IMG/VR virus record: IMGVR_UViG_3300030099_006995
Coordinates: 1 to 64,000 of that record
Strand: one strand, 5' to 3'
Source of the DNA: a virus
DNA: 64,000 nucleotides
In this document: piece after piece, positions 1 through 64,000 of the stretch
Layout: every line of letters begins with the position of its first letter
Numbering within the stretch: the first letter of the stretch is position 1
The notes under the pieces: model-generated
What the model was told of the DNA's origin: nothing
Databases searched by the model: none
Seen by the model: only the letters and a program-made list of their open reading frames with translations
Translations under genes and position numbers: made by a program

Positions 1-2
1 TC

Positions 3-167
3 GACCACGACGACAGCCACGCCTACACAGGCGAGCCGCATTCGTTCTGCCACCTGGTACATGGCACGCAACCCAAGGGATCAATTGCTGGCGCCGCTAT
101 CCAACTGCGCAAGAAGCAAGGAAAGTTCGTTGGCTACAGCAAGCAGAGCGCTGCAAAAACTTCATAG
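3..167 (+). CDS. Hypothetical protein, 3' end only (cut by the window edge)
   Basis: Reading frame 3 is open from the window edge to a TAG at 165-167 and gives a natural-looking C-terminus (DHDDSHAYTGEPHSF..., ending KFVGYSKQSAAKTS). The start lies outside the window, so neither size nor function can be told. The other two forward frames here give arginine- or serine-rich, shadow-like translations. It reads in the same direction as the early genes that follow. Confidence 0.5.
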   Translation, partial: DHDDSHAYTGEPHSFCHLVHGTQPKGSIAGAAIQLRKKQGKFVGYSKQSAAKTS

Positions 168-193
168 ACATCCACCACACCTACCACTACCAT

Positions 194-379
194 TTGCACG
201 ACATGGCACGCACCACCTACCGCACGACTGCCGGGATCATTGCCCAGACCATGTACGAACTCATGTTCGGAGACCGCATGGCAATGATCCGGGAGCTCGA
301 GCGAAGGCACAAAGCCAAAGCAACCCCTGAAAACTGGATCGCCTTCTATGCCCACCTCTTCGACCAAGAGTTTGCATAA
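194..379 (+). CDS. Small hypothetical protein (61 aa)
   Basis: A 61-residue protein rich in charged helices (MYELMFGDRMAMIRELERR). The ATG at 194 lies 26 bases after the previous stop. The frame is open further upstream but has no ATG there. Its 3' end overlaps the start of the next gene. I recognise no family; early-region phage genes of this size are often host-takeover factors, but that is inference from position only. Confidence 0.5.
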   Translation: MHDMARTTYRTTAGIIAQTMYELMFGDRMAMIRELERRHKAKATPENWIAFYAHLFDQEFA

Positions 380-737
380 CAAAGAGAACACCTGGAACAT
401 TCCTCAGATCACACGAGAGTTCGGCATCTCACGCACTGTGATCAATCGATTCAAGAGGGAGGGGATGTTCCCCTCTCCTATTGAATGGAACCCACTTCTA
501 GGGCCTAAGACACATCCTCGTTACGACCGCGACCAGGTGCGCGAGGCTCTCAAGAATTACAAGCCTTACCGGCAAGAGGTCGAGGCAAAAGTCAATCTCA
601 AGTTGACACACGATGAACTCGCAAAGATACGCCTTGCGGCCAAGCTTCTCTACATCACACCAGATCGCTACATGGTTGATGTACTGAACAACCACGCACA
701 GAAGGTTCTCAAAGCCGAAGAGCGGTGTACGTTCTGA
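348..737 (+). CDS. MerR/excisionase-like helix-turn-helix protein
   Basis: About 120 residues. The N-terminal part (NIPQITREFGISRTVINRF) is laid out like a winged helix-turn-helix of the MerR/excisionase type: a short helix, a turn at G-I-S and a recognition helix. A charged C-terminal region follows (KLTHDELAKIRLAAKLL). The start is uncertain: ATG 348 overlaps the previous gene by 32 bases, while TTG 372 would start just before it ends. It joins the next gene through a TGATG overlap at 735-739. Probably an early DNA-binding regulator; the target is unknown. Confidence 0.6.
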   Translation: MPTSSTKSLHNKENTWNIPQITREFGISRTVINRFKREGMFPSPIEWNPLLGPKTHPRYDRDQVREALKNYKPYRQEVEAKVNLKLTHDELAKIRLAAKLLYITPDRYMVDVLNNHAQKVLKAEERCTF

Positions 738-1171
738 TGGTCAAGATGAAAGGCATGGGCGAGCTCGAAAACCTCAGCTACAAGGACATGAAAGGCTCCT
801 ACCACTACGAGACTTTTCACTTCGAAGGCTCTTTCTGCCACGAGAGCAAGCACAAATCAACAACCCCGAAGCTCTTTGAGATTCTCGGTGGCATGAACAA
901 TGGGGACTCAGTCCCCGAGCGAATTATGGTCCACTGCAAATCGGAGGAAACGGGGGAGACTTTCGAGGCGTTCGTCGAAATGAAAATTGTCAGCCTTGAG
1001 CAGCATCACTACAAGGCTTCCAACGATGAGGACGATGAACGGAATGCAAAGGATGCAAAAAAGAATAAGAAGTTCCTCGGACATCTGCCCAATCACAAAC
1101 CAAAGCGCAAAACCAAGAAGCCCCCTGCAAAGCCACGTCGCTTGCAAGTGCCCATCAATAAGTGGGGCTAA
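737..1171 (+). CDS. Hypothetical protein with strongly basic C-terminal tail
   Basis: The ATG at 737 shares a base with the preceding TGA, so translation is probably coupled; an upstream GTG (725) is less likely. The N-terminal 90 residues look like a compact beta-rich domain. Residues from about 100 on form an acidic patch (NDEDDERN), then a Lys/Pro/Arg-rich tail (KPKRKTKKPPAKPRR) typical of a disordered nucleic-acid-binding segment. Family not recognised. Confidence 0.6.
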   Translation: MVKMKGMGELENLSYKDMKGSYHYETFHFEGSFCHESKHKSTTPKLFEILGGMNNGDSVPERIMVHCKSEETGETFEAFVEMKIVSLEQHHYKASNDEDDERNAKDAKKNKKFLGHLPNHKPKRKTKKPPAKPRRLQVPINKWG

Positions 1172-1259
1172 TTGAATGCAAGTATTCTATTAAATCGATA
1201 TCTGGAAAAACTTTCATTCGGCCATAGTGCACCTAGGTTGAAGGGCCGGATGAAAGAAG

Positions 1260-1499
1260 ATGGAGAGACACAAAGCAGTTCTGATCAACACCAAAACAGG
1301 CAAAGCTATCTGCTCTAGCTGGACGCCTCTCATCAAGCCCGAGGAGCTGGATTACGCCAATGCTCGGCTGCGGCAGACACGAATGCCCTATGTGTGGCAA
1401 TGGACCAGCGACCCATCTAGCTTGACTGGATCAGTCGTTTTGAGCGCTCCAGCAGACGATGCTTCAACTCAACTCATCCCTTGTAGCGATCGCAGCTGA
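1260..1499 (+). CDS. Small hypothetical protein (79 aa)
   Basis: Starts at ATG 1260 after an 88-base AT-richer gap (1172-1259) that may hold a promoter (TATTAAAT near 1194). Its 3' end overlaps the clamp-like gene by about 40 bases, suggesting co-transcription with the replication genes. No recognised domain. Confidence 0.5.
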   Translation: MERHKAVLINTKTGKAICSSWTPLIKPEELDYANARLRQTRMPYVWQWTSDPSSLTGSVVLSAPADDASTQLIPCSDRS

Positions 1500-2094
1500 G
1501 TTCACTGGTAAGTACGCGCCGTACCAGTCGATTGAGATCTCTCAGGCTCCCAAAGGGGGCGTGTTTGTCGCCTCTACGGACAGAGGCAACATTGCCTGCT
1601 TGGCACACGATCCGTCTGGTCGAGCAGATGAAACCATCAAGCTGCTGCCGGACCCAGAACTAATGAAGTTCTGCCGTGGCATCAAGACTGCGGACCGAGA
1701 ACTCCGCATCGAGGGCAACAACGCCCTGGTCACCACGTTCCGTAAGTCGACGAACGAACAACGGGAGACGATCGTCAACAGAAGTATTAGTGACTTCCCG
1801 CCTCTGGCAGGCGCTATATCTGCTTGTCTAGAGCGGTGGGGCTCCACACCTAGTGTCAGCGCTACAGCTGGGCGCTACGAGGCCCGCTACGTCGAGCGTG
1901 CCTTGAAGGGCCTGGGCACCACCAGCGACTCCATCGTTCTCTCTGCGTTTGACGGTGGGCCGCTACGAATCCAGACGGATAAAGCCGATGTCGTTGTACT
2001 TGTGATGCCGCAAGTTGCGGAAAAGATACCTTCTATACCCGAATGGTTAAGCGATTACGCCACTTCAGGCGAGTTGATTGCCACAGCTTGCTAA
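1459..2094 (+). CDS. Sliding-clamp-like (DnaN-like) protein
   Basis: 211 residues. The C-terminal stretch ILRIQ-type strand followed by VVVLVMPQ resembles the last strands of bacterial DNA polymerase III beta clamps, which end in a V/M-P motif. Upstream strands (VFVASTDRGNIACLAHD, and LEIEGN-like ELRIEGNNALVTTF) also fit clamp-domain strand patterns. It is shorter than a bacterial beta clamp (about 365 aa), so it probably carries two domains, closer to phage clamps. It overlaps the SSB gene by 17 bases, which fits a replication role. A tether for a polymerase encoded elsewhere or by the host is inferred. Confidence 0.55.
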   Translation: MLQLNSSLVAIAAEFTGKYAPYQSIEISQAPKGGVFVASTDRGNIACLAHDPSGRADETIKLLPDPELMKFCRGIKTADRELRIEGNNALVTTFRKSTNEQRETIVNRSISDFPPLAGAISACLERWGSTPSVSATAGRYEARYVERALKGLGTTSDSIVLSAFDGGPLRIQTDKADVVVLVMPQVAEKIPSIPEWLSDYATSGELIATAC

Positions 2095-2794
2095 CTGGGT
2101 ACGTTCCAATGGTCCCGCAGCTTCACCATTGGCTAAGTGCACACTTGCCGTGACCTTGGCTGCTGCTCCTACTCAAACTGTCATTAACGGCAGGGAGATG
2201 TACGAGTGCTACGCAGAGACCATCTCTCCTGAACCTGCACAGCTTCTGCTGTGCATGAACGCAGGTAAAAAGATTGGCACCCTCTTTGCTGCCAAGAACA
2301 CGGGAGACCGCCTGATTATTTCAGGGGATCTAACCCTCAACACCAAGGACAACACGACCCTCGTCAACGTCCTCAGCTTCTGCAACGCCCACGAAGATCA
2401 GTTCATCAATGAAGTGATTGTCGTCGGTCGGCTGAGCAAAGAAGCAAAAGTCTCTGACACCAACAAGTCAGCGGCTCGATCTCTTGCCGTCAACCGATAC
2501 AACGGCAAAGAAGAGATCACTGACTGGTTCCGCCTTCGGGGCTACAGCTACGCCATGGAACGGCTGGTTGCTGCACCGAAAGGATCTCTGGTGATGGCCC
2601 ACGGCTGCCTTGAGCAGAAGAACAACCGTGATGGCAATCCCTACGTGGAGATCAAGTGCCGGACCGTAAAGGTCCACAGCAAGGGCAAAGGCAGTGCCCC
2701 CAACCCTGCCCAGGGGACCAGCGCGGCTGGTTACGACCAAGAGGACTTTGAGTCTTCCAATGACAACGACATGCCCTTCGACTGGAGTAACTGA
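2078..2794 (+). CDS. ssb: Single-stranded DNA-binding protein with two OB-like halves
   Basis: 238 residues. The second half is a recognisable SSB OB fold: NEVIVVGRLSKEAKV, then ITDWFRLRGY, then GSLVMAHGCLEQ and VEIKCRTVKV. It ends in the acidic MPFDW tip that SSBs use to recruit partner proteins. The first half repeats the same strand logic (MYECYAETISPEPAQLLL, then DRLIISGDLTLN and LVNVLSF), so it looks like a tandem OB protein. The gene overlaps its neighbours on both sides (17 bases upstream, 1 base downstream). Confidence 0.8.
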   Translation: MPQLANWVRSNGPAASPLAKCTLAVTLAAAPTQTVINGREMYECYAETISPEPAQLLLCMNAGKKIGTLFAAKNTGDRLIISGDLTLNTKDNTTLVNVLSFCNAHEDQFINEVIVVGRLSKEAKVSDTNKSAARSLAVNRYNGKEEITDWFRLRGYSYAMERLVAAPKGSLVMAHGCLEQKNNRDGNPYVEIKCRTVKVHSKGKGSAPNPAQGTSAAGYDQEDFESSNDNDMPFDWSN

Positions 2795-3522
2795 TGGGTT
2801 TCTTCCCTCCTGACTACAAACCTGCATCCGGAGAATCCAGTGGATCTAAATCGGAGCCAAACCCCAAGTACTGGGAATTCAGCAGCAAGCACCTGGGTGA
2901 CGGGGAAACTATTTCCTTCCGTCCCTGCGGCCTCTTCGATACAGGTCACGTGGTCACTGGATACCAGTACTTCACCATGGAAGGTCGTATTCGGCGATTC
3001 CCTAAGTACCCCAAGGAATTCGCAGAAGACATCGGGCTGACCTGGGCAGCCAAGAATGCCAAAGGCGAGGAGCTCGAGAAGCTCGAGGCCGAGGGTAAGG
3101 CCAAAGACCGGCCGAAGTTTTTCATGTCCTTCGTGAATTACTTCCCTGATCGCAAGGACTTTGTCTGCGTCACCGTCACTCAGAAAAAGGTGCGCGAACA
3201 GATCGAGGCAATCCTGGACATGGAGGACTACTTCTTCATGGAGTCTGGCGTGGCCAACTTCACAGTCACCGTGAAGCGGAAGGGTTCAGGCACTGACACC
3301 GCCTGGACCGTCACCCCCACCCTTAAAAAGCCAACTGCAGCTTTTGAGGAGAAGTGGAATCAAGCCAAAGACGGCGTTTGGCTGCCTGCTTTGTACGAGG
3401 GGGCCGATCCATTTGCAGGTAAGCCCGCAGAATCCAAGATCGAAGGCCTACCTCCCACCAAGCGTGATGAGCTTGGAGCTGACAAAGAGCTCGCCGTGGC
3501 GGGCGTTGGTGAAGATTGGTAG
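2794..3522 (+). CDS. Second ssDNA-binding-like replication protein with acidic C-terminal tip
   Basis: 242 residues, starting on a TGATG overlap with ssb. The body has alternating strands (SFRPCGLFDTGHVVTGYQYF, FFMSFVNYFPDRKDF) resembling phage gp32/gp2.5-type DNA-binding cores, and the protein ends GVGEDW, an acidic-aromatic tip analogous to SSB tails. It is followed by a perfect terminator, so the clamp, SSB and this gene form one operon. The ssDNA-binding role is inferred from tail and context, not from a clear domain match. Confidence 0.5.
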   Translation: MGFFPPDYKPASGESSGSKSEPNPKYWEFSSKHLGDGETISFRPCGLFDTGHVVTGYQYFTMEGRIRRFPKYPKEFAEDIGLTWAAKNAKGEELEKLEAEGKAKDRPKFFMSFVNYFPDRKDFVCVTVTQKKVREQIEAILDMEDYFFMESGVANFTVTVKRKGSGTDTAWTVTPTLKKPTAAFEEKWNQAKDGVWLPALYEGADPFAGKPAESKIEGLPPTKRDELGADKELAVAGVGEDW

Positions 3523-3544
3523 AGATCTCCACACATATCGGTAT

Positions 3545-3573
3545 AAACGCCCCTCCTAGTAGGGGCGTTTTTT
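3545..3573 (+). terminator. Rho-independent terminator of the clamp/SSB operon
   Basis: Perfect 10-bp stem (3545-3554 AAACGCCCCT with 3561-3570), 6-base loop CCTAGT and a T run to 3573. It lies 23 bases after the preceding stop codon. Confidence 0.9.
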
Positions 3574-3610
3574 GTCTGATGTAGTGTTGTCTCCGTCACG
3601 CTTGGGGATC

Positions 3611-4054
3611 ATGTCAGGCAGGACTGAACGAGTCCAAGTCAAGATGAGCCCCGAGTGCAAGGCAGTCTTGAAGTCTTACGCAGAGTGCTATGGCCTAACC
3701 ATGGGTGAAACCATGTACCGATTTACAAGGCTCGTGCTCCACAGGCAGGCGAACTTCAGCGACTTCATCGAAGCCCAAATGGAGCTCAACGGCATCAGGA
3801 TTGAGGGAGGATCCGACAAGCCCTGCTACGGATGCTTATGCAACAACTGCCAGATGCAGACAGCCTGCAGGACCCGTGTCTACAAGGGTGTCATCCAATT
3901 CAAAGAACACCTTAAGCGCTTCGTGAAGCCGAATGGCGTCGAGCTCATCCATCAAATCCAGAGGGAAGCAGGGCAACCTTGTCAAGACTTCCCGCAGAAG
4001 TTGAAACAAAACTCAGTTGTAAAAACAGCTGTAACAACCCGTGCGCCACGCTAA
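3611..4054 (+). CDS. Ribbon-helix-helix-like protein with a cysteine cluster
   Basis: ATG 3611 is preferred because the upstream TTG (3572) lies inside the terminator. The N-terminus (ERVQVKMSPECKAVLKSYAE) has the short strand plus two-helix pattern of ribbon-helix-helix DNA-binding proteins. A Cys-dense segment (CYGCLCNNCQMQTAC) in the middle could bind zinc or an Fe-S cluster. The C-terminus is Lys/Gln-rich. Likely a small DNA-binding regulator; the family is not recognised. Confidence 0.6.
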   Translation: MSGRTERVQVKMSPECKAVLKSYAECYGLTMGETMYRFTRLVLHRQANFSDFIEAQMELNGIRIEGGSDKPCYGCLCNNCQMQTACRTRVYKGVIQFKEHLKRFVKPNGVELIHQIQREAGQPCQDFPQKLKQNSVVKTAVTTRAPR

Positions 4055-4099
4055 ACGAAGGGTCCAGCGGGCCTAGATTGCTCGCAATCGCAAGATAAA

Positions 4100-4387
4100 T
4101 CACTCTGACGACATGTCGCCCATCAGATGATCTCTGATATCTGAAGCGACCTTTGTCCAATCCTGACCTGACGCAGTCGTCAGATTTCTTGCCGCCTCCC
4201 TGGCTAGATATCGAATGCTCGCAGGCTGCAAGACCATTGCCTGCTTGGCGAGAAGCAGTACGAGCTCTTTGAGCTCAGATACTGAATCGAGCTTCTCGAC
4301 CCCTCTTTTGAAATCTTCGTACCTTAGCTGTTCTCCGATCGTTGGCTCCAGCAAGTTTTCATTTTCCACCTCTGGATGTTCTTTCAT
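4100..4387 (-). CDS. Small helical protein on the opposite strand
   Basis: 95 residues from ATG 4387, read against its neighbours and divergent from the gene at 4429. Mostly amphipathic helix (DFKRGVEKLDSVSELKELV, then KQAMVLQPASIRYLAREAA). The spacing of hydrophobics loosely recalls two-helix NblA-type adaptor proteins of cyanobacteria, but this is too weak to name. It stands alone in its orientation within the early block, like a separately controlled gene. Confidence 0.55.
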   Translation of the reverse strand: MKEHPEVENENLLEPTIGEQLRYEDFKRGVEKLDSVSELKELVLLLAKQAMVLQPASIRYLAREAARNLTTASGQDWTKVASDIRDHLMGDMSSE

Positions 4388-4428
4388 ACCCACACCTACC
4401 TGATACAACGGTAGCCATCGAGAGACTC

Positions 4429-4611
4429 ATGATTGAAACAGAGGCTCTACAGTTCCGTACTGAGCAAGGGATCACCTATGTGGTCCACTGTGATCATCCT
4501 GAATGCTGTGATGACCTAGAGCTTTTAAAAAGAGAACTAGGCATTAGCGATATCAAATCTGCTCGATACATTGAGGACAACGCGAGACGTATCCTCCTCG
4601 TTGAAGCCTGA
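4429..4611 (+). CDS. Small hypothetical protein (60 aa)
   Basis: ATG 4429 was chosen because the longer frame has no other ATG upstream and would run antisense into the divergent gene. The 41-base divergent spacer must hold promoters both ways (TGATACAAC near 4401 is a possible -10). The protein contains HCDHPECCDD, a Cys/His group that could bind metal. Function unknown. Confidence 0.5.
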   Translation: MIETEALQFRTEQGITYVVHCDHPECCDDLELLKRELGISDIKSARYIEDNARRILLVEA

Positions 4612-4618
4612 CCTACAC

Positions 4619-4810
4619 ATGCTTCTCAGCGCGCTAAGCCAAGCCGAGACAAAGGCTGACGTTCGCATGCTGCTGAATGAATATGGGTATGAGCCAGTCA
4701 ATGATGCCTGGGGGAAACTCGACGATCTGACCAGAGCGTCGCTGTCTCTCGTCAAAGGCTTTGACGGGCAAGTACTTCATGACATTGGATCAGAATCTGA
4801 CTCTGTTTGA
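4619..4810 (+). CDS. Small hypothetical protein (63 aa)
   Basis: ATG 4619 lies 7 bases after the previous stop. An acidic, helical protein with no recognised motif; its 3' end overlaps the next gene's start (4779) by 32 bases, so it is probably translated from the same mRNA. Confidence 0.5.
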   Translation: MLLSALSQAETKADVRMLLNEYGYEPVNDAWGKLDDLTRASLSLVKGFDGQVLHDIGSESDSV

Positions 4811-5210
4811 GAACAGCAAGAACATCCTTGCCGAGCTGAAGAACACCAATATCGCCCTCCGGCAGATGGTGATTTACCAGCAGCAAACTACTGAGCAACT
4901 GCGCTACATCAACGAACTTCTCGACGGATTTACCAATGGAGGCGCTTCTCTCAACGGTTACATCCCAGATGCTTTCGTCCAAGCATATGTTTCTGTGGTT
5001 AGCCCTGTCCTTGCTAAGCGCCTGGGCGACGAAAGCGTTGACCTCGAAGAGCTAATGAAAGGAGCAACGCTTTTAGCTAGACGACTACTAGAAGAACTAA
5101 GTGCTTACCGCTCTGAACAAGAAGCGAAAGACATCCTCTCTGAAGTGATGGCCCACGTCGATGACCCCTGGGATCGACCAGATAATTCACCATCTGAGCT
5201 AGATCCCTGA
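4779..5210 (+). CDS. Helical hypothetical protein (143 aa)
   Basis: ATG 4779. Nearly all helix, with a coiled-coil-like middle (ALRQMVIYQQQTTEQLRYIN) and an acidic Pro-containing end (DDPWDRPDNSPSELDP). After the TGA at 5208-5210 the same frame stays open for another 46 codons to a TAG at 5349. No recognised family. Confidence 0.55.
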   Translation: MTLDQNLTLFENSKNILAELKNTNIALRQMVIYQQQTTEQLRYINELLDGFTNGGASLNGYIPDAFVQAYVSVVSPVLAKRLGDESVDLEELMKGATLLARRLLEELSAYRSEQEAKDILSEVMAHVDDPWDRPDNSPSELDP

Positions 5211-5504
5211 GAGAATCCAAAGAGTACTGGCGCCACTGAACGACCATACTTACGCTTTGAAAGCCATAGCGTTCAGGAGAACCAAGGACTCCTCTCTTAC
5301 CTCCCTGGTGAAGCACAGCCACTGCTCGGCTCAAGCGGTGGACGACCGTAGTTGGAAGAGCTACTGGCGGCAGGTTTACCCTTTTACCCCCTGCCACCCT
5401 CTGTGCCTATCCCGTGAAAGGGTCCCGTTGAGGACGATCGTTGAAGCCAGGCTCTTCATGGCCAGATTGGGCGATCAGCAAGGAAGAACGAACGCTATCT
5501 CTTT
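5211..5504 (+). other. Non-coding stretch without a convincing gene
   Basis: About 380 bases separate the stop at 5210 from the next start at 5590. The frame that continues after the 5210 stop has no ATG. A second forward frame (TTG at 5257) reads as arginine/cysteine-rich and runs into the terminator, so I do not call it. The arms CCCTTT and AAAGGG near 5375-5425 allow local folding. The stretch may be a 3' untranslated region or a decayed gene. Confidence 0.4.
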
Positions 5505-5536
5505 TACCTGGTGCTCCCCACACCAGGTATTTTTTT
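5505..5536 (+). terminator. Rho-independent terminator
   Basis: Perfect 9-bp stem TACCTGGTG/CACCAGGTA (5505-5513 with 5521-5529), 7-base loop and a run of seven T. It closes the 4.4-5.2 kb gene group and separates it from the nuclease gene. Confidence 0.9.
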
Positions 5537-5589
5537 CTGCGCAACGGTGCTTTAATTAGTCGTTACATTTCTGGAAATGTCTTCTATGA

Positions 5590-6351
5590 ATGACAGAGCC
5601 CACCCGATTTGAAATTGACGGGGCTCGTCACTACACCACTGATATTCCTGGAAAAGCATACCCCTCGGTCACCACAATCCTGGGCAAGACCGCATCTGAG
5701 CACGCCAAAAAGATGCTCAATAACTGGAATCTCAAGAATCCAGGAGGTAAAGAGAAAGCAGCCGCCAGGGGCACTGCTATCCACCAGGCATGCGAGGACT
5801 ACATCCGTGGCCTGCCGATCAACCTGCCTGATGACTATCTGCCATTCTGGCGTGGCTTAAGTCAACACCTCGATCGATACGATTACTTTGTGTGGTCAGA
5901 AAAGCCACTGCGACCAGAGTGGAACTACTGCACAGGTAAAGACGGTATCTCCAGGGTCTGGTCACACAAGTATCACTTTTGTGGCTGCCCTGACCTAATC
6001 GGTGTTCGAGGTGGCGTCGTGATCCTTGCGGACTTTAAAACTTCGAATCAACCGTATTGTCGATACTTTCCGACCAAGCAAGACAGGAGCAACTTCACAG
6101 GCTGGAGCAAGCTCAACAAATGTGGGACACAGCTCGGTGCTTACGCCCTAGCCGTAGAGGAGACCCTTGGCCTACAAGTGGACGCTGCGCAGATCCTGGT
6201 TTCAACTCCTGAGATTGATCAAAGCTTCATCCTTCATGGCGATGAACTTAGTCGTTTCCAAACGAAATGGCTTCAAAAGGTTCGTCGCTATGAAGAGCTC
6301 AAAGAGCTCGAACACCAAGACCAACTCGAAAAGGAGGAAGCAGCTCAATGA
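5590..6351 (+). CDS. PD-(D/E)XK nuclease (RecB/Cas4-like phage exonuclease)
   Basis: 253 residues. It carries the usual order of the PD-(D/E)XK fold: GTAIHQACEDYI helix (about 62-73), GCPDLIG with the first catalytic Asp, VVILADFKTSN carrying the D-x-K motif, and the QLGAYALAVEE helix. Such phage enzymes act as exonucleases in recombination or in degrading host DNA. It starts 54 bases after a terminator and overlaps the next gene by ATGA, so it opens a new unit. No Cas4 iron-sulfur cysteine set is evident. Confidence 0.85.
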   Translation: MTEPTRFEIDGARHYTTDIPGKAYPSVTTILGKTASEHAKKMLNNWNLKNPGGKEKAAARGTAIHQACEDYIRGLPINLPDDYLPFWRGLSQHLDRYDYFVWSEKPLRPEWNYCTGKDGISRVWSHKYHFCGCPDLIGVRGGVVILADFKTSNQPYCRYFPTKQDRSNFTGWSKLNKCGTQLGAYALAVEETLGLQVDAAQILVSTPEIDQSFILHGDELSRFQTKWLQKVRRYEELKELEHQDQLEKEEAAQ

Positions 6352-6569
6352 AAATGGATCCCCTGTCTCCCGAAGAAGTCAATGCAGCAGCAGACTTGTT
6401 CTTCGAAACGTTCAACATCATTGACTCACGCATGCCAAAGGGCAGCAGCGTTGAAGACACCATCAAGATCATGGAGCAGGTCAACAAGGTTGCAAGCAAG
6501 TTGCGGAGTGACAAAGAGAAAGAAGAGCGCGATATGCGCCTGGGTTTCTGGAAGGAAGGCACTTTTTAG
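6348..6569 (+). CDS. Small helical protein coupled to the nuclease
   Basis: 73 residues, starting on an ATGA overlap with the nuclease gene. Charged helices (EDTIKIMEQVNKVASKLRSD) suggest a small accessory or dimeric helical protein. No family recognised. Its TAG stop is the first half of the TAGAAT element that precedes the next gene. Confidence 0.6.
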   Translation: MKMDPLSPEEVNAAADLFFETFNIIDSRMPKGSSVEDTIKIMEQVNKVASKLRSDKEKEERDMRLGFWKEGTF

Positions 6570-6572
6570 AAT
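6567..6572 (+). promoter_or_regulatory. TAGAAT promoter-like hexamer before the fibre/cupredoxin gene
   Basis: TAGAAT with 23 bases between its end and the GTG start at 6596. It belongs to a set of similarly placed hexamers in this genome. No clear -35 box is visible. It coincides with a TAG stop codon, so part of the match could be chance. Confidence 0.45.
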
Positions 6573-6595
6573 GACTTTTATTTAGTAGCGATAAC

Positions 6596-7351
6596 GTGCC
6601 GGATTTCAAGCACCCAGTCGTATACGACCCCCGCACTGGAAAGCTTTTTAGCGATCCTCGACTTGGCGTACTCGACGAGATCGTGATCAGCTCCGGGGGT
6701 GCCGTAACAAGCGTCGAAGGGCGAACCGGCGCCGTCCTTATTTCTGCTGACGACGTTGGCCTGGGCAGCGTTGACAACACATCTGATCTGGCCAAGCCAG
6801 TTTCCAATGCCACCCAGGCAGCAATCAACTCAGCAGTTGCTGGAATCTCTTCCGGTGTCACGTCAATCGGTGGTCAAACTGGTGATGTCACTCTCGGGGA
6901 CATCAATCTTGACAATGTTGATAACACCTCTGATGCAGACAAGCCCGTCTCGACGGCACAACAGACTGCGCTTGATCTGAAGGCTGATGCCTCAGCATTG
7001 GCAGCAAAAGCCGACGCCTCGGATCTCAACACCATCGAGTGGACGCTCACTGCAAACGGGAGCAGTGATTACATCTTTGCGGGGCCAGGTTTCACAGGCA
7101 CCGTCACTGACCCCACTCTTTATGTGATGCGTGGTCATACTTACAAGTTCACTAACAATATGAATGCTCATCCTTTCCGGATTCAGAGCACGACAGGAAC
7201 CAGTGGCACTCCTTACAACGACGGCATCACAAACAACGCCGTGAGTAATGGCACGCTGGTATGGACAGTGCAAATGAATGCACCATCAACTTTGTATTAC
7301 CAGTGCACTGCACATGCTGCGATGAACGGCACGATCAACGTGCTGGCCTAA
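6596..7351 (+). CDS. Fibre-like repeat protein with a cupredoxin-like C-terminal domain
   Basis: 251 residues, GTG start. The first half has phage tail-fibre-type repeats (VGLGSVDNTSDLAKPVSNAT, then LDNVDNTSDADKPVSTA). The C-terminal 100 residues look like a cupredoxin barrel: His192 in NAHPF, and Cys237, His240 and Met243 in YQCTAHAAMNG. The C-x2-H-x2-M spacing matches amicyanin-type copper sites. It could be a virion surface protein; copper binding or electron transfer is inference. Its stop overlaps that of the convergent repressor gene. Confidence 0.7.
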   Translation: MPDFKHPVVYDPRTGKLFSDPRLGVLDEIVISSGGAVTSVEGRTGAVLISADDVGLGSVDNTSDLAKPVSNATQAAINSAVAGISSGVTSIGGQTGDVTLGDINLDNVDNTSDADKPVSTAQQTALDLKADASALAAKADASDLNTIEWTLTANGSSDYIFAGPGFTGTVTDPTLYVMRGHTYKFTNNMNAHPFRIQSTTGTSGTPYNDGITNNAVSNGTLVWTVQMNAPSTLYYQCTAHAAMNGTINVLA

Positions 7352-8136
7352 GCAGCCACAGGCTCGTTGACAGGACTATCAGATTCAAAGCAAATTCTGC
7401 AGATGCAATCAAGAGGCTCACAGCCTTTTAACTCGTCAATCTGCGACATAGCCGTCGTAATAGGGCAAGGACTTTCGTATCTACCCTCGAATTGCTCACG
7501 AGCTGCAGTTAGCTCAGCACCGTTAAGGACTCTGCTGCCGTTGCAAATGTCGTAGCAGAGGTCCATCTCATCTTCGGTGAGATCACCGAGAGCCTCAAGC
7601 TGTACTTCGACCATCTTCCAAGCACCACGAAGGCTCTTACCAACTTCAGTACTTAGCAACTTCAAGCAGTCATGTGAGTAGCTGCAGAATTCCTCAGCCT
7701 CCTCATCGGTGTAACCGCCCCAGGTCGGCTTATCCATCACATTGGCCACCTCTGCAGTTCCAGGCACAATGCTCAATTCACGCATTGTGCCGTACTTCAT
7801 CGCTTCAAGCAGTGCAGGCAGATCTGACTGACCAGCGGACGATCGGATCCAACTAGCTACGTCATCAATAGTCAAACTTGACCGGTACTCACCTGTCTCG
7901 TAGTAATCAAGGAGAGTATTGGTAGTAACTCCCAGAGACTCCGCCAGTTTCCGAATTTTGGAAACGCCAACATTTCTTGGGTCTACAGAACCACGGAGAT
8001 ACTTCGTGAGAGTTCCAATAGTGATTCCGAGCTTGGCACACAGCTCACGCTGCGAGAGCTTGTTGGCCGCCAGTGCCTGATGCAGTGATTGCACAAATCT
8101 CTGCGTCGACAGATCTGGGGAAGGTACCTCGGTCAT
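7348..8136 (-). CDS. XRE-family repressor-like transcription regulator
   Basis: 262 residues. Residues about 12-75 form a classic helix-turn-helix (LSQRELCAKLGITIGTLTKY, then IRKLAESLGVTTNTLLDYY). The C-terminal 180 residues are helical and Cys-containing and lack a LexA/CI Ser-Lys peptidase signature, so control would not be by self-cleavage. It faces the primase gene across a 390-base spacer, the layout of a phage repressor with its operators. It is the best candidate for a lysogeny regulator; a host-gene regulator is an alternative. Confidence 0.75.
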   Translation of the reverse strand: MTEVPSPDLSTQRFVQSLHQALAANKLSQRELCAKLGITIGTLTKYLRGSVDPRNVGVSKIRKLAESLGVTTNTLLDYYETGEYRSSLTIDDVASWIRSSAGQSDLPALLEAMKYGTMRELSIVPGTAEVANVMDKPTWGGYTDEEAEEFCSYSHDCLKLLSTEVGKSLRGAWKMVEVQLEALGDLTEDEMDLCYDICNGSRVLNGAELTAAREQFEGRYESPCPITTAMSQIDELKGCEPLDCICRICFESDSPVNEPVAA

Positions 8137-8525
8137 GTTCTCGATTCGAAATGAAGGTTCGGATTCATGAAACGGCGGGGGTGCCGCTGGGCGAGGGGAC
8201 GCTTGCGCTGAACAGTAATCGGCAGGCAGGCCTATGACCGTGTCTGTCGCAACTTCTACAGAATTGACAACACCAGATCACACACCTGTGTGGCAAGAAT
8301 CCTCCAGACCCGAAGCGCCGCAGCGGATCCGGGCGATTTGAAGCGATTACAAAATAAATAATATGACTCTTTGGTGCACACCGCAAGTAGTAATTCGCAC
8401 GCCGGTCGACGCCTTTTGTGCATGAACTAGCAATGATTCTCATTACCAGTCGTGACGAGCGCCCCAAAGCCCTGCACGCTTGGAAAGGCTCGCCACAATG
8501 ATGCATGTCGTGTCATGCAATCTGA
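8137..8525 (+). promoter_or_regulatory. Divergent control region between repressor and primase-helicase
   Basis: No gene in 389 bases. Visible elements: CACACCTGTGTG palindrome (8281-8292); TTGACA (8264-8269) just before it; a candidate promoter TTGAAG (8338-8343) with AT-rich TAATAT (8359-8364); the inverted repeat AATGA-ttc-TCATT (8432-8444); and TGCATG-6-CATGCA (8502-8519), which ends 6 bases before the primase GTG. The palindromes are plausible operators, the last possibly acting on translation. Assignment to the repressor is inference. Confidence 0.6.
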
Positions 8526-10997
8526 GTGACAGAAGTTAAAACGACCATCTCGTTCATGGTCCATCCGACCATCAGGAACAAGCCGGACGTCTTTCAACCT
8601 GAATTTTCCAGAGACTGGGCAGAGGTCATAGGCCCACTCGAGGAGCTCAAGCACCACGTCAGTAACGGTGGTGCCTTCATCGGCTCCCGCATGACAAGCG
8701 GCCACAGGTCAAGCAGCGCCTTCGATTTCGCCGATCTTGCTGTCGTTGATATTGACCATGGCCTAACGATCCAAGAATTCCTGCAGCACCCGCTCGCAGA
8801 GCACGCTGCCTGGGCTTACACGACTACAAGCCACGGAGCTAAGGGAGATCGCTACCGCGTGATCTTCCAACTGCCTCATCGGGTCACCAACCCAGACATC
8901 TTTAAGAGTGTCGTGACACTCCTAAGCAGGTCTCTGGGCGGCGATAAAGCCTGCACCGACAGCTGCCGCCTCTTCTACGGCAATGATGCTGCAAATCATT
9001 TTGTCTGGAACCCGGACAAACGTCTACCTATATCAATCCTGGATGACGCCGAAGACGAGGCCAGGAGTCAACGCCGACGAGAGTCCGTCCGCACTGACAG
9101 CTTTGATGAGCACTCCATCGAGCAGGCGATCTTCGTTCTAGAGAACGTGATCGAGCCAACCAGAGACGGAGACCGCGAACGATTCACTCGTATCACCTCT
9201 GCAGCACGCTCTGCTGGTGAGCGGTTGTTCCCCCACTGGTCTGACTGGGCATCCCGTGGCCACCACGGCAAAGGCAAGAACCGGCGTCAAACCACCGAGC
9301 GTTTCTTCTACGGCTTCAGCGGTTCAAGCTTGGCCACTCTCTTCTTCATGGCATCCGAGGAAGACCCGGAATGGAGAAGCAAGCTCCCACCAGAGATCCG
9401 ATCACAGGGAACCGGCAGCATGTTCGGCAATGTCGGCAGCGCTGTTGGCTACGACTGGGAAGACTTCCTGGGTGACCCAGACGACTTCACCGAAACAGAC
9501 AGCAGCAACACCCAAAGCCTGTTCGACGCCGATAGGCCCTGGACACAGCTGGCCCAGGTCGAGCGTCCTGCTCAAGCCGAACCTGATTACGACGATGACG
9601 ACCTCGAGGTCATCGAGCGTGACGGTGAAGATCCTTTCGAGGATGACTACGACGAGCAAGAAGTCGCCGATGTTCCACGGGTCCGAGCAAACGGTCGACG
9701 CCGTGCCGATGCCGAGATTCAGCTAGTCGTCGATATCAAGAACCGACTGCAACGCCTTTATCCAGGACTTCGCCAGAACTCCATGACCCAGGCATTGGAG
9801 TACGGACCGGTCGGCAAGCCGATTCCCGTGGACGACGTGTCAACTTCTTACGTGCGAATTTCAGCGGGAGCTGGTCAGGTCTACCCCAAGACCCTGGTCT
9901 ACGACGTCGCTTTGATCGTCGGCAGGGAGCACGCGTACCACCCAGTCAAGGCTTACCTCGAGAAATGTGCAGCAGAGGCAAAGCCCTGCTCCTACTTCGA
10001 CACCCTGGCCACTGAACTGCTGGGCGTGAAAGAAGACACCATGACTGACGTCAAGATGCCGGACGGAAGCCGGCTCTGCGATGTCGTCATGAAGCGGTTC
10101 CTAGTAGGAGCCGTCGCTCGAGTGCTTGATCCTGGTTGCGTCCATGACTGGATGCCCATCCTTATTGGTGGCCAGAACGCTGGTAAGTCCACCTTCTATC
10201 AGTACCTAACTCCTCCATCGCCTGAATCTCCTGGCTATTACCCCTGGGTCAGCACCGTCCAGCAAGGCATCAACTACATCAAGGACCGGCCGCACGTCCT
10301 CCACTCGGGATGGATTGCAGTTCTGGATGAGTGTGACCGTTACTTCAAGCGGCAGTTCGTCGAGGAGTTCAAGAACATCGTCTCTGTCGGCACCGACCGC
10401 TCCGCCAAGAAGTACGAGAACGAACGTGACTTCCGTCGTTCCTTTGTTCTCGCGGGTGCCACCAACTCAGACGAGTTCCTGGTTGACCCAACCGGCAACC
10501 GTCGCTTCATGCCCATCGTTGTCGATGGCGTGGTCCCCAGCAAGGACGACCCCAACATCAAGATCATCGACCTGGACCGCCTGAAGCAAGACCGCGACTC
10601 CATCTGGGCTGCTGCCTACAAGGCTTATCTCGATAACCCAGTCCACACGTTCACCAGCTTCGAGCTCAGCCACATGAGCGAGTACATGGAGAACTTCCAG
10701 CAGGAGTCGCCACTCGAGTACATCGTGCTGAACAAGTTCCAGGAGAAGATCTCCGGCGAGCACCGCTTCCCCGATAAAGGCAATCGCAAGTACTGGCTGA
10801 TGGCTGACATCTTCGAGTGGCTTGAGATCGCACCTCGTGACGAACGGTCCATGACCAGACAAATCGCTGACCTTCTCAAGCGTCGAGGCTTTTACCGACG
10901 TCGCGTTCGCAAGAACAATCGGATCATGAACATGTGGGTTACAGACGATCCAGCGTTCGATCAGAACGCCAGAGAGCTGTCCCGAAACTGGAACTGA
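8526..10997 (+). CDS. Primase-helicase (AEP-like primase plus VirE/D5-type helicase)
   Basis: 823 residues, GTG start. The N-terminal part has primase features: LAVVDIDHG with Asp75/Asp77, the TTSHGAKGDRYRVIF segment with a conserved S-H pair, and a later CRLFYGND. An acidic linker (DDDDLEVIERDGEDPFEDDY) follows. The C-terminal half is a superfamily 3-like ATPase of the virulence-associated E type: Walker A GGQNAGKST near 548, Walker B VLDECD near 600, and GATNSDEFLVDPTGNRRF as sensor region. It primes and unwinds phage DNA. It stands alone behind its own control region and in front of a terminator. Confidence 0.85.
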   Translation: MTEVKTTISFMVHPTIRNKPDVFQPEFSRDWAEVIGPLEELKHHVSNGGAFIGSRMTSGHRSSSAFDFADLAVVDIDHGLTIQEFLQHPLAEHAAWAYTTTSHGAKGDRYRVIFQLPHRVTNPDIFKSVVTLLSRSLGGDKACTDSCRLFYGNDAANHFVWNPDKRLPISILDDAEDEARSQRRRESVRTDSFDEHSIEQAIFVLENVIEPTRDGDRERFTRITSAARSAGERLFPHWSDWASRGHHGKGKNRRQTTERFFYGFSGSSLATLFFMASEEDPEWRSKLPPEIRSQGTGSMFGNVGSAVGYDWEDFLGDPDDFTETDSSNTQSLFDADRPWTQLAQVERPAQAEPDYDDDDLEVIERDGEDPFEDDYDEQEVADVPRVRANGRRRADAEIQLVVDIKNRLQRLYPGLRQNSMTQALEYGPVGKPIPVDDVSTSYVRISAGAGQVYPKTLVYDVALIVGREHAYHPVKAYLEKCAAEAKPCSYFDTLATELLGVKEDTMTDVKMPDGSRLCDVVMKRFLVGAVARVLDPGCVHDWMPILIGGQNAGKSTFYQYLTPPSPESPGYYPWVSTVQQGINYIKDRPHVLHSGWIAVLDECDRYFKRQFVEEFKNIVSVGTDRSAKKYENERDFRRSFVLAGATNSDEFLVDPTGNRRFMPIVVDGVVPSKDDPNIKIIDLDRLKQDRDSIWAAAYKAYLDNPVHTFTSFELSHMSEYMENFQQESPLEYIVLNKFQEKISGEHRFPDKGNRKYWLMADIFEWLEIAPRDERSMTRQIADLLKRRGFYRRRVRKNNRIMNMWVTDDPAFDQNARELSRNWN

Positions 10998-11022
10998 GAG
11001 ACGCGACTCATCTGAGACTCTT

Positions 11023-11051
11023 GCCATTCCCAGTCAGGGAGTGGCTTTTTT
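11023..11051 (+). terminator. Rho-independent terminator after primase-helicase
   Basis: 9-bp stem GCCATTCCC/GGGAGTGGC (one wobble; 11023-11031 with 11037-11045), 5-base loop and six T. It begins 25 bases after the primase stop codon. Confidence 0.85.
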
Positions 11052-11146
11052 ATTTGCCCATCACTGCCGCTAAGTGGTCACGTCACTGTCTTAGCCCAGT
11101 CACTTCAATGAGTCTCACCAGCAGTGTGCTGAGCGACGTGTGCCCC

Positions 11147-11294
11147 TTAACCTCTGTGGGTTAAAAACATGGCCTCTGGTCCCGAAAAAACCCTTCCCCT
11201 GCTGTCTGATTTATCTTCTAGACTGCATGCCATCAGGGTTTTTTCTTGGTTGGGCCTTAAACCAAGAAAGGGGGAAAATAACTCCACAGAGGTT
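11147..11294 (+). ncRNA. Structured non-coding element with competing hairpins
   Basis: In a gene-free stretch (11052-11464) several perfect inverted repeats nest and compete. AACCTCTGTGG (11149-11159) pairs with 11284-11294; alternatively TTAACC (11147) pairs with GGTTAA (11159-11164). GAAAAAACCCT (11184-11194) pairs with 11235-11245 and carries a T run like a terminator; alternatively TTTCTTGGTT (11242-11251) pairs with 11260-11269. A TAGACT hexamer (11219-11224) sits in a loop. It could be a leader switch, a small RNA or an origin-associated fold; which one is unknown. Confidence 0.5.
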
Positions 11295-11464
11295 ATAGGG
11301 AACGCGTATCAGCGCGTCACTGCCTGAGATCTATTCCAGCGCAATGGAAGTGACCGTGACGTGTCCATTTAGGGGTGGGGCTGAGAGTGCTCTGTTCACG
11401 TTCAGACATCTTGCGTGACATATCGCTCAGTCCAACTAGCCTGGTGTCAACCTCTCAGAACCTA

Positions 11465-11773
11465 GTGCCTGACAAGGATGTCGCCGGCTGGTCACAGAAC
11501 CACCCTCTTTACGCACAAGACAGGGCGCTCGTTGACGAGATCCTTGCTCAGGACAAGCCCAACGACCATGCCATAACAACAGCTGGGCGGTTGTTTGTTC
11601 GCTACAACGGCTTCCCTGGAGCCAATGACATCAAGGCTGATCTTGATGCCTGCCTCGTTAAGTGGGGCATGGATCACGACGGGCTCAACTCTCGCTGCAA
11701 AAAGATCTGGTTCAACGGCTACCGCCCTGGCCAGATTGAAGAAGAGCTGTCAGTTGGTTCTGGAGCTAACTGA
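11465..11773 (+). CDS. Hypothetical protein (102 aa)
   Basis: The GTG at 11465 is preferred; the frame is open further upstream (GTG 11375), but that part reads as unconvincing Ser/Leu-rich sequence. The protein has NHPLYAQDRALVDEILAQ and a later KWGMDHDGLNSRCKKIWF, compact and globular but without a known motif. A TGATG overlap links it to the next gene. Confidence 0.5.
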   Translation: MPDKDVAGWSQNHPLYAQDRALVDEILAQDKPNDHAITTAGRLFVRYNGFPGANDIKADLDACLVKWGMDHDGLNSRCKKIWFNGYRPGQIEEELSVGSGAN

Positions 11774-12057
11774 TGCAACGTCAAATTCTGATCATGGCGC
11801 TTCGAGCTGCGCCTGAACCTACTTGCCATTTGCTCAGCGAATGCGAGTCGATTCTTCGAAACGACGAACCAAACAGCCCCCTCGTGGGCTTGGTCGGAAG
11901 AGCGCTTGATCGCTGGGGTATCAGCAAGGAAGAACTCGCAACACGCAACCGGCTATGCATCGCAGACACAAACAGGTTCCTCATGACCGAACAGGCTCTG
12001 ATGTCTCACAACGATTCAGAAATTTCATCCACGCCTTCATCGCTGAAACAGCCTTGA
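11773..12057 (+). CDS. Hypothetical protein (94 aa)
   Basis: Starts on the stop of the previous gene (TGATG). The middle part (LVGLVGRALDRWGISKEELA) resembles the RALDRWG/KWGMD segment of the upstream protein, so the two may be distantly related. Function unknown. Confidence 0.5.
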   Translation: MQRQILIMALRAAPEPTCHLLSECESILRNDEPNSPLVGLVGRALDRWGISKEELATRNRLCIADTNRFLMTEQALMSHNDSEISSTPSSLKQP

Positions 12058-12221
12058 CGCTGGGATTCATCTGGGGCCTAGCGTCTTTTATATGGCGCTA
12101 TTTCTTCGCTGAATTCGTGATTATTTTCGCCGTGATTGGCTGGTGCCTGCTTTCTCTAGAATCCGCAGCCGAGCTTCATGGTCGTGCTGGACTTGTTCTA
12201 GTGAGCGAATATCCTTTGTAA
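11955..12221 (+). CDS. Possible small membrane protein
   Basis: 88-residue frame with a strongly hydrophobic middle (TALTLGFIWGLASFIWRYFF, then FVIIFAVIGW) that could span the membrane once or twice. Its ATG lies inside the previous gene and its 3' end overlaps the opposite-strand gene 12121-12351, so it may be spurious. Kept because the hydrophobic part lies outside both overlaps. Confidence 0.35.
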   Translation: MHRRHKQVPHDRTGSDVSQRFRNFIHAFIAETALTLGFIWGLASFIWRYFFAEFVIIFAVIGWCLLSLESAAELHGRAGLVLVSEYPL

Positions 12222-12351
12222 CCTCATTACGAAGAAGTTGAATCTCTCTGAGAATCGACTCCATTCCTCGCTTCATGCTGCCTTGCGCAAATGCCATACG
12301 CCACAAGGCGCCACAAGCAGCAACCCCTAAAAAGGCGCTTACTTCAACCAT
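12121..12351 (-). CDS. Small membrane-anchored coiled-coil protein
   Basis: 76 residues. An N-terminal hydrophobic helix (VSAFLGVAACGALWRMAFA) is followed by a charged coiled coil (SILREIQLLRNEVTKDIRSL) and a basic tail. This layout is common in phage holin-associated or virion-membrane proteins. It is isolated on the minus strand, like other small proteins that phages control separately. Confidence 0.6.
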   Translation of the reverse strand: MVEVSAFLGVAACGALWRMAFAQGSMKRGMESILREIQLLRNEVTKDIRSLEQVQHDHEARLRILEKAGTSQSRRK

Positions 12352-12388
12352 TCATCAGCGCCTTCAAGAACTCAAATCATCCTAGGAA

Positions 12389-12901
12389 ATGAATAGCCTC
12401 AAAGCTCCCAAAGCACCTAAGCACTGGGACCAGCGGTTCCTAGTGATCGCCAGTCATTTTGCAGGCTGGTCAAAAGATCCCAGCACCAAAGTTGGCGCTG
12501 TTGCTGTACGCAATCGACGCATCCTTGCCCAGGGCTATAACGGCCTGCCTGCCGGCGTTACTGATACTGATGCGCGTCTTAAAAATAGAGAGACGAGACT
12601 AGAGATGACAGTTCATGCTGAGATGAATTGCGTCGCCTACGCAGCACAAAACGGTGTCTCTTTGCTTGGCGCAACCATGTATGTCTGGCCGTTAATGACG
12701 TGCTCGAGATGCGCATCAATGCTGATACAAGCAGGAATCAATAAGGTCGTAGTTCCTGACTACGTTGAGCCCCAGCGCTGGCAAGACAGCTTTGACTTGG
12801 CTCGTTCAATGTTCATCGAGGCTGGCGTATCAGTCGAGCGTATTCCGATGACAGGCCCTATCAATCCGATGGAAGAAGACGATCAAGAGTTGCCCGTTTA
12901 A
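12389..12901 (+). CDS. dCMP deaminase
   Basis: 170 residues with the full zinc deaminase signature: V-H-A-E-M-N-C around His76 and Glu78, and T-C-S-R-C (Cys105, Cys108). It converts dCMP to dUMP, the substrate for the ThyX encoded 2.2 kb downstream. TAGGAA directly before the ATG may serve as ribosome binding site. Length and motif spacing fit the T4-type family. Confidence 0.9.
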   Translation: MNSLKAPKAPKHWDQRFLVIASHFAGWSKDPSTKVGAVAVRNRRILAQGYNGLPAGVTDTDARLKNRETRLEMTVHAEMNCVAYAAQNGVSLLGATMYVWPLMTCSRCASMLIQAGINKVVVPDYVEPQRWQDSFDLARSMFIEAGVSVERIPMTGPINPMEEDDQELPV

Positions 12902-12945
12902 TAGGAGCCTCTACCGTGTCAGGCAAGGCGCATGACCTGGCGTAA

Positions 12946-13188
12946 ATGCTTCAGCTAAAGATCGGTCATCGAGTCTTCCATAAGGCCACCGGCCAGGCAG
13001 GATTCGTGACTTCTGCAGCTACATCCACCGGCTGGAATCGTGGCTTAGTCACGGTGACACTGGAGGGCAGCACTCGCTCAGAGGATTGGCCTGTCTCTCA
13101 AACTCGCCTACGGACCGAAGCTGAACAGCTGACAATCCATGGCGGAGAGTTTGTACCACCCAAAGGTTTTCCGCTGAACCTCGAATGA
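12946..13188 (+). CDS. Small beta-rich hypothetical protein (80 aa)
   Basis: Alternating strands (KIGHRVFHKATGQAGFVTS, then GLVTVTLEGSTRSEDWPV) suggest a small SH3-like barrel. It is coupled by ATGA to the following gene of similar look, so the two may work together. Function unknown. Confidence 0.6.
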   Translation: MLQLKIGHRVFHKATGQAGFVTSAATSTGWNRGLVTVTLEGSTRSEDWPVSQTRLRTEAEQLTIHGGEFVPPKGFPLNLE

Positions 13189-13478
13189 GCCTTAACAAGC
13201 GCAACACGAAACGACTCGTTGTCGGCGACACCGTCATCGAGACCAAGCATTTCACAGATCATTGCATCAGCAAGGATCACCCCGACTTCCAAAAGGTGGC
13301 AAAGATTGTCCGCAATCGCCGTGTTGGCAAAGTCGTAGAGCTTGTCGAAAAGAAAGATTCACGCGGCCATGCGATTAACTACGCAATGGTTCTTTGGAAC
13401 GAGTACAACAGCCCGCGTTTGCACCATGTGATGCGGCTGCGACTCCTTGAAGATGCTCCAAAGGAACAGACTGCGTGA
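13185..13478 (+). CDS. Small basic hypothetical protein (97 aa)
   Basis: Starts on the ATGA overlap with the previous gene. Basic, with strands such as RLVVGDTVIETKHF and GKVVELVEKKDSRGHAINYA, which also suggest a small barrel and possible nucleic-acid binding. No family recognised. Confidence 0.6.
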   Translation: MSLNKRNTKRLVVGDTVIETKHFTDHCISKDHPDFQKVAKIVRNRRVGKVVELVEKKDSRGHAINYAMVLWNEYNSPRLHHVMRLRLLEDAPKEQTA

Positions 13479-13511
13479 CTGTGGATACATTGACTTAAAT
13501 CCAGCGCAGTC

Positions 13512-14204
13512 ATGGCACAGTGGCCCATACCCCCTGACCTCCACAGCAAGATCGAGGGTGGGCCATTTTGTCCATTTCACGAACACTCACTTGGCTCACG
13601 GGACGGACGTATTCCTCGGTACAACGACAGCCATGCCTGTGTTCGCTGTGTAAGCGCACTGACAGAAGGGCGCCTCAGCCTGGACGTTCACAAGATTCAC
13701 AAGAACTACAGGCGCCGCTTTCTTGAGTTCTGGAGTTTTGTCGAGATAAGAGAACCAGACGAATGCTGGGAGTGGCACGGCAACACCCACTCGAAATCCA
13801 ACAGCACTTACTTCGCTATGCCCAGGCACTGGAGTAGAGCGCGTCAATACTCAGCGCCTCGCGTTGCGTTTTGGTTCACCTGGGGTGATATTGGCAGGCT
13901 GCCTATCAAGCCTGTTTGCGGCAATAACCACTGCTGCAATCCTTTGCACTGGAGAGCCAAAGGCGTGCCTCACTATCACGTCAATCGGCACATGCAAAAG
14001 ATCGACTTGGAGTTCAGCAGCAACAAGCTTCAGCACGAGACTCAACTCTTCTTGGAGACGACTCTTGAGCGTGATCCAAAACGATTTGAGAAGCTGCAGA
14101 AGGCAAATAAGCTATGGATTGACTTCAGGCTGAACTCGGACAAGCCTGTGCAAATCGAAGACCTGATAAGAGCTGCGGCTAAGGAACAAGGCTTTAATTC
14201 CTAG
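13512..14204 (+). CDS. HNH endonuclease with zinc-ribbon cysteines
   Basis: 230 residues. The HNH core is clear: CWEWHG (about 86-91), a variable loop, PRVAFWFTWGDIG, then PVCGNNHCCNPLHW, which carries the His and Asn of the active site. The N-terminus has two Cys/His groups (FCPFHEH, HACVRC). Free-standing HNH enzymes in phages act as homing nucleases or in DNA processing; this one sits in the middle operon, away from terminase, so homing is more likely than packaging. Confidence 0.85.
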   Translation: MAQWPIPPDLHSKIEGGPFCPFHEHSLGSRDGRIPRYNDSHACVRCVSALTEGRLSLDVHKIHKNYRRRFLEFWSFVEIREPDECWEWHGNTHSKSNSTYFAMPRHWSRARQYSAPRVAFWFTWGDIGRLPIKPVCGNNHCCNPLHWRAKGVPHYHVNRHMQKIDLEFSSNKLQHETQLFLETTLERDPKRFEKLQKANKLWIDFRLNSDKPVQIEDLIRAAAKEQGFNS

Positions 14205-14207
14205 AAT
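14202..14207 (+). promoter_or_regulatory. TAGAAT promoter-like hexamer
   Basis: TAGAAT with 26 bases between its end and the GTG at 14234. The leader ATTAGTAGTAGCGGCGA resembles the one before 6596 (ATTTAGTAGCGATAAC). It overlaps the TAG stop of the HNH gene. Confidence 0.45.
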
Positions 14208-14233
14208 CACAACATCATTAGTAGTAGCGGCGA

Positions 14234-15037
14234 GTGTCTAATTTTGCTCTGACAGAGAAAGAACGCAATGCGTTGATGGAGCAGGTATATGGAGGGTACC
14301 AGAGGAACCCTACGTATACAGAGGCTGCTGGCGTAAGGGGCGATGACTCTGAATACGATCACGCTGATGCTGGAGGAATTGACTACTACGCTTATGGCGG
14401 CGACAAAAAAAATATTAGTGACTCATACGATCGTTACGAGGCTGGATTTGGTGAAAAGCACGGACACTATGGCAAAGACCATCCAGTAGAGGGCTACACC
14501 TACGGAGATCGATGGCGCAACAAAGATACTTGGAAGAAAGTCGCAGACCATCTTGGGATCAAACAAGTTGACTCCAAAAACGACCTGCGCCAAATGTACG
14601 ACTTTGTACAGGGCTATCAAATGCAAAAGCCCCCGGCTGAGGTCGAGGACAAGGATGACGACACCACACCAGTCCTCACGCAGCCTGTTGAAGACAAACC
14701 TCAGGAAGTCCAGGATGCAGTCAACGATTATGAGAACAGCCAGCTATATAATCCTGAAAATCAACAGCCTAATTTCTCCGACGTCATTGAGACAGATCTA
14801 GGGGGCAACCCAACCAGCAACCCCATGGTCGACGCCATTAAGCATGGCGATGATCTTAATAAGTGGTATCAAACAAAGTTTGTTCCACATCTAGAGAAAG
14901 AAGCTCATGCGACTGCGCACGAGATTGGTAATAGCTCCAGGTACTTTCTGGACAAGTTTGTATTCGAACCTCCTATGCTTGGTGACCCGAAAGAATTATT
15001 CGAGTACTACTCGGGCAAGATCAAAGACGACGATTGA
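14234..15037 (+). CDS. Hypothetical acidic protein (267 aa)
   Basis: GTG start behind a TAGAAT element. Tyr/Gly/Asp-rich N-terminal half (YYAYGGDKKNISDSYDRYEA), a disordered acidic Pro-containing middle (VEDKDDDTTPVLTQPVEDKP) and a helical C-terminus. Composition fits a virion-associated or scaffold-like protein, but it lies among metabolism genes. Family not recognised. Confidence 0.55.
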   Translation: MSNFALTEKERNALMEQVYGGYQRNPTYTEAAGVRGDDSEYDHADAGGIDYYAYGGDKKNISDSYDRYEAGFGEKHGHYGKDHPVEGYTYGDRWRNKDTWKKVADHLGIKQVDSKNDLRQMYDFVQGYQMQKPPAEVEDKDDDTTPVLTQPVEDKPQEVQDAVNDYENSQLYNPENQQPNFSDVIETDLGGNPTSNPMVDAIKHGDDLNKWYQTKFVPHLEKEAHATAHEIGNSSRYFLDKFVFEPPMLGDPKELFEYYSGKIKDDD

Positions 15038-15115
15038 TCGGATTTAATTACTCGCATTAACATTCGCCTAACAGTCCGCACATAATTCTTTGAAACGACA
15101 CAGCACGCATAACGC

Positions 15116-15880
15116 GTGCCTGGTCTCTACGTTCCGAGCAGCCACACCAATTCATTGGAGATGCCCGGACCGCTGCCCTTGAGGGCCGTAACAGTCGAAG
15201 CAACAGTCATGCCGCAGCGCCTGGTCTATCTGGGCCTGCATGCTGACTACAGCGAGAACTTCTTCGAGGGTACAGATATTCCGGAAGATGAAGCCGGGAA
15301 CATAGTTGTCAGCCGTTTACTCAAAGGCAACAAAGGTCACTGGGGTCCGCTCGAGCACCCAAGCCTCAGCCTGATGGTTCAGGCTGATCACAACACAATG
15401 ATGCAACTGCGAACTCACAGGGTTGGTTGCACATTTGACTATCAGTCAATGCGATACACAGGCGAGCGAATCCGCAAGGTCGCCCGAGGTGAGCTGCTGC
15501 CTGAAGATGTTTTCTATGTCCGTCCCCCAGGAACCTACTGGGACCGACAAGGGGACAAATACACCTGGACTCAACAACAAGCAGAAAACCAGTTGGCCAT
15601 GTGTTTGTCGTCAGCAATTGACTATGACAACCTCCGCAAAGAAGGAGCTTCCGAAGAGCACGCACGATCAGTGCTCTGTACTGGATACCTTCAACATGGA
15701 CTGATTACAGGTTCATTGCGTTTCTGGTTACACCTTCTCGATGTAAGGGCAAAGGCTGACGCTCAGCTTGAAGTCAGGCAAATCATGCAGGGCATCCAAG
15801 TTGAAGTGCAGAAGTGGGTTCCCGAAATCTGGGAGTGGTATCACGCGCATCGTTTTGAAAAAGCTCAACTGGCACCTTGA
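15116..15880 (+). CDS. thyX: Flavin-dependent thymidylate synthase
   Basis: 254 residues, GTG start. The ThyX signature R-x-H-R-x7-S is present as RTHRVGCTFDYQS (about 99-111). The C-terminal part SLRFWLHLLDVRAKADAQLEVR matches the family's substrate-binding helix. It makes dTMP from dUMP using FAD and methylenetetrahydrofolate, working after the dCMP deaminase upstream. ThyX genes are common in cyanophages. Confidence 0.92.
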   Translation: MPGLYVPSSHTNSLEMPGPLPLRAVTVEATVMPQRLVYLGLHADYSENFFEGTDIPEDEAGNIVVSRLLKGNKGHWGPLEHPSLSLMVQADHNTMMQLRTHRVGCTFDYQSMRYTGERIRKVARGELLPEDVFYVRPPGTYWDRQGDKYTWTQQQAENQLAMCLSSAIDYDNLRKEGASEEHARSVLCTGYLQHGLITGSLRFWLHLLDVRAKADAQLEVRQIMQGIQVEVQKWVPEIWEWYHAHRFEKAQLAP

Positions 15881-15881
15881 T

Positions 15882-16154
15882 ATGACTCATTCCGATTTAG
15901 ACGCTCTCGATAACTCCCTCGATGACCTTATCGGAGAGTTAATCGAGATCAGCTCATTCGAGAAAGACGTTGTCGATCGCGAGGATCTTGCAACCATGCT
16001 GATCGCTGCTTACGGCGAACTCAGCAAGTTCAATGACTCGCTGCTCGAGGACGATCGCTACGACGAGCTACGAGGCATGGGCAAGCTTTGCGAGCTCATG
16101 ATCGACAGCCTCATTAAACGTTTTGACGAATTCATGCCCACAGATTATGTCTAG
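15882..16154 (+). CDS. Small acidic helical protein (90 aa)
   Basis: ATG 15882 directly after the thyX stop. Very acidic helices (SDLDALDNSLDDLIGELIEI). No motif known to me; position suggests co-transcription with thyX. Confidence 0.6.
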   Translation: MTHSDLDALDNSLDDLIGELIEISSFEKDVVDREDLATMLIAAYGELSKFNDSLLEDDRYDELRGMGKLCELMIDSLIKRFDEFMPTDYV

Positions 16155-16590
16155 ACCTACCCGCATCGAAATGGTTGCTCAATTCTTCCCAGAGCTTCGG
16201 GAAGGATCAACCAAAGCAGACCGAGAGGCTGCCATCCAGTACAACCTGCTTGCATGTGAAGTCGTCATGGCTGATCTGCTGCAGAAGTATGACCGTGAAT
16301 TTGAAAAGTACGGTCCTGGCGTTCTCTGCATGCGCCTCAACAAGGGAGCCCGTAAGAGCGAATACTTGACTGAACAGGAAGTTCAGACTGATTATGACTT
16401 AGCAGTCAGTGACGGGCTTAAGGAGCTGCAGACCCAGCTCAAAGGAGTCCTTGATGCCATTAAAGGGTCAAACGTCAACCAGTGCGGCTTGATCATGCGC
16501 GTCGATAACTCTGGATTGGGGGTAATGCGAATCCCTCGGGACAACCCAGTATCAGCCCTCAAGGCAATGATGGAGGAAATCACTAGGTGA
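16147..16590 (+). CDS. Hypothetical protein (147 aa)
   Basis: ATG 16147 overlaps the previous gene by 8 bases. The protein has a long helical segment (IQYNLLACEVVMADLLQKYD) and a beta-like C-terminus (QCGLIMRVDNSGLGVMRI). Its stop overlaps the next gene's GTG (GTGA). Function unknown. Confidence 0.6.
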   Translation: MSRPTRIEMVAQFFPELREGSTKADREAAIQYNLLACEVVMADLLQKYDREFEKYGPGVLCMRLNKGARKSEYLTEQEVQTDYDLAVSDGLKELQTQLKGVLDAIKGSNVNQCGLIMRVDNSGLGVMRIPRDNPVSALKAMMEEITR

Positions 16591-16757
16591 GAAATTTCTT
16601 CAGGATCGAAATTTTCATCGGTTTTATTTGCGGGGCGATCTTCGCCATCTTCAGCGAATTCATGTTTGGTATCCCAGCACGGGTGCCCGTTTTCGTTGAT
16701 TACTCGATCCCAATCCAATACGAGATCCACGAGCATCACCATGGCTACGGAGCATAG
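16587..16757 (+). CDS. Single-pass membrane peptide (56 aa)
   Basis: A short gene starting at GTG on a GTGA overlap and ending at TAG 16755-16757. One hydrophobic segment (IEIFIGFICGAIFAIFSEFM) is followed by a His-rich tail (EIHEHHHGYGA). It overlaps the next gene by 17 bases. Small phage membrane peptides act in lysis control or exclusion; the role here is unknown. Confidence 0.55.
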   Translation: MRNFFRIEIFIGFICGAIFAIFSEFMFGIPARVPVFVDYSIPIQYEIHEHHHGYGA

Positions 16758-17358
16758 GGTTCACCTTGCGCCTCCGCCGCGCCTGGTCGATGCAGCCAAG
16801 GCAGTCATGGGCGCAATTGATTTTGATCCCTGGTCATCACCAGAGATCAACAAGCTGGTCATGGCTGCCAAGTTCTACGACCGAGAAAAACTAGATCTCG
16901 ATACTGTTCTCGCCAAAGAATGGGATGTCCCTGGAGAGAAAAGGGTTTTTGTCGCCCCGGCCCATGGCGCTCAATGGACTAGACGCCTTGCAAATAAAGC
17001 TCTGCGTGAATATCGCAAGGGAAGGATTGATCAAGCCCTGCTTTGGATTTCGCATAACGAGAGCCTGACCAAGCTTCCATGGATGTGGGAGTACCCAGTT
17101 TGCATCCCATTCCGTCGCCTTAGGCCCTGCTACTACGACGATGAACTAGAAACATTTCGCCAGGTCAGCCCATCCAGTTGGTCTGCAGTGGTCTATCTTC
17201 CGCCGACCGATCCGCAGATGTTTCATGCCAGACTCTCGCGTTTCCACAACACCTTTTTCCCGACCGGCCCAGTCATATTTAATGAGATGAGTGGCCAGAA
17301 TGAATGGGAGAAAGCCTACGAGGTGGGCATGAAAAAGCGATACAACTATCACGATTGA
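16741..17358 (+). CDS. Phage Dam-like (N6-adenine methyltransferase family) protein lacking the catalytic NPPY
   Basis: 205 residues. Layout matches phage-type Dam enzymes: FDPWSSPEINKLVMAAKFYD near the N-terminus, then a vfv strand and W-x4-K/R helix (QWTRRLANKAL), then a late hydrophobic strand (WSAVVYLPP). Where active enzymes have NPP[YF], this protein reads APAHG (about 77-81). It is therefore either inactive, retaining DNA or AdoMet binding, or a different enzyme on the same fold. Coupled to the next gene by TGATG. Confidence 0.5.
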   Translation: MATEHRVHLAPPPRLVDAAKAVMGAIDFDPWSSPEINKLVMAAKFYDREKLDLDTVLAKEWDVPGEKRVFVAPAHGAQWTRRLANKALREYRKGRIDQALLWISHNESLTKLPWMWEYPVCIPFRRLRPCYYDDELETFRQVSPSSWSAVVYLPPTDPQMFHARLSRFHNTFFPTGPVIFNEMSGQNEWEKAYEVGMKKRYNYHD

Positions 17359-17786
17359 TGCAACTACCTTTCTCCCAGGAAGAACTCGATGAATTCGTCA
17401 CCCCTGAGGGAGAGGTTTTCTATTCGTTCAGGTCCATTGTTTATGACTCATGGCTGATCTGGAGTGATGCTCTGCCAGATGTCCAAGACCAACGCCAAGG
17501 GCTAACTCAAGACACTTATGACAATATCATTTGCTTGGCTGATTCACTCCACGGGTTTCATCAGTCGCTACCTGACTACCGATCCCTACGTGAAACCCCG
17601 TTCCGAGTCACACGATGGTGGGATCCCACTGAACGTGACGAACGATGGAATGAGGGACGTGCGGCTCTGTTCTCCATCAAGGAGTACACCGCCACCGATC
17701 TAGTCCGCATGATTCAGAAGAAAACAGATCTTGCGGTCAGACCTGTATCCAAGAGATACGTCGAAGCCTATTTGCCTGATGAGTGA
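17358..17786 (+). CDS. Hypothetical protein (142 aa)
   Basis: Starts on TGATG. Acidic and tryptophan-containing (SWLIWSDALPDVQ, RVTRWWDPTERDERW), mixed alpha/beta pattern. No motif recognised. It overlaps the following small membrane gene by 8 bases. Confidence 0.6.
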   Translation: MQLPFSQEELDEFVTPEGEVFYSFRSIVYDSWLIWSDALPDVQDQRQGLTQDTYDNIICLADSLHGFHQSLPDYRSLRETPFRVTRWWDPTERDERWNEGRAALFSIKEYTATDLVRMIQKKTDLAVRPVSKRYVEAYLPDE

Positions 17787-18015
17787 TCTCTACTGGATCT
17801 ATAGCTTCTTGCAAGCGTTTTTTAGCACTGTGATTGTTGGCTGCTCACAGCCCACAAATTTTGAACATTGCTTCCCAGTGCACAAGTGGTTTGTTCCCTG
17901 GGTGCATGATGCGATCCACCTTGTAGAAGATGGCGCCTATCACAACGAACGAAAGTACTTAGAAGAACTTGAGGAACGCAAGTACTTAGAAGAACTTGAC
18001 AAGTCACATCAGTGA
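17779..18015 (+). CDS. Small membrane protein with a duplicated C-terminal nonapeptide
   Basis: 78 residues from ATG 17779. An N-terminal hydrophobic helix (YWIYSFLQAFFSTVIVGC) is followed by an aromatic/His-rich loop and a C-terminus that repeats ERKYLEELE/ERKYLEELD. The repeat comes from a fresh 27-base tandem duplication. Convergent with the next minus-strand gene (12-base overlap). Confidence 0.6.
   Translation: MSDLYWIYSFLQAFFSTVIVGCSQPTNFEHCFPVHKWFVPWVHDAIHLVEDGAYHNERKYLEELEERKYLEELDKSHQ
17947..18000 (+). repeat. 27-bp tandem duplication inside a coding region
   Basis: Two copies (17947-17973 and 17974-18000) differ at about two bases and keep the reading frame, adding nine residues. 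A recent slippage event that does not disrupt the gene. Confidence 0.85.
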
Positions 18016-18375
18016 CTCTTCTTCTCCTAAGCCAAACTGAGCGTCAATCATCCGCTGGCGCTCATCAGGATCATATTGCCTAGCAATAAATCCTTCTCTC
18101 TTAGCTCCGAACCGACCGGTGCCCTCTTCGTCAAAGACTCTCCTCAGGTCCCTCTGCCTCGTCTGTCGTTGCTGAATTGTGCGCATGCCGGCGTCTGTCC
18201 TTGAGTTGTCCAGACTCTTGCGGCCCCCGGTGCTGCCACCGTAGTTTTCGGACTGCCTACGAACCTTATTGATATTGGAAACATATCGACGCACTAAATC
18301 ATCAGCCTTCTTTGAGGCTGAATTACTTGCGCGAGTTCCGTCATAGAACCGCATACCCGAATATCGCCTATCCAT
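18004..18375 (-). CDS. Basic, low-complexity hypothetical protein (123 aa)
   Basis: Rich in Arg, Ser, Asp and Gln (RRYVSNINKVRRQSENYGG, QRQTRQRDLRRVF), probably partly disordered. Similar composition to the internal virion proteins at 57-64 kb. Its start region overlaps the divergent DUF5664-like frame. Confidence 0.6.
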   Translation of the reverse strand: MDRRYSGMRFYDGTRASNSASKKADDLVRRYVSNINKVRRQSENYGGSTGGRKSLDNSRTDAGMRTIQQRQTRQRDLRRVFDEEGTGRFGAKREGFIARQYDPDERQRMIDAQFGLGEEESLM

Positions 18376-18836
18376 CCACTCTTATTGGCCAGCCCATCTA
18401 TCCTAGTTCTAATGGCAAAATAGCTTTGGCGAAGACACGCTTCGACCTCGTTCCCTTTGCAGCAGTGGGAGAGATCGCGGACGTTCTTGCCTATGGCGCT
18501 GATAAATACGAAGCCAATAATTGGGCACGCGGAACCAACTGGGGCCGATACTTCGCAGCACTTTGCCGGCATATCTTTGCCTGGTGGGGTGGCGAAGACA
18601 AGGATCCCGAGACTGGCTTCAGCCATCTGGCACATGCTGGATGCTGCCTGCTTTTCCTGATGGAATATCAGCGCAATGGCTACGGCACAGATGACCGATT
18701 CACTGGGCCTGATGGCTCAACCTTCACCAAGCACGACGGCATCGACACCCAGGTTTGCGACCCCACCGGATGCCGCACCGTAAAGCTCAGCCCGCGTGAG
18801 CTCTACGACGACGACGACGGTTACTGCGATATTTAG
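18312..18836 (+). CDS. DUF5664-type dATP/dGTP pyrophosphohydrolase-like protein (MazG-like fold)
   Basis: The core KTRFDLVPFAAVGEIADVLA, followed by YGADKYEANNWARG, GRYFAALCRHIFAWWGGED and SHLAHAGCCLLFL, matches the DUF5664 family, an all-helical MazG-related group linked to dNTP hydrolysis. The acidic residues of the GEDKDPETG loop fit a metal site. The start is unclear: no ATG is available, TTG 18312 or 18327 overlap the divergent gene, and TTG 18426 would trim the protein to the core. It would tune purine dNTP pools beside ThyX and dCMP deaminase. Confidence 0.7.
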   Translation: MRLNYLREFRHRTAYPNIAYPSTLIGQPIYPSSNGKIALAKTRFDLVPFAAVGEIADVLAYGADKYEANNWARGTNWGRYFAALCRHIFAWWGGEDKDPETGFSHLAHAGCCLLFLMEYQRNGYGTDDRFTGPDGSTFTKHDGIDTQVCDPTGCRTVKLSPRELYDDDDGYCDI

Positions 18837-19231
18837 CCTTCCAGACCGAACTGGTTGTTGAGAGCAGACATGCGCTCACTCAGCGAGGCCAGTTGATCAT
18901 TGATCTTTTGGTTCATCGTCGCAGAAGTTTCTGAACGATCACCAAAGGCAGCAGCTTGACGCGCCTGAAGTTGCTGAGCCTGCTGAACTTGCAGTCGCTG
19001 AGCTTCTTTCTGTGCCTCGATCTGCGCGACTTGCTGAAAGGCTCCTTGCACTTCAGCACGGCTGATCAGTTCAGGCAGTGCCTGCTCGATTAGATCGACT
19101 CTCTTGCTGAGCTTGCCGCTCCTAATCGCTACAGCAAGACCCTGGCCAGAGAGGACTCCGATCAGGGCAGCCAATGCACCAATCGCTACGGATCCCATGA
19201 AATGCAAATGCACTTCTGGGAATGTATCCAC
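18833..19231 (-). CDS. Membrane-anchored Gln-rich coiled-coil protein
   Basis: 132 residues, GTG start. A hydrophobic helix at about 12-36 (MGSVAIGALAALIGVLSGQG) is followed by a long Gln/Ala coiled coil (QRLQVQQAQQLQARQAAA). A membrane-attached phage protein, possibly a spanin- or virion-like factor because it follows the lytic transglycosylase-like gene in the same direction (TGAGTG junction). Confidence 0.55.
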   Translation of the reverse strand: MDTFPEVHLHFMGSVAIGALAALIGVLSGQGLAVAIRSGKLSKRVDLIEQALPELISRAEVQGAFQQVAQIEAQKEAQRLQVQQAQQLQARQAAAFGDRSETSATMNQKINDQLASLSERMSALNNQFGLEG

Positions 19232-19831
19232 TCAGCGGAAAAATAGCTTTGTGAGGTTTTTCATCGCAATATCCAGAGGTCCGTCTTCACCGGTTATTTG
19301 AGATGCCATTCGTGTGCGAGTAGGAGTCACGTCAGACGAGTTCTCTACCGGGGGCGGAGTCGTAGGCCCTCCGCTCATTTGCGTCGTGTCACCAAGAGAC
19401 TGCCCAAGCCCTGCCTCAATCGTTGCTTTGCCTGTCCTGTAAAGATCGCCGCCAGGCAACATTCGCTTGGCAGCTGCATCTGAGTTGGTACCGAAGCTAT
19501 CAGTTCCTGACTGGTATGGATTGCCTACGAGGACTGTTCTATACAGAGCAGTTGCATCGTGCTTGCCCGGTGTAAATCCCCGTTGAAGAAAATACCTCTC
19601 TACATATGGCATTTGCTGTGCGATGGTCATCGGCCCGTCCGGCAAGCCAACTTCTTTCCTTGCTCCTGGGCCGAATTGGATGAGCCCCCTGTAATTGTTA
19701 CCAGCCCCGCCAATAACGTTTGGGTCGAACCCCGACTCAAGCTGGATCAGCCCACCGAAAGTGCCAGGGTCAACTTGCAGCCTGTTAGCCGTGCTGACAA
19801 TCGCCTGCGCGTCTTCTCTACTAATGTTCAT
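19232..19831 (-). CDS. Lytic transglycosylase-like (SLT fold) protein
   Basis: 199 residues. The motif LIQLESGFDPNVIGG holds the catalytic Glu (about 32) of goose-lysozyme/SLT enzymes, followed by RGLIQFGPGAR (GLxQ-type) and an A-LYRT-type helix (DATALYRTVL). The C-terminal third is Pro/Thr-rich and looks disordered. Such domains cut peptidoglycan during DNA entry (virion-bound) or lysis. Short overlap with the upstream gene suggests one transcript. Confidence 0.75.
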   Translation of the reverse strand: MNISREDAQAIVSTANRLQVDPGTFGGLIQLESGFDPNVIGGAGNNYRGLIQFGPGARKEVGLPDGPMTIAQQMPYVERYFLQRGFTPGKHDATALYRTVLVGNPYQSGTDSFGTNSDAAAKRMLPGGDLYRTGKATIEAGLGQSLGDTTQMSGGPTTPPPVENSSDVTPTRTRMASQITGEDGPLDIAMKNLTKLFFR

Positions 19832-20162
19832 CCGTACCTAAAACAATTTCGTCCATATCTATCTCCATTGTCGCATTTTCGTAGAGCGACTTCATGTAAT
19901 CAATCGTCTCTTCTTCTGTCGGCTCATAGCCAAAGATCTGTTCCAGATCTTCTAGGCTTTCCGGTGCTGCAGGAGATCGAGCTTCATCCAGCCTGAAGGA
20001 CAGCCCAGCCTCCCGACTGAACTGCAGGAATGTTGCTTTCAACTGAAAGCGAACTTCCCAAGACGCCAGTAAGGCTTCGATGAGTTCCTCCCGATCGAGT
20101 TCCTGTGCCTCGAGCTCTACTCGTCGAAGGATGAACTGCTGCTCTTCCGTCAGTCTCTCCAT
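19821..20162 (-). CDS. Possible NblA-like protein (extended C-terminus)
   Basis: 113 residues from ATG 20162; GGAGAGG 7 bases upstream decides this start. The first 55 residues (MERLTEEQQFILRRVELEAQ, then LDREELIEALLASW) have the EQ-F-LR...E-L...L pattern of two-helix NblA/Ycf18 proteins, which bind phycobilisomes and feed them to a protease. NblA is usually about 60 aa; the rest here is an acidic tail. If correct it would let the phage dismantle the antenna. The match is by eye and not certain. Confidence 0.4.
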   Translation of the reverse strand: MERLTEEQQFILRRVELEAQELDREELIEALLASWEVRFQLKATFLQFSREAGLSFRLDEARSPAAPESLEDLEQIFGYEPTEEETIDYMKSLYENATMEIDMDEIVLGTDEH

Positions 20163-20535
20163 AACACGCCTCTCCAATAGTCCAGTGAGTAGCAGCGGGT
20201 TGAATCCACGCGGCTATTTTTTTCGCACGCTCGGGACAGAAAAAGTCAGTTCTCTCCCACCAATCTAGATAGTTCCGGACAGACCCTTTATCGTGATTAC
20301 ACCTTTTACAGGCAGGAACCATGTTCTGCCTGGCCCAGCGATCACCACCCCATCGCCTGGGAATTACATGATCAAGGGTCATCTCTAATAAATCCCCTTG
20401 TTCATCGTGTGATCTACCGCAGTATGCGCAACATCCCCATTCGTCTTTAATGCTTTGCCTGAAGCGCCGAACCGCTGCTCGTGGCTGAAGGTCGGCAAGA
20501 GTGATTAGATACCACTCAGGATGCTCCGGCGTCAT
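19984..20535 (-). CDS. HNH endonuclease, long C-terminal overlap with next gene
   Basis: 183 residues. HNH core: CAYCGRSHDEQ (first Cys pair), LDHVIPRRWGGD and NMVPACKRCNHDKG (second pair plus the HNH His/Asn). After about residue 120 the sequence becomes Ser/Gly/Arg-rich and lies over the next gene in another frame for 179 bases. That tail may be an artefact of a lost stop or frameshift. Probably a homing-type nuclease. Confidence 0.75.
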   Translation of the reverse strand: MTPEHPEWYLITLADLQPRAAVRRFRQSIKDEWGCCAYCGRSHDEQGDLLEMTLDHVIPRRWGGDRWARQNMVPACKRCNHDKGSVRNYLDWWERTDFFCPERAKKIAAWIQPAATHWTIGEACYGETDGRAAVHPSTSRARGTGTRSGGTHRSLTGVLGSSLSVESNIPAVQSGGWAVLQAG

Positions 20536-20590
20536 AAGCCATCTTCAGTTTGAAGACACGCTAATTACGTTCGGTAGGGAACAAAAACGT

Positions 20591-20623
20591 CAAGCTCCGG
20601 CTCTTTCTTAGCCTTGGAGCTTG
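20591..20623. other. Stable hairpin in the 20536-20732 spacer
   Basis: CAAGCTCC-GGCT (20591-20602) pairs with AGCC-TT-GGAGCTTG (20610-20623) around a 7-base loop: 12 pairs with a 2-base bulge. No T run on either side, so not a simple terminator. I see nothing else in the spacer, which is rich in short inverted motifs. Confidence 0.5.
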
Positions 20624-20732
20624 TGATGAATTCTGCGAGGCGGCCGTACGCAAGCGCCTCGAGAGCCGGCTCACTTCGCTAAAAAGGCCGACGCCGGAAC
20701 AATAGCCCTGAGTCGGGCGAAATGCAAGACAT

Positions 20733-20772
20733 AAAAAAAGCCCCCCTGCTGTGTGAGAACCAGGGAGGCTTT
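20733..20772 (-). terminator. Terminator of the secreted-protein gene (minus strand)
   Basis: A 12-bp stem (20737-20748 with 20761-20772, one G-T pair) around a 12-base loop, followed on the minus strand by a run of T (A at 20733-20739 on +). It ends the gene that stops at 20788. Confidence 0.85.
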
Positions 20773-20787
20773 GGATTTGGCTACAGA

Positions 20788-21147
20788 TCAGAAGTCGTAG
20801 CGAAGACCGGTCTTAATTCCGTATCCGGTATCCGAATCCGAGGTCAAAAAGCTGACCTCTCCGTATGCACTGAGCGTTTCAGAAATGGCGATAGATGCGC
20901 CTGCCTTTCCGCTGAATTGCGTGTCGGCATCGCCAGATGAGGGCTGCACGATGGCAGGTCCGATCTGAGCGTATCCAGTGACGCCCTCGCCAAGAGCGCC
21001 ATCGATGCCAATGTGCAGCTCGTTAATTGCTGAGTGGTCCGATCCGGCGAAACCATCGTTCCGCTCGAAATTTGCGTAGGGGCCTGCCAGTGCGGGGCCG
21101 GACAGAGCGAGTGTTGCAGCGGTTGCTGCGATGGCCTTAAGAATCAT
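20788..21147 (-). CDS. Secreted, porin-like beta-barrel protein
   Basis: 119 residues from ATG 21147. A clear Sec signal peptide (MILKAIAATAATLALSGPALAG) precedes short alternating strands (HIGIDGALGEGVTGYAQIGP, then AYGEVSFLTSDS) and ends GLRYDF, a C-terminal Phe as in outer-membrane barrels. Cyanophages often carry such small exported proteins. It has its own terminator and a possible TAGTCT promoter hexamer (21172-21177, minus). Confidence 0.75.
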   Translation of the reverse strand: MILKAIAATAATLALSGPALAGPYANFERNDGFAGSDHSAINELHIGIDGALGEGVTGYAQIGPAIVQPSSGDADTQFSGKAGASIAISETLSAYGEVSFLTSDSDTGYGIKTGLRYDF

Positions 21148-21287
21148 GCTGTTGAAAGAATCAGCACGCAAAGACTAGAGACTGTCTTTCAGCTTGCAAC
21201 CTGTGGCACGCAGAACAGTGGTCGCTACGTTCAGCGCCACATCAGACGAACTGCATGCCACGTCCTGCAACACCGGCCTGCCAGCGC

Positions 21288-21518
21288 ATGGTCACACCCG
21301 CAGAGGCGTGCCAAATCCTTGGGATTTCTGAGACCACACTGAAGCGCTGGCGGCACAGCGACAGGCTTATGCGTGGCGTGCACTACGTCCAGTACGGACC
21401 AAAGACGATTCGATATGACGCTGACTGGCTCAAGCGCTTCAGGGCCACGGGTGGGCGCGGCTCACACAAGCTTGATGTTGCTAATCACCTGAAGTCAATG
21501 AAGCGATCAGCTCCATAG
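21288..21518 (+). CDS. Excisionase/MerR-like helix-turn-helix protein
   Basis: 76 residues from ATG 21288 (an ATG at 21255 is also possible). TPAEACQILGISETTLKRWR is a winged helix-turn-helix of the excisionase/MerR kind, followed by a wing and IRYDADWLKRF. It ends convergent with, and 38 bases inside, the integrase gene. A recombination directionality factor is the natural guess from this position. Confidence 0.65.
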   Translation: MVTPAEACQILGISETTLKRWRHSDRLMRGVHYVQYGPKTIRYDADWLKRFRATGGRGSHKLDVANHLKSMKRSAP

Positions 21519-23076
21519 CCAGCTTTTGCTTTTCGGACGAGGAGAGGTTCTTGACCAGATCATCGACACCAGCCACTCTCTTGACCTTGTCCTGCTGCGG
21601 GAAGCTCAGCACGCCGGAGTAGTGGTTTCTCATCGTGGTTTCTTTATCCCCAATCCAATAAGCGATCTGCCGCTGGCTGTACTCACCAATGCGGCACATC
21701 ATGCTGACGTAGGTGTGGCGCAGGTTGTACGGACGGCGATAGCGAACACCGGCCTCAGCGCATGCCCGCATGAAGTACCTGCGGAAGTTGTGCCAGTCAT
21801 AAGGCAGCCGGAAGTCATCGCCTGCCCCTGGCCCCTGGAACACAAGACGCTTACGCCACTCCTGGTTCGCCATGCAGGCGAGCTTCCTGGGCATCAGCGA
21901 CTCAACCGCCTTCTTGAACAGGTTTTCAAAGCCCGGAACAAAGGTGTTGAGCTCAGGCTGGTGCTCCGTACCGTTCTTGACGCGCTTGAACCTTTTCTCG
22001 GGGTCGAGGTGCAAACGGTGCTTCTTAAAAACAGCTAGCTCAAACAAGACTGGGTCTCCTGTTAAGACAAATTCCTGAGCTCGAGGAACGTGGTAGCCGA
22101 GCTGGTGCCCTTCCCAAAGACCCAGGATGTGATCCCAGCGCAGGGCTAACACTTCATTGGGCCTTGCACCAGTCGCAAGCAAAATTGCGAACAGAGGGAA
22201 GTAAGGCTTCAGATAGTCATTCCTAAGGAATGCCTTACACAACGCCTCAGCTTCGGGTGGCGTGAAAGGCTGCGCTCGAGAATTCTCATCGCCGACCTTC
22301 ATGTCTTCGATGATTATGTCGACCTGCTTGCGCTCGGTATTGATCGGGTTGCCGCGACCTTCGCTGTCCTGAACGCCCCAGTGAATCCCCGGCCGAACAC
22401 CTGAGGACTTTGGCTTTTTACTGGCTCGACTCAGCGCGGCCGACAACAGTGCATAGACACCACGCAAAGTGCTGTACTTAAAACCCTCAGCAATCCACGC
22501 CTGTGTCATTTGCATGGCGATGTCTTCATCCAGGTCGCTGCATTCGACATGCCCAAAAACTTCACCGTTCTTGCTGCGCATAGCCAGCAACTTGAAAGCT
22601 TGATCGCCGTAAGTATCTTTCTGGTTCTCGGAACCAAGAGCCTGCTGGATATGCCAACGCAGGGCAAATCCAAGCGTGCCGAATGGATACGTCTTTGAAA
22701 CCTTGGGCCGATTGATGTGATCAGTCCTTAGCTCCCCCATCCAATACCCGTCCTGCATGCCTTCGAGGATTCCCTGGAAGGTCATGAACTTCTCGGGGTA
22801 CTGCTTAAGGAACGCCAGCGCATCCTCTTTGCTGGTGATATCCCTCGGGCAGTTGATACCAAGGCTCTGGCAAACGATCGAACGATCTCGTGAGTAGTCC
22901 CTCGCCCGGATACGAAAGCCACGGTTGTTGCTTTCAACCTCGATAGCAAGCGAACGCTTACGTCCATTACGTGGCGGCAAGTCGACCTTGTGAATTACTC
23001 CTGCAGCAGGTGCCATGAGCGTCGTCCAGTTAGGTGCAATCACCTCCACCGGTTTGACCTTGTCCGATAGCCCCAT
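21481..23076 (-). CDS. int: Tyrosine recombinase (integrase)
   Basis: 531 residues. Catalytic features: the box I Arg in LLATGARPNEVLALRW, Arg and His in YNLRHTYVS (Tyr replaces the usual first His, as in many cyanobacterial integrases), and nucleophile Tyr in RNHYSGVL. The N-terminal 270 residues carry a SAM-like core-binding part and an arm-binding part, making it longer than typical. Direct repeats and a tRNA-Ala gene lie just upstream, as expected for attP. It catalyses site-specific insertion into the host chromosome. Confidence 0.92.
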   Translation of the reverse strand: MGLSDKVKPVEVIAPNWTTLMAPAAGVIHKVDLPPRNGRKRSLAIEVESNNRGFRIRARDYSRDRSIVCQSLGINCPRDITSKEDALAFLKQYPEKFMTFQGILEGMQDGYWMGELRTDHINRPKVSKTYPFGTLGFALRWHIQQALGSENQKDTYGDQAFKLLAMRSKNGEVFGHVECSDLDEDIAMQMTQAWIAEGFKYSTLRGVYALLSAALSRASKKPKSSGVRPGIHWGVQDSEGRGNPINTERKQVDIIIEDMKVGDENSRAQPFTPPEAEALCKAFLRNDYLKPYFPLFAILLATGARPNEVLALRWDHILGLWEGHQLGYHVPRAQEFVLTGDPVLFELAVFKKHRLHLDPEKRFKRVKNGTEHQPELNTFVPGFENLFKKAVESLMPRKLACMANQEWRKRLVFQGPGAGDDFRLPYDWHNFRRYFMRACAEAGVRYRRPYNLRHTYVSMMCRIGEYSQRQIAYWIGDKETTMRNHYSGVLSFPQQDKVKRVAGVDDLVKNLSSSEKQKLAMELIASLTSGD

Positions 23077-23120
23077 GACCCCGAAATCGAAGGAACGGGG
23101 GGCGGTAGTCAGTGGTGGAA

Positions 23121-23150
23121 GTTGACCGGAGATGACCCGATTTGACCGGA
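23121..23150. repeat. Three phased 10-bp repeats upstream of int
   Basis: GTTGACCGGA, GATGACCCGA and TTTGACCGGA follow one another exactly (23121-23130, 23131-23140, 23141-23150). One helical turn per copy would put each on the same DNA face, as expected for arm-type integrase or regulator sites. Confidence 0.7.
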
Positions 23151-23154
23151 TCTT

Positions 23155-23282
23155 TTCTACCAGTGAACCTTTGAGAACCCTTGCAATGACTGAAATTTAG
23201 CGACTGTGCGCGTAAAATGCCATTTTAGTGACACCCCAGTCAGGGCAACGGATCTCAGAGGCTTCTACCAGTTTCTACCAGT
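23155..23282. repeat. Three copies of TTCTACCAGT between int and tRNA-Ala
   Basis: Identical 10-mers at 23155-23164, 23263-23272 and 23273-23282, the last two head to tail. An imperfect inverted copy (AGTGGTGGAA) lies at 23111-23120. The spacing of one single and one paired site around 100 bases resembles arm sites of phage attP regions. Binding by the integrase is inferred. Confidence 0.65.
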
Positions 23283-23314
23283 TGACACTTAAGGAGTCAA
23301 GTCACTGCAAACAA

Positions 23315-23334
23315 CCCCTGGCTCGGCTCAGGGG
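23315..23334. other. Hairpin CCCCTG-8-CAGGGG before the tRNA
   Basis: Perfect 6-bp stem around an 8-base loop. A TATAGT -10-like hexamer (23343-23348) and a second hairpin GTGCT-4-AGCAC (23355-23368) follow before the tRNA. Could end transcription from one side or form part of the attachment region. Confidence 0.4.
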
Positions 23335-23376
23335 TGCCGTTGTATAGTCGACCGGTGCTTACGAGCACACCCGGAA

Positions 23377-23449
23377 GGGGCCTTGGCACAGTTGGTAGCG
23401 CGCCTGCATGGCATGCAGGAGGACAGGAGTTCGAATCTCCTAGGCTCCA
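23377..23449 (+). tRNA. tRNA-Ala (anticodon GGC), probable attachment site
   Basis: Full cloverleaf: acceptor GGGGCCT/AGGCTCC, anticodon stem CCTGC/GCAGG with loop ATGGCAT (anticodon GGC), T arm AGGAG-TTCGAAT-CTCCT, discriminator A; the D stem has one mismatch. CCA is not encoded. It stands 300 bases from the integrase start, so it is either a phage tRNA or the attP/attB copy that restores the host tRNA after integration. Confidence 0.92.
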
Positions 23450-23451
23450 TT

Positions 23452-23643
23452 TCAAGACCACGGCCAGGAGAGTTCGACGTCTCCTCGCCATACGTCTTCA
23501 TCGATAGGCGTCTCTGCAACGTGCCTACGAAAGCTCTCCTTCAGTTCCTCGAGGGAGCAGCCAACGTCTGCTGCGGCATGGGCGACGTTCGACTTGCCAC
23601 GGAAGCAGAGGTCAATTGCCTCCTCCTGGGTAAGGCGGGCCAT
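23452..23643 (-). CDS. Small helix-turn-helix-like protein (63 aa)
   Basis: ATG 23643. LTQEEAIDLCFRGKSNVAHA, then ADVGCSLEELKESFRRHV, suggests a helix-turn-helix of the phage regulatory kind; it ends SWPWS. It stops 3 bases from the tRNA 3' end, so the integration core would lie right at this gene's end. Confidence 0.55.
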   Translation of the reverse strand: MARLTQEEAIDLCFRGKSNVAHAAADVGCSLEELKESFRRHVAETPIDEDVWRGDVELSWPWS

Positions 23644-23707
23644 CAAAAGCAACGATTACAAGTCCAGCGAAACAAAGCGGCACTGCCCACGACAGCAGCC
23701 AGATCAT
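23612..23707 (-). CDS. Possible micro-membrane peptide (31 aa)
   Basis: Starts on an ATGA overlap with the previous micro-ORF and overlaps the next gene by 32 bases. One hydrophobic helix (MIWLLSWAVPLCFAGLVIVA) and a Pro/Gly tail. Third in a chain of tiny overlapping frames. Confidence 0.35.
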   Translation of the reverse strand: MIWLLSWAVPLCFAGLVIVAFDGPPYPGGGN

Positions 23708-23769
23708 CTGAACGCTGACCAAGCGACAACGACAAAAGCGAGCCAACCAACCAGCGCCAGATAAGCCAT
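23704..23769 (-). CDS. Possible micro-membrane peptide (21 aa)
   Basis: Starts on a TGATG overlap with the gene upstream. The whole peptide (MAYLALVGWLAFVVVAWSAF) is one hydrophobic helix. Too short to prove, but the coupling on both sides argues it is translated. Confidence 0.35.
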   Translation of the reverse strand: MAYLALVGWLAFVVVAWSAFR

Positions 23770-23897
23770 CAGTAACGGTCGGGCATCAACTGTTGGATCA
23801 GAAATTCAAGCCTCTTGCGATCTTCACGAGGCATCAACGGGCCTTCGACTTCTGCGCGTTTCATCAAATCGTGCAGCTCTGAACTGTCTTGACTCAT
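23769..23897 (-). CDS. Small charged protein (42 aa)
   Basis: Acidic and helical (MSQDSSELHDLMKRAEVEGP, then REDRKRLEFLIQQLMPDRY). First of three chained micro-ORFs. No family recognised. Confidence 0.45.
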   Translation of the reverse strand: MSQDSSELHDLMKRAEVEGPLMPREDRKRLEFLIQQLMPDRY

Positions 23898-23925
23898 TCG
23901 TTGAGCTTTGTCCTATTAAACGTAA

Positions 23926-24054
23926 CTAGCGCTGTAGTTTCTTGTGCGCTTTATCTGCCTTCTTGATGAGTTTTTGAGCCTCCTTTCTAGACTCGCAGGC
24001 ATCAGCAAGGATGGCTAAATTCAGCAGCTTTTTATGCTGTTTAGCTGGATTCAT
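23926..24054 (-). CDS. Small basic helical protein (42 aa)
   Basis: Lys-rich helix (MNPAKQHKKLLNLAILADAC, then KEAQKLIKKADKAHKKLQR). It starts 2 bases after the stop of the LysM gene, so it is probably co-translated. Function unknown. Confidence 0.5.
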   Translation of the reverse strand: MNPAKQHKKLLNLAILADACESRKEAQKLIKKADKAHKKLQR

Positions 24055-24056
24055 AG

Positions 24057-24737
24057 CTACATGATTGATTGCCCCACATAAATACGATTTACGTCCTTGA
24101 TATTGTTTCGACGCGCAAGCTCTTCAATTGAGGTTCCCAACCGGGCGGCAATCTCGCTCAACGTGTCACCGCTCTTGACCATGTAAGGCTGAGGCTTGGA
24201 TTGCGGCAGCTCTGGCTGATCGAAGGTGATGTCATGGCTGGCTGAGCCATGTTTCATCGAGTCAGCGAGCAGCGCTTCGACTGGCTTGTAGAACGAGCCC
24301 TTGATGTTGCCGGCTTGGAGCTGACGCCTACCTTCGTCCAAGGCCTGACTTGCCGTCACGTTGGTGTCATATGGGCTGACCAGTCGTATAGGCCGTCCGG
24401 CTTCGTCGTACTCGAAAGCATTCCGACTTACGTTGCCAAAGGTGTACTTGGCACCTACTCCGCCGGGCGTGCGGTCGTAGTCTTCATATTTAATAACTGG
24501 ATCATTCGGATCGCGCTGGTTCGCGTTCTCCATAGCCCTAAGCAGGCCTTGCTTCATCTCATCCGAGACCTCCCTGTCGACCCGATTCTTACCGCTGTAA
24601 TTATCAAAAATTGCAGGGACAGCCTCCCCTGCTGCCATGTAGGCCCCTTTCAAGAAGTCAAGCTTGTCGCCCAGCACGTCGCCAGCAAAGCGCTCGACTG
24701 ACTTGCCGACAGGATTGAGGATTGATAATAGGTTCAT
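24057..24737 (-). CDS. LysM-domain protein
   Basis: 226 residues. The C-terminal 45 residues are a LysM fold ([19 protein letters not shown], then [20 protein letters not shown]), which binds peptidoglycan glycan chains. The rest is helical with an N-terminal Ile/Leu-rich start and no catalytic motif I recognise. In phages such proteins are virion- or lysis-associated; it opens the group of small genes at 24-27 kb. Confidence 0.75.
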
Positions 24738-24739
24738 TA

Positions 24740-25030
24740 TTACCAGGAGTAGTTACAGGACCAGTAGCCAGGAGTTGTCTTGTCTTTCTTCTCATCGCAA
24801 TTGTGGCGAGCTTTAAATGACCGTCTTCGCTCGGCATCACCGTGGCCGGAACCTTTCTTGCCGCCCTCGGAATGGTGCTCCATGTTCGGGTCACCAAAGC
24901 GAACGATCTTGTGTTTGCCGTTCTTGTCCTTGACCAGGACAGCGAACTTCTTGGATTTGCCAGGTGTTTTCTTCGGCTTATTTAGCCCACTAAAGACCTC
25001 TCCGGCATAGCGGATCTTCTTCTTGCTCAT
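24740..25030 (-). CDS. Small conserved phage protein, Lys/Cys-rich (96 aa)
   Basis: Basic N-terminus ([19 protein letters not shown]), then [14 protein letters not shown] and RARHNC-type [21 protein letters not shown] know this RFGD...HNCD...KTTPGYWSC pattern from many marine phages, but it has no assigned function. Overlaps the next gene by ATGA. Confidence 0.7.
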
Positions 25031-25563
25031 GACCGCATGTCCTCCATCAGAGATGTAAGACGCAGTGCTTGGTTCTTGTGCTTGTCAGAAGCGCCATGCA
25101 ACTGCTTGATGACGTCGCCCATCTCACTACTCACGCTTGGATCAACGTCCTTCTGCTCCTTTTCGCTGGTGATCGGCCCGCCATGGACCCAGGCATCACA
25201 GGTTCGAGCGCCAGCACACTTGAAATGGAACAGCTGGCAGTAGCCGAGATTCGCAGCGCTCGTCATCACGGCTGGATCGGTCGGCCCCTGGGCGTTGATC
25301 CCCTGCTGAATGCAGAACATGATGTTGCCGGTCTGGTCAAAAACAGCGCAGTTAGCGCATCGAGCTGTCTTAGCCGTTTCGACATCCGTATTCCAAAGCT
25401 GAGCCTTCTGCTCCCAGAAGCCATCGTCAGGAGCATCTGGATTCAGAGGGCCGTAGCCAAAGTTCCGGATCGTCCAGTCACGGTTCTTGGTGTTCTCCTC
25501 GACGTCCTTGGTGGCTGTCGGGCACTCGAGAGCCTTGCCGGCAAAACGCTTTTCGTCGCTCAT
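25027..25563 (-). CDS. Cysteine-rich phage protein, HiPIP-like cysteine pattern
   Basis: 178 residues. Central part: ARCANCAVFDQTGNIMFC, then LGYCQLFHFKCAGARTCDAW. The C-x2-C ... C ... GYC-x-LF-x-F-x-C arrangement resembles high-potential iron-sulfur proteins, which bind a 4Fe-4S cluster with C-x2-C-C-C ligands; zinc is the alternative. Families of this look occur in many phages without known function. Overlaps both neighbours by 4 bases. Confidence 0.6.
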   Translation of the reverse strand: MSDEKRFAGKALECPTATKDVEENTKNRDWTIRNFGYGPLNPDAPDDGFWEQKAQLWNTDVETAKTARCANCAVFDQTGNIMFCIQQGINAQGPTDPAVMTSAANLGYCQLFHFKCAGARTCDAWVHGGPITSEKEQKDVDPSVSSEMGDVIKQLHGASDKHKNQALRLTSLMEDMRS

Positions 25564-25763
25564 GATTTACTCCTGTAAGAAGTAGCCCGCTTGCGTGCTT
25601 CGGCAGCGGCCTTGGTGTTCTTGACCTGGTGGCCAACAGGCTTGTCACCGGCAGCCTTCTTCTTGTCGTCAGTCGCCTTGCGCTCTTCTTTGGACATCGA
25701 GGCCCAAGCGGCTTTCGGGAGGTACCGCTCGGTCCGGCCTTTCTCTCTTGCTCGATCAGCCAT
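25560..25763 (-). CDS. Small basic phage protein (67 aa)
   Basis: Lys/Arg-rich (TERYLPKAAWASMSKEERKA, then TDDKKKAAGDKP). Similar short proteins with RYLPKxAW...KEExATDxKK are frequent in marine phages and nucleocytoplasmic viruses; probably nucleic-acid-associated. Coupled to neighbours. Confidence 0.65.
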   Translation of the reverse strand: MADRAREKGRTERYLPKAAWASMSKEERKATDDKKKAAGDKPVGHQVKNTKAAAEARKRATSYRSKS

Positions 25764-26122
25764 TAGAAACTCACCCCTACGGTGTCAAGAGAGATAGGTG
25801 GCACCAAATTTGGATTGGCGATGTATCTCAGCTGAGCGTTGGCTAGCCGTTGTTTCGCCTCTGGTGTCAAAAGATATTCAGGCCCTTGTCCAACATCGAC
25901 GTATTCGTAGTCCGGATGATTAGATAGCGCTTCTCGCAAGGCACGCAGCTCTAACTCATCTTCTGCAATCTCCTCAGGCGATGGATTTTCAACCATGCCG
26001 TATCGGTCATAGCCGAGATCCTCGTCTGACAGATACATAGGTCGGCCTTGCGCGTCACGGCCACCTCTGTCTTCAGCCAATAGCCGAAGCACGTCAACAT
26101 CACCAGCCATTCGTCTAGCCAT
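25763..26122 (-). CDS. Hypothetical acidic protein (119 aa)
   Basis: ATG 26122 (MARRMAGDVDVLRLLAEDR) is preferred over the longer frame because the upstream small gene ends across it. Asp/Glu/Tyr-rich, no motif recognised. Its stop shares a base with the next start. Confidence 0.55.
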   Translation of the reverse strand: MARRMAGDVDVLRLLAEDRGGRDAQGRPMYLSDEDLGYDRYGMVENPSPEEIAEDELELRALREALSNHPDYEYVDVGQGPEYLLTPEAKQRLANAQLRYIANPNLVPPISLDTVGVSF

Positions 26123-26225
26123 GAAGTTCCTCCTCCTCGAACAGAGGGCACGGCTCCTCAAAGAGCATGGCGTTCCTCATCTCACGAACGCGGGCCAGAA
26201 GTTCCTCGAAGTCCTGCTCTGTCAT
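26115..26225 (-). CDS. Small acidic peptide (36 aa)
   Basis: MTEQDFEELLARVREMRNAM followed by an acidic Cys-containing end (FEEPCPLFEEEELHG). Overlaps the next gene by 8 bases, and lies 2 bases after the previous one, consistent with a translated link in the operon. Confidence 0.5.
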   Translation of the reverse strand: MTEQDFEELLARVREMRNAMLFEEPCPLFEEEELHG

Positions 26226-26227
26226 TG

Positions 26228-26596
26228 TCAAAAAGACATTGGTGGGAACCGAAGACTGTCGCCCGGGTAGCCCGACTCACGGTTCAGTCGTTCCACCATC
26301 GACATGCCGTCTTGAAAGTTGTCGCCCAGTCCTTGCCCAGTGATCAACTGGGATAAGGAGTTTGGAACTGCCGTAGCCAACGAACCAGCATTGAGAGCAA
26401 TATCCGCTGGAGAACCTCCTTTGATGGCAGTCGCGGCGCCCCTATAAACAGGCCCTTTCATCAAAAGATCCAGCAGAGCTTTGCCTGCCATCCGCATAGT
26501 GCCAGTAGAAGATTTCTCTGGCATTCCACGCATGCTTTGACGAGCAGAGTCTGTTCTCTGCTGTCTTGCCATTTCTTGATACAGGGCTTCAGTCAT
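26228..26596 (-). CDS. Hypothetical protein (122 aa)
   Basis: ATG 26596 sits on an ATGA overlap with the upstream gene. Helical, Gly/Ala/Met-containing (GTMRMAGKALLDLLMKGPVY), similar in composition to the internal virion proteins at 58-63 kb. Function unknown. Confidence 0.6.
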   Translation of the reverse strand: MTEALYQEMARQQRTDSARQSMRGMPEKSSTGTMRMAGKALLDLLMKGPVYRGAATAIKGGSPADIALNAGSLATAVPNSLSQLITGQGLGDNFQDGMSMVERLNRESGYPGDSLRFPPMSF

Positions 26597-26820
26597 TTTT
26601 TCTTTTCGTATTCCTCGCGGGTCTGCCAATCCTCTTTGCTCCACTTAGAGAGCTTGTTGTCTTTGGACTTCTTGCCTTCGTACGTCCCCCCGGCCTCCTT
26701 GTAGTAGCGGGTGGCGAGCTGCATGGCTCGAGCCGAGTGGCCGCCCATCTTCTTGCGAGCCCGGGCTTTGGCCTCAGCCCACTTCTTAGGGTCGCGTTTT
26801 TTCGCAGTTCCGTCAGACAT
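26593..26820 (-). CDS. DUF5872-like small basic protein
   Basis: 75 residues. DPKKWAEAKARARKKMGGHS, ARAMQLATRYYKEAGGTYEG and LSKWSKEDW match the DUF5872-type pattern that I know from phages and giant viruses. Lys/Arg-rich, so likely nucleic-acid-associated. Together with the 25560-25763 protein it may form a related pair. Confidence 0.65.
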   Translation of the reverse strand: MSDGTAKKRDPKKWAEAKARARKKMGGHSARAMQLATRYYKEAGGTYEGKKSKDNKLSKWSKEDWQTREEYEKKK

Positions 26821-26824
26821 TTAC

Positions 26825-27247
26825 TTAAAACGGATAGCGCTTCATAACTTCGGCTTGATCTTCTGGAGACATATCTCTAGGCAAGCCGTATTCGTTCATA
26901 TCCCCAAAGCCAGGAGTCATGCCGCTGTCCATGCGACTCTTTTGGTCTGCAACGATCCGGCCGTATGGACCCATATCAAGTCCGAGACCGGGAGCCATGC
27001 CACCAAAAAATTCACGGACCTCGCCTGGTGTCATCCGCTTGGGCTCATTGCGAATTTCAAGCGTTCTAAGTTCGCCCCCATCACGCTCAGGCACGTATTC
27101 CAGTGCCTTGAGAACGGCCCTAGTGAAACCATCAGCAATGCGCTGATCCATGCCCTCGTCTTGGGGCATGCCCTGAGCAGCGCGTCCCATATAAAGGACA
27201 ACGTCAGGGTCAAGGTCCAAGCCTTCACCAGCACGGCGAGTAAACAT
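26825..27247 (-). CDS. Hypothetical protein (140 aa)
   Basis: First gene of the 24-27 kb minus operon by position behind a TAGAAT element. Gly/Met/Asp-rich C-terminus (GGMAPGLGLDMGPYGRIVAD) similar in flavour to the neighbouring Gly/Met-containing proteins. No motif recognised. Confidence 0.6.
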   Translation of the reverse strand: MFTRRAGEGLDLDPDVVLYMGRAAQGMPQDEGMDQRIADGFTRAVLKALEYVPERDGGELRTLEIRNEPKRMTPGEVREFFGGMAPGLGLDMGPYGRIVADQKSRMDSGMTPGFGDMNEYGLPRDMSPEDQAEVMKRYPF

Positions 27248-27273
27248 TAAATAGGACCAACTTTATTAAGTAG

Positions 27274-27279
27274 ATTCTA
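27274..27279 (-). promoter_or_regulatory. TAGAAT promoter-like hexamer (minus strand)
   Basis: 26 bases before the ATG at 27247. Coincides with the TAG stop of the upstream gene. Candidate main promoter for the small-protein operon. Confidence 0.45.
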
Positions 27280-27498
27280 GAGTTTTTCACTATTCAATCC
27301 TTGCTCCAATACGGGCCTTAGATGCTCTGCTATTGGATAGTGACGCAGCAGTGCCCTGGCCTCGCGCCTGACTTCACGCGGAATTCTCGGCGTTTCTTTT
27401 GTATTGATCAAACGCAGTAAAAAATCTCGAGTAGCCACCACAGCAGTGACCTGCTGCGATGGGCTCGAGATCATCCGCCGAGGGCGTTCAGTCGACAT
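27277..27498 (-). CDS. Small helical protein (73 aa)
   Basis: ATG 27498 (MSTERPRRMISSPSQQVTAV). VVATRDFLLRLINTKETPRI followed by REVRREARALLRHYP is a phage pattern seen next to nucleic-acid genes, giving an Arg-rich amphipathic helix. Overlaps the previous gene by 11 bases. Function unknown. Confidence 0.65.
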   Translation of the reverse strand: MSTERPRRMISSPSQQVTAVVATRDFLLRLINTKETPRIPREVRREARALLRHYPIAEHLRPVLEQGLNSEKL

Positions 27499-27706
27499 AG
27501 ACACTGACCGTGTCCATGGTTTCGTGAAAACATGCGACCTGCTCATCGACCGCCTCTTTACCGATCTCTTCGCAGTGCTGCTGGTATAGGCCTGTGAAAG
27601 TACCGAGCAGACCAGGCTCGGCTTCATCCCTCTTGTAGAGCTTGTACAAGTAGTCCATGTAGTCAGCCCTGTTCTGGTCCTGCTGGCACTGGGGAGACGT
27701 TCGCAT
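27488..27706 (-). CDS. Small hypothetical protein (72 aa)
   Basis: ATG 27706. YMDYLYKLYKRDEAEPGLLG, then FTGLYQQHCEEIGKEAVDEQ; short conserved cyanophage-like protein without assigned role. Divergent from the lysis group across 101 bases, which must hold promoters. Confidence 0.6.
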   Translation of the reverse strand: MRTSPQCQQDQNRADYMDYLYKLYKRDEAEPGLLGTFTGLYQQHCEEIGKEAVDEQVACFHETMDTVSVYVD

Positions 27707-27807
27707 CACTGGTTTCTTGCGCTCCGCAAGCCTAGGCAGTCACAAAGCGAGATCAAGCTTGCATCGCCAAAAATCATTGCCAAAATGACTGAAGCCACGA
27801 CAGCAGC

Positions 27808-27960
27808 ATGCAGAAGCCCAGCAAGGACGAGATTGAGCAATACTTCAAGACGTGGTGGCTGGACAACTATCTGGTTCCTTTGAATAAGAGTCCTATGGGA
27901 GTTGTCGATTTCATCAGTGCTTTCTACGACGAATACTGCACTGAATCTGCCGATAAATAG
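27808..27960 (+). CDS. Small hypothetical protein (50 aa)
   Basis: ATG 27808 to TAG 27958-27960. QYFKTWWLDNYLVPLNKSPM and VVDFISAFYDEYC are helical and aromatic. An alternative ATG at 27785 in another frame gives an implausible peptide. First gene of the plus-strand lysis/export group. Confidence 0.55.
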   Translation: MQKPSKDEIEQYFKTWWLDNYLVPLNKSPMGVVDFISAFYDEYCTESADK

Positions 27961-27966
27961 GATTCT

Positions 27967-27972
27967 TAGAAT
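27967..27972 (+). promoter_or_regulatory. TAGAAT promoter-like hexamer before the holin-like pair
   Basis: 23 bases between it and the ATG at 27996; here it does not coincide with a stop codon. Confidence 0.5.
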
Positions 27973-27974
27973 TT

Positions 27975-27993
27975 GGGGGATCGGAGATCCCCC
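27975..27993 (+). promoter_or_regulatory. Perfect hairpin two bases before a start codon
   Basis: GGGGGATC-GGA-GATCCCCC: an 8-bp GC-rich stem with a 3-base loop ending at 27993, with ATG at 27996 and no Shine-Dalgarno elsewhere. It would block ribosome access, a plausible brake on the membrane peptide below. Confidence 0.65.
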
Positions 27994-27995
27994 TT

Positions 27996-28139
27996 ATGAG
28001 TAGCGAAACACTTGCACTGATTGCAATCATTGTCGCTGCGGCATCTGAGTGCATTGCACTGAACCCGAAGCTGCGCAGCAATAGCGTCATCCAGCTTTTG
28101 ATGGCTGGCCTTAGCTCTGCATTCCCCAAGAAAAAATGA
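27996..28139 (+). CDS. Small membrane protein, holin-partner-like (47 aa)
   Basis: ATG 27996. One or two short hydrophobic helices (TLALIAIIVAAASECIAL, then VIQLLMAGLSSAF) and a KKK end. Overlaps the holin-like gene by ATGA. Short proteins of this kind precede holin-like genes in cyanophages. The hairpin before it suggests controlled expression. Confidence 0.6.
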   Translation: MSSETLALIAIIVAAASECIALNPKLRSNSVIQLLMAGLSSAFPKKK

Positions 28140-28447
28140 ACCTCCCAACCCTTAAGAAGGATGGGGAGGCGGCCCCAAAGAAGAAAGACGAGAACAAGTT
28201 TGAATGGCATGACGAGGGTGTTTCAACCCTGGTCCGCATCGTCATCCTCGGCTGGTCAGGGGCGATCCTGACACTGAACTATGTATCGATCCCTGGACTT
28301 GAACAGCGCCAGATCGATCCAACTTTCATCGCCAGCGTGTTTACCGGCTGTCTCGCCAGTTTTAACATCCAGACCTCAAAGAAAAAGGAGGAAAAGGAGG
28401 ATAACAATCAGAAGAAGGTAGCCGACCAAATCGATTCTCCCAAATGA
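28136..28447 (+). CDS. Holin-like membrane protein (103 aa)
   Basis: Charged N-terminus, two hydrophobic segments (TLVRIVILGWSGAILTLNYV and TFIASVFTGCLASF) and a Lys/Glu-rich C-terminus. This layout (two spans, basic tail) fits class II-like holins, which open the inner membrane to let the endolysin through. The endolysin itself lies at 50.9 kb. ATGA overlaps on both sides. Confidence 0.55.
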   Translation: MNLPTLKKDGEAAPKKKDENKFEWHDEGVSTLVRIVILGWSGAILTLNYVSIPGLEQRQIDPTFIASVFTGCLASFNIQTSKKKEEKEDNNQKKVADQIDSPK

Positions 28448-28956
28448 AAAAGCTTCTTAGCGCGCTCGTAATCGCTTCGGCGTTCGCTGCGCCGGCACAA
28501 GCAGACATCATCCACCGTATTTCTAGCTCAGTACAGCTATCGGTTGACGCTGCTGCATCTAACGCCACAAGAGTTCCTTCGGTCTACTCAGTAAGTGGAT
28601 CGAACTTAAACACTACAGATGGCAACACATCTGGGAACATCGGTCGCCTTGCAGCATTTTCTGCTGGTACAGCTCCGGGTTTTACTGGCACAACAGCCAG
28701 CGTAAAAGTTGCTGGCGAAGACTTTAGTTTTACTGAGTCTTATATCGAAGGAGACAAGCCTCATGCCGGTAGTTCCGTTGCGTCTGGCGTGATTGGGACC
28801 CTCCCCGTTCTGGGATCGACGGTCACCAGCGCGGGCGGAGTGGCCTCAACCTTGGCAGGCACTGTGGGCACTGACGGTGCAGTCACCATCACTGCAGGGG
28901 GCGCAGGCACAACTGCTACAGCACAACACGTTTCGGAGCTAAGTATTTTCAACTGA
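28444..28956 (+). CDS. Exported protein with signal peptide (170 aa)
   Basis: Sec signal [20 protein letters not shown], then a Ser/Thr/Gly/Ala-rich domain ([20 protein letters not shown]). Proteins of this look occur in cyanomyoviruses with unknown role; they may be placed in the periplasm or outer membrane of the infected cell. Shares its last base with the ferredoxin start. Confidence 0.7.
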
Positions 28957-29246
28957 TGAAGCGCAGCATCACATTTCACGGCGACAACGGAATCGAATCC
29001 TTTGATTGCCCTGAAGAAGAATATATTCTCGACGCGGCCGAAGACGCCGGCATTGCCCTGCCCTATTCTTGCAGGGCTGGCGCTTGTTGCTCCTGTGCGG
29101 CCAAGATAATTGCCGGCGAAGTCGATCAAAGCGATCAATCCTTCCTAGACGATGATCAGATCGAGGCGGGCTACGTGCTTTTGTGCGTGGCCTACCCAAA
29201 GACTGACTTGGTCGTTAAGCCTGGCGTCGAGGACGAGTTGTACTGA
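28956..29246 (+). CDS. Plant-type 2Fe-2S ferredoxin
   Basis: 96 residues. Cluster ligands Cys39, Cys44, Cys47 (CRAGACCSC; spacing C-x4-C-x2-C) and Cys77 (LLCVAYP), as in PetF. Carries electrons from photosystem I to reductases; cyanophage ferredoxins are known partners of phage-encoded bilin reductases, none of which is visible here. It sits between two exported-protein genes but has no signal peptide, so acts in the cytoplasm. Confidence 0.92.
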
Positions 29247-29260
29247 ACTGGGGTTAACCA

Positions 29261-29695
29261 GTGAAACACCTGTTATTTATTGGCGCTCTCCTGTTGTTTG
29301 CAGGTAGAGCGCATTCGGTCCCCGTGGTTCCCTCGTTCAGCATGGGGAAAATGACAACAAGGACCGAAACCACCCAGGAGACAACTGAGCTGATTCGCTC
29401 GGTAGATTACAACACAGGTTGGTCATACGCAGTCTCTGGAACTGGGGTCGAACCGAGCAGCGGAGATGTCTCTGTAAGCTCGCAATCTTCCTCCTTCCAG
29501 ATTGACTCAGACACACAGGCTGGATGGACGCAACTCAACATGAGCAACAAGCCCACATGGAGACAAACGACTCCAGGGGCAAGTTTCAGCTTCGTCGAGT
29601 CATACACAGGCCCTGGCGTATCCAACGTGACGACAATCGACCGCAAGGTGACAACAAGAAGCATCACCGATACCACAAGTATCTTTCAGCGCTGA
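29261..29695 (+). CDS. Exported protein with signal peptide (144 aa)
   Basis: GTG start; signal peptide MKHLLFIGALLLFAGRAHS, then a Thr/Ser-rich beta domain. Similar in style to the protein at 28444. Overlaps the next gene's start region. Confidence 0.65.
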   Translation: MKHLLFIGALLLFAGRAHSVPVVPSFSMGKMTTRTETTQETTELIRSVDYNTGWSYAVSGTGVEPSSGDVSVSSQSSSFQIDSDTQAGWTQLNMSNKPTWRQTTPGASFSFVESYTGPGVSNVTTIDRKVTTRSITDTTSIFQR

Positions 29696-30438
29696 TTGGA
29701 CTTTCCGCTCTTGGTTCTCCTGCTTTTGCTGATTCCGTTGGTGGCGTTAGCGCAACTGCTAACCCAATTGCGCAGAGCAGCTCGAGCGTCTCAAACCAGG
29801 CAGTCCAAATTTTACAGGGACCTTATATCCAATCGGCGGTAACGTCTGGCGTCCAGTGCCAAGGACCGACATTCAATCTGACTCCATTTGTGACATACAG
29901 CAACTCCTGGCAGCTGCCGTATGAGCCCATGTATTTGGAGCCTGTCTACGACACAATTGATATTGAAGGTGGGCCGCTCGACGAGAACGGACTGCCGACC
30001 CCTGACGGCATTCCTGACAACGGCTGGGGTTCGGTCGCCTTTCAGAAACCAGTTCGCACGGCTCAGAAAGACAACTACTCCTGGAACGCTGGCATCAGCG
30101 CCACCATCTCCATCCCCCTGGACGGCGGGATTCAGGAGCGCTGCAAGGCAGCCATGACGACGCAGAACCGAATCCAGATGCAGATTCTGCGCAACAAAGA
30201 ATTGGATTTTGCGATTGCCAAATTGCGTCATTGCGGGCAGCTCGCCCAGGAAGGAATTCGATACGCCCCGCACAGCCGCTTCTATCACGTCTGCTCTGAC
30301 GTGATCATCGAACCAAAACATGTGACGATGACACCGCATGTCCACGAGGTGACGATCACCCCATCAGATCTCGGGCTTGACGGAGTACTCGGTTCCTCGA
30401 GCGCTGAGCAAGAACCCTCTGCCGAACAGATCGAATAG
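29557..30438 (+). CDS. Exported protein family seen in cyanophages; start uncertain
   Basis: Mature part is well formed: after a signal-like segment KYLSALIGLSALGSPAFADS comes VGGVSATANPIAQSSSSVSN, then QGPYIQSAVTSGV and a helical domain (KLRHCGQLAQEGIRYAP). I know related exported proteins from cyanomyoviruses. No start codon lies just before the signal core; ATG 29557 (or 29524) gives a 45-residue basic lead that overlaps the upstream gene by about 140 bases. A non-canonical start or frameshift is possible. Convergent with the next gene. Confidence 0.6.
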   Translation: METNDSRGKFQLRRVIHRPWRIQRDDNRPQGDNKKHHRYHKYLSALIGLSALGSPAFADSVGGVSATANPIAQSSSSVSNQAVQILQGPYIQSAVTSGVQCQGPTFNLTPFVTYSNSWQLPYEPMYLEPVYDTIDIEGGPLDENGLPTPDGIPDNGWGSVAFQKPVRTAQKDNYSWNAGISATISIPLDGGIQERCKAAMTTQNRIQMQILRNKELDFAIAKLRHCGQLAQEGIRYAPHSRFYHVCSDVIIEPKHVTMTPHVHEVTITPSDLGLDGVLGSSSAEQEPSAEQIE

Positions 30439-31102
30439 GCACCGGCTTGCCAAGCATCTTCTTGATCTTGGCAATGATCTTCTTGATCGCCGGTTTGATC
30501 AGCTTCAGAAGCCAGTTGGCAATTGGCTTAGCCAACAGAGCTGACACCGTGGCAACCGTTGCAATTGCTGCAGTGGTTGTCGCGGCTTCTAGGGGCGGCA
30601 GATATTTGCCCCCGATCGTGAACTCCTGGGGCTCAGGCCTGACGATCGTTATGCACTCGCCATCACGGAGGATCTCGTCCTCTTCACACTGTGGCTTGGT
30701 CTTGAAAACACTGCTCTCGGTAGCAGCAGGAATGATCTGTCTGCTCTCGGGCTTCTTGACAGGAGGAGTGAGCGGCTCAGCCTTTGCCGCTGTATCTCCG
30801 AACTTGGGGACTGCAGGGGGGTTGTCTTTCTGCCATAAGTGCGGCTGGTAAGACATCGGGTCAAACGCCGGCATGCCTGCATCGCAAAAAATCCGCACCT
30901 GAGCCGGATCATTTGTCGTCAGCTCTGTCTGCAGATCGGAGTCAAGATGCGCTTCTACGCATCCAGGGATTTGAACAACAGGCAATGCCATGCTCACCCC
31001 AGGGGGCAGGCTTGGCATCAAAAGCTCACGCCTTACTGGCGGCATATAGATCCCGACATCCGGAATGCTGACTCCAGCAACTCCGATATCGGGTATCTGC
31101 AT
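30356..31102 (-). CDS. Proline-rich protein with C-terminal membrane anchor (248 aa)
   Basis: N-terminal Pro/Val-rich region (IPDIGVAGVSIPDVGIYMPP), a Cys-containing middle, then a hydrophobic helix (TTTAAIATVATVSALLAKPI) and a basic end (KKIIAKIKKMLGKP). Membrane-anchored phage protein of a type also seen in cyanomyoviruses beside the exported protein above. Overlaps the convergent gene by 83 bases. Confidence 0.6.
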   Translation of the reverse strand: MQIPDIGVAGVSIPDVGIYMPPVRRELLMPSLPPGVSMALPVVQIPGCVEAHLDSDLQTELTTNDPAQVRIFCDAGMPAFDPMSYQPHLWQKDNPPAVPKFGDTAAKAEPLTPPVKKPESRQIIPAATESSVFKTKPQCEEDEILRDGECITIVRPEPQEFTIGGKYLPPLEAATTTAAIATVATVSALLAKPIANWLLKLIKPAIKKIIAKIKKMLGKPVPIRSVRQRVLAQRSRNRVLRQARDLMG

Positions 31103-31362
31103 CAGAAGATAGGCAGACCTGATTCGACTGTTGCCGTATCAGGAATCAATTCTTTCTGAGATTCAAGCAGATTGCTTTCAAGCCCTTTGAGGTCTTTCTG
31201 AATGAAGTCGTACTCTTCAGTCAAACGTTCTTCCATCTGCAGACCAATTTCACTCTTCAGGAATTCAAACTTTCCTGCAAAAGTTTTATAGGCCATAAAT
31301 ACAAGAAAGTTGAGGGCAAGCAAATTGCCCACAACGACTCCTTTGAATATCAGCTTCAACAT
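31102..31362 (-). CDS. Small membrane-anchored coiled-coil protein (86 aa)
   Basis: Hydrophobic N-terminus (LIFKGVVVGNLLALNFLVFM) and a charged coiled coil (FLKSEIGLQMEERLTEEYDF). Sits 1 base from both neighbours, so translated in line with them. Spanin- or chaperone-like by layout; no motif. Confidence 0.6.
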   Translation of the reverse strand: MLKLIFKGVVVGNLLALNFLVFMAYKTFAGKFEFLKSEIGLQMEERLTEEYDFIQKDLKGLESNLLESQKELIPDTATVESGLPIF

Positions 31363-32594
31363 CAGACGTTGACTGCATATTGGATGACGACCAAGCCGGT
31401 ACCACCGGCACCCATAGAGCCGTGGGTGTAGTTCTCGCCGGAGTTCTCATTGCGGTCATACCCGCAGCCACCACCACCGCCAGCACAACCACCATTTCCA
31501 GGAACTCCATACTGGGGAGCACCGCCTCCGCCGCCAAGGACACCGCCGTTACCGGCCGTAATCCAGGAATTATTTGTGCTGCTGCTGTAGCAGGCACTAG
31601 ATCCACCACCAGCTCCAGGACCGCCGCAACCGCCGTTTATTGAGACCCTGCCGCCACCGTCATGGCATGCAGTAGCACCGCCTCCGCCTCCGCCTCCTAA
31701 AAGGATTTGGTTCGGCATCCAAATTGCACCGCCCTTACCGTCCTCGCCTCCGTCTTTGTCATAGCAGTCGTTGCTATACGAAGTGGCATGGCCGCCTGCC
31801 CCGCCTGCGCCCATGAGGCCGGCGCCGCCGGCGCCGCCGTAAGCATAATTGTTTGACGAGCTTTTAGGCTTATATGATGGGCCTGCCGTTCCAGCACCGC
31901 CACAGCCGTTGTAGTGTACGGCGCCGTCTCCTTCATAGTGAATGGAAGCACCGCTTCCGCAGGAATAACTGGACGTAGGAACGCCCCCTTTTTTCCCATC
32001 GTGAGCACCAGACGGTGGCGGCGCTGAGGCTCCACCTCCGCCCTCACCATTGCTGGAGCCGATTCCGTTTCCAGGACCACCCCTGCCGCCACGCCGGTTC
32101 ACAATGTTGCCGCCGATTCCAATACCGCCTTGTCCGTAAACTCCTTGTTGTGGATTAGAACTTTCCCCAGTTGAGTTGGGATTACCAGGTGGATTGGTAG
32201 TCATGTTACCGGAGTTTCCTCCAGTAGCTGAAACAGTCGTAATGCCAGCGCCGGCAAAGGATGAAGTACCTGCCCGGTGAGTGTATTGAACCCCGGGGTG
32301 GCCGACAGTGACGGTGTAACTTTGCCCTGCTACAGGAGTGAACTCGCTAATAGCGAGTCCACCACCGCCACCGCCGTGGGATTGGCCACTGCTGCCGCTA
32401 TTGCCACTGCAACCGCCGCCGCCCCATACAGACACACGCATGGGCACTGAGTCGTTGACATCAGAAGGGCATACCCAGGTGAAGGTACCGTTTGTAGTCC
32501 CCCAACCGCCGCAATTCCCGTTGCCACTCAGTTGGCAGAAAATTTCAATTTTGTTACGTGGACCTGGGTCAGAATACGGAGTACCGTTTGCCAT
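31362..32594 (-). CDS. Glycine-rich fibre/adhesin, copy 1
   Basis: 410 residues, about a third Gly. N-terminal part resembles a small beta domain with Cys; the central part is a Gly-rich beta-helix-like region (GGGGGGLAISEF, GRGGPGNGIGSSNG) with many short Asn/Ser turns. The same layout and many identical words (NPPGNPNSTGESSNPQ, VNRRGG) occur in the protein at 33047-34255: a clear paralogue pair. Likely forms host-recognition fibres on the virion. Confidence 0.75.
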   Translation of the reverse strand: MANGTPYSDPGPRNKIEIFCQLSGNGNCGGWGTTNGTFTWVCPSDVNDSVPMRVSVWGGGGCSGNSGSSGQSHGGGGGGLAISEFTPVAGQSYTVTVGHPGVQYTHRAGTSSFAGAGITTVSATGGNSGNMTTNPPGNPNSTGESSNPQQGVYGQGGIGIGGNIVNRRGGRGGPGNGIGSSNGEGGGGASAPPPSGAHDGKKGGVPTSSYSCGSGASIHYEGDGAVHYNGCGGAGTAGPSYKPKSSSNNYAYGGAGGAGLMGAGGAGGHATSYSNDCYDKDGGEDGKGGAIWMPNQILLGGGGGGGATACHDGGGRVSINGGCGGPGAGGGSSACYSSSTNNSWITAGNGGVLGGGGGAPQYGVPGNGGCAGGGGGCGYDRNENSGENYTHGSMGAGGTGLVVIQYAVNV

Positions 32595-32620
32595 GATTCG
32601 CCCTAATAAGTGTCAGTTAC

Positions 32621-33040
32621 TCAGTTACCAAGAATTGCGTCTGCAGATGATTGACTGATGATTGACGCTGTCACAAAAGCGGCAATATCAGCCTGACCCC
32701 CTGTTGAGGAAACATCTACTTTGCCTGTCTTTTCGAGCATATTCATGAAATCCTCGAAATCTGCATTGGAAGAGCTAGCAGCGGTGAAGCCTTGACGCTC
32801 TGCACGAGTGCAATAGGACAGAAACTCAGATTCAGTCAGAACGCGTGGATCCGCCGGGGCGGTAGTTTCCGAAACAGGTCGAACGACAAAATCACCATCT
32901 TCGTTCTTGTAATAAGAACCATCGACATGGTCCGGAATAGATTCGAACAATGCCGCATAAGTATCTGGGTAGATAATCGTTGGATCCATTTCGACGATGT
33001 CAATAAGAACACCGTCAAGCACGTAACACCACTTAGCCAT
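32621..33040 (-). CDS. Possible fibre chaperone or assembly protein (139 aa)
   Basis: Lies between the two Gly-rich fibre genes. MAKWCYVLDGVLIDIVEMD, then YYKNEDGDFVVRPVSE, then a helical C-terminus (ADFEDFMNMLEKTGKVDVSS). Phage fibres are often followed by a small assembly factor; that is the only basis for the name. Confidence 0.45.
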   Translation of the reverse strand: MAKWCYVLDGVLIDIVEMDPTIIYPDTYAALFESIPDHVDGSYYKNEDGDFVVRPVSETTAPADPRVLTESEFLSYCTRAERQGFTAASSSNADFEDFMNMLEKTGKVDVSSTGGQADIAAFVTASIISQSSADAILGN

Positions 33041-33046
33041 TAGAAA

Positions 33047-34255
33047 TTAGATGGTAATTTTGTACTGAATAAAGATGAGGCCCGCACCGCCATTTCCTTG
33101 CCCGTAAGTCGGGTCTTGGTCATATCCAGCAGCGCCTCCACCGCCCGCATTACCGCCCGTACCCGGGCATCCGTACTGAGCTGCACCGCCTCCGCCGCCA
33201 AGGACGCCGCCGTTACCGGCGACAAGGCGACTGTGGTTTGTGCTGTCTTGGTATGAACTCATGCCGCCACCGCCCGCTCCGGGGCCACCGCAACCAGCGT
33301 TCGCGCCAGCCCTCTCAGAAGAGTGATAGTTAGCAGCGCTGCCGCCTCCTCCACCGCCGCCAAGGAAGATCATGTTGGGCGCCCAGATGGCAGATCCCTG
33401 CCCATCACCAGCGCATTGCGTAGCAATGGCGTTGTTTGAGTAGGAATTGGTTGAAGCACCTTTACCGCCTGAGCCATCCAGTCCTGCACCACCGGCACCG
33501 CCGTAGCTGTAGTTGCTGCCTTGGTCTTGACCAGACGTGCCAAGTCCAGCAGTGCCGGCACCGCCAACACTGCGATAGCTAGAACGGGGTTTAGTTCCTG
33601 GGTAGTGAATGGAAGCACCACTGCCTCCTGCATAGTTGCTGTACCAACCACCGGTATGACCATCACGCTGCCCAGAAGGAGCAGGTGCAGACCCACCGCC
33701 ACCACCACCGCCAGAATTGCTGCTGTTATTGCCTTGTCCACCCTTGCCACCACGACGGTTGACAACGTTGCCGCCGTAACCGACACCACCTTGCCCGTAA
33801 GCGCTGCCTTGTGGATTAGAACTTTCCCCGGTTGAGTTGGGGTTGCCCGGCGGGTTGGCTTGCGATGTTCCAGATCTTCCGCCGTAGGCACCAAACGTCG
33901 TAATACTGGGGCCTGCGAAGGTTGAAGTTCCTCCAACCCCGTTGTAGGAATTACTCCCCTGGCCAATTGTGATGGTGTAGCCAGTGCTCGCCGCGAGAAT
34001 CAACTCGCTAATTGCAAGGCCCCCGCCACCGCCGCCGTGACAATTACCGCTGCCGCCGCTATTACCACCACAGCCGCCTGCACCCCAGATATAAATTCTG
34101 GCGGCTACCGATTCATCAAAGCTGCTTGGGGTTGTCCAGGTGAAAGTGCCTGGAGATGCCCACATCTCGCACTGGTTGTACTTGCCAACGGCAGCACCAC
34201 CGCCGCCACCGCTTGCGCTTCCGCCTCCGCCACCTGAAGGAAATCGTCTCGCCAT
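33047..34255 (-). CDS. Glycine-rich fibre/adhesin, copy 2
   Basis: 402 residues. Paralogue of the 31362-32594 protein with the same order of blocks (an N-terminal FTWTTPSSFDESVAARIYIW beta part, GGGGGGLAISEL, NPPGNPNSTGESSNPQ, VVNRRGGKGGQG) but different loops. Divergence in the short loops suggests alternative receptor specificities. Confidence 0.75.
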   Translation of the reverse strand: MARRFPSGGGGGSASGGGGGAAVGKYNQCEMWASPGTFTWTTPSSFDESVAARIYIWGAGGCGGNSGGSGNCHGGGGGGLAISELILAASTGYTITIGQGSNSYNGVGGTSTFAGPSITTFGAYGGRSGTSQANPPGNPNSTGESSNPQGSAYGQGGVGYGGNVVNRRGGKGGQGNNSSNSGGGGGGGSAPAPSGQRDGHTGGWYSNYAGGSGASIHYPGTKPRSSYRSVGGAGTAGLGTSGQDQGSNYSYGGAGGAGLDGSGGKGASTNSYSNNAIATQCAGDGQGSAIWAPNMIFLGGGGGGGSAANYHSSERAGANAGCGGPGAGGGGMSSYQDSTNHSRLVAGNGGVLGGGGGAAQYGCPGTGGNAGGGGAAGYDQDPTYGQGNGGAGLIFIQYKITI

Positions 34256-34283
34256 AATGCGCCTCTTTCAGTTGGTACCTAAA

Positions 34284-34619
34284 TCAAGACTCGAGGCCGT
34301 AGGCCACGAATGAAAGGCTTCCAGCGCCAGAGCCAACAATCAATCGTGCACCTGATTCAAGAGTCAGGCCAGTGCGCTCATACGCTGTATTAGCGCCGAG
34401 AGAGAAGTCGTACTCGATGTAATACTCAGTTGCGATTGCACCAGATGTCGCAGAAACGGATGCCGGGACAACCGCAATGCGGACCGTGTCAGCTGCTGCA
34501 GACTGGTTGCAGATCGACAGAATCAGAGTCGTGGTGGCCGTTGCGGTCACCAGTGCAGTGGATCCGTAGTTCGGAGCGCCACCACTGGGCTTTGACGCCC
34601 CCTTAATACCCGAAGCCAT
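34284..34619 (-). CDS. Virion structural-like protein (111 aa)
   Basis: Beta-sandwich look: TALVTATATTTLILSICNQS, then ADTVRIAVVPASVSAT and ESGARLIVGSGAGSLSFVAY. Such Ig-like fragments are typical of phage head or tail decoration proteins. A small hairpin AATCTG-5-CAGATT lies just before its start. Confidence 0.6.
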   Translation of the reverse strand: MASGIKGASKPSGGAPNYGSTALVTATATTTLILSICNQSAAADTVRIAVVPASVSATSGAIATEYYIEYDFSLGANTAYERTGLTLESGARLIVGSGAGSLSFVAYGLES

Positions 34620-34677
34620 GAAGAATAAGCAATCTGTCGGGCAGATTGTCTGCCGCTTCTCTTAAGTATAAAGTTTC

Positions 34678-34836
34678 CTACGTGATCTCGTTCTCTCGTT
34701 CTACGTGACTTCGTAGATCAACCCTTGATTCGATACGTTGCTGCGGGCTCTGCCGGTTAACAGGATTGGCACGTTTTGCCTTTGCTTTTAGCTTGCTTAG
34801 TTGACGTGCTTTTAATGCCGCAGCTCGACGAAACAT
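34678..34836 (-). CDS. Small basic protein (52 aa)
   Basis: ATG at 34834-34836, stop at 34678-34680. Arg/Lys/Gln-rich (FRRAALKARQLSKLKAKAK-type helix). Only 3 bases separate it from the fibre-repeat gene's stop, so it is probably co-transcribed. Function unknown. Confidence 0.5.
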   Translation of the reverse strand: MFRRAAALKARQLSKLKAKAKRANPVNRQSPQQRIESRVDLRSHVERENEIT

Positions 34837-34839
34837 GGA

Positions 34840-35865
34840 TCAAGCTTGACCAACAAAGAATGCGTAGTGGCGGTCTGCAGCGGAAGAAGTGTATGAACCT
34901 GCAATCAGACGAGTCCATTCAGCTGACTCTGGGGACGTACCAGGATCAGCGCTTGCATGGGATGTGTGATCAGACAGCGAAATATAGTGATTCAGATTGG
35001 GAGCAGTACCTGTCTGTACCAGGTCTCCCTTGAAATAAGCAGTGTTCTGAGCGTAAGCACCGCGATTGAAAGATCCAGCTGCGATCCGCTCCCAGTTACT
35101 GGAAAGATCGGTCAGGAAATTTGAAGCATGTGCCGTATGGTTTGTCGTGGATCGATAAACCTGGCCAAGATAAGTGACGGAATCGTCAACCTCATAGGCA
35201 GTACCACCAGTCCAAGCACCACGGTGCTTGAAGCCACGAATCAGAACCTCCCAGTTTGTCGTGTCCGCTGGGCTTGGAGCATTACCAGTGTTATTGGTCT
35301 TCGCCCGATAGACACCGCCGCCCTGGACGACAACTTCATCTACTTCATAAGCAGTGGAGCTATCCCAATCAGACTTCCAGCGGAATCCACCAACAACGAC
35401 TTCCCAGTAAGAAGTGTCTGGAGGCTGTTGGTTGGTGTTATTGGCGGTAGCTCGGTAGACGCTGCCACCATGGACAACACTGTCGTCGACCTTATATGCA
35501 GTCGAAGAACTCCACTCTCCAAGGTGCTTATAGCCGCCAAGGAACTTCTCCCAATAGCTGCTATTAGGCGGTTCCTGTCCAGTTCCTCCGGCAGTCGCGC
35601 GCCAAACAGCGCCACCATGCAGGACAATATCGTTGACGGCATAAGCAGTTGTATTGCTCCAATTGCCACGGGACTTAAGCCCGTTGACCATCAACGCCCA
35701 ATACGACGTGTTGGTGGGGTCATTGCCTTGCTCCGCAGTGACATTGATATAGGCGTAAACGTTGCCACCAAAGACAACGACGTCGTTGTATTCGTAAGTT
35801 GTGGAGGCGCTGTAATCGTTCCGGAATTGGAAACGGAGCTTACCAAGATCAATAATGGTGCTCAT
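34840..35865 (-). CDS. Fibre with tandem CBM5/12-like carbohydrate-binding repeats
   Basis: 341 residues made of about seven repeats of 42 residues. Consensus: G-x-W-(S/D)-S-S-T-A-Y-x-V-D-D-x-V, then HGGSVYRA and a PPDTSYWE turn. This is the layout of the type 3 chitin-binding (CBM5/12) fold, whose Trp/Tyr face binds sugars. In a cyanophage it would bind host surface polysaccharide. The last two repeats have diverged. Confidence 0.75.
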   Translation of the reverse strand: MSTIIDLGKLRFQFRNDYSASTTYEYNDVVVFGGNVYAYINVTAEQGNDPTNTSYWALMVNGLKSRGNWSNTTAYAVNDIVLHGGAVWRATAGGTGQEPPNSSYWEKFLGGYKHLGEWSSSTAYKVDDSVVHGGSVYRATANNTNQQPPDTSYWEVVVGGFRWKSDWDSSTAYEVDEVVVQGGGVYRAKTNNTGNAPSPADTTNWEVLIRGFKHRGAWTGGTAYEVDDSVTYLGQVYRSTTNHTAHASNFLTDLSSNWERIAAGSFNRGAYAQNTAYFKGDLVQTGTAPNLNHYISLSDHTSHASADPGTSPESAEWTRLIAGSYTSSAADRHYAFFVGQA

Positions 35866-36128
35866 ACGATCTCACAATTCAGGTGTCCGGGATTTGTTGT
35901 AGACCAGCTGAAGTTAATTAACTTGTCAGACCACAGAACGGCCTGCGGGTCTTCAATTTTGATTATAGAAAGGTCAGCCATTACAACCTCGGAGCCGCCA
36001 GCATTTCTAATGACGTCTAGGGCTCCAGTTGCGACGTTGAGCTTGAAAGAGTAAGAGACTCGTCCTCCAGGCTGCGGGAATTCGTCAACCCCTGGCTGAA
36101 GGACCTCTTTGATCAATTGAATAGACAT
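35862..36128 (-). CDS. Small virion-like protein (88 aa)
   Basis: ATG 36128 (MSIQLIKEVLQPGVDEFP). Alternating strands (RVSYSFKLNVATGALDVI) suggest a beta-rich decoration protein. Start and stop touch both neighbours. Confidence 0.6.
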   Translation of the reverse strand: MSIQLIKEVLQPGVDEFPQPGGRVSYSFKLNVATGALDVIRNAGGSEVVMADLSIIKIEDPQAVLWSDKLINFSWSTTNPGHLNCEIV

Positions 36129-36475
36129 TAGACGTCTTCGTAGATCGAAAGCCAAACAACAAACGTGTCTGTTGAACCGCCGTCAACAGTTGGCGCATCT
36201 GACTTCACAGCGTCTGCGGCCTCGAGGACCATTTTCTCCATGCCAGTCAGTCGCTTCTGCTCACCAGCAGCAATTCGCAATTCCTTTGCGATGAAGTAAT
36301 CAGTACCCCCAGAACTGATGAATATGTCGCAGGGAAGTTCGTAGTCCGAAATGTTTGAGACAGTTAGCCCAGTAATTACGGAGGTCTTAGAAGCAGGAAC
36401 GGTGTACACCGTCTCTGCAGAGGGGGCAGAGGAAGGACTACCGACTAATGCTTTGAATCTTTTAAATGTCGCCAT
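36128..36475 (-). CDS. Small beta-rich virion-like protein (115 aa)
   Basis: TVYTVPASKTSVITGLTVSN, then CDIFISSGGTDYFIAKELRI: a jelly-roll-like pattern common to phage head-tail accessory proteins. Tightly linked to neighbours. Confidence 0.6.
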   Translation of the reverse strand: MATFKRFKALVGSPSSAPSAETVYTVPASKTSVITGLTVSNISDYELPCDIFISSGGTDYFIAKELRIAAGEQKRLTGMEKMVLEAADAVKSDAPTVDGGSTDTFVVWLSIYEDV

Positions 36476-36984
36476 TAACCAAAAGCAAGAATATCGGTAA
36501 CAGTCAACGGCGACTGATCCGCAATTGTGACCCAGGCATTTGTGGTATCACCTACATACATGCTAAACACCTGCGTTGTAGGGGCAAACCAGATATCACC
36601 CGAATTCACACCAGTCGTAGGCTGCGCATCCTGAATAAAAAACTGTAGTTGGCACGGCACCCACTGAGCAGTGGCTGCAAGATATACCTTGAGGAAATGC
36701 TCGTTTGTGTCGTACCAGGTGCTGCCGTTTTGAGGGGTCGCTGGCGCAGTAGCCGAGACTGTCGTGGCACCTGCTGCGCTTGCGCCCCCGCCGACAGAAA
36801 TCCAAGCCGTTCCGTCATACAACTGCATCTCATTAGATGCAGTGTTGTAGAACAAGTCGCCGTCAACGGCACTTCCTGTCGGAGGAGAAGTGCCACGACT
36901 TATGTTGCCACCACCGACGACGCGGTCAAATGACGGCATCTCCTGTGGATAGCCGTTAATAATGACAAGCGGATTTCTATTCAT
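36475..36984 (-). CDS. Fibre-tip-like protein with bacteriophage stem repeats
   Basis: 169 residues. Contains GDLFYNTASNEMQLYDGTAW and the related GSTWYDTNEHFLKVYLAATAQW, repeat units found in phage tail-fibre stems. Probably part of the adsorption apparatus. Confidence 0.7.
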   Translation of the reverse strand: MNRNPLVIINGYPQEMPSFDRVVGGGNISRGTSPPTGSAVDGDLFYNTASNEMQLYDGTAWISVGGGASAAGATTVSATAPATPQNGSTWYDTNEHFLKVYLAATAQWVPCQLQFFIQDAQPTTGVNSGDIWFAPTTQVFSMYVGDTTNAWVTIADQSPLTVTDILAFG

Positions 36985-37577
36985 TACGGCCTAAAAAATG
37001 GTGAACGTGGCTGAACGTCAAAAGTCGTGGCCGAAAGCGCTTGCCCAATCAGTACGCTGTACACGCCGCCACTGCCTGGGGCGGTTTCGGTGTAGCTGCC
37101 AGCCGTATCTAAGAAGTAATCAAACCCAGGATTGAGACCTGAAAGACCGTCAAGCAATCCCCGAACAACAATTGTCACAGGGTTGTCAGCTGCGATCGAT
37201 TCTTCAGCAAGCCCGATCACATTGGCTGCATCAAAGCTGGTGGTGTTTCCAGCTTTGTAGACCTTGCCATCAGATTTCTTGATATAGACAGCGTCGCCCT
37301 TAACTACAGATTCACCGCAAGTCATAGACAACGAAATCGACGTTTCGTCGGCATGGGTATGCGCTCCTCCGCCTCCGCCGCCACCACCGCTGGCAATTGC
37401 AGTCTTAAGGTCAATCAAAGCCTGGATAATTCCAGCCGTATTGGATGGATAAGAACTCACCGCGCCCCCTGAAGCTTCAATGCACGCAATGATTGCGGCA
37501 ATGATGCCTGATGTGTTTTCTGCAAATCTTCCTCCGCGCAGAGGTGTTACTGACGGATTAAGAGGCTCAGTTGTCAC
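36984..37577 (-). CDS. Structural protein with a Gly-rich linker (197 aa)
   Basis: GTG start. A helical N-terminus (NTSGIIAAIIACIEASGGAV, then NTAGIIQALIDLKTAI) is followed by eight Gly and a beta domain (GDAVYIKKSDGKVYKAGNTT). The C-terminal domain resembles phage capsid or fibre decoration modules. Confidence 0.65.
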   Translation of the reverse strand: MTTEPLNPSVTPLRGGRFAENTSGIIAAIIACIEASGGAVSSYPSNTAGIIQALIDLKTAIASGGGGGGGGAHTHADETSISLSMTCGESVVKGDAVYIKKSDGKVYKAGNTTSFDAANVIGLAEESIAADNPVTIVVRGLLDGLSGLNPGFDYFLDTAGSYTETAPGSGGVYSVLIGQALSATTFDVQPRSPFFRP

Positions 37578-37601
37578 AGTTAATATGCTGCCTCCAGCAT
37601 C

Positions 37602-37607
37602 ATTCTA
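37602..37607 (-). promoter_or_regulatory. TAGAAT promoter-like hexamer (minus strand)
   Basis: 24 bases before the GTG at 37577. The leader contains the hairpin ATGCTG-GAGG-CAGCAT, whose loop includes a GGAGG ribosome binding site, so the site may be hidden when folded. Confidence 0.5.
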
Positions 37608-37614
37608 TTGAGAG

Positions 37615-39063
37615 CTACCGCACGATTTTTGGCAGATCAGGAGCATCAAGCTCGAGAAAGGACAAGATCGGGTAGTCAACTCCAGCTTTGGGGACAAAGG
37701 CTTGAAACTGCTGTGTTGATTGGTTGAAACACTTGAGGTTCTGACTACCTCGTTGGAGCCACCAGTCATTGTTTCTGCACCAACTAGGATTCGGCTCTTC
37801 GCGGTCATGCCACAGCATTGGACCTCCGAATGGCCTTATGTTTTCTCGGACATCTCCACCAGGGAAACACACGAGTCCTACTGATTCCGCAATCGACAAA
37901 ATAAATCGATCCCAACTAAGTCTCTTATTTCTGAAGTACATCAAGAACTCATTCGGATCCATTGCCCTCTCGTAAGAGGTCATAAACTCCAACAGATCGC
38001 GCTCGGCCGCTGTGGGATAGTCGTCCGGCTCAAGCCAGGGCACCCCACAAGCCCATCTCTGAGCATGAATATGCTTGCAATCTCTACGTTCATCGCGTCT
38101 ATTCGCAAGCGATCTCCATTGCCGGTAGTAACCGACACCTTGGCTTTCCCAAGCGTTAATGACGCTTCTGTTGGCGTTAGGTAAAGGGAATGTATCTAGG
38201 GTGGCGCCTTTCCTATCTACATAATCCAGGTTTGCTACAGCACCACCAAGGTGGTCTGGACAGCAACAAAAGAAAGAGTGCGACGAACACAGATACCTTG
38301 TTCCGTCATCCTTAAAGGTATAGGTAGGAATTTCTGGATCGTCGGGATCATATGGCTCACGCTTCCAATACACTCTCTTGTTTCGTTCAACCCTGCGATG
38401 CGGCCTGGATAAGTCAAAAGTCAGCGTCATCGAGCCGGTACTGACGCCAATCAAGGTCAGCGCGACACTCCCGACATCTTTTTCGACTAGATCATCAGGA
38501 AAGTTAGGGCCAGTAGCTGAGTCCTCGAATTGATCACCAATACAAACGTTGTAAATGGCTAGCTGACTGGCGTTGTAAATCCCACTGACGTCGTAGACAA
38601 GAGTGTGGTTGGCAGGGTCCGGATCAGTTTGATTAAGGGTTATCCGAGAAGACTCGATGGGATTAGGCAGCAGAAAGCTGCCTCTCACACGGGTTGCCAC
38701 GAACCAAGCATTTTCCGAGCTAGTTGAACTCGGAAAGATTGTCACAACCTCTCGACTACCACGCGAATTGATCTCATCACTGAAGTTGGCAAGGTTGTTG
38801 AGAAATCTGGCATTGATATTCAGCTGCTGATCAGCCCAGCTTCTGCCCTTGCCGAAGTAATACTCCTGACCAAGCTTCCACCGCTTGTAATCAGATTCAC
38901 GGTTATACGCTTCGACAATTGTTGGAAACTGGACGCCTCCGTACTCGCCGGCACCGGTTGTCGCATCGGGATAGATGCCTTTGGCCTTGGGTTTTATACC
39001 TCTGTTAATAGGAGGCAGGCCAAGGCCACGGCCAGGGTTACTGCCTAGTCCTTTCTTGGCCAC
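37615..39063 (-). CDS. Large virion structural protein (482 aa)
   Basis: GTG start. Mixed composition with several Cys clusters (CSSHSFFCCCPDH, CKHIHAQRWACGVPW) that may bind zinc or form disulfides. N-terminus is Gly/Lys-rich. I do not recognise a family; position in the late block and size suggest a tail or head-vertex protein. Confidence 0.6.
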   Translation of the reverse strand: MAKKGLGSNPGRGLGLPPINRGIKPKAKGIYPDATTGAGEYGGVQFPTIVEAYNRESDYKRWKLGQEYYFGKGRSWADQQLNINARFLNNLANFSDEINSRGSREVVTIFPSSTSSENAWFVATRVRGSFLLPNPIESSRITLNQTDPDPANHTLVYDVSGIYNASQLAIYNVCIGDQFEDSATGPNFPDDLVEKDVGSVALTLIGVSTGSMTLTFDLSRPHRRVERNKRVYWKREPYDPDDPEIPTYTFKDDGTRYLCSSHSFFCCCPDHLGGAVANLDYVDRKGATLDTFPLPNANRSVINAWESQGVGYYRQWRSLANRRDERRDCKHIHAQRWACGVPWLEPDDYPTAAERDLLEFMTSYERAMDPNEFLMYFRNKRLSWDRFILSIAESVGLVCFPGGDVRENIRPFGGPMLWHDREEPNPSWCRNNDWWLQRGSQNLKCFNQSTQQFQAFVPKAGVDYPILSFLELDAPDLPKIVR

Positions 39064-39074
39064 GAATTAAAACT

Positions 39075-39863
39075 CTAGAAACGAGTTGCGTAATAGGAGC
39101 CCGTACCTTGCTGTACAGCTCGCTTGCTTGCATCTGCAGCGGCGCCCATTGTGTTGGACGAACCAGACAGCTGTTCAACGACTGGACCCTTCCGATTTAG
39201 GACGCTATCCGTCAAACCACCTTGGGCTCGCAAAATCTCGGCGACCTTGCCAATGTCTGATTTGTCAGAGCTGTAGCCAGTTCTGCCAGACGTGAGACTG
39301 CCCTGCATGTTGCCGCTTTGATTGGCGCCACCTGAAGTCGACCCACTGCGCACCGCACGCAGTTGCTGGCCTACAGCTTCTTCGCGATACCGGTCTGCTT
39401 CGGCCTGGAACTGATCAGCACGGGCACTTGCTTCGGTGAACTGCCGCTCGAGGTCGTCAGCTACATCCTGCACGCGTTCAGTCTCTTTAACCTGATCTTG
39501 GTATTGGCCCAGTGCAATGTTGTACTGATTGGTGAGATCACCAACCTGATTCACATAGTTATTGATTGAGTTATTCAGGTTTGAAATCTGACTTGTATAC
39601 CCACCAATTTCACCTTCAAGATTTCGAATTCTGCTCTCGTAACCACTAGCAGCATCTTCAGCACGACGGTTGGATTGCGCGTCAGAGGCTAGGCCTGCGG
39701 CAACCATGTCTTGGGCACGAGTGCCGACACGACGGCCGGCAATCGCATTCTGAATTTCCTGGTTTGTGTAACCCGCCGCAATAGCGTCGTTGTAAGAGTG
39801 ACGACCAAAGCCTAGCTTGTCATCATTCCAGGTCCGTGCAAACTGCTGCCAAATACCAGACAT
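39075..39863 (-). CDS. Coiled-coil internal virion-like protein (262 aa)
   Basis: Long coiled coil (IRNLEGEIGGYTSQISNLNN, then DVADDLERQFTEASARADQF), a Gly/Ser-rich linker and the C-terminal words GTGSYYATRF. The tail resembles the SGYYASRFR end of the next protein, so the two probably share a docking or processing signal. Confidence 0.6.
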   Translation of the reverse strand: MSGIWQQFARTWNDDKLGFGRHSYNDAIAAGYTNQEIQNAIAGRRVGTRAQDMVAAGLASDAQSNRRAEDAASGYESRIRNLEGEIGGYTSQISNLNNSINNYVNQVGDLTNQYNIALGQYQDQVKETERVQDVADDLERQFTEASARADQFQAEADRYREEAVGQQLRAVRSGSTSGGANQSGNMQGSLTSGRTGYSSDKSDIGKVAEILRAQGGLTDSVLNRKGPVVEQLSGSSNTMGAAADASKRAVQQGTGSYYATRF

Positions 39864-39865
39864 TG

Positions 39866-40876
39866 TTACCTAAAACGAGAAGCGTAATAACCGGAACCGC
39901 CGCCAGAGGCCAAGCCGCCACTTTGCGGACGACTGGATTGATAGTTGCGTGCATTCATTCTCGCAACTGCAGGACCCCTGTTGTTCATCATCCCACTTTC
40001 GGCAGGGACTGTTCTGTCTACTGAATATCCACCATCGCCTCTACCACCTGATGAATACGTTCCAGCGCCGTAAGAACCGTAGGAACTAGCAGATGAGCGG
40101 GTGCCGCCACCTGAAGCAAGACTGCCACCAGTGTATCTAGAGCTTTGGTTACTGCCTCCAGACGAAGCTCCGCCTCGAAGACCTGACAGGGAGGCGTCAG
40201 TGGCCCGACGATCGTAGATATCAAGGCGCTGATTGCTTTTATCGAGCTGACTTTGAATTCCCGTGTAGCGATCTTGCGCTTCAGTAAGCTCACCCTCTAA
40301 GCGCTCATTGTCACCTAAAGCGTCTTGGTATAGACCATAGTTTCGTGTTGACTGTACCTCAAAGTAATTACGTTCTCCTAAATACTTATCCCTTTCGCTC
40401 CTGGCTGTGTCCCGCTCATTGCGAAAAGTATTACGCTCGTTTCGGGCGTCATCGCGTTCACCCATATAGGTGTCACGCTCATCCTCAGCCTGAATCAGAT
40501 CATCCGACAGCTGCTTGTTGTCATCTCGCAGACCCTGTCGATAATCGCTACTTGCGGGGTTGACGGCGATCTCTCTGATGATCTGGTCAGAAGACAGGCC
40601 GTGCTTGGAAGCGTGATCCGTCCAGCCCGCCAATTCTCCTGCCGAAGCCGATCGCCCTAAATAATCGGTATAGGCATTTTGAATGGGTTGGATATTATCT
40701 TTTTGCTTCGCCAGGGGATGATTTGCCAACCCCTGCTGAATTGTCTCGATACTGCCGCCATGAGTATTGACGTGGTCTACCCAGTTCGAGATTTCCTCCG
40801 TTTGAGGCTCCCGGCCTAGATGCTGCTTGTAAGCATCAACAATTTGCTGCTTATTTTCCGAGATTGATACCGGCAT
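39866..40876 (-). CDS. DUF4214-like and coiled-coil virion protein (336 aa)
   Basis: Two N-terminal repeats of about 50 residues (VDAYKQHLGREPQTEEISNW and IQNAYTDYLGRSASAGELAG) resemble DUF4214/phycobilisome-linker-like helical repeats. They are followed by a charged coiled coil of ERD-type heptads and a Ser/Gly-rich tail ending GYYASRFR. Related by its tail to the preceding gene product. Confidence 0.6.
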   Translation of the reverse strand: MPVSISENKQQIVDAYKQHLGREPQTEEISNWVDHVNTHGGSIETIQQGLANHPLAKQKDNIQPIQNAYTDYLGRSASAGELAGWTDHASKHGLSSDQIIREIAVNPASSDYRQGLRDDNKQLSDDLIQAEDERDTYMGERDDARNERNTFRNERDTARSERDKYLGERNYFEVQSTRNYGLYQDALGDNERLEGELTEAQDRYTGIQSQLDKSNQRLDIYDRRATDASLSGLRGGASSGGSNQSSRYTGGSLASGGGTRSSASSYGSYGAGTYSSGGRGDGGYSVDRTVPAESGMMNNRGPAVARMNARNYQSSRPQSGGLASGGGSGYYASRFR

Positions 40877-40881
40877 TTCTC

Positions 40882-41403
40882 TTAGAAGAATCCACCCTGG
40901 GCAAATACATGAACACGTGTCGAAGAGCTTGGGGCAGTCAGGGCTGCAGCCACTCCGACAAATAGCGTCGCTCCAGATGGCACGTAAAGGCCAGTGTTCT
41001 TCTTGTCTGTCTCGGTGACGCTTGAATCAGCCCCGAGGTTTGGGACTGGGATGCACAGCGGAGGAAGAGGGATGTTTGTCCGCTCACCAGCAGCAGACGA
41101 GCTGATCGTTGCACTTGCCACACACACAGTGTTTGCGGATGTGATCGAGGCTGAAGACCCAGCAATGCTTAGGAAAACCAATACAGGCTGAGGGTTCGTG
41201 CTTGCCTCGTTCGCGATCACCGAAATGCTGTCCACGACAGCACCGTCATTACTTAAGCAGTCCACCAACAAGGTGCAACCACCGCCACTTGGCGTATTGA
41301 AGTCAGTCGCCGTCAACAAGGCGCCAGCACCACCGACTGTCGCAAATGAATGCAGCGGCCGGTCAACCAGCAGCGGCATTTTATTAGAACTACTGGTTGC
41401 CAA
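40882..41403 (-). CDS. Virion structural-like protein (173 aa)
   Basis: TTG start supported by AGGAG 8 bases upstream. Beta-rich, Ala/Ser/Thr-rich (SISVIANEASTNPQPVLVFL) with several Cys. Similar in style to the 34284-34619 protein. Likely a decoration or neck component. Confidence 0.6.
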   Translation of the reverse strand: MATSSSNKMPLLVDRPLHSFATVGGAGALLTATDFNTPSGGGCTLLVDCLSNDGAVVDSISVIANEASTNPQPVLVFLSIAGSSASITSANTVCVASATISSSAAGERTNIPLPPLCIPVPNLGADSSVTETDKKNTGLYVPSGATLFVGVAAALTAPSSSTRVHVFAQGGFF

Positions 41404-41441
41404 AGTAAGTCTCCTACTAAATCAATTTTACAAAGACAAAA

Positions 41442-41933
41442 TCAGTCTTTTGTTTCAGGCGCTGATTCATTTCGCCGAGGGCCAGAGCCAAAGCCACTCA
41501 TACCCGTGTTCATTCCACGCGGAGGAGACATGCTCATGGGAGGACTCATCTCGCTGCCCGGGCCAGGTGTGGCCAGGAAGTTTGGTTTGTCCAACTTTGG
41601 ATCAATGTCTGCGGCGGAAAAATACTGACCCATTTGCGTTGGGCGCTGGAAGGTAGGACCTTCGCTTTGAACTATCTGTTCAGCATCACCGTAAGGATTA
41701 CGGCGAAAGACAACGTCACCAGCGGGTTGCCCCTCAGGAGCAAACTGAGAGGCGACAGGAGTAAACGACTGGTAGTTAGTCGGGTTGTTGGGTACGACAT
41801 TTTCAGCACTGAAGAAGTTCTTGGCTTCTGCGTGGCCTTGCTTGTTTTCGTACCACTCATTCATCCGAGCCTGGCGCTTGGGGCCATCCCGATGTTTGTA
41901 GAAGTCGTTGCTGGGGTAAGAACGTTTTGCCAT
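41442..41933 (-). CDS. Disordered Pro/Met-rich protein (163 aa)
   Basis: Basic N-terminus (YKHRDGPKRQARMNEWYENK) and a Pro/Met/Gly-rich C-terminus (MSPPMSMSPPRGMNTGM). Probably flexible; inside the late operon between connector-like and internal-protein genes. Function unknown. Confidence 0.55.
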   Translation of the reverse strand: MAKRSYPSNDFYKHRDGPKRQARMNEWYENKQGHAEAKNFFSAENVVPNNPTNYQSFTPVASQFAPEGQPAGDVVFRRNPYGDAEQIVQSEGPTFQRPTQMGQYFSAADIDPKLDKPNFLATPGPGSEMSPPMSMSPPRGMNTGMSGFGSGPRRNESAPETKD

Positions 41934-41934
41934 C

Positions 41935-42744
41935 TCAAGAACCTTTGATCATTTTCGCGATTTGCGTGCCCAACACTCCTTTTCCCCTCAGACCTGGGAC
42001 TCCGGAGTTCATGTATCGCTGAACTTCGTCGAGGTTGAGTTGACGCTGCTGATCAACCGGTTGAGCCTGAGCCGTCTGAGCGGTATTGCTCACCCGGGGC
42101 ATGCCCGTTTCGCCTAGAGGGTTAGGGCTTCCCGCAGAAGGAGAAAACTGTCCGGCTGCCATGGCCGCCTTGATCTCCTCGTCGCTCGGGCCAGTGCCTG
42201 CATAGGAGTTGCCGAACTTTTTGTTGAACTCGCGCAGTGCCAAGTTCTCGTTAGCTCGAGCCCACTCCTCCATCGGAGTACCGGCGTAACCCATGGCATC
42301 GATAATTTCATCGATAGCGCCAATGCCAACCTTACGCTGGTTCATGTTGAATTCAGCCAAGCCAGCAGCATCACCTTCGTACTGATTGTTCATGGCCTGC
42401 TGGATCATGGCCTGACCGGTATCGGTCTCGAAGAACTGAGAGCCGGGGGCGTACTGCTGCCGCATTGCGGTCAGAGCCGACTGCCGGGAATCACTGTCGT
42501 CAGAAAGAACCGCTCCTTGCTGCGTAAACAAGTTCGCGTCTGCTTCATTTACGCTGTCAGCTAAAGCCTTTTGCTGCTCTGGCGTCAATCTAGAGGGAGT
42601 CGAGTAACCCCCGGCACGATTGATGACCTGCTCCATGTTGCGACCAAAACCACCAGCAAGGCCGAGCAACTCATTGAGTGGTCCCATGCCGTAGTTCTGA
42701 TTAAGCCATTCAAGCCCGCTTTGCGGCTTACGCTTTTCAGCCAC
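41935..42744 (-). CDS. Hypothetical late protein (269 aa)
   Basis: Helical N-terminal two thirds (GPLNELLGLAGGFGRNMEQV, ...NQYEGDAAGLAEFNMNQRK) and a Gln/Pro/Ala-rich C-terminus. No recognised motif; late virion protein by context. Confidence 0.55.
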   Translation of the reverse strand: MAEKRKPQSGLEWLNQNYGMGPLNELLGLAGGFGRNMEQVINRAGGYSTPSRLTPEQQKALADSVNEADANLFTQQGAVLSDDSDSRQSALTAMRQQYAPGSQFFETDTGQAMIQQAMNNQYEGDAAGLAEFNMNQRKVGIGAIDEIIDAMGYAGTPMEEWARANENLALREFNKKFGNSYAGTGPSDEEIKAAMAAGQFSPSAGSPNPLGETGMPRVSNTAQTAQAQPVDQQRQLNLDEVQRYMNSGVPGLRGKGVLGTQIAKMIKGS

Positions 42745-42747
42745 TGC

Positions 42748-43233
42748 TTACCTCCAGTTCATTGCGCCCTGGGCCTGCATGACACGAGTACCGACAGCGG
42801 TATCAGCAGGACCGGGAATAGACATGATGAATTCAGAGCCCGCCCTGTCGTAGGCGTAGCGCCGAACCTCGTCGCGCCTGTAGTTGGCGACGTAAAGGGT
42901 TTGAGCCAGGCGATCTGTCTCTCTGAGATATACCTCCCAGTAATCCTTGTCCGCCTTAAGCGGTTCGGACTGAAAGATGGCACGCTCGGTATCACCCGTA
43001 ATGCGCTCGACCCTGCTGGGCTGAGGCTGCGCTTCACTCTTAAAGATCTGAGAGACCTTAAAAACTTTGTCGCATCGATCCAGGTGCTCGAGTACTCGCG
43101 AATAGAAATAACTATCCGGGACTCTTGCCATAGCCTCTTCCAACCGAGCGATATCACCGGCTGGAAGATTGGCTCCTACGTTGTACCCCAAATGGAAGCG
43201 ACAACGGCTTTTGTCGTAGTCGTTGAGCTCCAA
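42748..43233 (-). CDS. Head-tail connector-like protein (161 aa)
   Basis: TTG start behind a TAGAAT element. Helical with a conserved-looking stretch (DIARLEEAMARVPDSYFYSR, then DYWEVYLRETDRLAQTLYVA). Size and place after the capsid genes suit a head-completion adaptor, but the role is inferred. Confidence 0.5.
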   Translation of the reverse strand: MELNDYDKSRCRFHLGYNVGANLPAGDIARLEEAMARVPDSYFYSRVLEHLDRCDKVFKVSQIFKSEAQPQPSRVERITGDTERAIFQSEPLKADKDYWEVYLRETDRLAQTLYVANYRRDEVRRYAYDRAGSEFIMSIPGPADTAVGTRVMQAQGAMNWR

Positions 43234-43256
43234 AGTAAATCAGCGACCTTGACTTA

Positions 43257-43262
43257 ATTCTA
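43257..43262 (-). promoter_or_regulatory. TAGAAT promoter-like hexamer (minus strand)
   Basis: 23 bases before the TTG start at 43233. Not overlapping any stop codon. TTGACTTT lies directly upstream. Confidence 0.5.
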
Positions 43263-43268
43263 TGAAAG

Positions 43269-43700
43269 TCAACCGCAGTAAATCACGTCTGCAGCAATCA
43301 CCTCATCCCAGTCAACACGACCGATCTTTTTGAGCTGATCGAGGTTCTTGAAACGCTCACCAGGAAGTGAAAGACGAAGCTCCACAATCTTCTTGGCGGT
43401 GGCGTAACCAATGCCTTTGACGTGCTTGGCAATTGCTTCTGCAGTCGCCACATTGACATTCAGACGCGTGTCAGCCGGGATGATGGTCTCGGGCAGCTTA
43501 TCTTCGTCAACCTCTTTCTCAGCCGACTGAGGTGCAACTGTCTTGCCAGTCCGACCCTTGCCAGCTTCATAGCTAACGAGATCGTCAAGAGAAACGTATT
43601 GAACAGCTCCAGACGAATTCTTGACCATCGCCCAGTCCTTGTCGTGATGACTAATAAATTCGACAAGCTGGCCGTTCTTGGTGTTCTGGTAAAGCGCCAT
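43269..43700 (-). CDS. ComEA-like helix-hairpin-helix protein
   Basis: ATG 43700 is chosen because the longer frame would run through the terminator. Residues about 85-143 (LNVNVATAEAIAKHVKGIGY, then ATAKKIVELRLSL and FKNLDQLKKIGRV) form a helix-hairpin-helix pair of the ComEA type, which grips DNA backbone. The N-terminal half is a small beta domain. Unusual in a capsid operon; it may contact packaged DNA at the vertex or bind nucleic acid after entry. Confidence 0.75.
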   Translation of the reverse strand: MALYQNTKNGQLVEFISHHDKDWAMVKNSSGAVQYVSLDDLVSYEAGKGRTGKTVAPQSAEKEVDEDKLPETIIPADTRLNVNVATAEAIAKHVKGIGYATAKKIVELRLSLPGERFKNLDQLKKIGRVDWDEVIAADVIYCG

Positions 43701-43706
43701 ATGTAC

Positions 43707-43740
43707 AAAAAAAGAGGGCGTCTGGTGGCCCAGCGCCCTC
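43707..43740 (-). terminator. Terminator after the capsid-decoration gene (minus strand)
   Basis: GAGGGCG stem (43714-43720 with 43734-43740), extended by CTGG/CCAG, 11 pairs around a small loop, followed on the minus strand by seven T. Strong, so expression of the capsid pair is separated from the genes below it. Confidence 0.88.
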
Positions 43741-43764
43741 ATCCTAGAGAGAAGTCCTAACTAA

Positions 43765-44403
43765 TCAGGACTCAGTGTTGTAAGGAACCCGGGTGTCATC
43801 GCTAGATGCAACCTCGTCTTCCACGTAGTAAGAAACTTCGCAGATGATCGGGGTGCCGCCAGTGGCAGTAGAGCTCAGGGTGGAGCCAGTGCCATTACCA
43901 GCAGCGTTACGCACGAAGACCTTCAGGGTCTCGGCGCCGGCCAGGACAGAACCAGAAACAACGCCGTTCTTTGCAGAGGAGGGGGCAATGGTGCCACCGG
44001 AGACTGCAATGGTGGGAGTTGAGACCACTGAAGTGCTGATGGTGTCAGCAGCGGAGGCTGCGGCATCCTTCAGTGCAATGGTGTCGGTGTTGGTACCGGA
44101 AAGACCAGAAGTGGCAGAGCCAGCGTCCTTGTTCTTGCGGGTGTCAGCAACACGCAGACCCACTGCGTAGACAACAGCGCCGGCCGGGATGGTCAGGCCA
44201 GTGTCATCAGCACGCACTTTGTCGTCGCCGCGCATATCCGGTGAAGGAATGATCACGTCGAACTCGGTGCCACCGGTGGAATCCACCAGCGCATAACCGA
44301 TCTTGCGGTAGTACACACGACCGGGGATTGCGACCACACCTTGGCCGCCGTCATGAGACTTGAGGTTGGAAACAAAGTTTCCGGGGAAAATACGCTTAGC
44401 CAT
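43765..44403 (-). CDS. Capsid-decoration or head protein (212 aa)
   Basis: AGGAGG lies 9 bases before the ATG, the strongest ribosome binding site seen here, in keeping with a high-copy virion protein. Beta-rich (GVVAIPGRVYYRKIGYALVD) with a Ser/Thr/Ala-rich Ig-like C-terminal half (TPTIAVSGGTIAPSSAKNG). Transcribed just after the major capsid gene and before a strong terminator. Confidence 0.65.
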   Translation of the reverse strand: MAKRIFPGNFVSNLKSHDGGQGVVAIPGRVYYRKIGYALVDSTGGTEFDVIIPSPDMRGDDKVRADDTGLTIPAGAVVYAVGLRVADTRKNKDAGSATSGLSGTNTDTIALKDAAASAADTISTSVVSTPTIAVSGGTIAPSSAKNGVVSGSVLAGAETLKVFVRNAAGNGTGSTLSSTATGGTPIICEVSYYVEDEVASSDDTRVPYNTES

Positions 44404-44419
44404 AGTTACTTACCTCCTA

Positions 44420-45562
44420 TCAATAAACGAAAGAGTAAGCAACGGTGATGAAGTCGCGGTTAAGCACTTCAAAACCAGCAAATAGGCTCCAGATCATAAT
44501 GATGAATCGTGAGAAATCATCATTATTGTTGAGAAGGATCTGGGCGTTATTACCACCGATACCAACACCAACTGCCTGAGGACCAAAGAAGATCATCGGA
44601 GCAGCAGTGGTCACAGCGTTTGAGATGGAAGCATCAGAAACGGTAACTTGCAGAGACTTCTCAGCAAGGTTGGTTGATTCAAACCAACGGACTCCCTCAA
44701 ATAGGAATCCCGTGGGCATTATCGGCTGTCCTGCGACGAAACCTGCTTGCCCATAAGCGGGACCCATGCCATAGAAGAAGTTGGCGTTGGGAGCCTGCTC
44801 AGGTTGCAGGGGATTCACCATGCCGTTGCCAGCATATCGCGCGATCTCCCTAAAGGCATCGTTCTGCCGGAGATGCATCATTGCCGTGGGATCGGCAATA
44901 CAACGGTAGTAGCCGTCAGCGAACGTAGGAACGTTGCGCTTACGCATGTCCTTGACCACCTGCAGCAGGTCGGTCTTGACATCGAACTTGGCAGATTCGC
45001 CAGAGCCGTAAGAAAGGAAGGGAGCGGAACCAGCTTTGGTCTTGCTCAGGGGGTAATAGTAACCACCTTGAGTGCCGTCAGCCTGGCCGTTGGCTTCAGC
45101 CTTGAACAGTTCATCAGCGAAGACGCGATCGCGCCAACGACGATAATCATCAAGCAGGGTCAGCGAGCCGATGGACTGGTGGAAAACATTCAGGTTCCCC
45201 GTGTCCAAAAGTAGCCGCTGCGCAGTCAACAAGGTCTCTCGAGCAACCTTGAAAGTACTGGGAGCTGTCGCATCGGTCGGGTCCGCAGGGCCCGTATATT
45301 CCTTAAGGTTCACAAGAACCTTGTCTTTCACAATCGAGCGGCTAGATGCGGTGCCCAGAGTCTGATCGGCAGTGCGCTCTCGGGAATCCTTGTTGCCAGG
45401 ATTTCCCCAGAAGCGGTAACGATCAAGCTGCACAGTTTGCCCGGGTTGCTTGGCAAAGTCATGCACTACCACGGGTTCAACCGCCATCTCGATGATATAA
45501 CCGGGATGGGGTCGATAGAGCTCAGCACCTAGCAGCTTCGGGAAATCATTATCAATCCACAT
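44420..45562 (-). CDS. Major capsid protein (N4 gp56-like)
   Basis: 380 residues. YYRCIADPTAMMHLRQNDAF, then REIARYAGNGMVNPL, matches the HK97-fold coat family related to phage N4 gp56. N-terminal arm VEPVVVHDFAKQPGQTVQLD and late strands PMIFFGPQAVGVGIG support it. First gene of the long minus-strand late block, read from the 45.6 kb divergent promoter region; cyanobacterial siphoviruses and podoviruses both use such coats. Confidence 0.75.
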   Translation of the reverse strand: MWIDNDFPKLLGAELYRPHPGYIIEMAVEPVVVHDFAKQPGQTVQLDRYRFWGNPGNKDSRERTADQTLGTASSRSIVKDKVLVNLKEYTGPADPTDATAPSTFKVARETLLTAQRLLLDTGNLNVFHQSIGSLTLLDDYRRWRDRVFADELFKAEANGQADGTQGGYYYPLSKTKAGSAPFLSYGSGESAKFDVKTDLLQVVKDMRKRNVPTFADGYYRCIADPTAMMHLRQNDAFREIARYAGNGMVNPLQPEQAPNANFFYGMGPAYGQAGFVAGQPIMPTGFLFEGVRWFESTNLAEKSLQVTVSDASISNAVTTAAPMIFFGPQAVGVGIGGNNAQILLNNNDDFSRFIIMIWSLFAGFEVLNRDFITVAYSFVY

Positions 45563-45621
45563 GGGATGATATGCCTCAGCTGTAAGGGTTAATACGCACG
45601 CTCGAAGCGCGCTGACCCCTA

Positions 45622-45640
45622 CTATAAAGAAGATTTATAG
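45622..45640. promoter_or_regulatory. Palindromic divergent promoter region
   Basis: CTATAAA-GAAGA-TTTATAG, a perfect 7-bp inverted repeat with a TATAAA hexamer on each strand. On + the hexamer is 21 bases before the TTG start at 45651; on - it precedes the major capsid gene by about 70 bases. It could drive both units or be an operator shared by both. Confidence 0.6.
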
Positions 45641-45650
45641 GGAAAGCTGT

Positions 45651-46358
45651 TTGGACGTCACGGATGTCCGAGGATTGCTTGGCCTGCTCCTGGTTGACGG
45701 GAGTTTGGTGCATTATCGCAGTCCCTCCGGTGGTTACATACAGATGACGATCACGGCCGGGATAAAAGAGTCGGCTTACCTCGAGGAAAAAGTCGAAGAA
45801 TTCAAGTCTTTTTTCCCTACGCGTGCAGTGATTGCTCCCTACAGCACTGCTAAAAGGGCTAATGGCAAGCAAACGACGGTGCTTCGATTTAGGGCCTCAA
45901 CCAACAAACTACGCCCTGTCTTCAATTTGCTCTACCCAGGAGGAGAGCGTCAGATAACCCAGCCAGTGCTTGACATCCTTGGAGCTCAGGCGGCTGCCTG
46001 GTGCTGGGCCGAGAGCGCGGTCATCGGTAAGCGAGGTGGGGCACGACTCAGCCGCGTCGGCAATACACGAGCCGAGGCCATGCGACTCAACACATGGTTC
46101 GAGTTGCTCACTGGCGCTCGAGGCGAGGTAAAGGTTCACCGCAAGCGTCCACGTCTTGCATTCGACCCTCAGCAGACCAAGAAGGTCCAAGACGCCTTAA
46201 TTCAATACGCCCCAAAAAGCCGCATCCACTTATTCACTGGAGAGGTCCCTGATGTCAGCGCAATTCGTAGCTCGCGTACTGAGCTATTGCTTGGGAGTGG
46301 GGACGCTGGGATTGCGAGGGCAGAAGCAGAGACCCTGGTTGGAAATCATTCGGCTTGA
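45651..46358 (+). CDS. LAGLIDADG endonuclease-like protein 1
   Basis: 235 residues, TTG start. Motif 1 is LLGLLLVDGS (Asp16, Gly17), followed by a saddle-like region and the block FNLLYPGGERQITQPVLDIL. Motif 2 (AQAAAWCWAESAV, about 112-124) has Glu121 where the second catalytic Asp normally stands. This is the layout of single-chain homing endonucleases. Located between the capsid block and the CP12-like gene, on the opposite strand to the capsid gene. Confidence 0.7.
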   Translation: MDVTDVRGLLGLLLVDGSLVHYRSPSGGYIQMTITAGIKESAYLEEKVEEFKSFFPTRAVIAPYSTAKRANGKQTTVLRFRASTNKLRPVFNLLYPGGERQITQPVLDILGAQAAAWCWAESAVIGKRGGARLSRVGNTRAEAMRLNTWFELLTGARGEVKVHRKRPRLAFDPQQTKKVQDALIQYAPKSRIHLFTGEVPDVSAIRSSRTELLLGSGDAGIARAEAETLVGNHSA

Positions 46359-46827
46359 AACAGAGAAGTCTTACGTCAACTACCAGCTCAAATTGCTGAG
46401 GGCCTGTCACCCAGGGCAGCTGGATTGCCACTGGGACACAATCCCGCTGCCCGGCTTTTACGACAAGGTGCGGCTCAGGGTGAGAAGCGACGAGTTATAC
46501 AGATCGTATGAGCTCATGTACCCGCGCGATCGCAAAGTAATTACGCCTCAGATCATCAGCATCGTTGGCATGCAAGGCGTCTCTGCCCTGTGGTCCGACA
46601 GGGGCCGAGTTGTTGGGAGGCTCGGCAAGATCATCACCAGATGGTCCGACGACGAAAACGCCTACTTAGCTGACTGGATCAACTCTCAAGACATTTCGTG
46701 CCAGGTCACCAAGGGACAGGGCATCAGATTTGATCGGGAATCAACCAAACAAATTCTTGATGCAATCAGACCTTTTACTCCTAGATGTATGCGCTTCAAG
46801 TTCGTAAAGCAACCACCTCGTCTCTAG
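46252..46827 (+). CDS. LAGLIDADG endonuclease-like protein 2 (paralogue, motif 1 lost)
   Basis: 191 residues, ATG start 107 bases inside the first gene. Same block order: VLSYCLGVGTL (Val16 replaces the catalytic Asp), SYELMYPRDRKVITPQIISI, then motif 2 GVSALWSDRG with Asp116 intact. So each of the two proteins keeps one acidic motif clearly. Either partners in a heterodimer or a duplicate in decay. Confidence 0.6.
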   Translation: MSAQFVARVLSYCLGVGTLGLRGQKQRPWLEIIRLETEKSYVNYQLKLLRACHPGQLDCHWDTIPLPGFYDKVRLRVRSDELYRSYELMYPRDRKVITPQIISIVGMQGVSALWSDRGRVVGRLGKIITRWSDDENAYLADWINSQDISCQVTKGQGIRFDRESTKQILDAIRPFTPRCMRFKFVKQPPRL

Positions 46828-46878
46828 GATTAAAGAGCCTCGAAGAAGAACTGCGTCAGAGGCATCATCCCCGTCAGG

Positions 46879-46946
46879 AGCCCGGGTTTTTGTAGTTTCA
46901 ACGGGCTGGTAAGCGATCCTCCCTGCACTTGGCCTGTGTGGGGAGG
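46879..46946 (+). terminator. Two hairpins between LAGLIDADG genes and CP12-like gene
   Basis: AGCCCG-17-CGGGCT (46879-46884 with 46902-46907), then CCTCCCTGCAC with GTGTGGGGAGG (46918-46928 with 46936-46946; 11 pairs, two wobbles), followed after 8 bases by five T (46955-46959). The second is a probable terminator. The spacer 46828-46985 holds no gene. Confidence 0.55.
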
Positions 46947-46958
46947 CGCCTGACTTTT

Positions 46959-46964
46959 TAGAGT
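46959..46964 (+). promoter_or_regulatory. TAGAGT promoter-like hexamer
   Basis: 21 bases before ATG 46986, with a clear AGGAG ribosome binding site between (46974-46978). A one-base variant of the recurring TAGAAT element. Confidence 0.5.
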
Positions 46965-46985
46965 GTTTTGATTAGGAGATAAATT

Positions 46986-47201
46986 ATGGCCGACGAAATG
47001 ACTTGCAAGGACGGTTTCTGTCAGATCAATAAAGCCGTCCCTGAAAAAAAGCCAGAGGACATTTTCTTTGCACCTATTGAAGACGAAGCGACGCTTCCTA
47101 AGGAGTCAGCACAGGTAGAAGACTCCACAATGCGCAAGCGCTTCATCCAGTACTGCGACGACCATCCTGACGATGTCGAGTGCAAAATGTACGACGTATA
47201 A
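46986..47201 (+). CDS. CP12-like protein (Calvin-cycle inhibitor candidate)
   Basis: 71 residues with a good Shine-Dalgarno. C-terminal block FIQYCDDHPDDVECKMYDV matches the CP12 C-terminal loop: Cys57-x8-Cys66 with Pro between and a Y-D end. An N-terminal pair CKDGFC (Cys7, Cys12) is present but closer than the usual spacing. CP12 ties GAPDH and phosphoribulokinase together and stops carbon fixation in the dark; cyanophages use it to push carbon to the pentose phosphate path. The rest is acidic and flexible, as in CP12. Confidence 0.6.
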   Translation: MADEMTCKDGFCQINKAVPEKKPEDIFFAPIEDEATLPKESAQVEDSTMRKRFIQYCDDHPDDVECKMYDV

Positions 47202-47219
47202 TCCTTTCGATTGATTATC

Positions 47220-47225
47220 TAGACT
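47220..47225 (+). promoter_or_regulatory. TAGACT promoter-like hexamer
   Basis: 25 bases before ATG 47251, in an intergenic gap of 49 bases. Variant of the TAGAAT element. Confidence 0.45.
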
Positions 47226-47250
47226 GTCACCATACACAGGTGCCAGCAGA

Positions 47251-47691
47251 ATGGCTGTCTTTAATAAACTCAACGGCTTCGTAGAGCATCTCAGCGAAGG
47301 TGTGCATAACCTTGGCTCTGATCAACTGAAGCTGGCACTTAGCAACGTTTCTCCTGCTTCAGAAACCACTCCGCCCTCCACGGTCACAACCAATTGCGTG
47401 CTCGGCAATGTGACCGAAATCAGTTACACGGGCTTGAGTTCTCGAGATGTCACAACGACAAGCTCTGCACAAACTTCAGGTACTTATCGCCTGGTCATCT
47501 CTGATCTAACCCTCAGCAGCACGGGCACTGTCGGACCATTCCGTTACATCTACCTCTACAACGACACGCCGACTAGCCCTGCAGATCCCTTGATCGGCTA
47601 TTTCGACTACGGCGCAAACTTGACCCTTAATAACGGCGAGAGCTTGACGATCGACTTTGATCAGGCCTCTGGTGCACTGACCCTGGCGTGA
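47251..47691 (+). CDS. Virion structural protein (146 aa)
   Basis: MAVFNKLNGFVEHLSEGVHN, then LKLALSNVSPASETTPPSTV and IYLYNDTPTSPADPLIGYFD: a beta-rich phage tail or head accessory pattern that I have seen in many tailed phages. First of four virion-like genes on this plus-strand island. Confidence 0.7.
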   Translation: MAVFNKLNGFVEHLSEGVHNLGSDQLKLALSNVSPASETTPPSTVTTNCVLGNVTEISYTGLSSRDVTTTSSAQTSGTYRLVISDLTLSSTGTVGPFRYIYLYNDTPTSPADPLIGYFDYGANLTLNNGESLTIDFDQASGALTLA

Positions 47692-47714
47692 TGCCTTTAT
47701 CTAGGAAATAAGTT

Positions 47715-49724
47715 ATGACCACGGTCGCGATCTTACGCCCGGAGAGCGGCTCCTTTCATACAACCCGAAACGGCTTCTTAAGAGGAGCCCTGGATGACGT
47801 CCAGTTTGTTGGGGCAAATACTGCAAAAGCAAATACAGCAATCATGCCGGCCCATCAGGTCGGCGATTTTATTGTTGTATTTGCTTGGAACGCCAATAAC
47901 GGAACAATACCTACGGCACCCTTCCCTCCAGCTGGTCAGCCTTACTGGGAAACAATTAGGACCTTCAACAACAGTGGGCGAGGCTTAAGAGTTGCAGGAC
48001 TGCATGCAACGAGCACGACAACGCTTGTAAGCGGCTGGGCGAACTGCACAGACATCGCAGTAGCTATCTATCGGAACACAAAGGGAGCGCATGCCACAGT
48101 TGCGCTCACTTCAAGCACTAACTCAGCGAATATCGTCTATCCGGCCTACGCCGATCTAAACAACAGAACACAACCGTACATTCTTCGCTGGGCAGGACAT
48201 ACAGGCAATACCGGAGCATCGATCACCCCAAGTGGATTTACAACTCGTACGAGTACAGCTGCAATTGGCGGGGCCGCTCCTGGCATAGCACTTCACGACC
48301 AGCTTTATGCCGGCAGCGGCACTACCCTCGCCGCTGAGACCGAAACAACGAGCAGCAACGGTTCATCAGTCTCTCTGACGCTAGTTCTCGAGGCAGGAGT
48401 CAAAGGTCTATCTATTGACAGGGCTGATTACACAACGACCCTGAACGGTGACGTATACCTGCGCAGGCTTCAGGTCACGAGCCGTGACTACAACGTTGGC
48501 TTTAATCAGCACTTCACCGCATACGAGAAGTTCTTCCACGTCAGTGGTGGTGCTTTTACGTACTCGACCGGCAACCTCGACGCCCTCCGCTCATACCTTG
48601 CGAGCTTCGCCGACAGGGAGTTCCTGATTGCAGGATCCTCTGCAGAGTTCAGGCGTGATCTCAGGCCAATCATCTCGACCGGTGCATTTGCCTTTAGCGG
48701 GGCGATCGTCAACTACGCCCGTGGCTTCTTCCGAAACATCGTCACGGCGAGCGTCACCGTTACAGCAGGGAGCGTCGACAGCACGCATCAGGCTTATTTG
48801 GATGCTGTCCGGACAGACCTCTCCGTTGATCTGGACGCCGTCTTCAAGAGGGCACTTATCGAGGAAATTACCTCTGGTGGCTTCAACTCAACAATCTCTC
48901 AAGTCGGCATCCGCAACGATTCGCCTTCTCCGGCGGGTGGTGGACCTTTCACCCTTTCTGAGACAGGGCAAGGCGGAAGTGATCCCTCGCAAGCGAGCTT
49001 CCTACGGTTTCAGCACGTCAAGTACAACTCGGTCAGCAAGTCACGCGACTTAGGACTTGTCAGCAACTTTCTTGGCACTTTCAACGGGCTGATCGGATCT
49101 GAGGTTGGCTCACCGACCCTGTTCTTCAAGATGACCTTGGCAGGTGCAGCAGACCTGCGCATCACCAAGAACGTACAAAACAGGTTTACCGATCAACAAG
49201 TCTCTATCGGCATACTCGACTCTCAGCGAAAACAAGTAAAGGTCAATGATTTTGGCTTTGCGTATCAGAACGAAATCGAAAGCACCGATTTACTTGAATT
49301 TCAGGAGCCAATGCCTGCTGGCACTTACTACTTCACCGTAAGCACCAGCCAGTGGCAGAAAATTCCATACAGTGTTTCGATACAAGCAATTCGATTCAAC
49401 GAGCTCAACGGCGCAGTGGTTCTTACGGCTGCTCTTACATCTCGTTTCTCAGTCGTCAAGATTCCAGGCGTTGCTCTGCTGACTGGACCTTTCGAATCAA
49501 CAATTCCAACCAACGAATCACTCAAGAGAGCAACCGGTCATCTACTTGTAAGCAATGGATCTCGAGGCACACTTCTGATCCCTTCAGGCGTAGCTGTATG
49601 CCGAATGCTACCTAGCGGTCGCCTGAAGATGACACACAAGATTTCGTCGAAAGCAACATTGAGCTCAGCGAATGTAGCTACGCTAAGTGCAGCGCCACCT
49701 TCATACGGCGGTTACGGTCCTTGA
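47715..49724 (+). CDS. Large virion protein, fibre or tail-associated (669 aa)
   Basis: Starts at ATG 47715 after a short spacer carrying CTAGGAAAT (possible ribosome binding site). Beta-rich with many Ser/Thr/Asn: a jelly-roll-like first 220 residues, a middle part, and a C-terminal domain rich in hydrophobic strands (PAGTYYFTVSTSQWQKIPYS). Ends Tyr/Gly-rich (PPSYGGYGP). Likely a long structural or adhesin protein. Confidence 0.65.
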   Translation: MTTVAILRPESGSFHTTRNGFLRGALDDVQFVGANTAKANTAIMPAHQVGDFIVVFAWNANNGTIPTAPFPPAGQPYWETIRTFNNSGRGLRVAGLHATSTTTLVSGWANCTDIAVAIYRNTKGAHATVALTSSTNSANIVYPAYADLNNRTQPYILRWAGHTGNTGASITPSGFTTRTSTAAIGGAAPGIALHDQLYAGSGTTLAAETETTSSNGSSVSLTLVLEAGVKGLSIDRADYTTTLNGDVYLRRLQVTSRDYNVGFNQHFTAYEKFFHVSGGAFTYSTGNLDALRSYLASFADREFLIAGSSAEFRRDLRPIISTGAFAFSGAIVNYARGFFRNIVTASVTVTAGSVDSTHQAYLDAVRTDLSVDLDAVFKRALIEEITSGGFNSTISQVGIRNDSPSPAGGGPFTLSETGQGGSDPSQASFLRFQHVKYNSVSKSRDLGLVSNFLGTFNGLIGSEVGSPTLFFKMTLAGAADLRITKNVQNRFTDQQVSIGILDSQRKQVKVNDFGFAYQNEIESTDLLEFQEPMPAGTYYFTVSTSQWQKIPYSVSIQAIRFNELNGAVVLTAALTSRFSVVKIPGVALLTGPFESTIPTNESLKRATGHLLVSNGSRGTLLIPSGVAVCRMLPSGRLKMTHKISSKATLSSANVATLSAAPPSYGGYGP

Positions 49725-49766
49725 CGACGGACTGAGAAAAAAATTTCTCCTCAGATATAGAAGTCC

Positions 49767-50189
49767 ATGGCATTCTCGCAGTATTTTGCGACGCAAGTCC
49801 TCAGCTGGGTAAAGGGCTCCCCGTTCCCGACTGCGCTCTCGAATGTCTACATCTCACTGCACTCTTCTGACCCAGGGACTTCTGGGACCAGTGGCGATGT
49901 GACCAACTCCATCACAGGCTCCACCAACCGCACCACCATTTCCAGCAGCGCGCTTGGAGCTGTGGCAGGTGCTTCAGGCGGTGGCTTCGAGATCACAAAT
50001 ACAGGCGTGGTCCAGCTCACTACTTCGGCTCAAAACACCAACGCCGTCACCGTGACGCACTTTGGCGTGTGGGACCAAGCAAGTGGCGGCAACTTCCTTG
50101 CTTCTGGTCAACTCACTTCCAGCGTCGACGTGGAATTAGGTGACACCGTGCAGTTCAACATCGGCGCTATGGCCGTGCGGGTGGTCTGA
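49767..50189 (+). CDS. Virion structural protein (140 aa)
   Basis: MAFSQYFATQVLSWVKGSPF, then NVYISLHSSDPGTSGTSGD and VTVTHFGVWDQASGGNFLAS: a family common in tailed phages. Overlaps the next small gene by one base. Confidence 0.7.
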   Translation: MAFSQYFATQVLSWVKGSPFPTALSNVYISLHSSDPGTSGTSGDVTNSITGSTNRTTISSSALGAVAGASGGGFEITNTGVVQLTTSAQNTNAVTVTHFGVWDQASGGNFLASGQLTSSVDVELGDTVQFNIGAMAVRVV

Positions 50190-50320
50190 TGGCAAAAATC
50201 AAAAAGTCACTTCTCGGGCAGCCCCACAAAGATCCTGTCTACAAGAAAACTACGCAAGGCCAAGGTCGACGCAGTCGTCCGAAGCCTGGCAAGAAATTGA
50301 TGCGCGGACAAGGCAAATAA
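50189..50320 (+). CDS. Small basic protein (43 aa)
   Basis: Starts on TGATG. Lys/Arg/Gly-rich (MAKIKKSLLGQPHKDPVYKK, ending MRGQGK). Similar short basic proteins occur beside virion genes of cyanophages. Possible DNA or scaffold binding; unproven. Confidence 0.6.
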   Translation: MAKIKKSLLGQPHKDPVYKKTTQGQGRRSRPKPGKKLMRGQGK

Positions 50321-50344
50321 AGCCGTTACATTACAAAGAAAGGC

Positions 50345-50665
50345 ATGCTCTCGACTCAATATCGCCTCCGACTTGAGTTCATTTGTAAGCGCATTGCTAA
50401 CGGCGAAGAAGTCCAGCTAGACGATATGATCTGGGCTGACAAGCTCGGCAAGGCAAACCGCAGCGCTTCTGAAATGCTGCGCAAAGCTCGTCGCACTGCC
50501 AACAATCCCGACATGCAGCCCGGGAGCCTTGACGACTTCATGAATCAGATGGACATCGGCGACCCCGACCCCTCGAACCACATTGTCGACGGATTCAATA
50601 CCGTCGAAGAAATCGCCTCTTGGTTCAGCCAAGACAAGACTGACGATTGGCGTCAACGCGACTAA
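50345..50665 (+). CDS. Helical hypothetical protein (106 aa)
   Basis: RLRLEFICKRIANGEEVQLD, then KANRSASEMLRKARRTANNP: a helical protein with an acidic C-terminus (DIGDPDPSNHIVDGF). Convergent with the next minus gene by 4 bases. A similar small protein is found in cyanomyoviruses; function unknown. Confidence 0.65.
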   Translation: MLSTQYRLRLEFICKRIANGEEVQLDDMIWADKLGKANRSASEMLRKARRTANNPDMQPGSLDDFMNQMDIGDPDPSNHIVDGFNTVEEIASWFSQDKTDDWRQRD

Positions 50666-50859
50666 TCGTCGCTATGGAAGGAGACTTCCAGCATTGCCAT
50701 GCGAAAGATCCGCCGGAGCCTCCAAAGCCTTTCCTGCTCTTCTTTTTCTGCTGCTGGATAGCCAGGCCACTGCTTGTAATGAAATTCGAGTGAGTAGGCG
50801 ATCTGCCGTACTTCGTCAAGAGACAACTCCATTACAAGCCTGATGTCGTCTTCTTCCAT
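50662..50859 (-). CDS. Small hypothetical protein (65 aa)
   Basis: MEEDDIRLVMELSLDEVRQI, then SLEFHYKQWPGYPAAEKEEQ. Charged and helical. Shares a base with the endolysin stop, so made from the same mRNA. Confidence 0.6.
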   Translation of the reverse strand: MEEDDIRLVMELSLDEVRQIAYSLEFHYKQWPGYPAAEKEEQERLWRLRRIFRMAMLEVSFHSDD

Positions 50860-52031
50860 CAGTAAGACCAGATCACGGCAGGCTTAACGCCTGCCCTGGC
50901 GACAAACTCACCGTCATCTCTGGTGTCGATGTGTACAAAACCACGTCCACACCCGTCGCCAAGACCTCCTGTCCAGCGCTTTGCAAGCCACCTGTAGAAA
51001 ACCGAGCAAGACTCCCCAACTGGGTAGATGTCTAAAGCCATTCCCTTGGCGTGATACGAGCCCGGATGCCCACCAACCTGGGTATTGATCGGCTCCGGTC
51101 GGTAGCCACTGGTCACGCCTAAAGGCCCACCCCATGCCTCCCGAATCAGGCTGTATTGGCCTGCGATATAAAACAGCTCCTCTTCTTCCTTGCTGCCTAC
51201 TTGCGGACGACGACGCTTGTCGTACTGAAGTACTTGCCCAACCGTCAGATACGGGCTGAGATGCGCGCCAAAGTCACCCCAATCGACACGCTCAAATACA
51301 TCAAGACTCGGGCGTGCTGATTCCTCCTTCCAATGAGGCATGTACATAGCCCATTTTTCATTGGTATCAGCGAGAGTCACCCAGATATGGCTGTCCTCTG
51401 CAATATCCTCTACAGCAACGACTTGCAGTGACTCGCCGGTCTCAAAACCTTGTCTTCCTTCGCTGGAAAGATAACGATTCCCAATCGGGGCCTTCTTCAA
51501 GAAAGAAGAGATCAAGCAGATAAATTCCATAATCCCATCGTTCTCGCACTCCCAGAGTTCACCCTCTTTCTGACGTCGAATTTTTAGGCCTTCAAGTTCT
51601 ACACCATTTGCCTTGGTGTACTTCATCAAGACTTCAGGGACCCTGCTATAAGCCTCGCGCTTTTTAGCACCATCCTGAAGGGCATGGGTGATTGACTCGA
51701 AACCCAGCCCGCCGTAGAAATTTGGGCCAAGGTTCCAGGCAAAACTAAGCAGGACGGCTTGTCTTCTAGGTCCAAACTTATTCCACCCAGGTATCGCCAT
51801 TAAGGGCGGTACATACGTGGTTTTAAGCATGTCCTCTAGATATCTCCTACATACGTCCTTATTACAAACGTCTCCCATGCGCACAGGAGTCCCATTGGGG
51901 TAACGCGTGAGGCCAGCGCAGATCGTCGGGACCCCAACTGCATCCATGTATGCCTGGGTTTCTACTCCCTCAAATCCTTCAATCAGATTGATTGCTGTCG
52001 CTAGGGCTAGCGGTGCTATCAGGTGTGCCAT
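50859..52031 (-). CDS. Two-domain endolysin: GH24 lysozyme plus M15 peptidase
   Basis: 390 residues. N-terminal T4-lysozyme-like domain with the E-x8-D-x5-T triad (Glu21, Asp30, Thr36 in FEGVETQAYMDAVGVPT) and FAWNLGPNFYGGLG. A middle SH3-like stretch follows (DIAEDSHIWVTLADTNEKWA). The C-terminal domain is a VanY/M15-type zinc peptidase: VTSGYRPEPIN, SYHAKGMALDIYP, FVHIDTRD. It could cleave glycan and peptide bonds of the wall. The holin-like pair sits 23 kb away on the other strand. Confidence 0.85.
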   Translation of the reverse strand: MAHLIAPLALATAINLIEGFEGVETQAYMDAVGVPTICAGLTRYPNGTPVRMGDVCNKDVCRRYLEDMLKTTYVPPLMAIPGWNKFGPRRQAVLLSFAWNLGPNFYGGLGFESITHALQDGAKKREAYSRVPEVLMKYTKANGVELEGLKIRRQKEGELWECENDGIMEFICLISSFLKKAPIGNRYLSSEGRQGFETGESLQVVAVEDIAEDSHIWVTLADTNEKWAMYMPHWKEESARPSLDVFERVDWGDFGAHLSPYLTVGQVLQYDKRRRPQVGSKEEEELFYIAGQYSLIREAWGGPLGVTSGYRPEPINTQVGGHPGSYHAKGMALDIYPVGESCSVFYRWLAKRWTGGLGDGCGRGFVHIDTRDDGEFVARAGVKPAVIWSY

Positions 52032-52248
52032 CTCCGTAAATCGCTGCGAATCTCGGCCCAGCTGATATGGCTTCTTCTTTGCCTTCCCAGATATTCAGAC
52101 CGTGCCCAATAGCAGCGGAGTCCGAAAGACCCTTAGAACGCAAAATCTCAATCTGCTCAATGACACTGTCAACGTGCCGAGCAGATTGAGATTCGGTTGC
52201 GTGTGCCGACAACTCATTAAAGATGTCGTCGCTGCCGGCAAGACGCAC
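51979..52248 (-). CDS. Small hypothetical protein (89 aa)
   Basis: GTG start. MRLAGSDDIFNELSAHATES, then EQIEILRSKGLSDSAAIG; Ser/Asp-rich C-terminus. Its 3' end overlaps the endolysin start by 53 bases, so it may be a leader gene in that unit. Confidence 0.5.
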   Translation of the reverse strand: MRLAGSDDIFNELSAHATESQSARHVDSVIEQIEILRSKGLSDSAAIGHGLNIWEGKEEAISAGPRFAAIYGDGTPDSTASPSDSNQSD

Positions 52249-52271
52249 GCTTGTTAATCAGCTAGATGATC

Positions 52272-52277
52272 AATCTA
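52272..52277 (-). promoter_or_regulatory. TAGATT promoter-like hexamer (minus strand)
   Basis: 23 bases before the GTG at 52248. Single-base variant of the recurring TAGAAT. Would drive the endolysin unit. Confidence 0.45.
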
Positions 52278-52281
52278 ACGA

Positions 52282-52608
52282 TCAACCACCATAAAGACGG
52301 CGCAGGATTGCATTACCATCTTCTTGAGCCAGAGCCATCTTGGCTTGGCCGCCACCTGCATTCATTTGAATACCAGCCATGGTATTTAGAAGCAAAGCAT
52401 TTGCTTTGTTTTCAGGAGTGGCTTCACCAGCAGATTGCTGTTTTGCCATATCCATAATGGCTGCAATCTTTTGAGTGCCGGCCATCCCTGCGTCTACTTC
52501 ATCCCGCTTGGCTTGCTGCTGCATAGCCTGCTGAATTTGATAGGCGTCAGGCGAACCAGGCGACTGATCAAGAAGAAGAGCGTTGATATTTTGAGGAGGA
52601 AGATTCAT
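52282..52608 (-). CDS. Gln/Ala-rich helical protein (108 aa)
   Basis: MNLPPQNINALLLDQSPGSP, then QQAMQQQAKRDEVDAGMAGT; helical, low complexity. Lies between scaffold-like and endolysin genes; small internal or assembly protein by context. Confidence 0.55.
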   Translation of the reverse strand: MNLPPQNINALLLDQSPGSPDAYQIQQAMQQQAKRDEVDAGMAGTQKIAAIMDMAKQQSAGEATPENKANALLLNTMAGIQMNAGGGQAKMALAQEDGNAILRRLYGG

Positions 52609-52643
52609 AGAGAAAGGCCCCGGAGTCCGGGGCCACGTATTGA

Positions 52644-53693
52644 TCAGCCTTCGGAAACCAGGATCTTGCTGCGCAGAGCGTCAGGACCAGCCTGGGAAAG
52701 CATCTGCCAAGCCACAGCGGGGTTCTTGTCGCTCATAGCGCTGAAGGTTGCCCAGAAATCATCGGGACGAGCACCGGCCTGGACACCAGGCTGAGGCATG
52801 TCGATTTCAGGGCGCTTAAAGGCAGGAGCCTGGGGCGCAGGAGCCTGAGGAGCAGGTGCCTGGGCTTGAGGCTGAGGGGCGAAACGAGTTTCGTTGGCCT
52901 CGATCTCGGCACGCAGACGATCTTCAGAGGTCTCGGTCGGGTAGGGGCCTTCAGGACCGAAGAAATCGTTGACGTATGCAGCCAACATGTCGGGGTTGGT
53001 CAGCATGACGTGGTACGCAGCGTTGTCCTCAGCTGCTGCGTCGATGACTTTCTTGGCATCCTCGAGGTTGCCGGTCAGAGCCTCGACTTGCTGCAAGACG
53101 TTGGCGGTCTGCTCAGCTTGAGCCAACAGTGCATCTTCGACTACACAGGAGTAGCGATTCAGCAGTGCAGGAGCCTCAGCGCCAAAGTGCTGCAGGACTT
53201 CAAGAGTTTCGTCGCTGACGGCGGCGAGATACTCGTCGCTGACGGGTGCTGTCTGCTCGTTGCTGTAGCTCGGTGCCTGTGTCGGGGCCTGGGAGTACGC
53301 CGGCGTTGCTTGGGGAATTGAGGTCTGCAGCCCCGATACGGAAGGAGCCGCTTGGTACTGCATTTGGGCCGAACCCTGCCATGCCGCGTCCTGCGAAGGG
53401 GCTGCCTGTGGGGTCGGAGTTGAGTAGGCTGCCTGCGGTTGGGAGTTCTGCGTCGCGCTCAGACTTGCGCTCAGCCGTTCGAACGCCTGCTGCCATGGGT
53501 TGGCCTCCGGTGCCGGAGCCGCCTGTTGGTAGCTGACCGGTGCCTCCGGCTGTGGAACCGAAGGAATCTGGTACGAAGGTTGGGCGTTCTGGGCCGGCGC
53601 TGATTGGTAAGCCTGCGTCGGCGCGGGCGCGCTCGATGGGATCGAGGCTTGCGGGGTCACTTGAGCCTGGGGCGTCTGAATACTGTCCTGCAT
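52644..53693 (-). CDS. Scaffolding-like protein, Pro/Gln/Ala-rich
   Basis: 349 residues. The first 150 are Pro/Gln/Ala/Ser-rich and probably flexible (SIPSSAPAPTQAYQSAPAQN); the middle is a coiled-coil-like helix (EQTANVLQQVEALTGNLEDA); the end contains a Pro/Ala run and KRPEIDMPQPG, then a final helix. Position after the portal suits a capsid scaffold. Its first 165 codons lie over the portal C-terminus in another frame. Confidence 0.65.
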   Translation of the reverse strand: MQDSIQTPQAQVTPQASIPSSAPAPTQAYQSAPAQNAQPSYQIPSVPQPEAPVSYQQAAPAPEANPWQQAFERLSASLSATQNSQPQAAYSTPTPQAAPSQDAAWQGSAQMQYQAAPSVSGLQTSIPQATPAYSQAPTQAPSYSNEQTAPVSDEYLAAVSDETLEVLQHFGAEAPALLNRYSCVVEDALLAQAEQTANVLQQVEALTGNLEDAKKVIDAAAEDNAAYHVMLTNPDMLAAYVNDFFGPEGPYPTETSEDRLRAEIEANETRFAPQPQAQAPAPQAPAPQAPAFKRPEIDMPQPGVQAGARPDDFWATFSAMSDKNPAVAWQMLSQAGPDALRSKILVSEG

Positions 53694-55428
53694 AAGTCAA
53701 CTCACGCTTAAGGAAATCAAGCGCGCGGTAAATGAAGTTTGTGAGATCCAACTTGGGATCCGCAAGCAACGGCAAGTCGGGTGCCTGCGGATGGGGGACC
53801 TGACGCATGTTTTCAATCAGCGTCAGGAATGTGCCAATACTCTGTTGTGTGGCTTGGGCCATTCGGAATGGATAGCCACTGAGCATTGCGCTTCTCTCTT
53901 CATCTGTTTTATCAGGGAAGAGATAACGCAGGGCCTCGATGGAGTTAACACCGAGCTCCTGAAGGTTACGAACAACAATGCTTGAGTTAAGTATATCCTC
54001 TGTACCGTCCTCGAAGACGGGACCTTTCCATCGCCATTCAATCCTTCGATCACCATCAGGTATAAGTCCTACGACCCCCTGAGGCAAAGATCGGGACTGA
54101 ATGGCATTACCAATCTCGACCTCAAGAGTTCCCTCGTACTCTTTAGAAATCTGCTGGTAAGCGGTGACCGCCTCATCAAAGGTCGCGCCATCCGGGAAGT
54201 CCTCGCGAATTGGTGCTGGTGGTTGATTCAGGCCAACAGCTGCAGCGAAAGATTGCCGGAAAATCTTCTCTTCATTGAAGATAATCAGAGACAGCATTTT
54301 GCAGAGGCCATAGGTCAAAAGACCTCGGCAACGACGTGTAGCAGATGTCGCGGCACGTCCATAGAGAGACTTGATCTCATAGGCGGTAGCACCAGCCGTA
54401 ATACCCAGCTCATCGACACCACCAAGAGCGGTCCGAATCTCTTCTCGGTACTGGCGCGCGTAAAGGTTCTGATCACCTGAAACAGCATCAGGAGTCAGGT
54501 AGGCGGCACGGTCAGTTGGCTCAATGTTGGCGATGATCCGGGGCACCTTCATGCCACCGCCGGCGGCGCCACCCATGGGCGAACTCACCCGTGTTGACGG
54601 GCGATTCGAGGCGTAGAAGCCTGCTTGTGAGCTGATCGTTGGGCGAGCGCCTTCCTCGTCACCGCTGTCAACGAGGTCATGCTTAGGCCGACTCGACAAC
54701 AGAGTCGGGTTGCCGAAGAAATGGATATTGGTTCGAATGTTCTTGACCAGGTCGTCGTGGGTGACGATCTGCTCAGCCAGCCAGTCAAACTCGCCAGTTG
54801 CGTCCATCCCTGTGGAGCGCATGCTGTTGAACGACTCAACGGCAGGGATAAAGCCCAAGCTGTTGGTCAGCGTGCGGGTCTTGTTGGCCGCAAAGGCCAT
54901 GGTTTGGGTATTTGCGTCAAACGATGGCTTTTCGTTTGTGATCGTTTCCTTGATCTCGTCACGACGGACCCGCAGCTTGACGTAGCGCTCCGAGCCACCT
55001 TGCAAGGTCTGCGCGGAAGGTCCTGAGAGGCTGTCACGGACGGTGAATGAATAGATCAGCTCGATCTCGTCGAGCTCACCCATTGCGTCGTAATAAGCGC
55101 GGTAATTATCCGCGCTGAACCACATGATCCGATATGTGTCCTTAATCGGGCGGAAATAAAACAGACCTTTGCCATCAATGAGGAAGTCATCAACGATGCC
55201 CTCTAGGCGAGTATCAATCTCGTTCTCTTCAATGATCTGGGACAGGAACTGCTTCCTAAATCCGTAAGTATCTTGCGCGGGGTAAAACTCCAGACCCTGG
55301 CGCAACATGAACAGCTTCATCTGCGAGAGATGACTGTTCACGATCATCGTGTCAGTACCTGATCCGCCGTCACGCTTTCTGGCCGCTTCGAGAATGCGGC
55401 GGAAGCGGTCTTGAATGCCTTGGCTCAT
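53200..55428 (-). CDS. Portal protein
   Basis: 742 residues. Portal-like order: an N-terminal helical part (MKLFMLRQGLEFYPAQDTYG, GFRKQFLSQIIEENEIDTRL), the strand YIMW-type segment TYRIMWFSADNYRAYYDAMG, then the long crown (ADPKLDLTNFIYRALDFLKR). The last 165 residues are Gly/Ser/Pro/Arg-rich and end in a run of Arg (RQRRVSRRRQRRNS); they overlap the scaffold gene. It forms the 12-subunit ring that terminase loads DNA through. 9 bases separate it from terL. Confidence 0.8.
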   Translation of the reverse strand: MSQGIQDRFRRILEAARKRDGGSGTDTMIVNSHLSQMKLFMLRQGLEFYPAQDTYGFRKQFLSQIIEENEIDTRLEGIVDDFLIDGKGLFYFRPIKDTYRIMWFSADNYRAYYDAMGELDEIELIYSFTVRDSLSGPSAQTLQGGSERYVKLRVRRDEIKETITNEKPSFDANTQTMAFAANKTRTLTNSLGFIPAVESFNSMRSTGMDATGEFDWLAEQIVTHDDLVKNIRTNIHFFGNPTLLSSRPKHDLVDSGDEEGARPTISSQAGFYASNRPSTRVSSPMGGAAGGGMKVPRIIANIEPTDRAAYLTPDAVSGDQNLYARQYREEIRTALGGVDELGITAGATAYEIKSLYGRAATSATRRCRGLLTYGLCKMLSLIIFNEEKIFRQSFAAAVGLNQPPAPIREDFPDGATFDEAVTAYQQISKEYEGTLEVEIGNAIQSRSLPQGVVGLIPDGDRRIEWRWKGPVFEDGTEDILNSSIVVRNLQELGVNSIEALRYLFPDKTDEERSAMLSGYPFRMAQATQQSIGTFLTLIENMRQVPHPQAPDLPLLADPKLDLTNFIYRALDFLKRELTYAGQYSDAPGSSDPASLDPIERARADAGLPISAGPERPTFVPDSFGSTAGGTGQLPTGGSGTGGQPMAAGVRTAERKSERDAELPTAGSLLNSDPTGSPFAGRGMAGFGPNAVPSGSFRIGAADLNSPSNAGVLPGPDTGTELQQRADSTRQRRVSRRRQRRNS

Positions 55429-55437
55429 ACTTCTATG

Positions 55438-56970
55438 TTAGTTCCACTCAATGTGTGCCTTGCCTCGGCGCATTAGGCCTTGTACCACGATATTCAATGA
55501 GTCAGCACAGTCATCGTGCGGTGAGTGTCCGAAATTGACGATTTCGTCGACCATACAACTGAAGTCCCTGTATTTATTGAATAAGATCTTTTTATGCTCA
55601 AAAAGCCCCATAATTCCACGCAATCTGGCGAGCTTGTCCCCACGGAAACCCTTCACCGGGCTAATGGAGAGGTTGTAGAGCTGCCACTCATTGAAGAGGA
55701 TCCGCTTCATGTCGCCCTCAAAGGATTTTTGATAGGCGACAACCTCTGGCCAGATGACGACGGGTGACTGAGTCCTGAAGTACTGGCCCTCGTCATTCAC
55801 CTCTAAGAGGTTCCATTCGACGAGTAGTTCGCATAAGGCCTCGATCTTGTCGAGGTTGCCCATCGAACGCATACGTCGATAGTCGATCACATAGACCTTG
55901 TCGTCGACCCGACCAGCAAGCGTAAAGACAGTCCAGTCATTCCTCTCCGTCATGCCAGCAGAGAGATCAATACCTACCCCGATGGTGTCGTACTCCTCGG
56001 GGACCTCGGCCTTGACAAATAGTTCGGGAGATATACCTAGTTCGGTTGAACGGACCGGCTGGTTCAGGTACTGGTAGCTGAAGGCCACACGATCATCTGC
56101 CTGCAGCTTGAGCAAGTATTTCGCGGACCACATCTCGGGCCAATAGCTCTTAGGCCGGCCATCGTCGTCGTAGTGCAGAGCTGACTGGGTGATGCACTTC
56201 CAACCCTTCTTCTCCGTGAAGATGGTGGCGAACAGATCGTCGAAGTGGAACCGGGTACCCAGGGCGATGGCTCGCGCCCCTTGGAACATGGTGGGGACGA
56301 TCACGTTCGTCCAGTTGGTCTCCATCTCCCGGCGTATATCCGGGTTAGCAATGCTCGCTGCGCTCTTGATGGCGTCATCAACAACGATCAACGACGATCG
56401 TTTCGACGTAATCGTGCCCTTAAGACCTGCGCAGGCAACTGTAAAAGCATCTTCGCCCCTAATATCCACCTCCGCAAAATCCCAGTCAATCGACCAGAGC
56501 TCGTCCGACGTGCGCATCTTGGAGAGCCGTACACACGGGAATATCTCCTGGTATTCCTTCGAGCAGATGAGGTTTTTGATCGCCGCACTCTTGTTCCGGG
56601 CCACATCGACGTTGTACGACACATAAAGGATCCTCAGAAGCTTCTTGGCGAGCGCGTGGCGGCCGATAAGCCACCCAAGCAATAAACCCAGCACGGTGGA
56701 CTTTGCGCTTCCCCTAGGGCTCAGCAGACATGTATTAGGGCCTGCAATGTCCAGCAGGTGGTCGTTGCTATTGCCGGTAAGAAAAACTTTGTGCCACTCC
56801 CTCATATGACGGGCTGGCTTCTTGCCCATCATCTCGCAGAAGTAGGCAAAGCTTGCTCTTGCTTTGATGACGTGAGGTGGAAGCTCGACCTCTACCTGTT
56901 TCTTGACGATCGCCTTGGCTGCAGCCTTTGCAGACCGCATCTTGGCTTGTGAGATTGAGCTGCCTGCCAT
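55438..56970 (-). CDS. terL: Terminase large subunit
   Basis: 510 residues. Walker A LLSPRGSAKST (about 83-92) and Walker B LIVVDDA (about 194-200) of the packaging ATPase. The C-terminal RNase H-like nuclease has GVGIDLSAGMTERNDWTVFT (first Asp) and HDDCADSLNI (last Asp). It cuts and pumps DNA into the prohead through the portal encoded next door. Complete length, no breaks. Confidence 0.95.
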   Translation of the reverse strand: MAGSSISQAKMRSAKAAAKAIVKKQVEVELPPHVIKARASFAYFCEMMGKKPARHMREWHKVFLTGNSNDHLLDIAGPNTCLLSPRGSAKSTVLGLLLGWLIGRHALAKKLLRILYVSYNVDVARNKSAAIKNLICSKEYQEIFPCVRLSKMRTSDELWSIDWDFAEVDIRGEDAFTVACAGLKGTITSKRSSLIVVDDAIKSAASIANPDIRREMETNWTNVIVPTMFQGARAIALGTRFHFDDLFATIFTEKKGWKCITQSALHYDDDGRPKSYWPEMWSAKYLLKLQADDRVAFSYQYLNQPVRSTELGISPELFVKAEVPEEYDTIGVGIDLSAGMTERNDWTVFTLAGRVDDKVYVIDYRRMRSMGNLDKIEALCELLVEWNLLEVNDEGQYFRTQSPVVIWPEVVAYQKSFEGDMKRILFNEWQLYNLSISPVKGFRGDKLARLRGIMGLFEHKKILFNKYRDFSCMVDEIVNFGHSPHDDCADSLNIVVQGLMRRGKAHIEWN

Positions 56971-57007
56971 ACGGAGAACCTATCCAGTTTTGGCTATTTC
57001 GCGCCCC

Positions 57008-57253
57008 CTAGAACAAAGGCAAAATGAGCGCCGGAAAAATTTCGGCTGGAACATGAGTCAATAACTCACTGCACGGCTCGTTGACCTTGGTCCGCAGATA
57101 GCGAATCAAGTTCATACGAGTCCAGTAGTCGATACTCGAATCCATCTGAATCTCGGCTGCACGCTCCATGTAGCGCTCACAGCTCATATGCCATCCCCAA
57201 GAAGTCCCGTCAGCGTGATGAGCAAGCATCAGTGACAGGAACACAGGAATCAT
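57008..57253 (-). CDS. Small hydrophobic-start protein (81 aa)
   Basis: Begins with a hydrophobic helix (MIPVFLSLMLAHHADG) that could be a signal or membrane anchor, followed by a Cys-containing helical part (MSCERYMERAAEIQMDSSID). Overlaps the next gene by ATGA. Function unknown. Confidence 0.6.
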   Translation of the reverse strand: MIPVFLSLMLAHHADGTSWGWHMSCERYMERAAEIQMDSSIDYWTRMNLIRYLRTKVNEPCSELLTHVPAEIFPALILPLF

Positions 57254-57759
57254 TTCTCTTCGCAGATATCAGCCCAAATGGATTCGAAGGCCAGCTCCAG
57301 AGCAGGCAGCACTTCGTCTGAGTTTTTGAAGATGGTGCGCAGATCACGCATAACCTTGTCAGCGCCGGCCATGATCAGGCCACGGCGGTCATGCCCCTTG
57401 GTCAGCTTGTCGACCTCGACTACATGACCACGCAATTCCTTGCTCAAATGGGCAACTCGGGTTGCCGCTGCATCCGCTTTGATGAGGTCGGCCTGGACCT
57501 GCTGCCTGAGAAAGTCGATGTCCCCCTCGAGCTTGACGATCTCGGCGAGCATGATCTCCCGCCGATTGAGCTTGGGATAGGTCTGATTGATCCACTTTTC
57601 CAGTGCAGCAAAACTGCCCGTGTATCCGAGCACGCCCGCGTAGAGCCAAATTTCGTAAACCGAGTAGGTGTTCTCGGCATACGCCATGAAACCCTCGCGA
57701 TGCGCGTTATCCAGGGCTGCGAGAAAGTCCTGGATCTGAGGGTCGATTGTCTTAGGCAT
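57250..57759 (-). CDS. Probable terminase small subunit
   Basis: 169 residues, directly upstream of the large subunit in the same unit, apart from one 81-aa gene. Begins with a helical DNA-binding-like domain (MAYAENTYSVYEIWLYAGVL), then a coiled coil (MLAEIVKLEGDIDFLRQQVQ) and a charged end. Small terminases have this kind of order (DNA-binding head, oligomerising coil). No direct sequence match, so named from context. Confidence 0.5.
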   Translation of the reverse strand: MPKTIDPQIQDFLAALDNAHREGFMAYAENTYSVYEIWLYAGVLGYTGSFAALEKWINQTYPKLNRREIMLAEIVKLEGDIDFLRQQVQADLIKADAAATRVAHLSKELRGHVVEVDKLTKGHDRRGLIMAGADKVMRDLRTIFKNSDEVLPALELAFESIWADICEEK

Positions 57760-58367
57760 TAACCGAAGAATCGGGCACCCAGCGAACGAATCGCACCTCG
57801 AGCGTCAGAACGCAGGTACTGCTGCTGCTTTGCACGCTCACCGATATTGAGTCGTTCCTGCTGCCCAGCGGTCACAAGAGACTTACGGTCCTCAGATCCT
57901 TTGACCCTCATGCCCTTGCGCTGTTCAGAACCAGTCTCCCGAATACCAGCCCGCTGCTCGACACCGGTTGCGGCAATGTTCAGGCGGTCCTGCGCGCCTT
58001 GAGCTCCGATATTCAGACGTTGCTGAGCTCCTGTCTCCTTGATACCGAGACGTTGCTGCGCACCTTGCGTTTCTATCAAGTCTCCCGCAATGCGGCCCTC
58101 AGCACCCATCAACTTGAGCTGGTTACCTGTCTTGAGGTTTTCCATGCCCTGGTTAAGTTTCGCCAGGTGCGAAGACATCGCGGTGTTGTACTGCAGAGCC
58201 AGACCGCTCTGCATCATCGTATTGCCGGCATCCTGGAATGCGCCGGTTACAAAACCCGTAACTAGATCATTGTCCTTGTACTTGTTGCCCATATCCGTGA
58301 GCAACGAAGCGCCCTGGTCATACAGGTTTCCGCCGATAGTGCTGGCGGTGCTCGCGTAAGAAGACAT
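57759..58367 (-). CDS. Internal virion protein with 11-residue repeats
   Basis: 202 residues. Residues about 105-175 contain six consecutive 11-residue units (ETGAQQRLNIG, AQGAQDRLNIA, ATGVEQRAGIR, ETGSEQRKGMR, VKGSEDRKSLV, TAGQQERLNIG). Hendecads make right-handed coiled coils. Its first part is Gly/Met-rich. The place after terminase and among Ala/Gly/coil proteins fits an ejected internal protein. Confidence 0.65.
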   Translation of the reverse strand: MSSYASTASTIGGNLYDQGASLLTDMGNKYKDNDLVTGFVTGAFQDAGNTMMQSGLALQYNTAMSSHLAKLNQGMENLKTGNQLKLMGAEGRIAGDLIETQGAQQRLGIKETGAQQRLNIGAQGAQDRLNIAATGVEQRAGIRETGSEQRKGMRVKGSEDRKSLVTAGQQERLNIGERAKQQQYLRSDARGAIRSLGARFFG

Positions 58368-58377
58368 CGCTAATAAA

Positions 58378-58857
58378 TCAGAGGAAATTCAGCAAAATGG
58401 CGCCGCCAGTCCGCAGCATGTCCATGGTGTTTTGACGCTTGCGATTATTAGTGTCGGCTTCAATAAGCTTCAACAGGTTGGCATCCCGAGAATCGAGTTG
58501 ACGATTCTTGAAGTCGTAACCAGGAGCCGTGATTTTTCCGACAGTATCGGCGTAGTTACCCATTTGACCCTTTTGGTGCTTCAAAAGGATGGGAGATATC
58601 TTTTCGATTGATCTTCGAGTTTCGTCGTTGAAACCCGCGTATGAAGCAAGCTCGGATTGCGTTTGTCGTGTGTCGTTTTTGAATTGAAAATCAGCCTCTT
58701 TCTGCCGTCCTTCAAAATTCGGGTCGGTCAAAGTAGCGTTGGCTGCTTCGACACTTTGGAGATAGCGCTCCGCCATCTCTTTTCTCTCTCGCTTGCTGTA
58801 GCCAGGAAGCTTCAAGATCTCAAGGACCTGCTGAGCTGCTTCGTTCAAACCTTCCAT
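58378..58857 (-). CDS. Coiled-coil internal virion-like protein (159 aa)
   Basis: Charged helices throughout (QVLEILKLPGYSKRERKEMA, RRSIEKISPILLKHQKGQMG), ending in a short hydrophobic segment (MLRTGGAILLNFL). Same operon and composition as its neighbours. Confidence 0.6.
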   Translation of the reverse strand: MEGLNEAAQQVLEILKLPGYSKRERKEMAERYLQSVEAANATLTDPNFEGRQKEADFQFKNDTRQTQSELASYAGFNDETRRSIEKISPILLKHQKGQMGNYADTVGKITAPGYDFKNRQLDSRDANLLKLIEADTNNRKRQNTMDMLRTGGAILLNFL

Positions 58858-58859
58858 GT

Positions 58860-59450
58860 CTACTTAAGAAAAGAGTCGAGAATTGCCCTGGCGCCTCTGG
58901 TATCTAGTGCCTTGGCTTGCGGTGTTGCTTCTACTTTAGAAGTTGTGGCAGGAGCGACACTCGTCTGTGCTGGCTGCTGAGGTTGCCCGCCAAGTGGAAT
59001 GTTATTTAGCTGGGCTCCGAGAGTAGCCATCGGGTCTAATACTCCAGCTTCTCTCTCGTCATAACGATCCTGAGCAGTCACTTTTGAACGATATTGATTC
59101 AAAAGCTCCAAAGGCTCAAACATGCCAGACCCACTACCGCTTTTGTTACTGCTGTTAAGCATGCTCATCAGGCGAGCCTTCTTGGCGTCCTCGCGCCTCA
59201 TTTCCGCGATTTCCATCGCGTAATCAAGATCCCTTTTCTGCCGAAAGTTGGCGGCTAATTGCCCGAGGCCTTCTCTTGCCATGGCTGCTTCCATGGCGAA
59301 CTGCGTAAATGGGACCTGCACCATGGTTTGTGTGCCAATAGTGCTTTTGACGTCACCAAAGTCGATGCCAGCCTGCAATCGCTGCAGAGGCAGGCCCGAG
59401 GTGCTGGCGCTTGCTACAGCAGCATTAAAAGAGGGAAGTGAATACGCCAT
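58860..59450 (-). CDS. Coiled-coil internal virion-like protein (196 aa)
   Basis: ATG 59450 on an ATGA overlap. First 70 residues Ala/Ser/Gly-rich, then a charged helix (FRQKRDLDYAMEIAEMRRED) and a Pro/Gln-rich end. Late internal protein by context. Confidence 0.6.
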   Translation of the reverse strand: MAYSLPSFNAAVASASTSGLPLQRLQAGIDFGDVKSTIGTQTMVQVPFTQFAMEAAMAREGLGQLAANFRQKRDLDYAMEIAEMRREDAKKARLMSMLNSSNKSGSGSGMFEPLELLNQYRSKVTAQDRYDEREAGVLDPMATLGAQLNNIPLGGQPQQPAQTSVAPATTSKVEATPQAKALDTRGARAILDSFLK

Positions 59451-60214
59451 CAAAGAAGTCCCTGCATCAGGAGAGCTTGTTGCTGAGCAGCGTTCTGCTG
59501 CATGTTCAGATTGCTGGCATTCATCCTGTTAAAGAGATTCATGTCTTGAGCAATCTCAGCGTTTCGCCGCGCCACATTGATTGCCCGAGCATCTGCCATC
59601 TGGGCAATCTTGTCGGCGATCGGTCCCAGGGTTTGAAGTCGCTCAGCGTCGGCTTTAGTTACAGCTCTCTGCTGGCGCAAATACTTCTTCTCAGCGCGGC
59701 TTTCGTCTGAATCTCCAGTGATCGCGTCATAGATACCGCCCATAGCCTGGCTACCGACCTGAGACCCGAACATCGTCCCAAGACCACCGCCGGCTAGAGA
59801 GCCCAGACCGGCTCCGACAGCAGTACCAATTCCTGGCAGAAGGGCTGTTCCAATCGTTCCGCCGAGCATCATGCCGAGCTTCTGACCCGCAAGGCCACCG
59901 CCAATGACACCTGCTGACTGCACAAGATTGCGACCGACAGGATCGTCGTCCATCATCTCGTTGTAAACGCCAGCGCCGAGAGTCAGAGCTGTCAGTGCCG
60001 GGAAGAACCTTGGGTTTGCAGCTTGAAATCGAGCAACCTTTTCCGGCACTTGCCGGACAGCTCCTGCAAATGCGCCCGCTCCTGGAATACCTCCCCCGGC
60101 CGTGCTGGGCACGCCGCCATATCTCGCGGCCCCATATCCGGCTGCATAGGGAGCAGATGCCGCTAAGACATCCGCCATTGGCACAATTGCGCTTCTATTA
60201 GGTCTCTGTGCCAC
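59450..60214 (-). CDS. Gly/Ala-rich hydrophobic internal protein (254 aa)
   Basis: GTG start behind a TAGAAT element. Central Gly/Ala/Leu-rich part with glycine-zipper-like repeats (VIGGGLAGQKLGMMLGGTIG, then AVGAGLGSLAGGGLGTMFG), followed by a coiled coil. Glycine zippers insert in membranes; podovirus ejection proteins use such parts to build the channel for DNA entry. Confidence 0.65.
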   Translation of the reverse strand: MAQRPNRSAIVPMADVLAASAPYAAGYGAARYGGVPSTAGGGIPGAGAFAGAVRQVPEKVARFQAANPRFFPALTALTLGAGVYNEMMDDDPVGRNLVQSAGVIGGGLAGQKLGMMLGGTIGTALLPGIGTAVGAGLGSLAGGGLGTMFGSQVGSQAMGGIYDAITGDSDESRAEKKYLRQQRAVTKADAERLQTLGPIADKIAQMADARAINVARRNAEIAQDMNLFNRMNASNLNMQQNAAQQQALLMQGLL

Positions 60215-60240
60215 TACAGACTGCCAAGATCTTTATGCAC

Positions 60241-60246
60241 ATTCTA
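60241..60246 (-). promoter_or_regulatory. TAGAAT promoter-like hexamer (minus strand)
   Basis: 26 bases before the GTG at 60214 and not on a stop codon. It would drive the internal-protein and terminase unit. Confidence 0.5.
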
Positions 60247-60251
60247 TAAAC

Positions 60252-61055
60252 CTAATCTTCCATATAACTAAACTTCTCTGGCTCCACCCAAGGCACTTTG
60301 TCCACGTTGGATTCAATCTCAAATCCAAGCTTTGGGCAGTAAACAACTTTCTTGTCTGACTCACGATCAACGCAAGCAGTACACGCGTGCACATAGTCAG
60401 CGTTATACAACTGCCCGGCACGTTCACCCCAGACTCCATCAGTTTTGACATACCGAGCTTTGTCATACGGAACATCGTTGTCTTCGATGTACTGCCAGAC
60501 ATCTTCGTGAGTCCAGTCCCTGAGCGGGAAAAACAGATTCATATGGCCAGGGACCATGCGCCCCTGGACTCGAGTGCCGGCATCACCACCCAAGACATTG
60601 TCAGTGTCACAGCGCTTGTGTCCCACGAAACCTGCTTCACACTTGCTGACGACCAAGCGCTCTTGTTTAGGGCGATCAAGCATGTCAATCGCACATGCCC
60701 AGGGCATCCCTTCTTCTGGAGGGACGATCCCTGATGGACACGTCATATACGAGTCATTGAGCATGTACCAGTTCTGGACCTCGAACTCATCCCCCGTCTG
60801 CTGCATGGCCGACTTGAAGGGATGCCAGGTCCAAGCCATCAACTCCCATTCGCGAATGATGTAGTCCTGGAATGCGTACTTATGGGGCTGCCAGGGCTCC
60901 CGATAAAAGATTACTGGCAGTTCAAAGCCGCAGTCACGCATCAGGTGCAACAGCACCATGCTGTCCTTGCCGCCAGACCAGTACACAACACTGTGAGGGT
61001 TGTGCGCTACGCCCGATTCAATTATGTCAATTGCGCTTAAAAACTTCTCTCGCAC
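60252..61055 (-). CDS. PAPS-reductase-family protein (ATP pyrophosphatase fold)
   Basis: 267 residues, GTG start. PP-loop SGGKDS at 27-32, then FPLRDWTHEDVWQYIEDNDV, a hallmark of the adenylyl-sulfate reductase/DndC family. Extra Cys (ACTACVDRES, VYCPKLGF) could bind a 4Fe-4S cluster or zinc. Phage members act in sulfur metabolism or DNA or RNA modification. It is embedded among internal-virion genes on the same strand. No partner enzyme (DndD/E-like) is visible. Confidence 0.8.
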   Translation of the reverse strand: MREKFLSAIDIIESGVAHNPHSVVYWSGGKDSMVLLHLMRDCGFELPVIFYREPWQPHKYAFQDYIIREWELMAWTWHPFKSAMQQTGDEFEVQNWYMLNDSYMTCPSGIVPPEEGMPWACAIDMLDRPKQERLVVSKCEAGFVGHKRCDTDNVLGGDAGTRVQGRMVPGHMNLFFPLRDWTHEDVWQYIEDNDVPYDKARYVKTDGVWGERAGQLYNADYVHACTACVDRESDKKVVYCPKLGFEIESNVDKVPWVEPEKFSYMED

Positions 61056-61085
61056 GACGAAAGCACTTTCGCCGAATGTACCGAG

Positions 61086-61505
61086 TTAGATCAGAGCGCC
61101 AACAGCCGCACCACCAGCTACGCCAACAGCTCCGATGATTGAATTAGTCCGATTAGCACTACGGTTTTTAGATGCCTGCTTCGCGGCCATTTCTGCCTGG
61201 ATCTTGGCGGCCTCCATGTCACCCATTGCGCCAATCGCGCTACTGGCCATATCCATTTCCATATCAAGGTTGCCAAGCGCGCCTCCTAGCCCGGCTTCCA
61301 TGCCGGAGCCATCAGAACCCGGGTAACCCCCGCCAAGCGCTGCTCCAATCCCACCCATTTGATCGCCGAAGTTTGAGCCGTAAGACCGAGCGTTATCGGA
61401 GCTAAACAGCTCAAAGTCGCCGAGACCCATTTGCATCTCTTTGCGCTTTTTCTGCTCTTTTGCAGCCTCTGCCAGGACCTGGACAGGATCAAGTGAAAAG
61501 GGCAT
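61086..61505 (-). CDS. Gly/Ala-rich internal protein (139 aa)
   Basis: Lys-rich helix (LAEAAKEQKKRKEMQMGLGD), then Gly/Met/Ala-rich part (GGIGAALGGGYPGSDGSGME), ending in a hydrophobic Ala/Gly helix (SIIGAVGVAGGAAVGALI). Fits the membrane-active class of internal virion proteins. Confidence 0.6.
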   Translation of the reverse strand: MPFSLDPVQVLAEAAKEQKKRKEMQMGLGDFELFSSDNARSYGSNFGDQMGGIGAALGGGYPGSDGSGMEAGLGGALGNLDMEMDMASSAIGAMGDMEAAKIQAEMAAKQASKNRSANRTNSIIGAVGVAGGAAVGALI

Positions 61506-61510
61506 TGTTT

Positions 61511-61966
61511 TTACCAGCCTTTGCTAAAAGGGTTATTCCAAAAAGGGTTTGAGCCAGAACCACCACTAGATGCACCAGTGATCGGAGGCAGTGGTGGGGG
61601 CTTGGCCCAACCTGAGGTTGAGTCAGGGAGTGGGCCGTCATACGGCGTAAACGATGGACTCCCGTATCGATCGTTCAAGTAATTCTGTTGAGCGTACATA
61701 TTTCCAATGCCAGCACTTAGGCCACTGCCAAGTACATTGCCAATAGAGCCAAAGATGGCATTGCTCCGGGCTGCAGATCGCTCTGCGGAGGCACGATCAG
61801 CCATCATTTGTGCGCCATATTCAGCGGCACGAATCTTGGCCGCATTACGAATACCTTGTGCTGCAGCACTGGTCTCTAACTTCTGGTTAATACGAGGGGC
61901 AGCGCCCATTGTCTGAACGCCAGCCCTCGATAGAACCTTATTAAATCCACCGACGTTAAATGGCAT
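61511..61966 (-). CDS. Ala-rich internal virion-like protein (151 aa)
   Basis: Ala-rich helix (AAQGIRNAAKIRAAEYGAQM), Gly/Ser hydrophobic part (SIGNVLGSGLSAGIGNMYAQ) and a Pro-rich end. Shares one base with the next gene. Confidence 0.6.
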   Translation of the reverse strand: MPFNVGGFNKVLSRAGVQTMGAAPRINQKLETSAAAQGIRNAAKIRAAEYGAQMMADRASAERSAARSNAIFGSIGNVLGSGLSAGIGNMYAQQNYLNDRYGSPSFTPYDGPLPDSTSGWAKPPPLPPITGASSGGSGSNPFWNNPFSKGW

Positions 61967-63285
61967 CAGTTATTGGACTCCTCTGGTTGCGGAGCTCTAC
62001 CTTTGAGCGCCCGCCTCATTGATTCTAAAACGTATCCAGATAGTGCAGATCCAGCTGTATATGCCGAGGTATTTGCAATTACAGAACCAGCAACTTTGCT
62101 TTCGTTGCGCTGTACTTGATCCTCATATGCTTTCTTTGTTCTTGCGATTTCTTCCTCTGATCGATTCTTCGCACCTCTCTTTGTAGCCGTCCGATATGCC
62201 TCTTGCAGCTGTGCCTCTTTCCGATAACCCTGTTCACCCACGGCTTGCACACCGCGCTTGATGCCTCGACGTGCGCCTAGAACAGCGCCGGCCATCGGCA
62301 GGATGCCAGTCGCAAGTGGGATGCTCTTGCCCATGAAGGTCACTTCAGGACCTTGGATGCCGTCAACCGTTGCCTTGATCGGCGAGCTGCCTTCAAAGAG
62401 ATACCGCTTGTAGGCGTTGTACTCCTGACGGCTCACATCAGGCCGTTCCTTGACGAACTCCTCGTAAGGCAACAAGCGTCCAGCCCGCCCCAGGAAATAG
62501 CGATTGACCAGTTCAGCTGCTGGGTTGTCCGTTGAACGTGGATCTGTCTCACTCGGAGCAGCTGCCTTATAGCCGGGTTGGCGCATGAAGTTGCCAATAC
62601 CCATAGAAGTTGCAATCCAGGCAGGGGCTGCAGCCGCCATCCGCAAGTTGCGATTTCGGATTAGTGCTTGGTTTTCGTTGAGAATCGGCTGCCCACCAGC
62701 GCTGCGATTCAGCTCACGGGCCTGGTTGGCGCTGGCTTGCCGCATGCCCTGGAACATCGCCACCTGAGCGACTGCCTGGGGTGCATTTAGGAACCACCAG
62801 ACATTTCGCATGCCATCGCTGGCCAGGTCAGCCGCAACAACACCAGCAGCCTGCGTCGCTCGCGCCTTGACGTCGCCTGGTTTGAGAGTGACTTCTGTGC
62901 CATCAGCCAGTGGGGCCTTGCCGATCTCGACGGTGGCTCTACGCAAGTCAGGGTTCTCAGCCCGCGCTTTTGAGTAAGCCTGCTTGTCCTCTGGAGACAT
63001 CCCGCCAAGCTTGGTCCCCATGAACCCCACCTTGAGGTTCTCAGGCAAGACGCTGGCGACCAATCGGCCGACCATGGTGTCGCCGACCTGGTACGGAGCG
63101 ATTTGCTGGATAGCTGCAGGCAAAGGAGCCGATTGCAGCATTTCAGCAGCGGGGGACACCTCGAGCTGAAGGCTTGGTAGTTGAGAACGCTTGTATTTCT
63201 CGTACTCCTTACCGGAGCCACGGAAAGCTGCCTCAAAAACAGGGCCGAGTTCTTTTAGTCCCGGATCCTTTGGAAATTCCGCCAT
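61966..63285 (-). CDS. Large internal virion-like protein (439 aa)
   Basis: Helical with hydrophobic patches (IPLATGILPMAGAVLGARRG) and a charged coil (QLQEAYRTATKRGAKNRSEE), then a C-terminal helix (IANTSAYTAGSALSGYVLES). No enzymatic motif recognised. Size and place suggest a core ejection protein. Confidence 0.6.
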   Translation of the reverse strand: MAEFPKDPGLKELGPVFEAAFRGSGKEYEKYKRSQLPSLQLEVSPAAEMLQSAPLPAAIQQIAPYQVGDTMVGRLVASVLPENLKVGFMGTKLGGMSPEDKQAYSKARAENPDLRRATVEIGKAPLADGTEVTLKPGDVKARATQAAGVVAADLASDGMRNVWWFLNAPQAVAQVAMFQGMRQASANQARELNRSAGGQPILNENQALIRNRNLRMAAAAPAWIATSMGIGNFMRQPGYKAAAPSETDPRSTDNPAAELVNRYFLGRAGRLLPYEEFVKERPDVSRQEYNAYKRYLFEGSSPIKATVDGIQGPEVTFMGKSIPLATGILPMAGAVLGARRGIKRGVQAVGEQGYRKEAQLQEAYRTATKRGAKNRSEEEIARTKKAYEDQVQRNESKVAGSVIANTSAYTAGSALSGYVLESMRRALKGRAPQPEESNN

Positions 63286-63815
63286 TAGCTCAACGCCCTC
63301 CCGCCAATAGCGCCAGCACCGAGGAGAAGACTGATTAACTCTTGCTGTGCCTGAGCTTCAGACATCTCCTGAGTTAGCTGTTGCTGTGCAGCCTGTTGCG
63401 CCTGCTGCTTCTTGTACTCCTCTTCCGTGATGCGATTGAGGGCGCCCTCGAATACAGGGCGAGGGGTATACATGTTGACCGGGGCGCCGACCATGAGGTC
63501 ACCCATGGTTGCGGCGAGATCAACCGCCTCCCGGCCCATACCTAGCTTTCTGCCAGCTAACCGCGCAGCGCCGCCACCAAGCAGCTGACCGCCAAGGGAT
63601 CCAAGTAATCCAATGCCGAGATCCTCTGCTGCAACCCCGGCCCTCTCCATGCCAGTTGCACCAGGCGGCAGCGTGGATGCACTCAATCCTGAATACAGCA
63701 AGTCGGGGGCGTAACGAGCAGCTAGCTGCCCGTATGCAATCTTCCCGGCTTCATTGGTCGGAACCAGAATGCTTTTTGCGCCCTGCAAGAAGGGCTTCAG
63801 TGCTGCGAGCCTCAT
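63285..63815 (-). CDS. Gly/Ala-rich internal protein (176 aa)
   Basis: Helical and Gly-rich (EDLGIGLLGSLGGQLLGGGA), then a Gln/Ala coil (KKQQAQQAAQQQLTQEMSEA) and a hydrophobic end. Same type as neighbours. Confidence 0.6.
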   Translation of the reverse strand: MRLAALKPFLQGAKSILVPTNEAGKIAYGQLAARYAPDLLYSGLSASTLPPGATGMERAGVAAEDLGIGLLGSLGGQLLGGGAARLAGRKLGMGREAVDLAATMGDLMVGAPVNMYTPRPVFEGALNRITEEEYKKQQAQQAAQQQLTQEMSEAQAQQELISLLLGAGAIGGRALS

Positions 63816-63817
63816 GA

Positions 63818-64000
63818 TTAAGCAGCTCCTTCAGGAGGTGGGCCGCCAGGGCCTGGGGGCGGAGGAGGTCCACCCAGAGAGAACGGACCACTGGACCATT
63901 GCATGGCCCACTTCTTCAAGTTGTCCTGGTTATTAACTAGATCCCGGTTATTAGCGACAGCGCCGAACTCGCCATTGATGCCGCCGATCAACGCATCACC
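63818..64000 (-). CDS. Pro/Gly-tailed protein, C-terminus only (cut by window edge)
   Basis: Frame open from the right edge to TAA at 63818-63820. The visible 60 residues are GINGEFGAVANNRDLVNNQD, a helix (NLKKWAMQWSSG) and a poly-Pro/Gly end. The start lies beyond the window; probably another internal or tail protein of this unit. Confidence 0.6.
   Translation of the reverse strand, partial: GDALIGGINGEFGAVANNRDLVNNQDNLKKWAMQWSSGPFSLGGPPPPPGPGGPPPEGAA

Follow-up and report, generated by a model that had tools for sequence, protein, structure and literature searches.

A seven-base attachment core and an adjoining tRNA-Ala gene suggest that a cyanophage breaks a host tRNA gene on insertion and supplies its own copy

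Attachment to tRNA genes in described phages

Crossover in the anticodon loop is standard among tyrosine integrases, with 2083 islands in Islander (PMC4383910), and such a loop of 7 bp, taken with its palindromic stem, matches the overlap region and core organisation of these enzymes (PMC8371274). In actinobacteriophages lysogeny can be tRNA-dependent: short cores (8-17 bp) go together with a phage-encoded tRNA of matching isotype, which lysogeny requires (PMC10865867). Such lysogeny has been shown in that group and is suspected in a few others. The locus described here resembles those of Fionnbharth, Cluster L and Gaia in having a tyrosine integrase, a putative short core and paired arm sites, and would probably share with them a phage tRNA of the species that carries attB and junctions at which no tRNA is rebuilt (PMC10865867). 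It differs from them in that the phage is a cyanophage, the tRNA is tRNA-Ala(GGC), the core is a 7-bp loop (12 bp in one relative), integration is predicted and the attP and the tRNA form a single conserved int-attP-tRNA module.

Among marine cyanophages, the T7-like S-TIP37 and P-SSP7 likewise carry an integrase and an attP directed to a tRNA gene of the host, yet their attPs are perfect matches to a region of the host tRNA-Leu gene, whereas the crossover proposed here would disrupt the gene (PMC8776855). In T7-like cyanophages integration occurs but stable lysogens are not obtained (PMC8776855), and a phage that integrates is thus not necessarily a stably lysogenic one. The picocyanobacterial siphovirus P-SS2 also has an int-adjacent attP candidate containing tRNA sequence; it matches the host exactly over 53 bp, of which 36 bp are tRNA-Met sequence, and unlike in our phage a complete replacement tRNA is not described as part of the site (PMC2784084). 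Substitution of a host tRNA gene by a phage-borne isoacceptor is known from Sinorhizobium, where it was seen in integrated alphaproteobacterial prophages, whereas our locus lies in a phage genome (PMC11476347). The module thus appears to extend a known arrangement to cyanophages.

The phage genome, its integrase and the related loci

The window analysed comprises 64,000 nucleotides (53% G+C), bases 1-64000 of a viral record of 66,580 bp without end overlap. Replication and nucleotide genes lie to the left of the site and structural genes mostly to its right, so the site belongs to a phage genome and not to a prophage end, as an earlier note on this DNA had held. The nearest isolate is Synechococcus phage S-EIV1, which shares a virion structural protein (48%) and a terminase (51%) but has no annotated integrase and no tRNA found in its first 50 kb. 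The window also encodes a cyanophage outer-membrane-like protein and, at 28956-29246 on the plus strand, a 2Fe-2S ferredoxin (Pfam Fer2) that is likely an auxiliary metabolic gene. Beyond the tRNA-Ala gene, four relatives carry Glutamine-II riboswitch aptamers (RF01704) on the minus strand (L002:4602-4657, L005:1580-1634, L006:687-740 and L178:3444-3497), and the window and its close relative L004 have other sequence at this place. The Glutamine-II riboswitch is cyanobacterial. Judged by the kinship to S-EIV1, the outer-membrane-like protein, the ferredoxin and the riboswitch of its relatives, the phage is a cyanophage. A Cro/CI-type HTH protein, a candidate lysogeny repressor, is encoded beside a primase/helicase gene at 7348-8136 on the minus strand and fits a temperate history.

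The int gene (21481-23076, minus strand) encodes a tyrosine recombinase of 531 aa that matches the PHROG integrase family phrog_1 (3e-25). A Pfam Phage_integrase match below the cut-off was obtained for all six integrase members (6/6). R305, K367, R453 and Y486 are conserved in alignments with relatives and, by motif, are the putative catalytic residues; with the two family matches they give the locus the phage-encoded tyrosine integrase of tRNA-dependent lysogeny. In every relative, the 42%-identical L178 included, Tyr450 and Asp477 apparently stand in place of the two usual catalytic histidines. No sequence relative of Int was found in the PDB, and its AlphaFold prediction had a pLDDT of 39. 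Convergent with int and overlapping its end, a gene at 21255-21518 on the plus strand encodes an 87-aa protein (Pfam HTH_17, PHROG excisionase) that is a candidate excisionase or directionality factor; of eight related loci searched, seven have it next to int, and the remaining one, L042, ends inside int.

Nine integrase-bearing loci, the window included, were compared, with integrases 42-96% identical. Integrase searches provided loci at 96, 80, 60, 59 and 61% identity, L002 and L003 being counted once because their attPs are identical. L042 and L043 were added by a pattern search with the arms and their spacing, the core being left out of the query, and L178 by an integrase search with a wider alignment, to whose lead sequence it is 42% identical. 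Among genome contigs the integrase search gave one match, L020 (NHEP01000172.1), a phage fragment of the related lineage apparently misbinned in the MAG 'bacterium TMED88'.

Arm-type sites and an anticodon-loop core

Between int and the tRNA gene, three exact copies of TTCTACCAGT lie on the plus strand, a single one at 23155-23164 (the P arm) and two in tandem at 23263-23282 (the P' arm, 23263-23272 and 23273-23282), as the earlier note had read them. They are the only exact copies in the 64-kb window, all within 130 bp, and among 5000 dinucleotide shuffles of the 300-bp region a single one contained a 10-mer occurring at least three times. Counted from the core, the left CTACC begins 60 bp ahead of it in eight of the nine loci and 59 bp ahead in L178; the right ones are offset from the core by +41 and +51/52 in the same eight and by +42 and +51 in L178. 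Between the left arm and the first right arm, the int-tRNA regions can be aligned without any gap. Arm-type sites on both sides of a core, an element of tRNA-dependent lysogeny, thus appear conserved in sequence and geometry in all nine loci, and this geometry supports well the earlier proposal that an attP, with arms around a core, lies in the int-tRNA interval. Read on the opposite strand, the arm motif TCTACCAG (23156-23163, 23264-23271 and 23274-23281) gives CTGGTAGA, which several of the tRNA-Ala genes compared have in the D-loop; in a tRNA attB the motif would be separated from the anticodon-loop core by about 8 bp and share the side and strand of the P' arms.

To the left of the P arm are three phased 10-mers, GTTGACCGGA, GATGACCCGA and TTTGACCGGA (23121-23150, plus strand). 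They had been noticed before and are indeed present, the middle copy being weaker; none of 2000 shuffles reached their score, and TTTGACC is common to seven loci in this region. Since single TTTGACCGGA-like sites are frequent elsewhere by chance, only the phased cluster is notable. These 10-mers are candidate binding sites of Xis or of an accessory protein. Lying directly upstream of int, the repeats could also bind a regulator, and the phased 10-mers resemble sites of small HTH proteins; yet it is very improbable that the repeats serve int or the tRNA as operators or promoter elements, given the layout of single site, core and tandem, the near-fixed spacing of 60/41/51 and a palindromic anticodon-loop core, all typical of an attP and untypical of an operator.

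The attP core, TAAAATGCCATTTTA (23213-23227, with no strand assigned), is a palindrome around ATGCCAT (23217-23223), which on the other strand reads ATGGCAT, the sequence of the 7-nt anticodon loop in tRNA-Ala(GGC). Although pairwise identity among the first seven attP regions falls to 47%, they share AAATGCCATT (23215-23224 in the window), their only common 10-mer and longest common k-mer; the arm motif TCTACCAG is the only 8-mer outside it that is common to all seven. Column shuffling produced an invariant run of 10 columns in 0.4% of cases; a 7-mer of the anticodon loop was invariant in 0.01%. The core-free query led to two new int loci, L042 and L043, and AAATGCCATT is in both. L178, found by integrase similarity alone, has a tRNA-Ala(GGC), a like arm geometry and a core, CCTGCATGGCAT (CCTGC-ATGGCAT), that matches 12 bp of the 5' anticodon stem and loop. 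The stem of L178's own tRNA differs from that of its core, which indicates that the core follows the sequence of another tRNA-Ala(GGC) gene and not that of the phage gene. Any stretch of 300 bp can be expected to share 7 bp with a tRNA by chance, and such a match is weak by itself; what gives it weight is where it lies, its invariance, the loci found without use of the core and the 12 bp matched in L178. The sequence and copy number of the host tRNA-Ala(GGC) gene are assumed from the general conservation of the ATGGCAT loop, which E. coli also has.

The phage tRNA and the proposed exchange

The tRNA-Ala(GGC) gene at 23377-23449 (plus strand) is complete according to ARAGORN and Rfam (60.3 bits), so the earlier description of it as intact stands. 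A complete tRNA-Ala lies just upstream of int, on the opposite strand, in all nine int loci, and in most of the int-bearing records it is the sole tRNA. Among five distinct phage tRNAs, 99% of the cells of the fold are paired and seven pairs changed on both sides; these compensatory changes preserve the cloverleaf, and the phage tRNA is thus selected as RNA. It carries a G3-U70 pair. Two features conserved in relatives, a TATAGT -10-like element (23343-23348) and a hairpin just upstream of the gene (GTGCT-TACG-AGCAC, 23355-23368; T/A to C/G exchange in L005), both on the plus strand, are its putative upstream elements.

The loop ATGGCAT is kept in the tRNAs of the window, L004, L020 and L043, while loop or stem is unlike the core target in six relatives (L002, L003, L005, L006, L042 and L178), including G32-C38 in L002, L003, L005 and L006. 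In L042 (11547-11619, minus strand) the anticodon GGC is changed to TGC, one base from the near-identical L043, and the attP core is still ATGCCAT. Such departures could protect the phage tRNA from the integrase, though they are not universal, and self-attack by Int on the ATGGCAT-bearing tRNA of the window is possible in principle.

The earlier note had placed the crossover in the phage tRNA itself, its 3' half acting as the core and the host gene being regenerated. A complete tRNA does adjoin int, and the attPs of T7-like cyanophages (PMC8776855) and P-SS2 (PMC2784084) match host tRNAs exactly. Nevertheless, no CTACCAG arm repeats were found 3' of the tRNA, so that no tRNA fragment is flanked by arms and the 3' half was set aside as core; the arms flank instead another conserved core, 23217-23223, between the repeat clusters, at which only the 7-bp loop is matched. 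In addition, the tRNAs of the relatives have drifted apart, with compensatory changes, the loop is off ATGGCAT in L002, L005, L006 and L042, and the sequence 3' of the gene is unconserved between the window and a relative with an 80%-identical integrase. We consider this canonical arrangement improbable. Only slightly less doubtful is a tRNA that serves lytic translation alone and stands beside int incidentally, Int using an unrelated host site. Many lytic cyanophages carry tRNA-Ala, and GCC and GCT make up 58% of the Ala codons in the window genes; yet the tRNA-Ala occupies the same place in nine of nine int loci, mostly as the only tRNA of the record, and it is to this tRNA species that the attP core corresponds.

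We therefore favour, with reasonable though not full confidence, an attP at 23121-23282 whose crossover would lie in the anticodon loop of the host and a phage tRNA that would replace the lost host function. The phage would be temperate or formerly temperate. Int would bind the CTACCAG arm sites, one left and two right, and the palindromic core, and strand exchange with the identical loop of a host tRNA-Ala(GGC) gene would use ATGCCAT/ATGGCAT as the 7-bp overlap. This would split the host tRNA, and with no more than about 7 bp in common and unrelated flanks, neither junction would rebuild it; when junctions were modelled over 7 bp with a stand-in Ala(GGC) gene (the phage tRNA as that of the host), ARAGORN recognised no tRNA. 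The phage tRNA-Ala(GGC) is complete and the core matches an Ala(GGC) loop, from which the attB tRNA species is predicted. As a separate gene under structural selection, the phage tRNA is probably the replacement, and it would take over from its place on the P' side, at a distance of about 150 bp.

In the predicted prophage, int and the P arm would lie at one end and the P' arm and the phage tRNA at the other. The int end would be downstream of the 5' half and promoter of the host tRNA, which could read into int, while the phage tRNA would keep its own upstream elements (TATAGT and hairpin). On the tRNA strand, with host stem letters assumed, the junctions would read host 5' half ...CCTGC-ATGGCAT-TTTACGCGC (into the P arm) and (P' arm) TGTCACTAAA-ATGGCAT-GCAGG... 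host 3' half. As no lysogen was found, we infer integration into the host, like arm binding, overlap position and complementation.

Scans of viral contigs for chimeric junctions of an integrated copy gave chance matches only. The attL pattern had ten matches, all without a tRNA-Ala at the match; the attR-like pattern led to L179 and L180, which have no tRNA, and the ORFs of L179 included no recognisable integrase. A core-plus-one-arm scan was too unspecific (at least 120 matches, none of those checked encoding the integrase), and L044 and L045 had no tRNA and no related integrase. A search for the host tRNA in a plasmid collection gave no close match, the best being about 90% and none cyanobacterial among the matches listed.

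A broader and more tentative idea, which we rate as possible rather than likely, is that the lineage lysogenises by swapping the host tRNA-Ala(GGC), its own tRNA being altered in anticodon loop or stem such that Int is unable to attack it while the core stays fixed to the host loop. If so, swap-type prophages would leave no restored tRNA, and island scans based on tRNA fragments would miss them. Since the module names a likely host site and both junction sequences, lysogeny can be tested in metagenomic reads or in cultures. If the proposed exchange is true, tRNA-dependent lysogeny would reach the cyanophages, and the single tRNA gene of such a phage would gain a concrete role.
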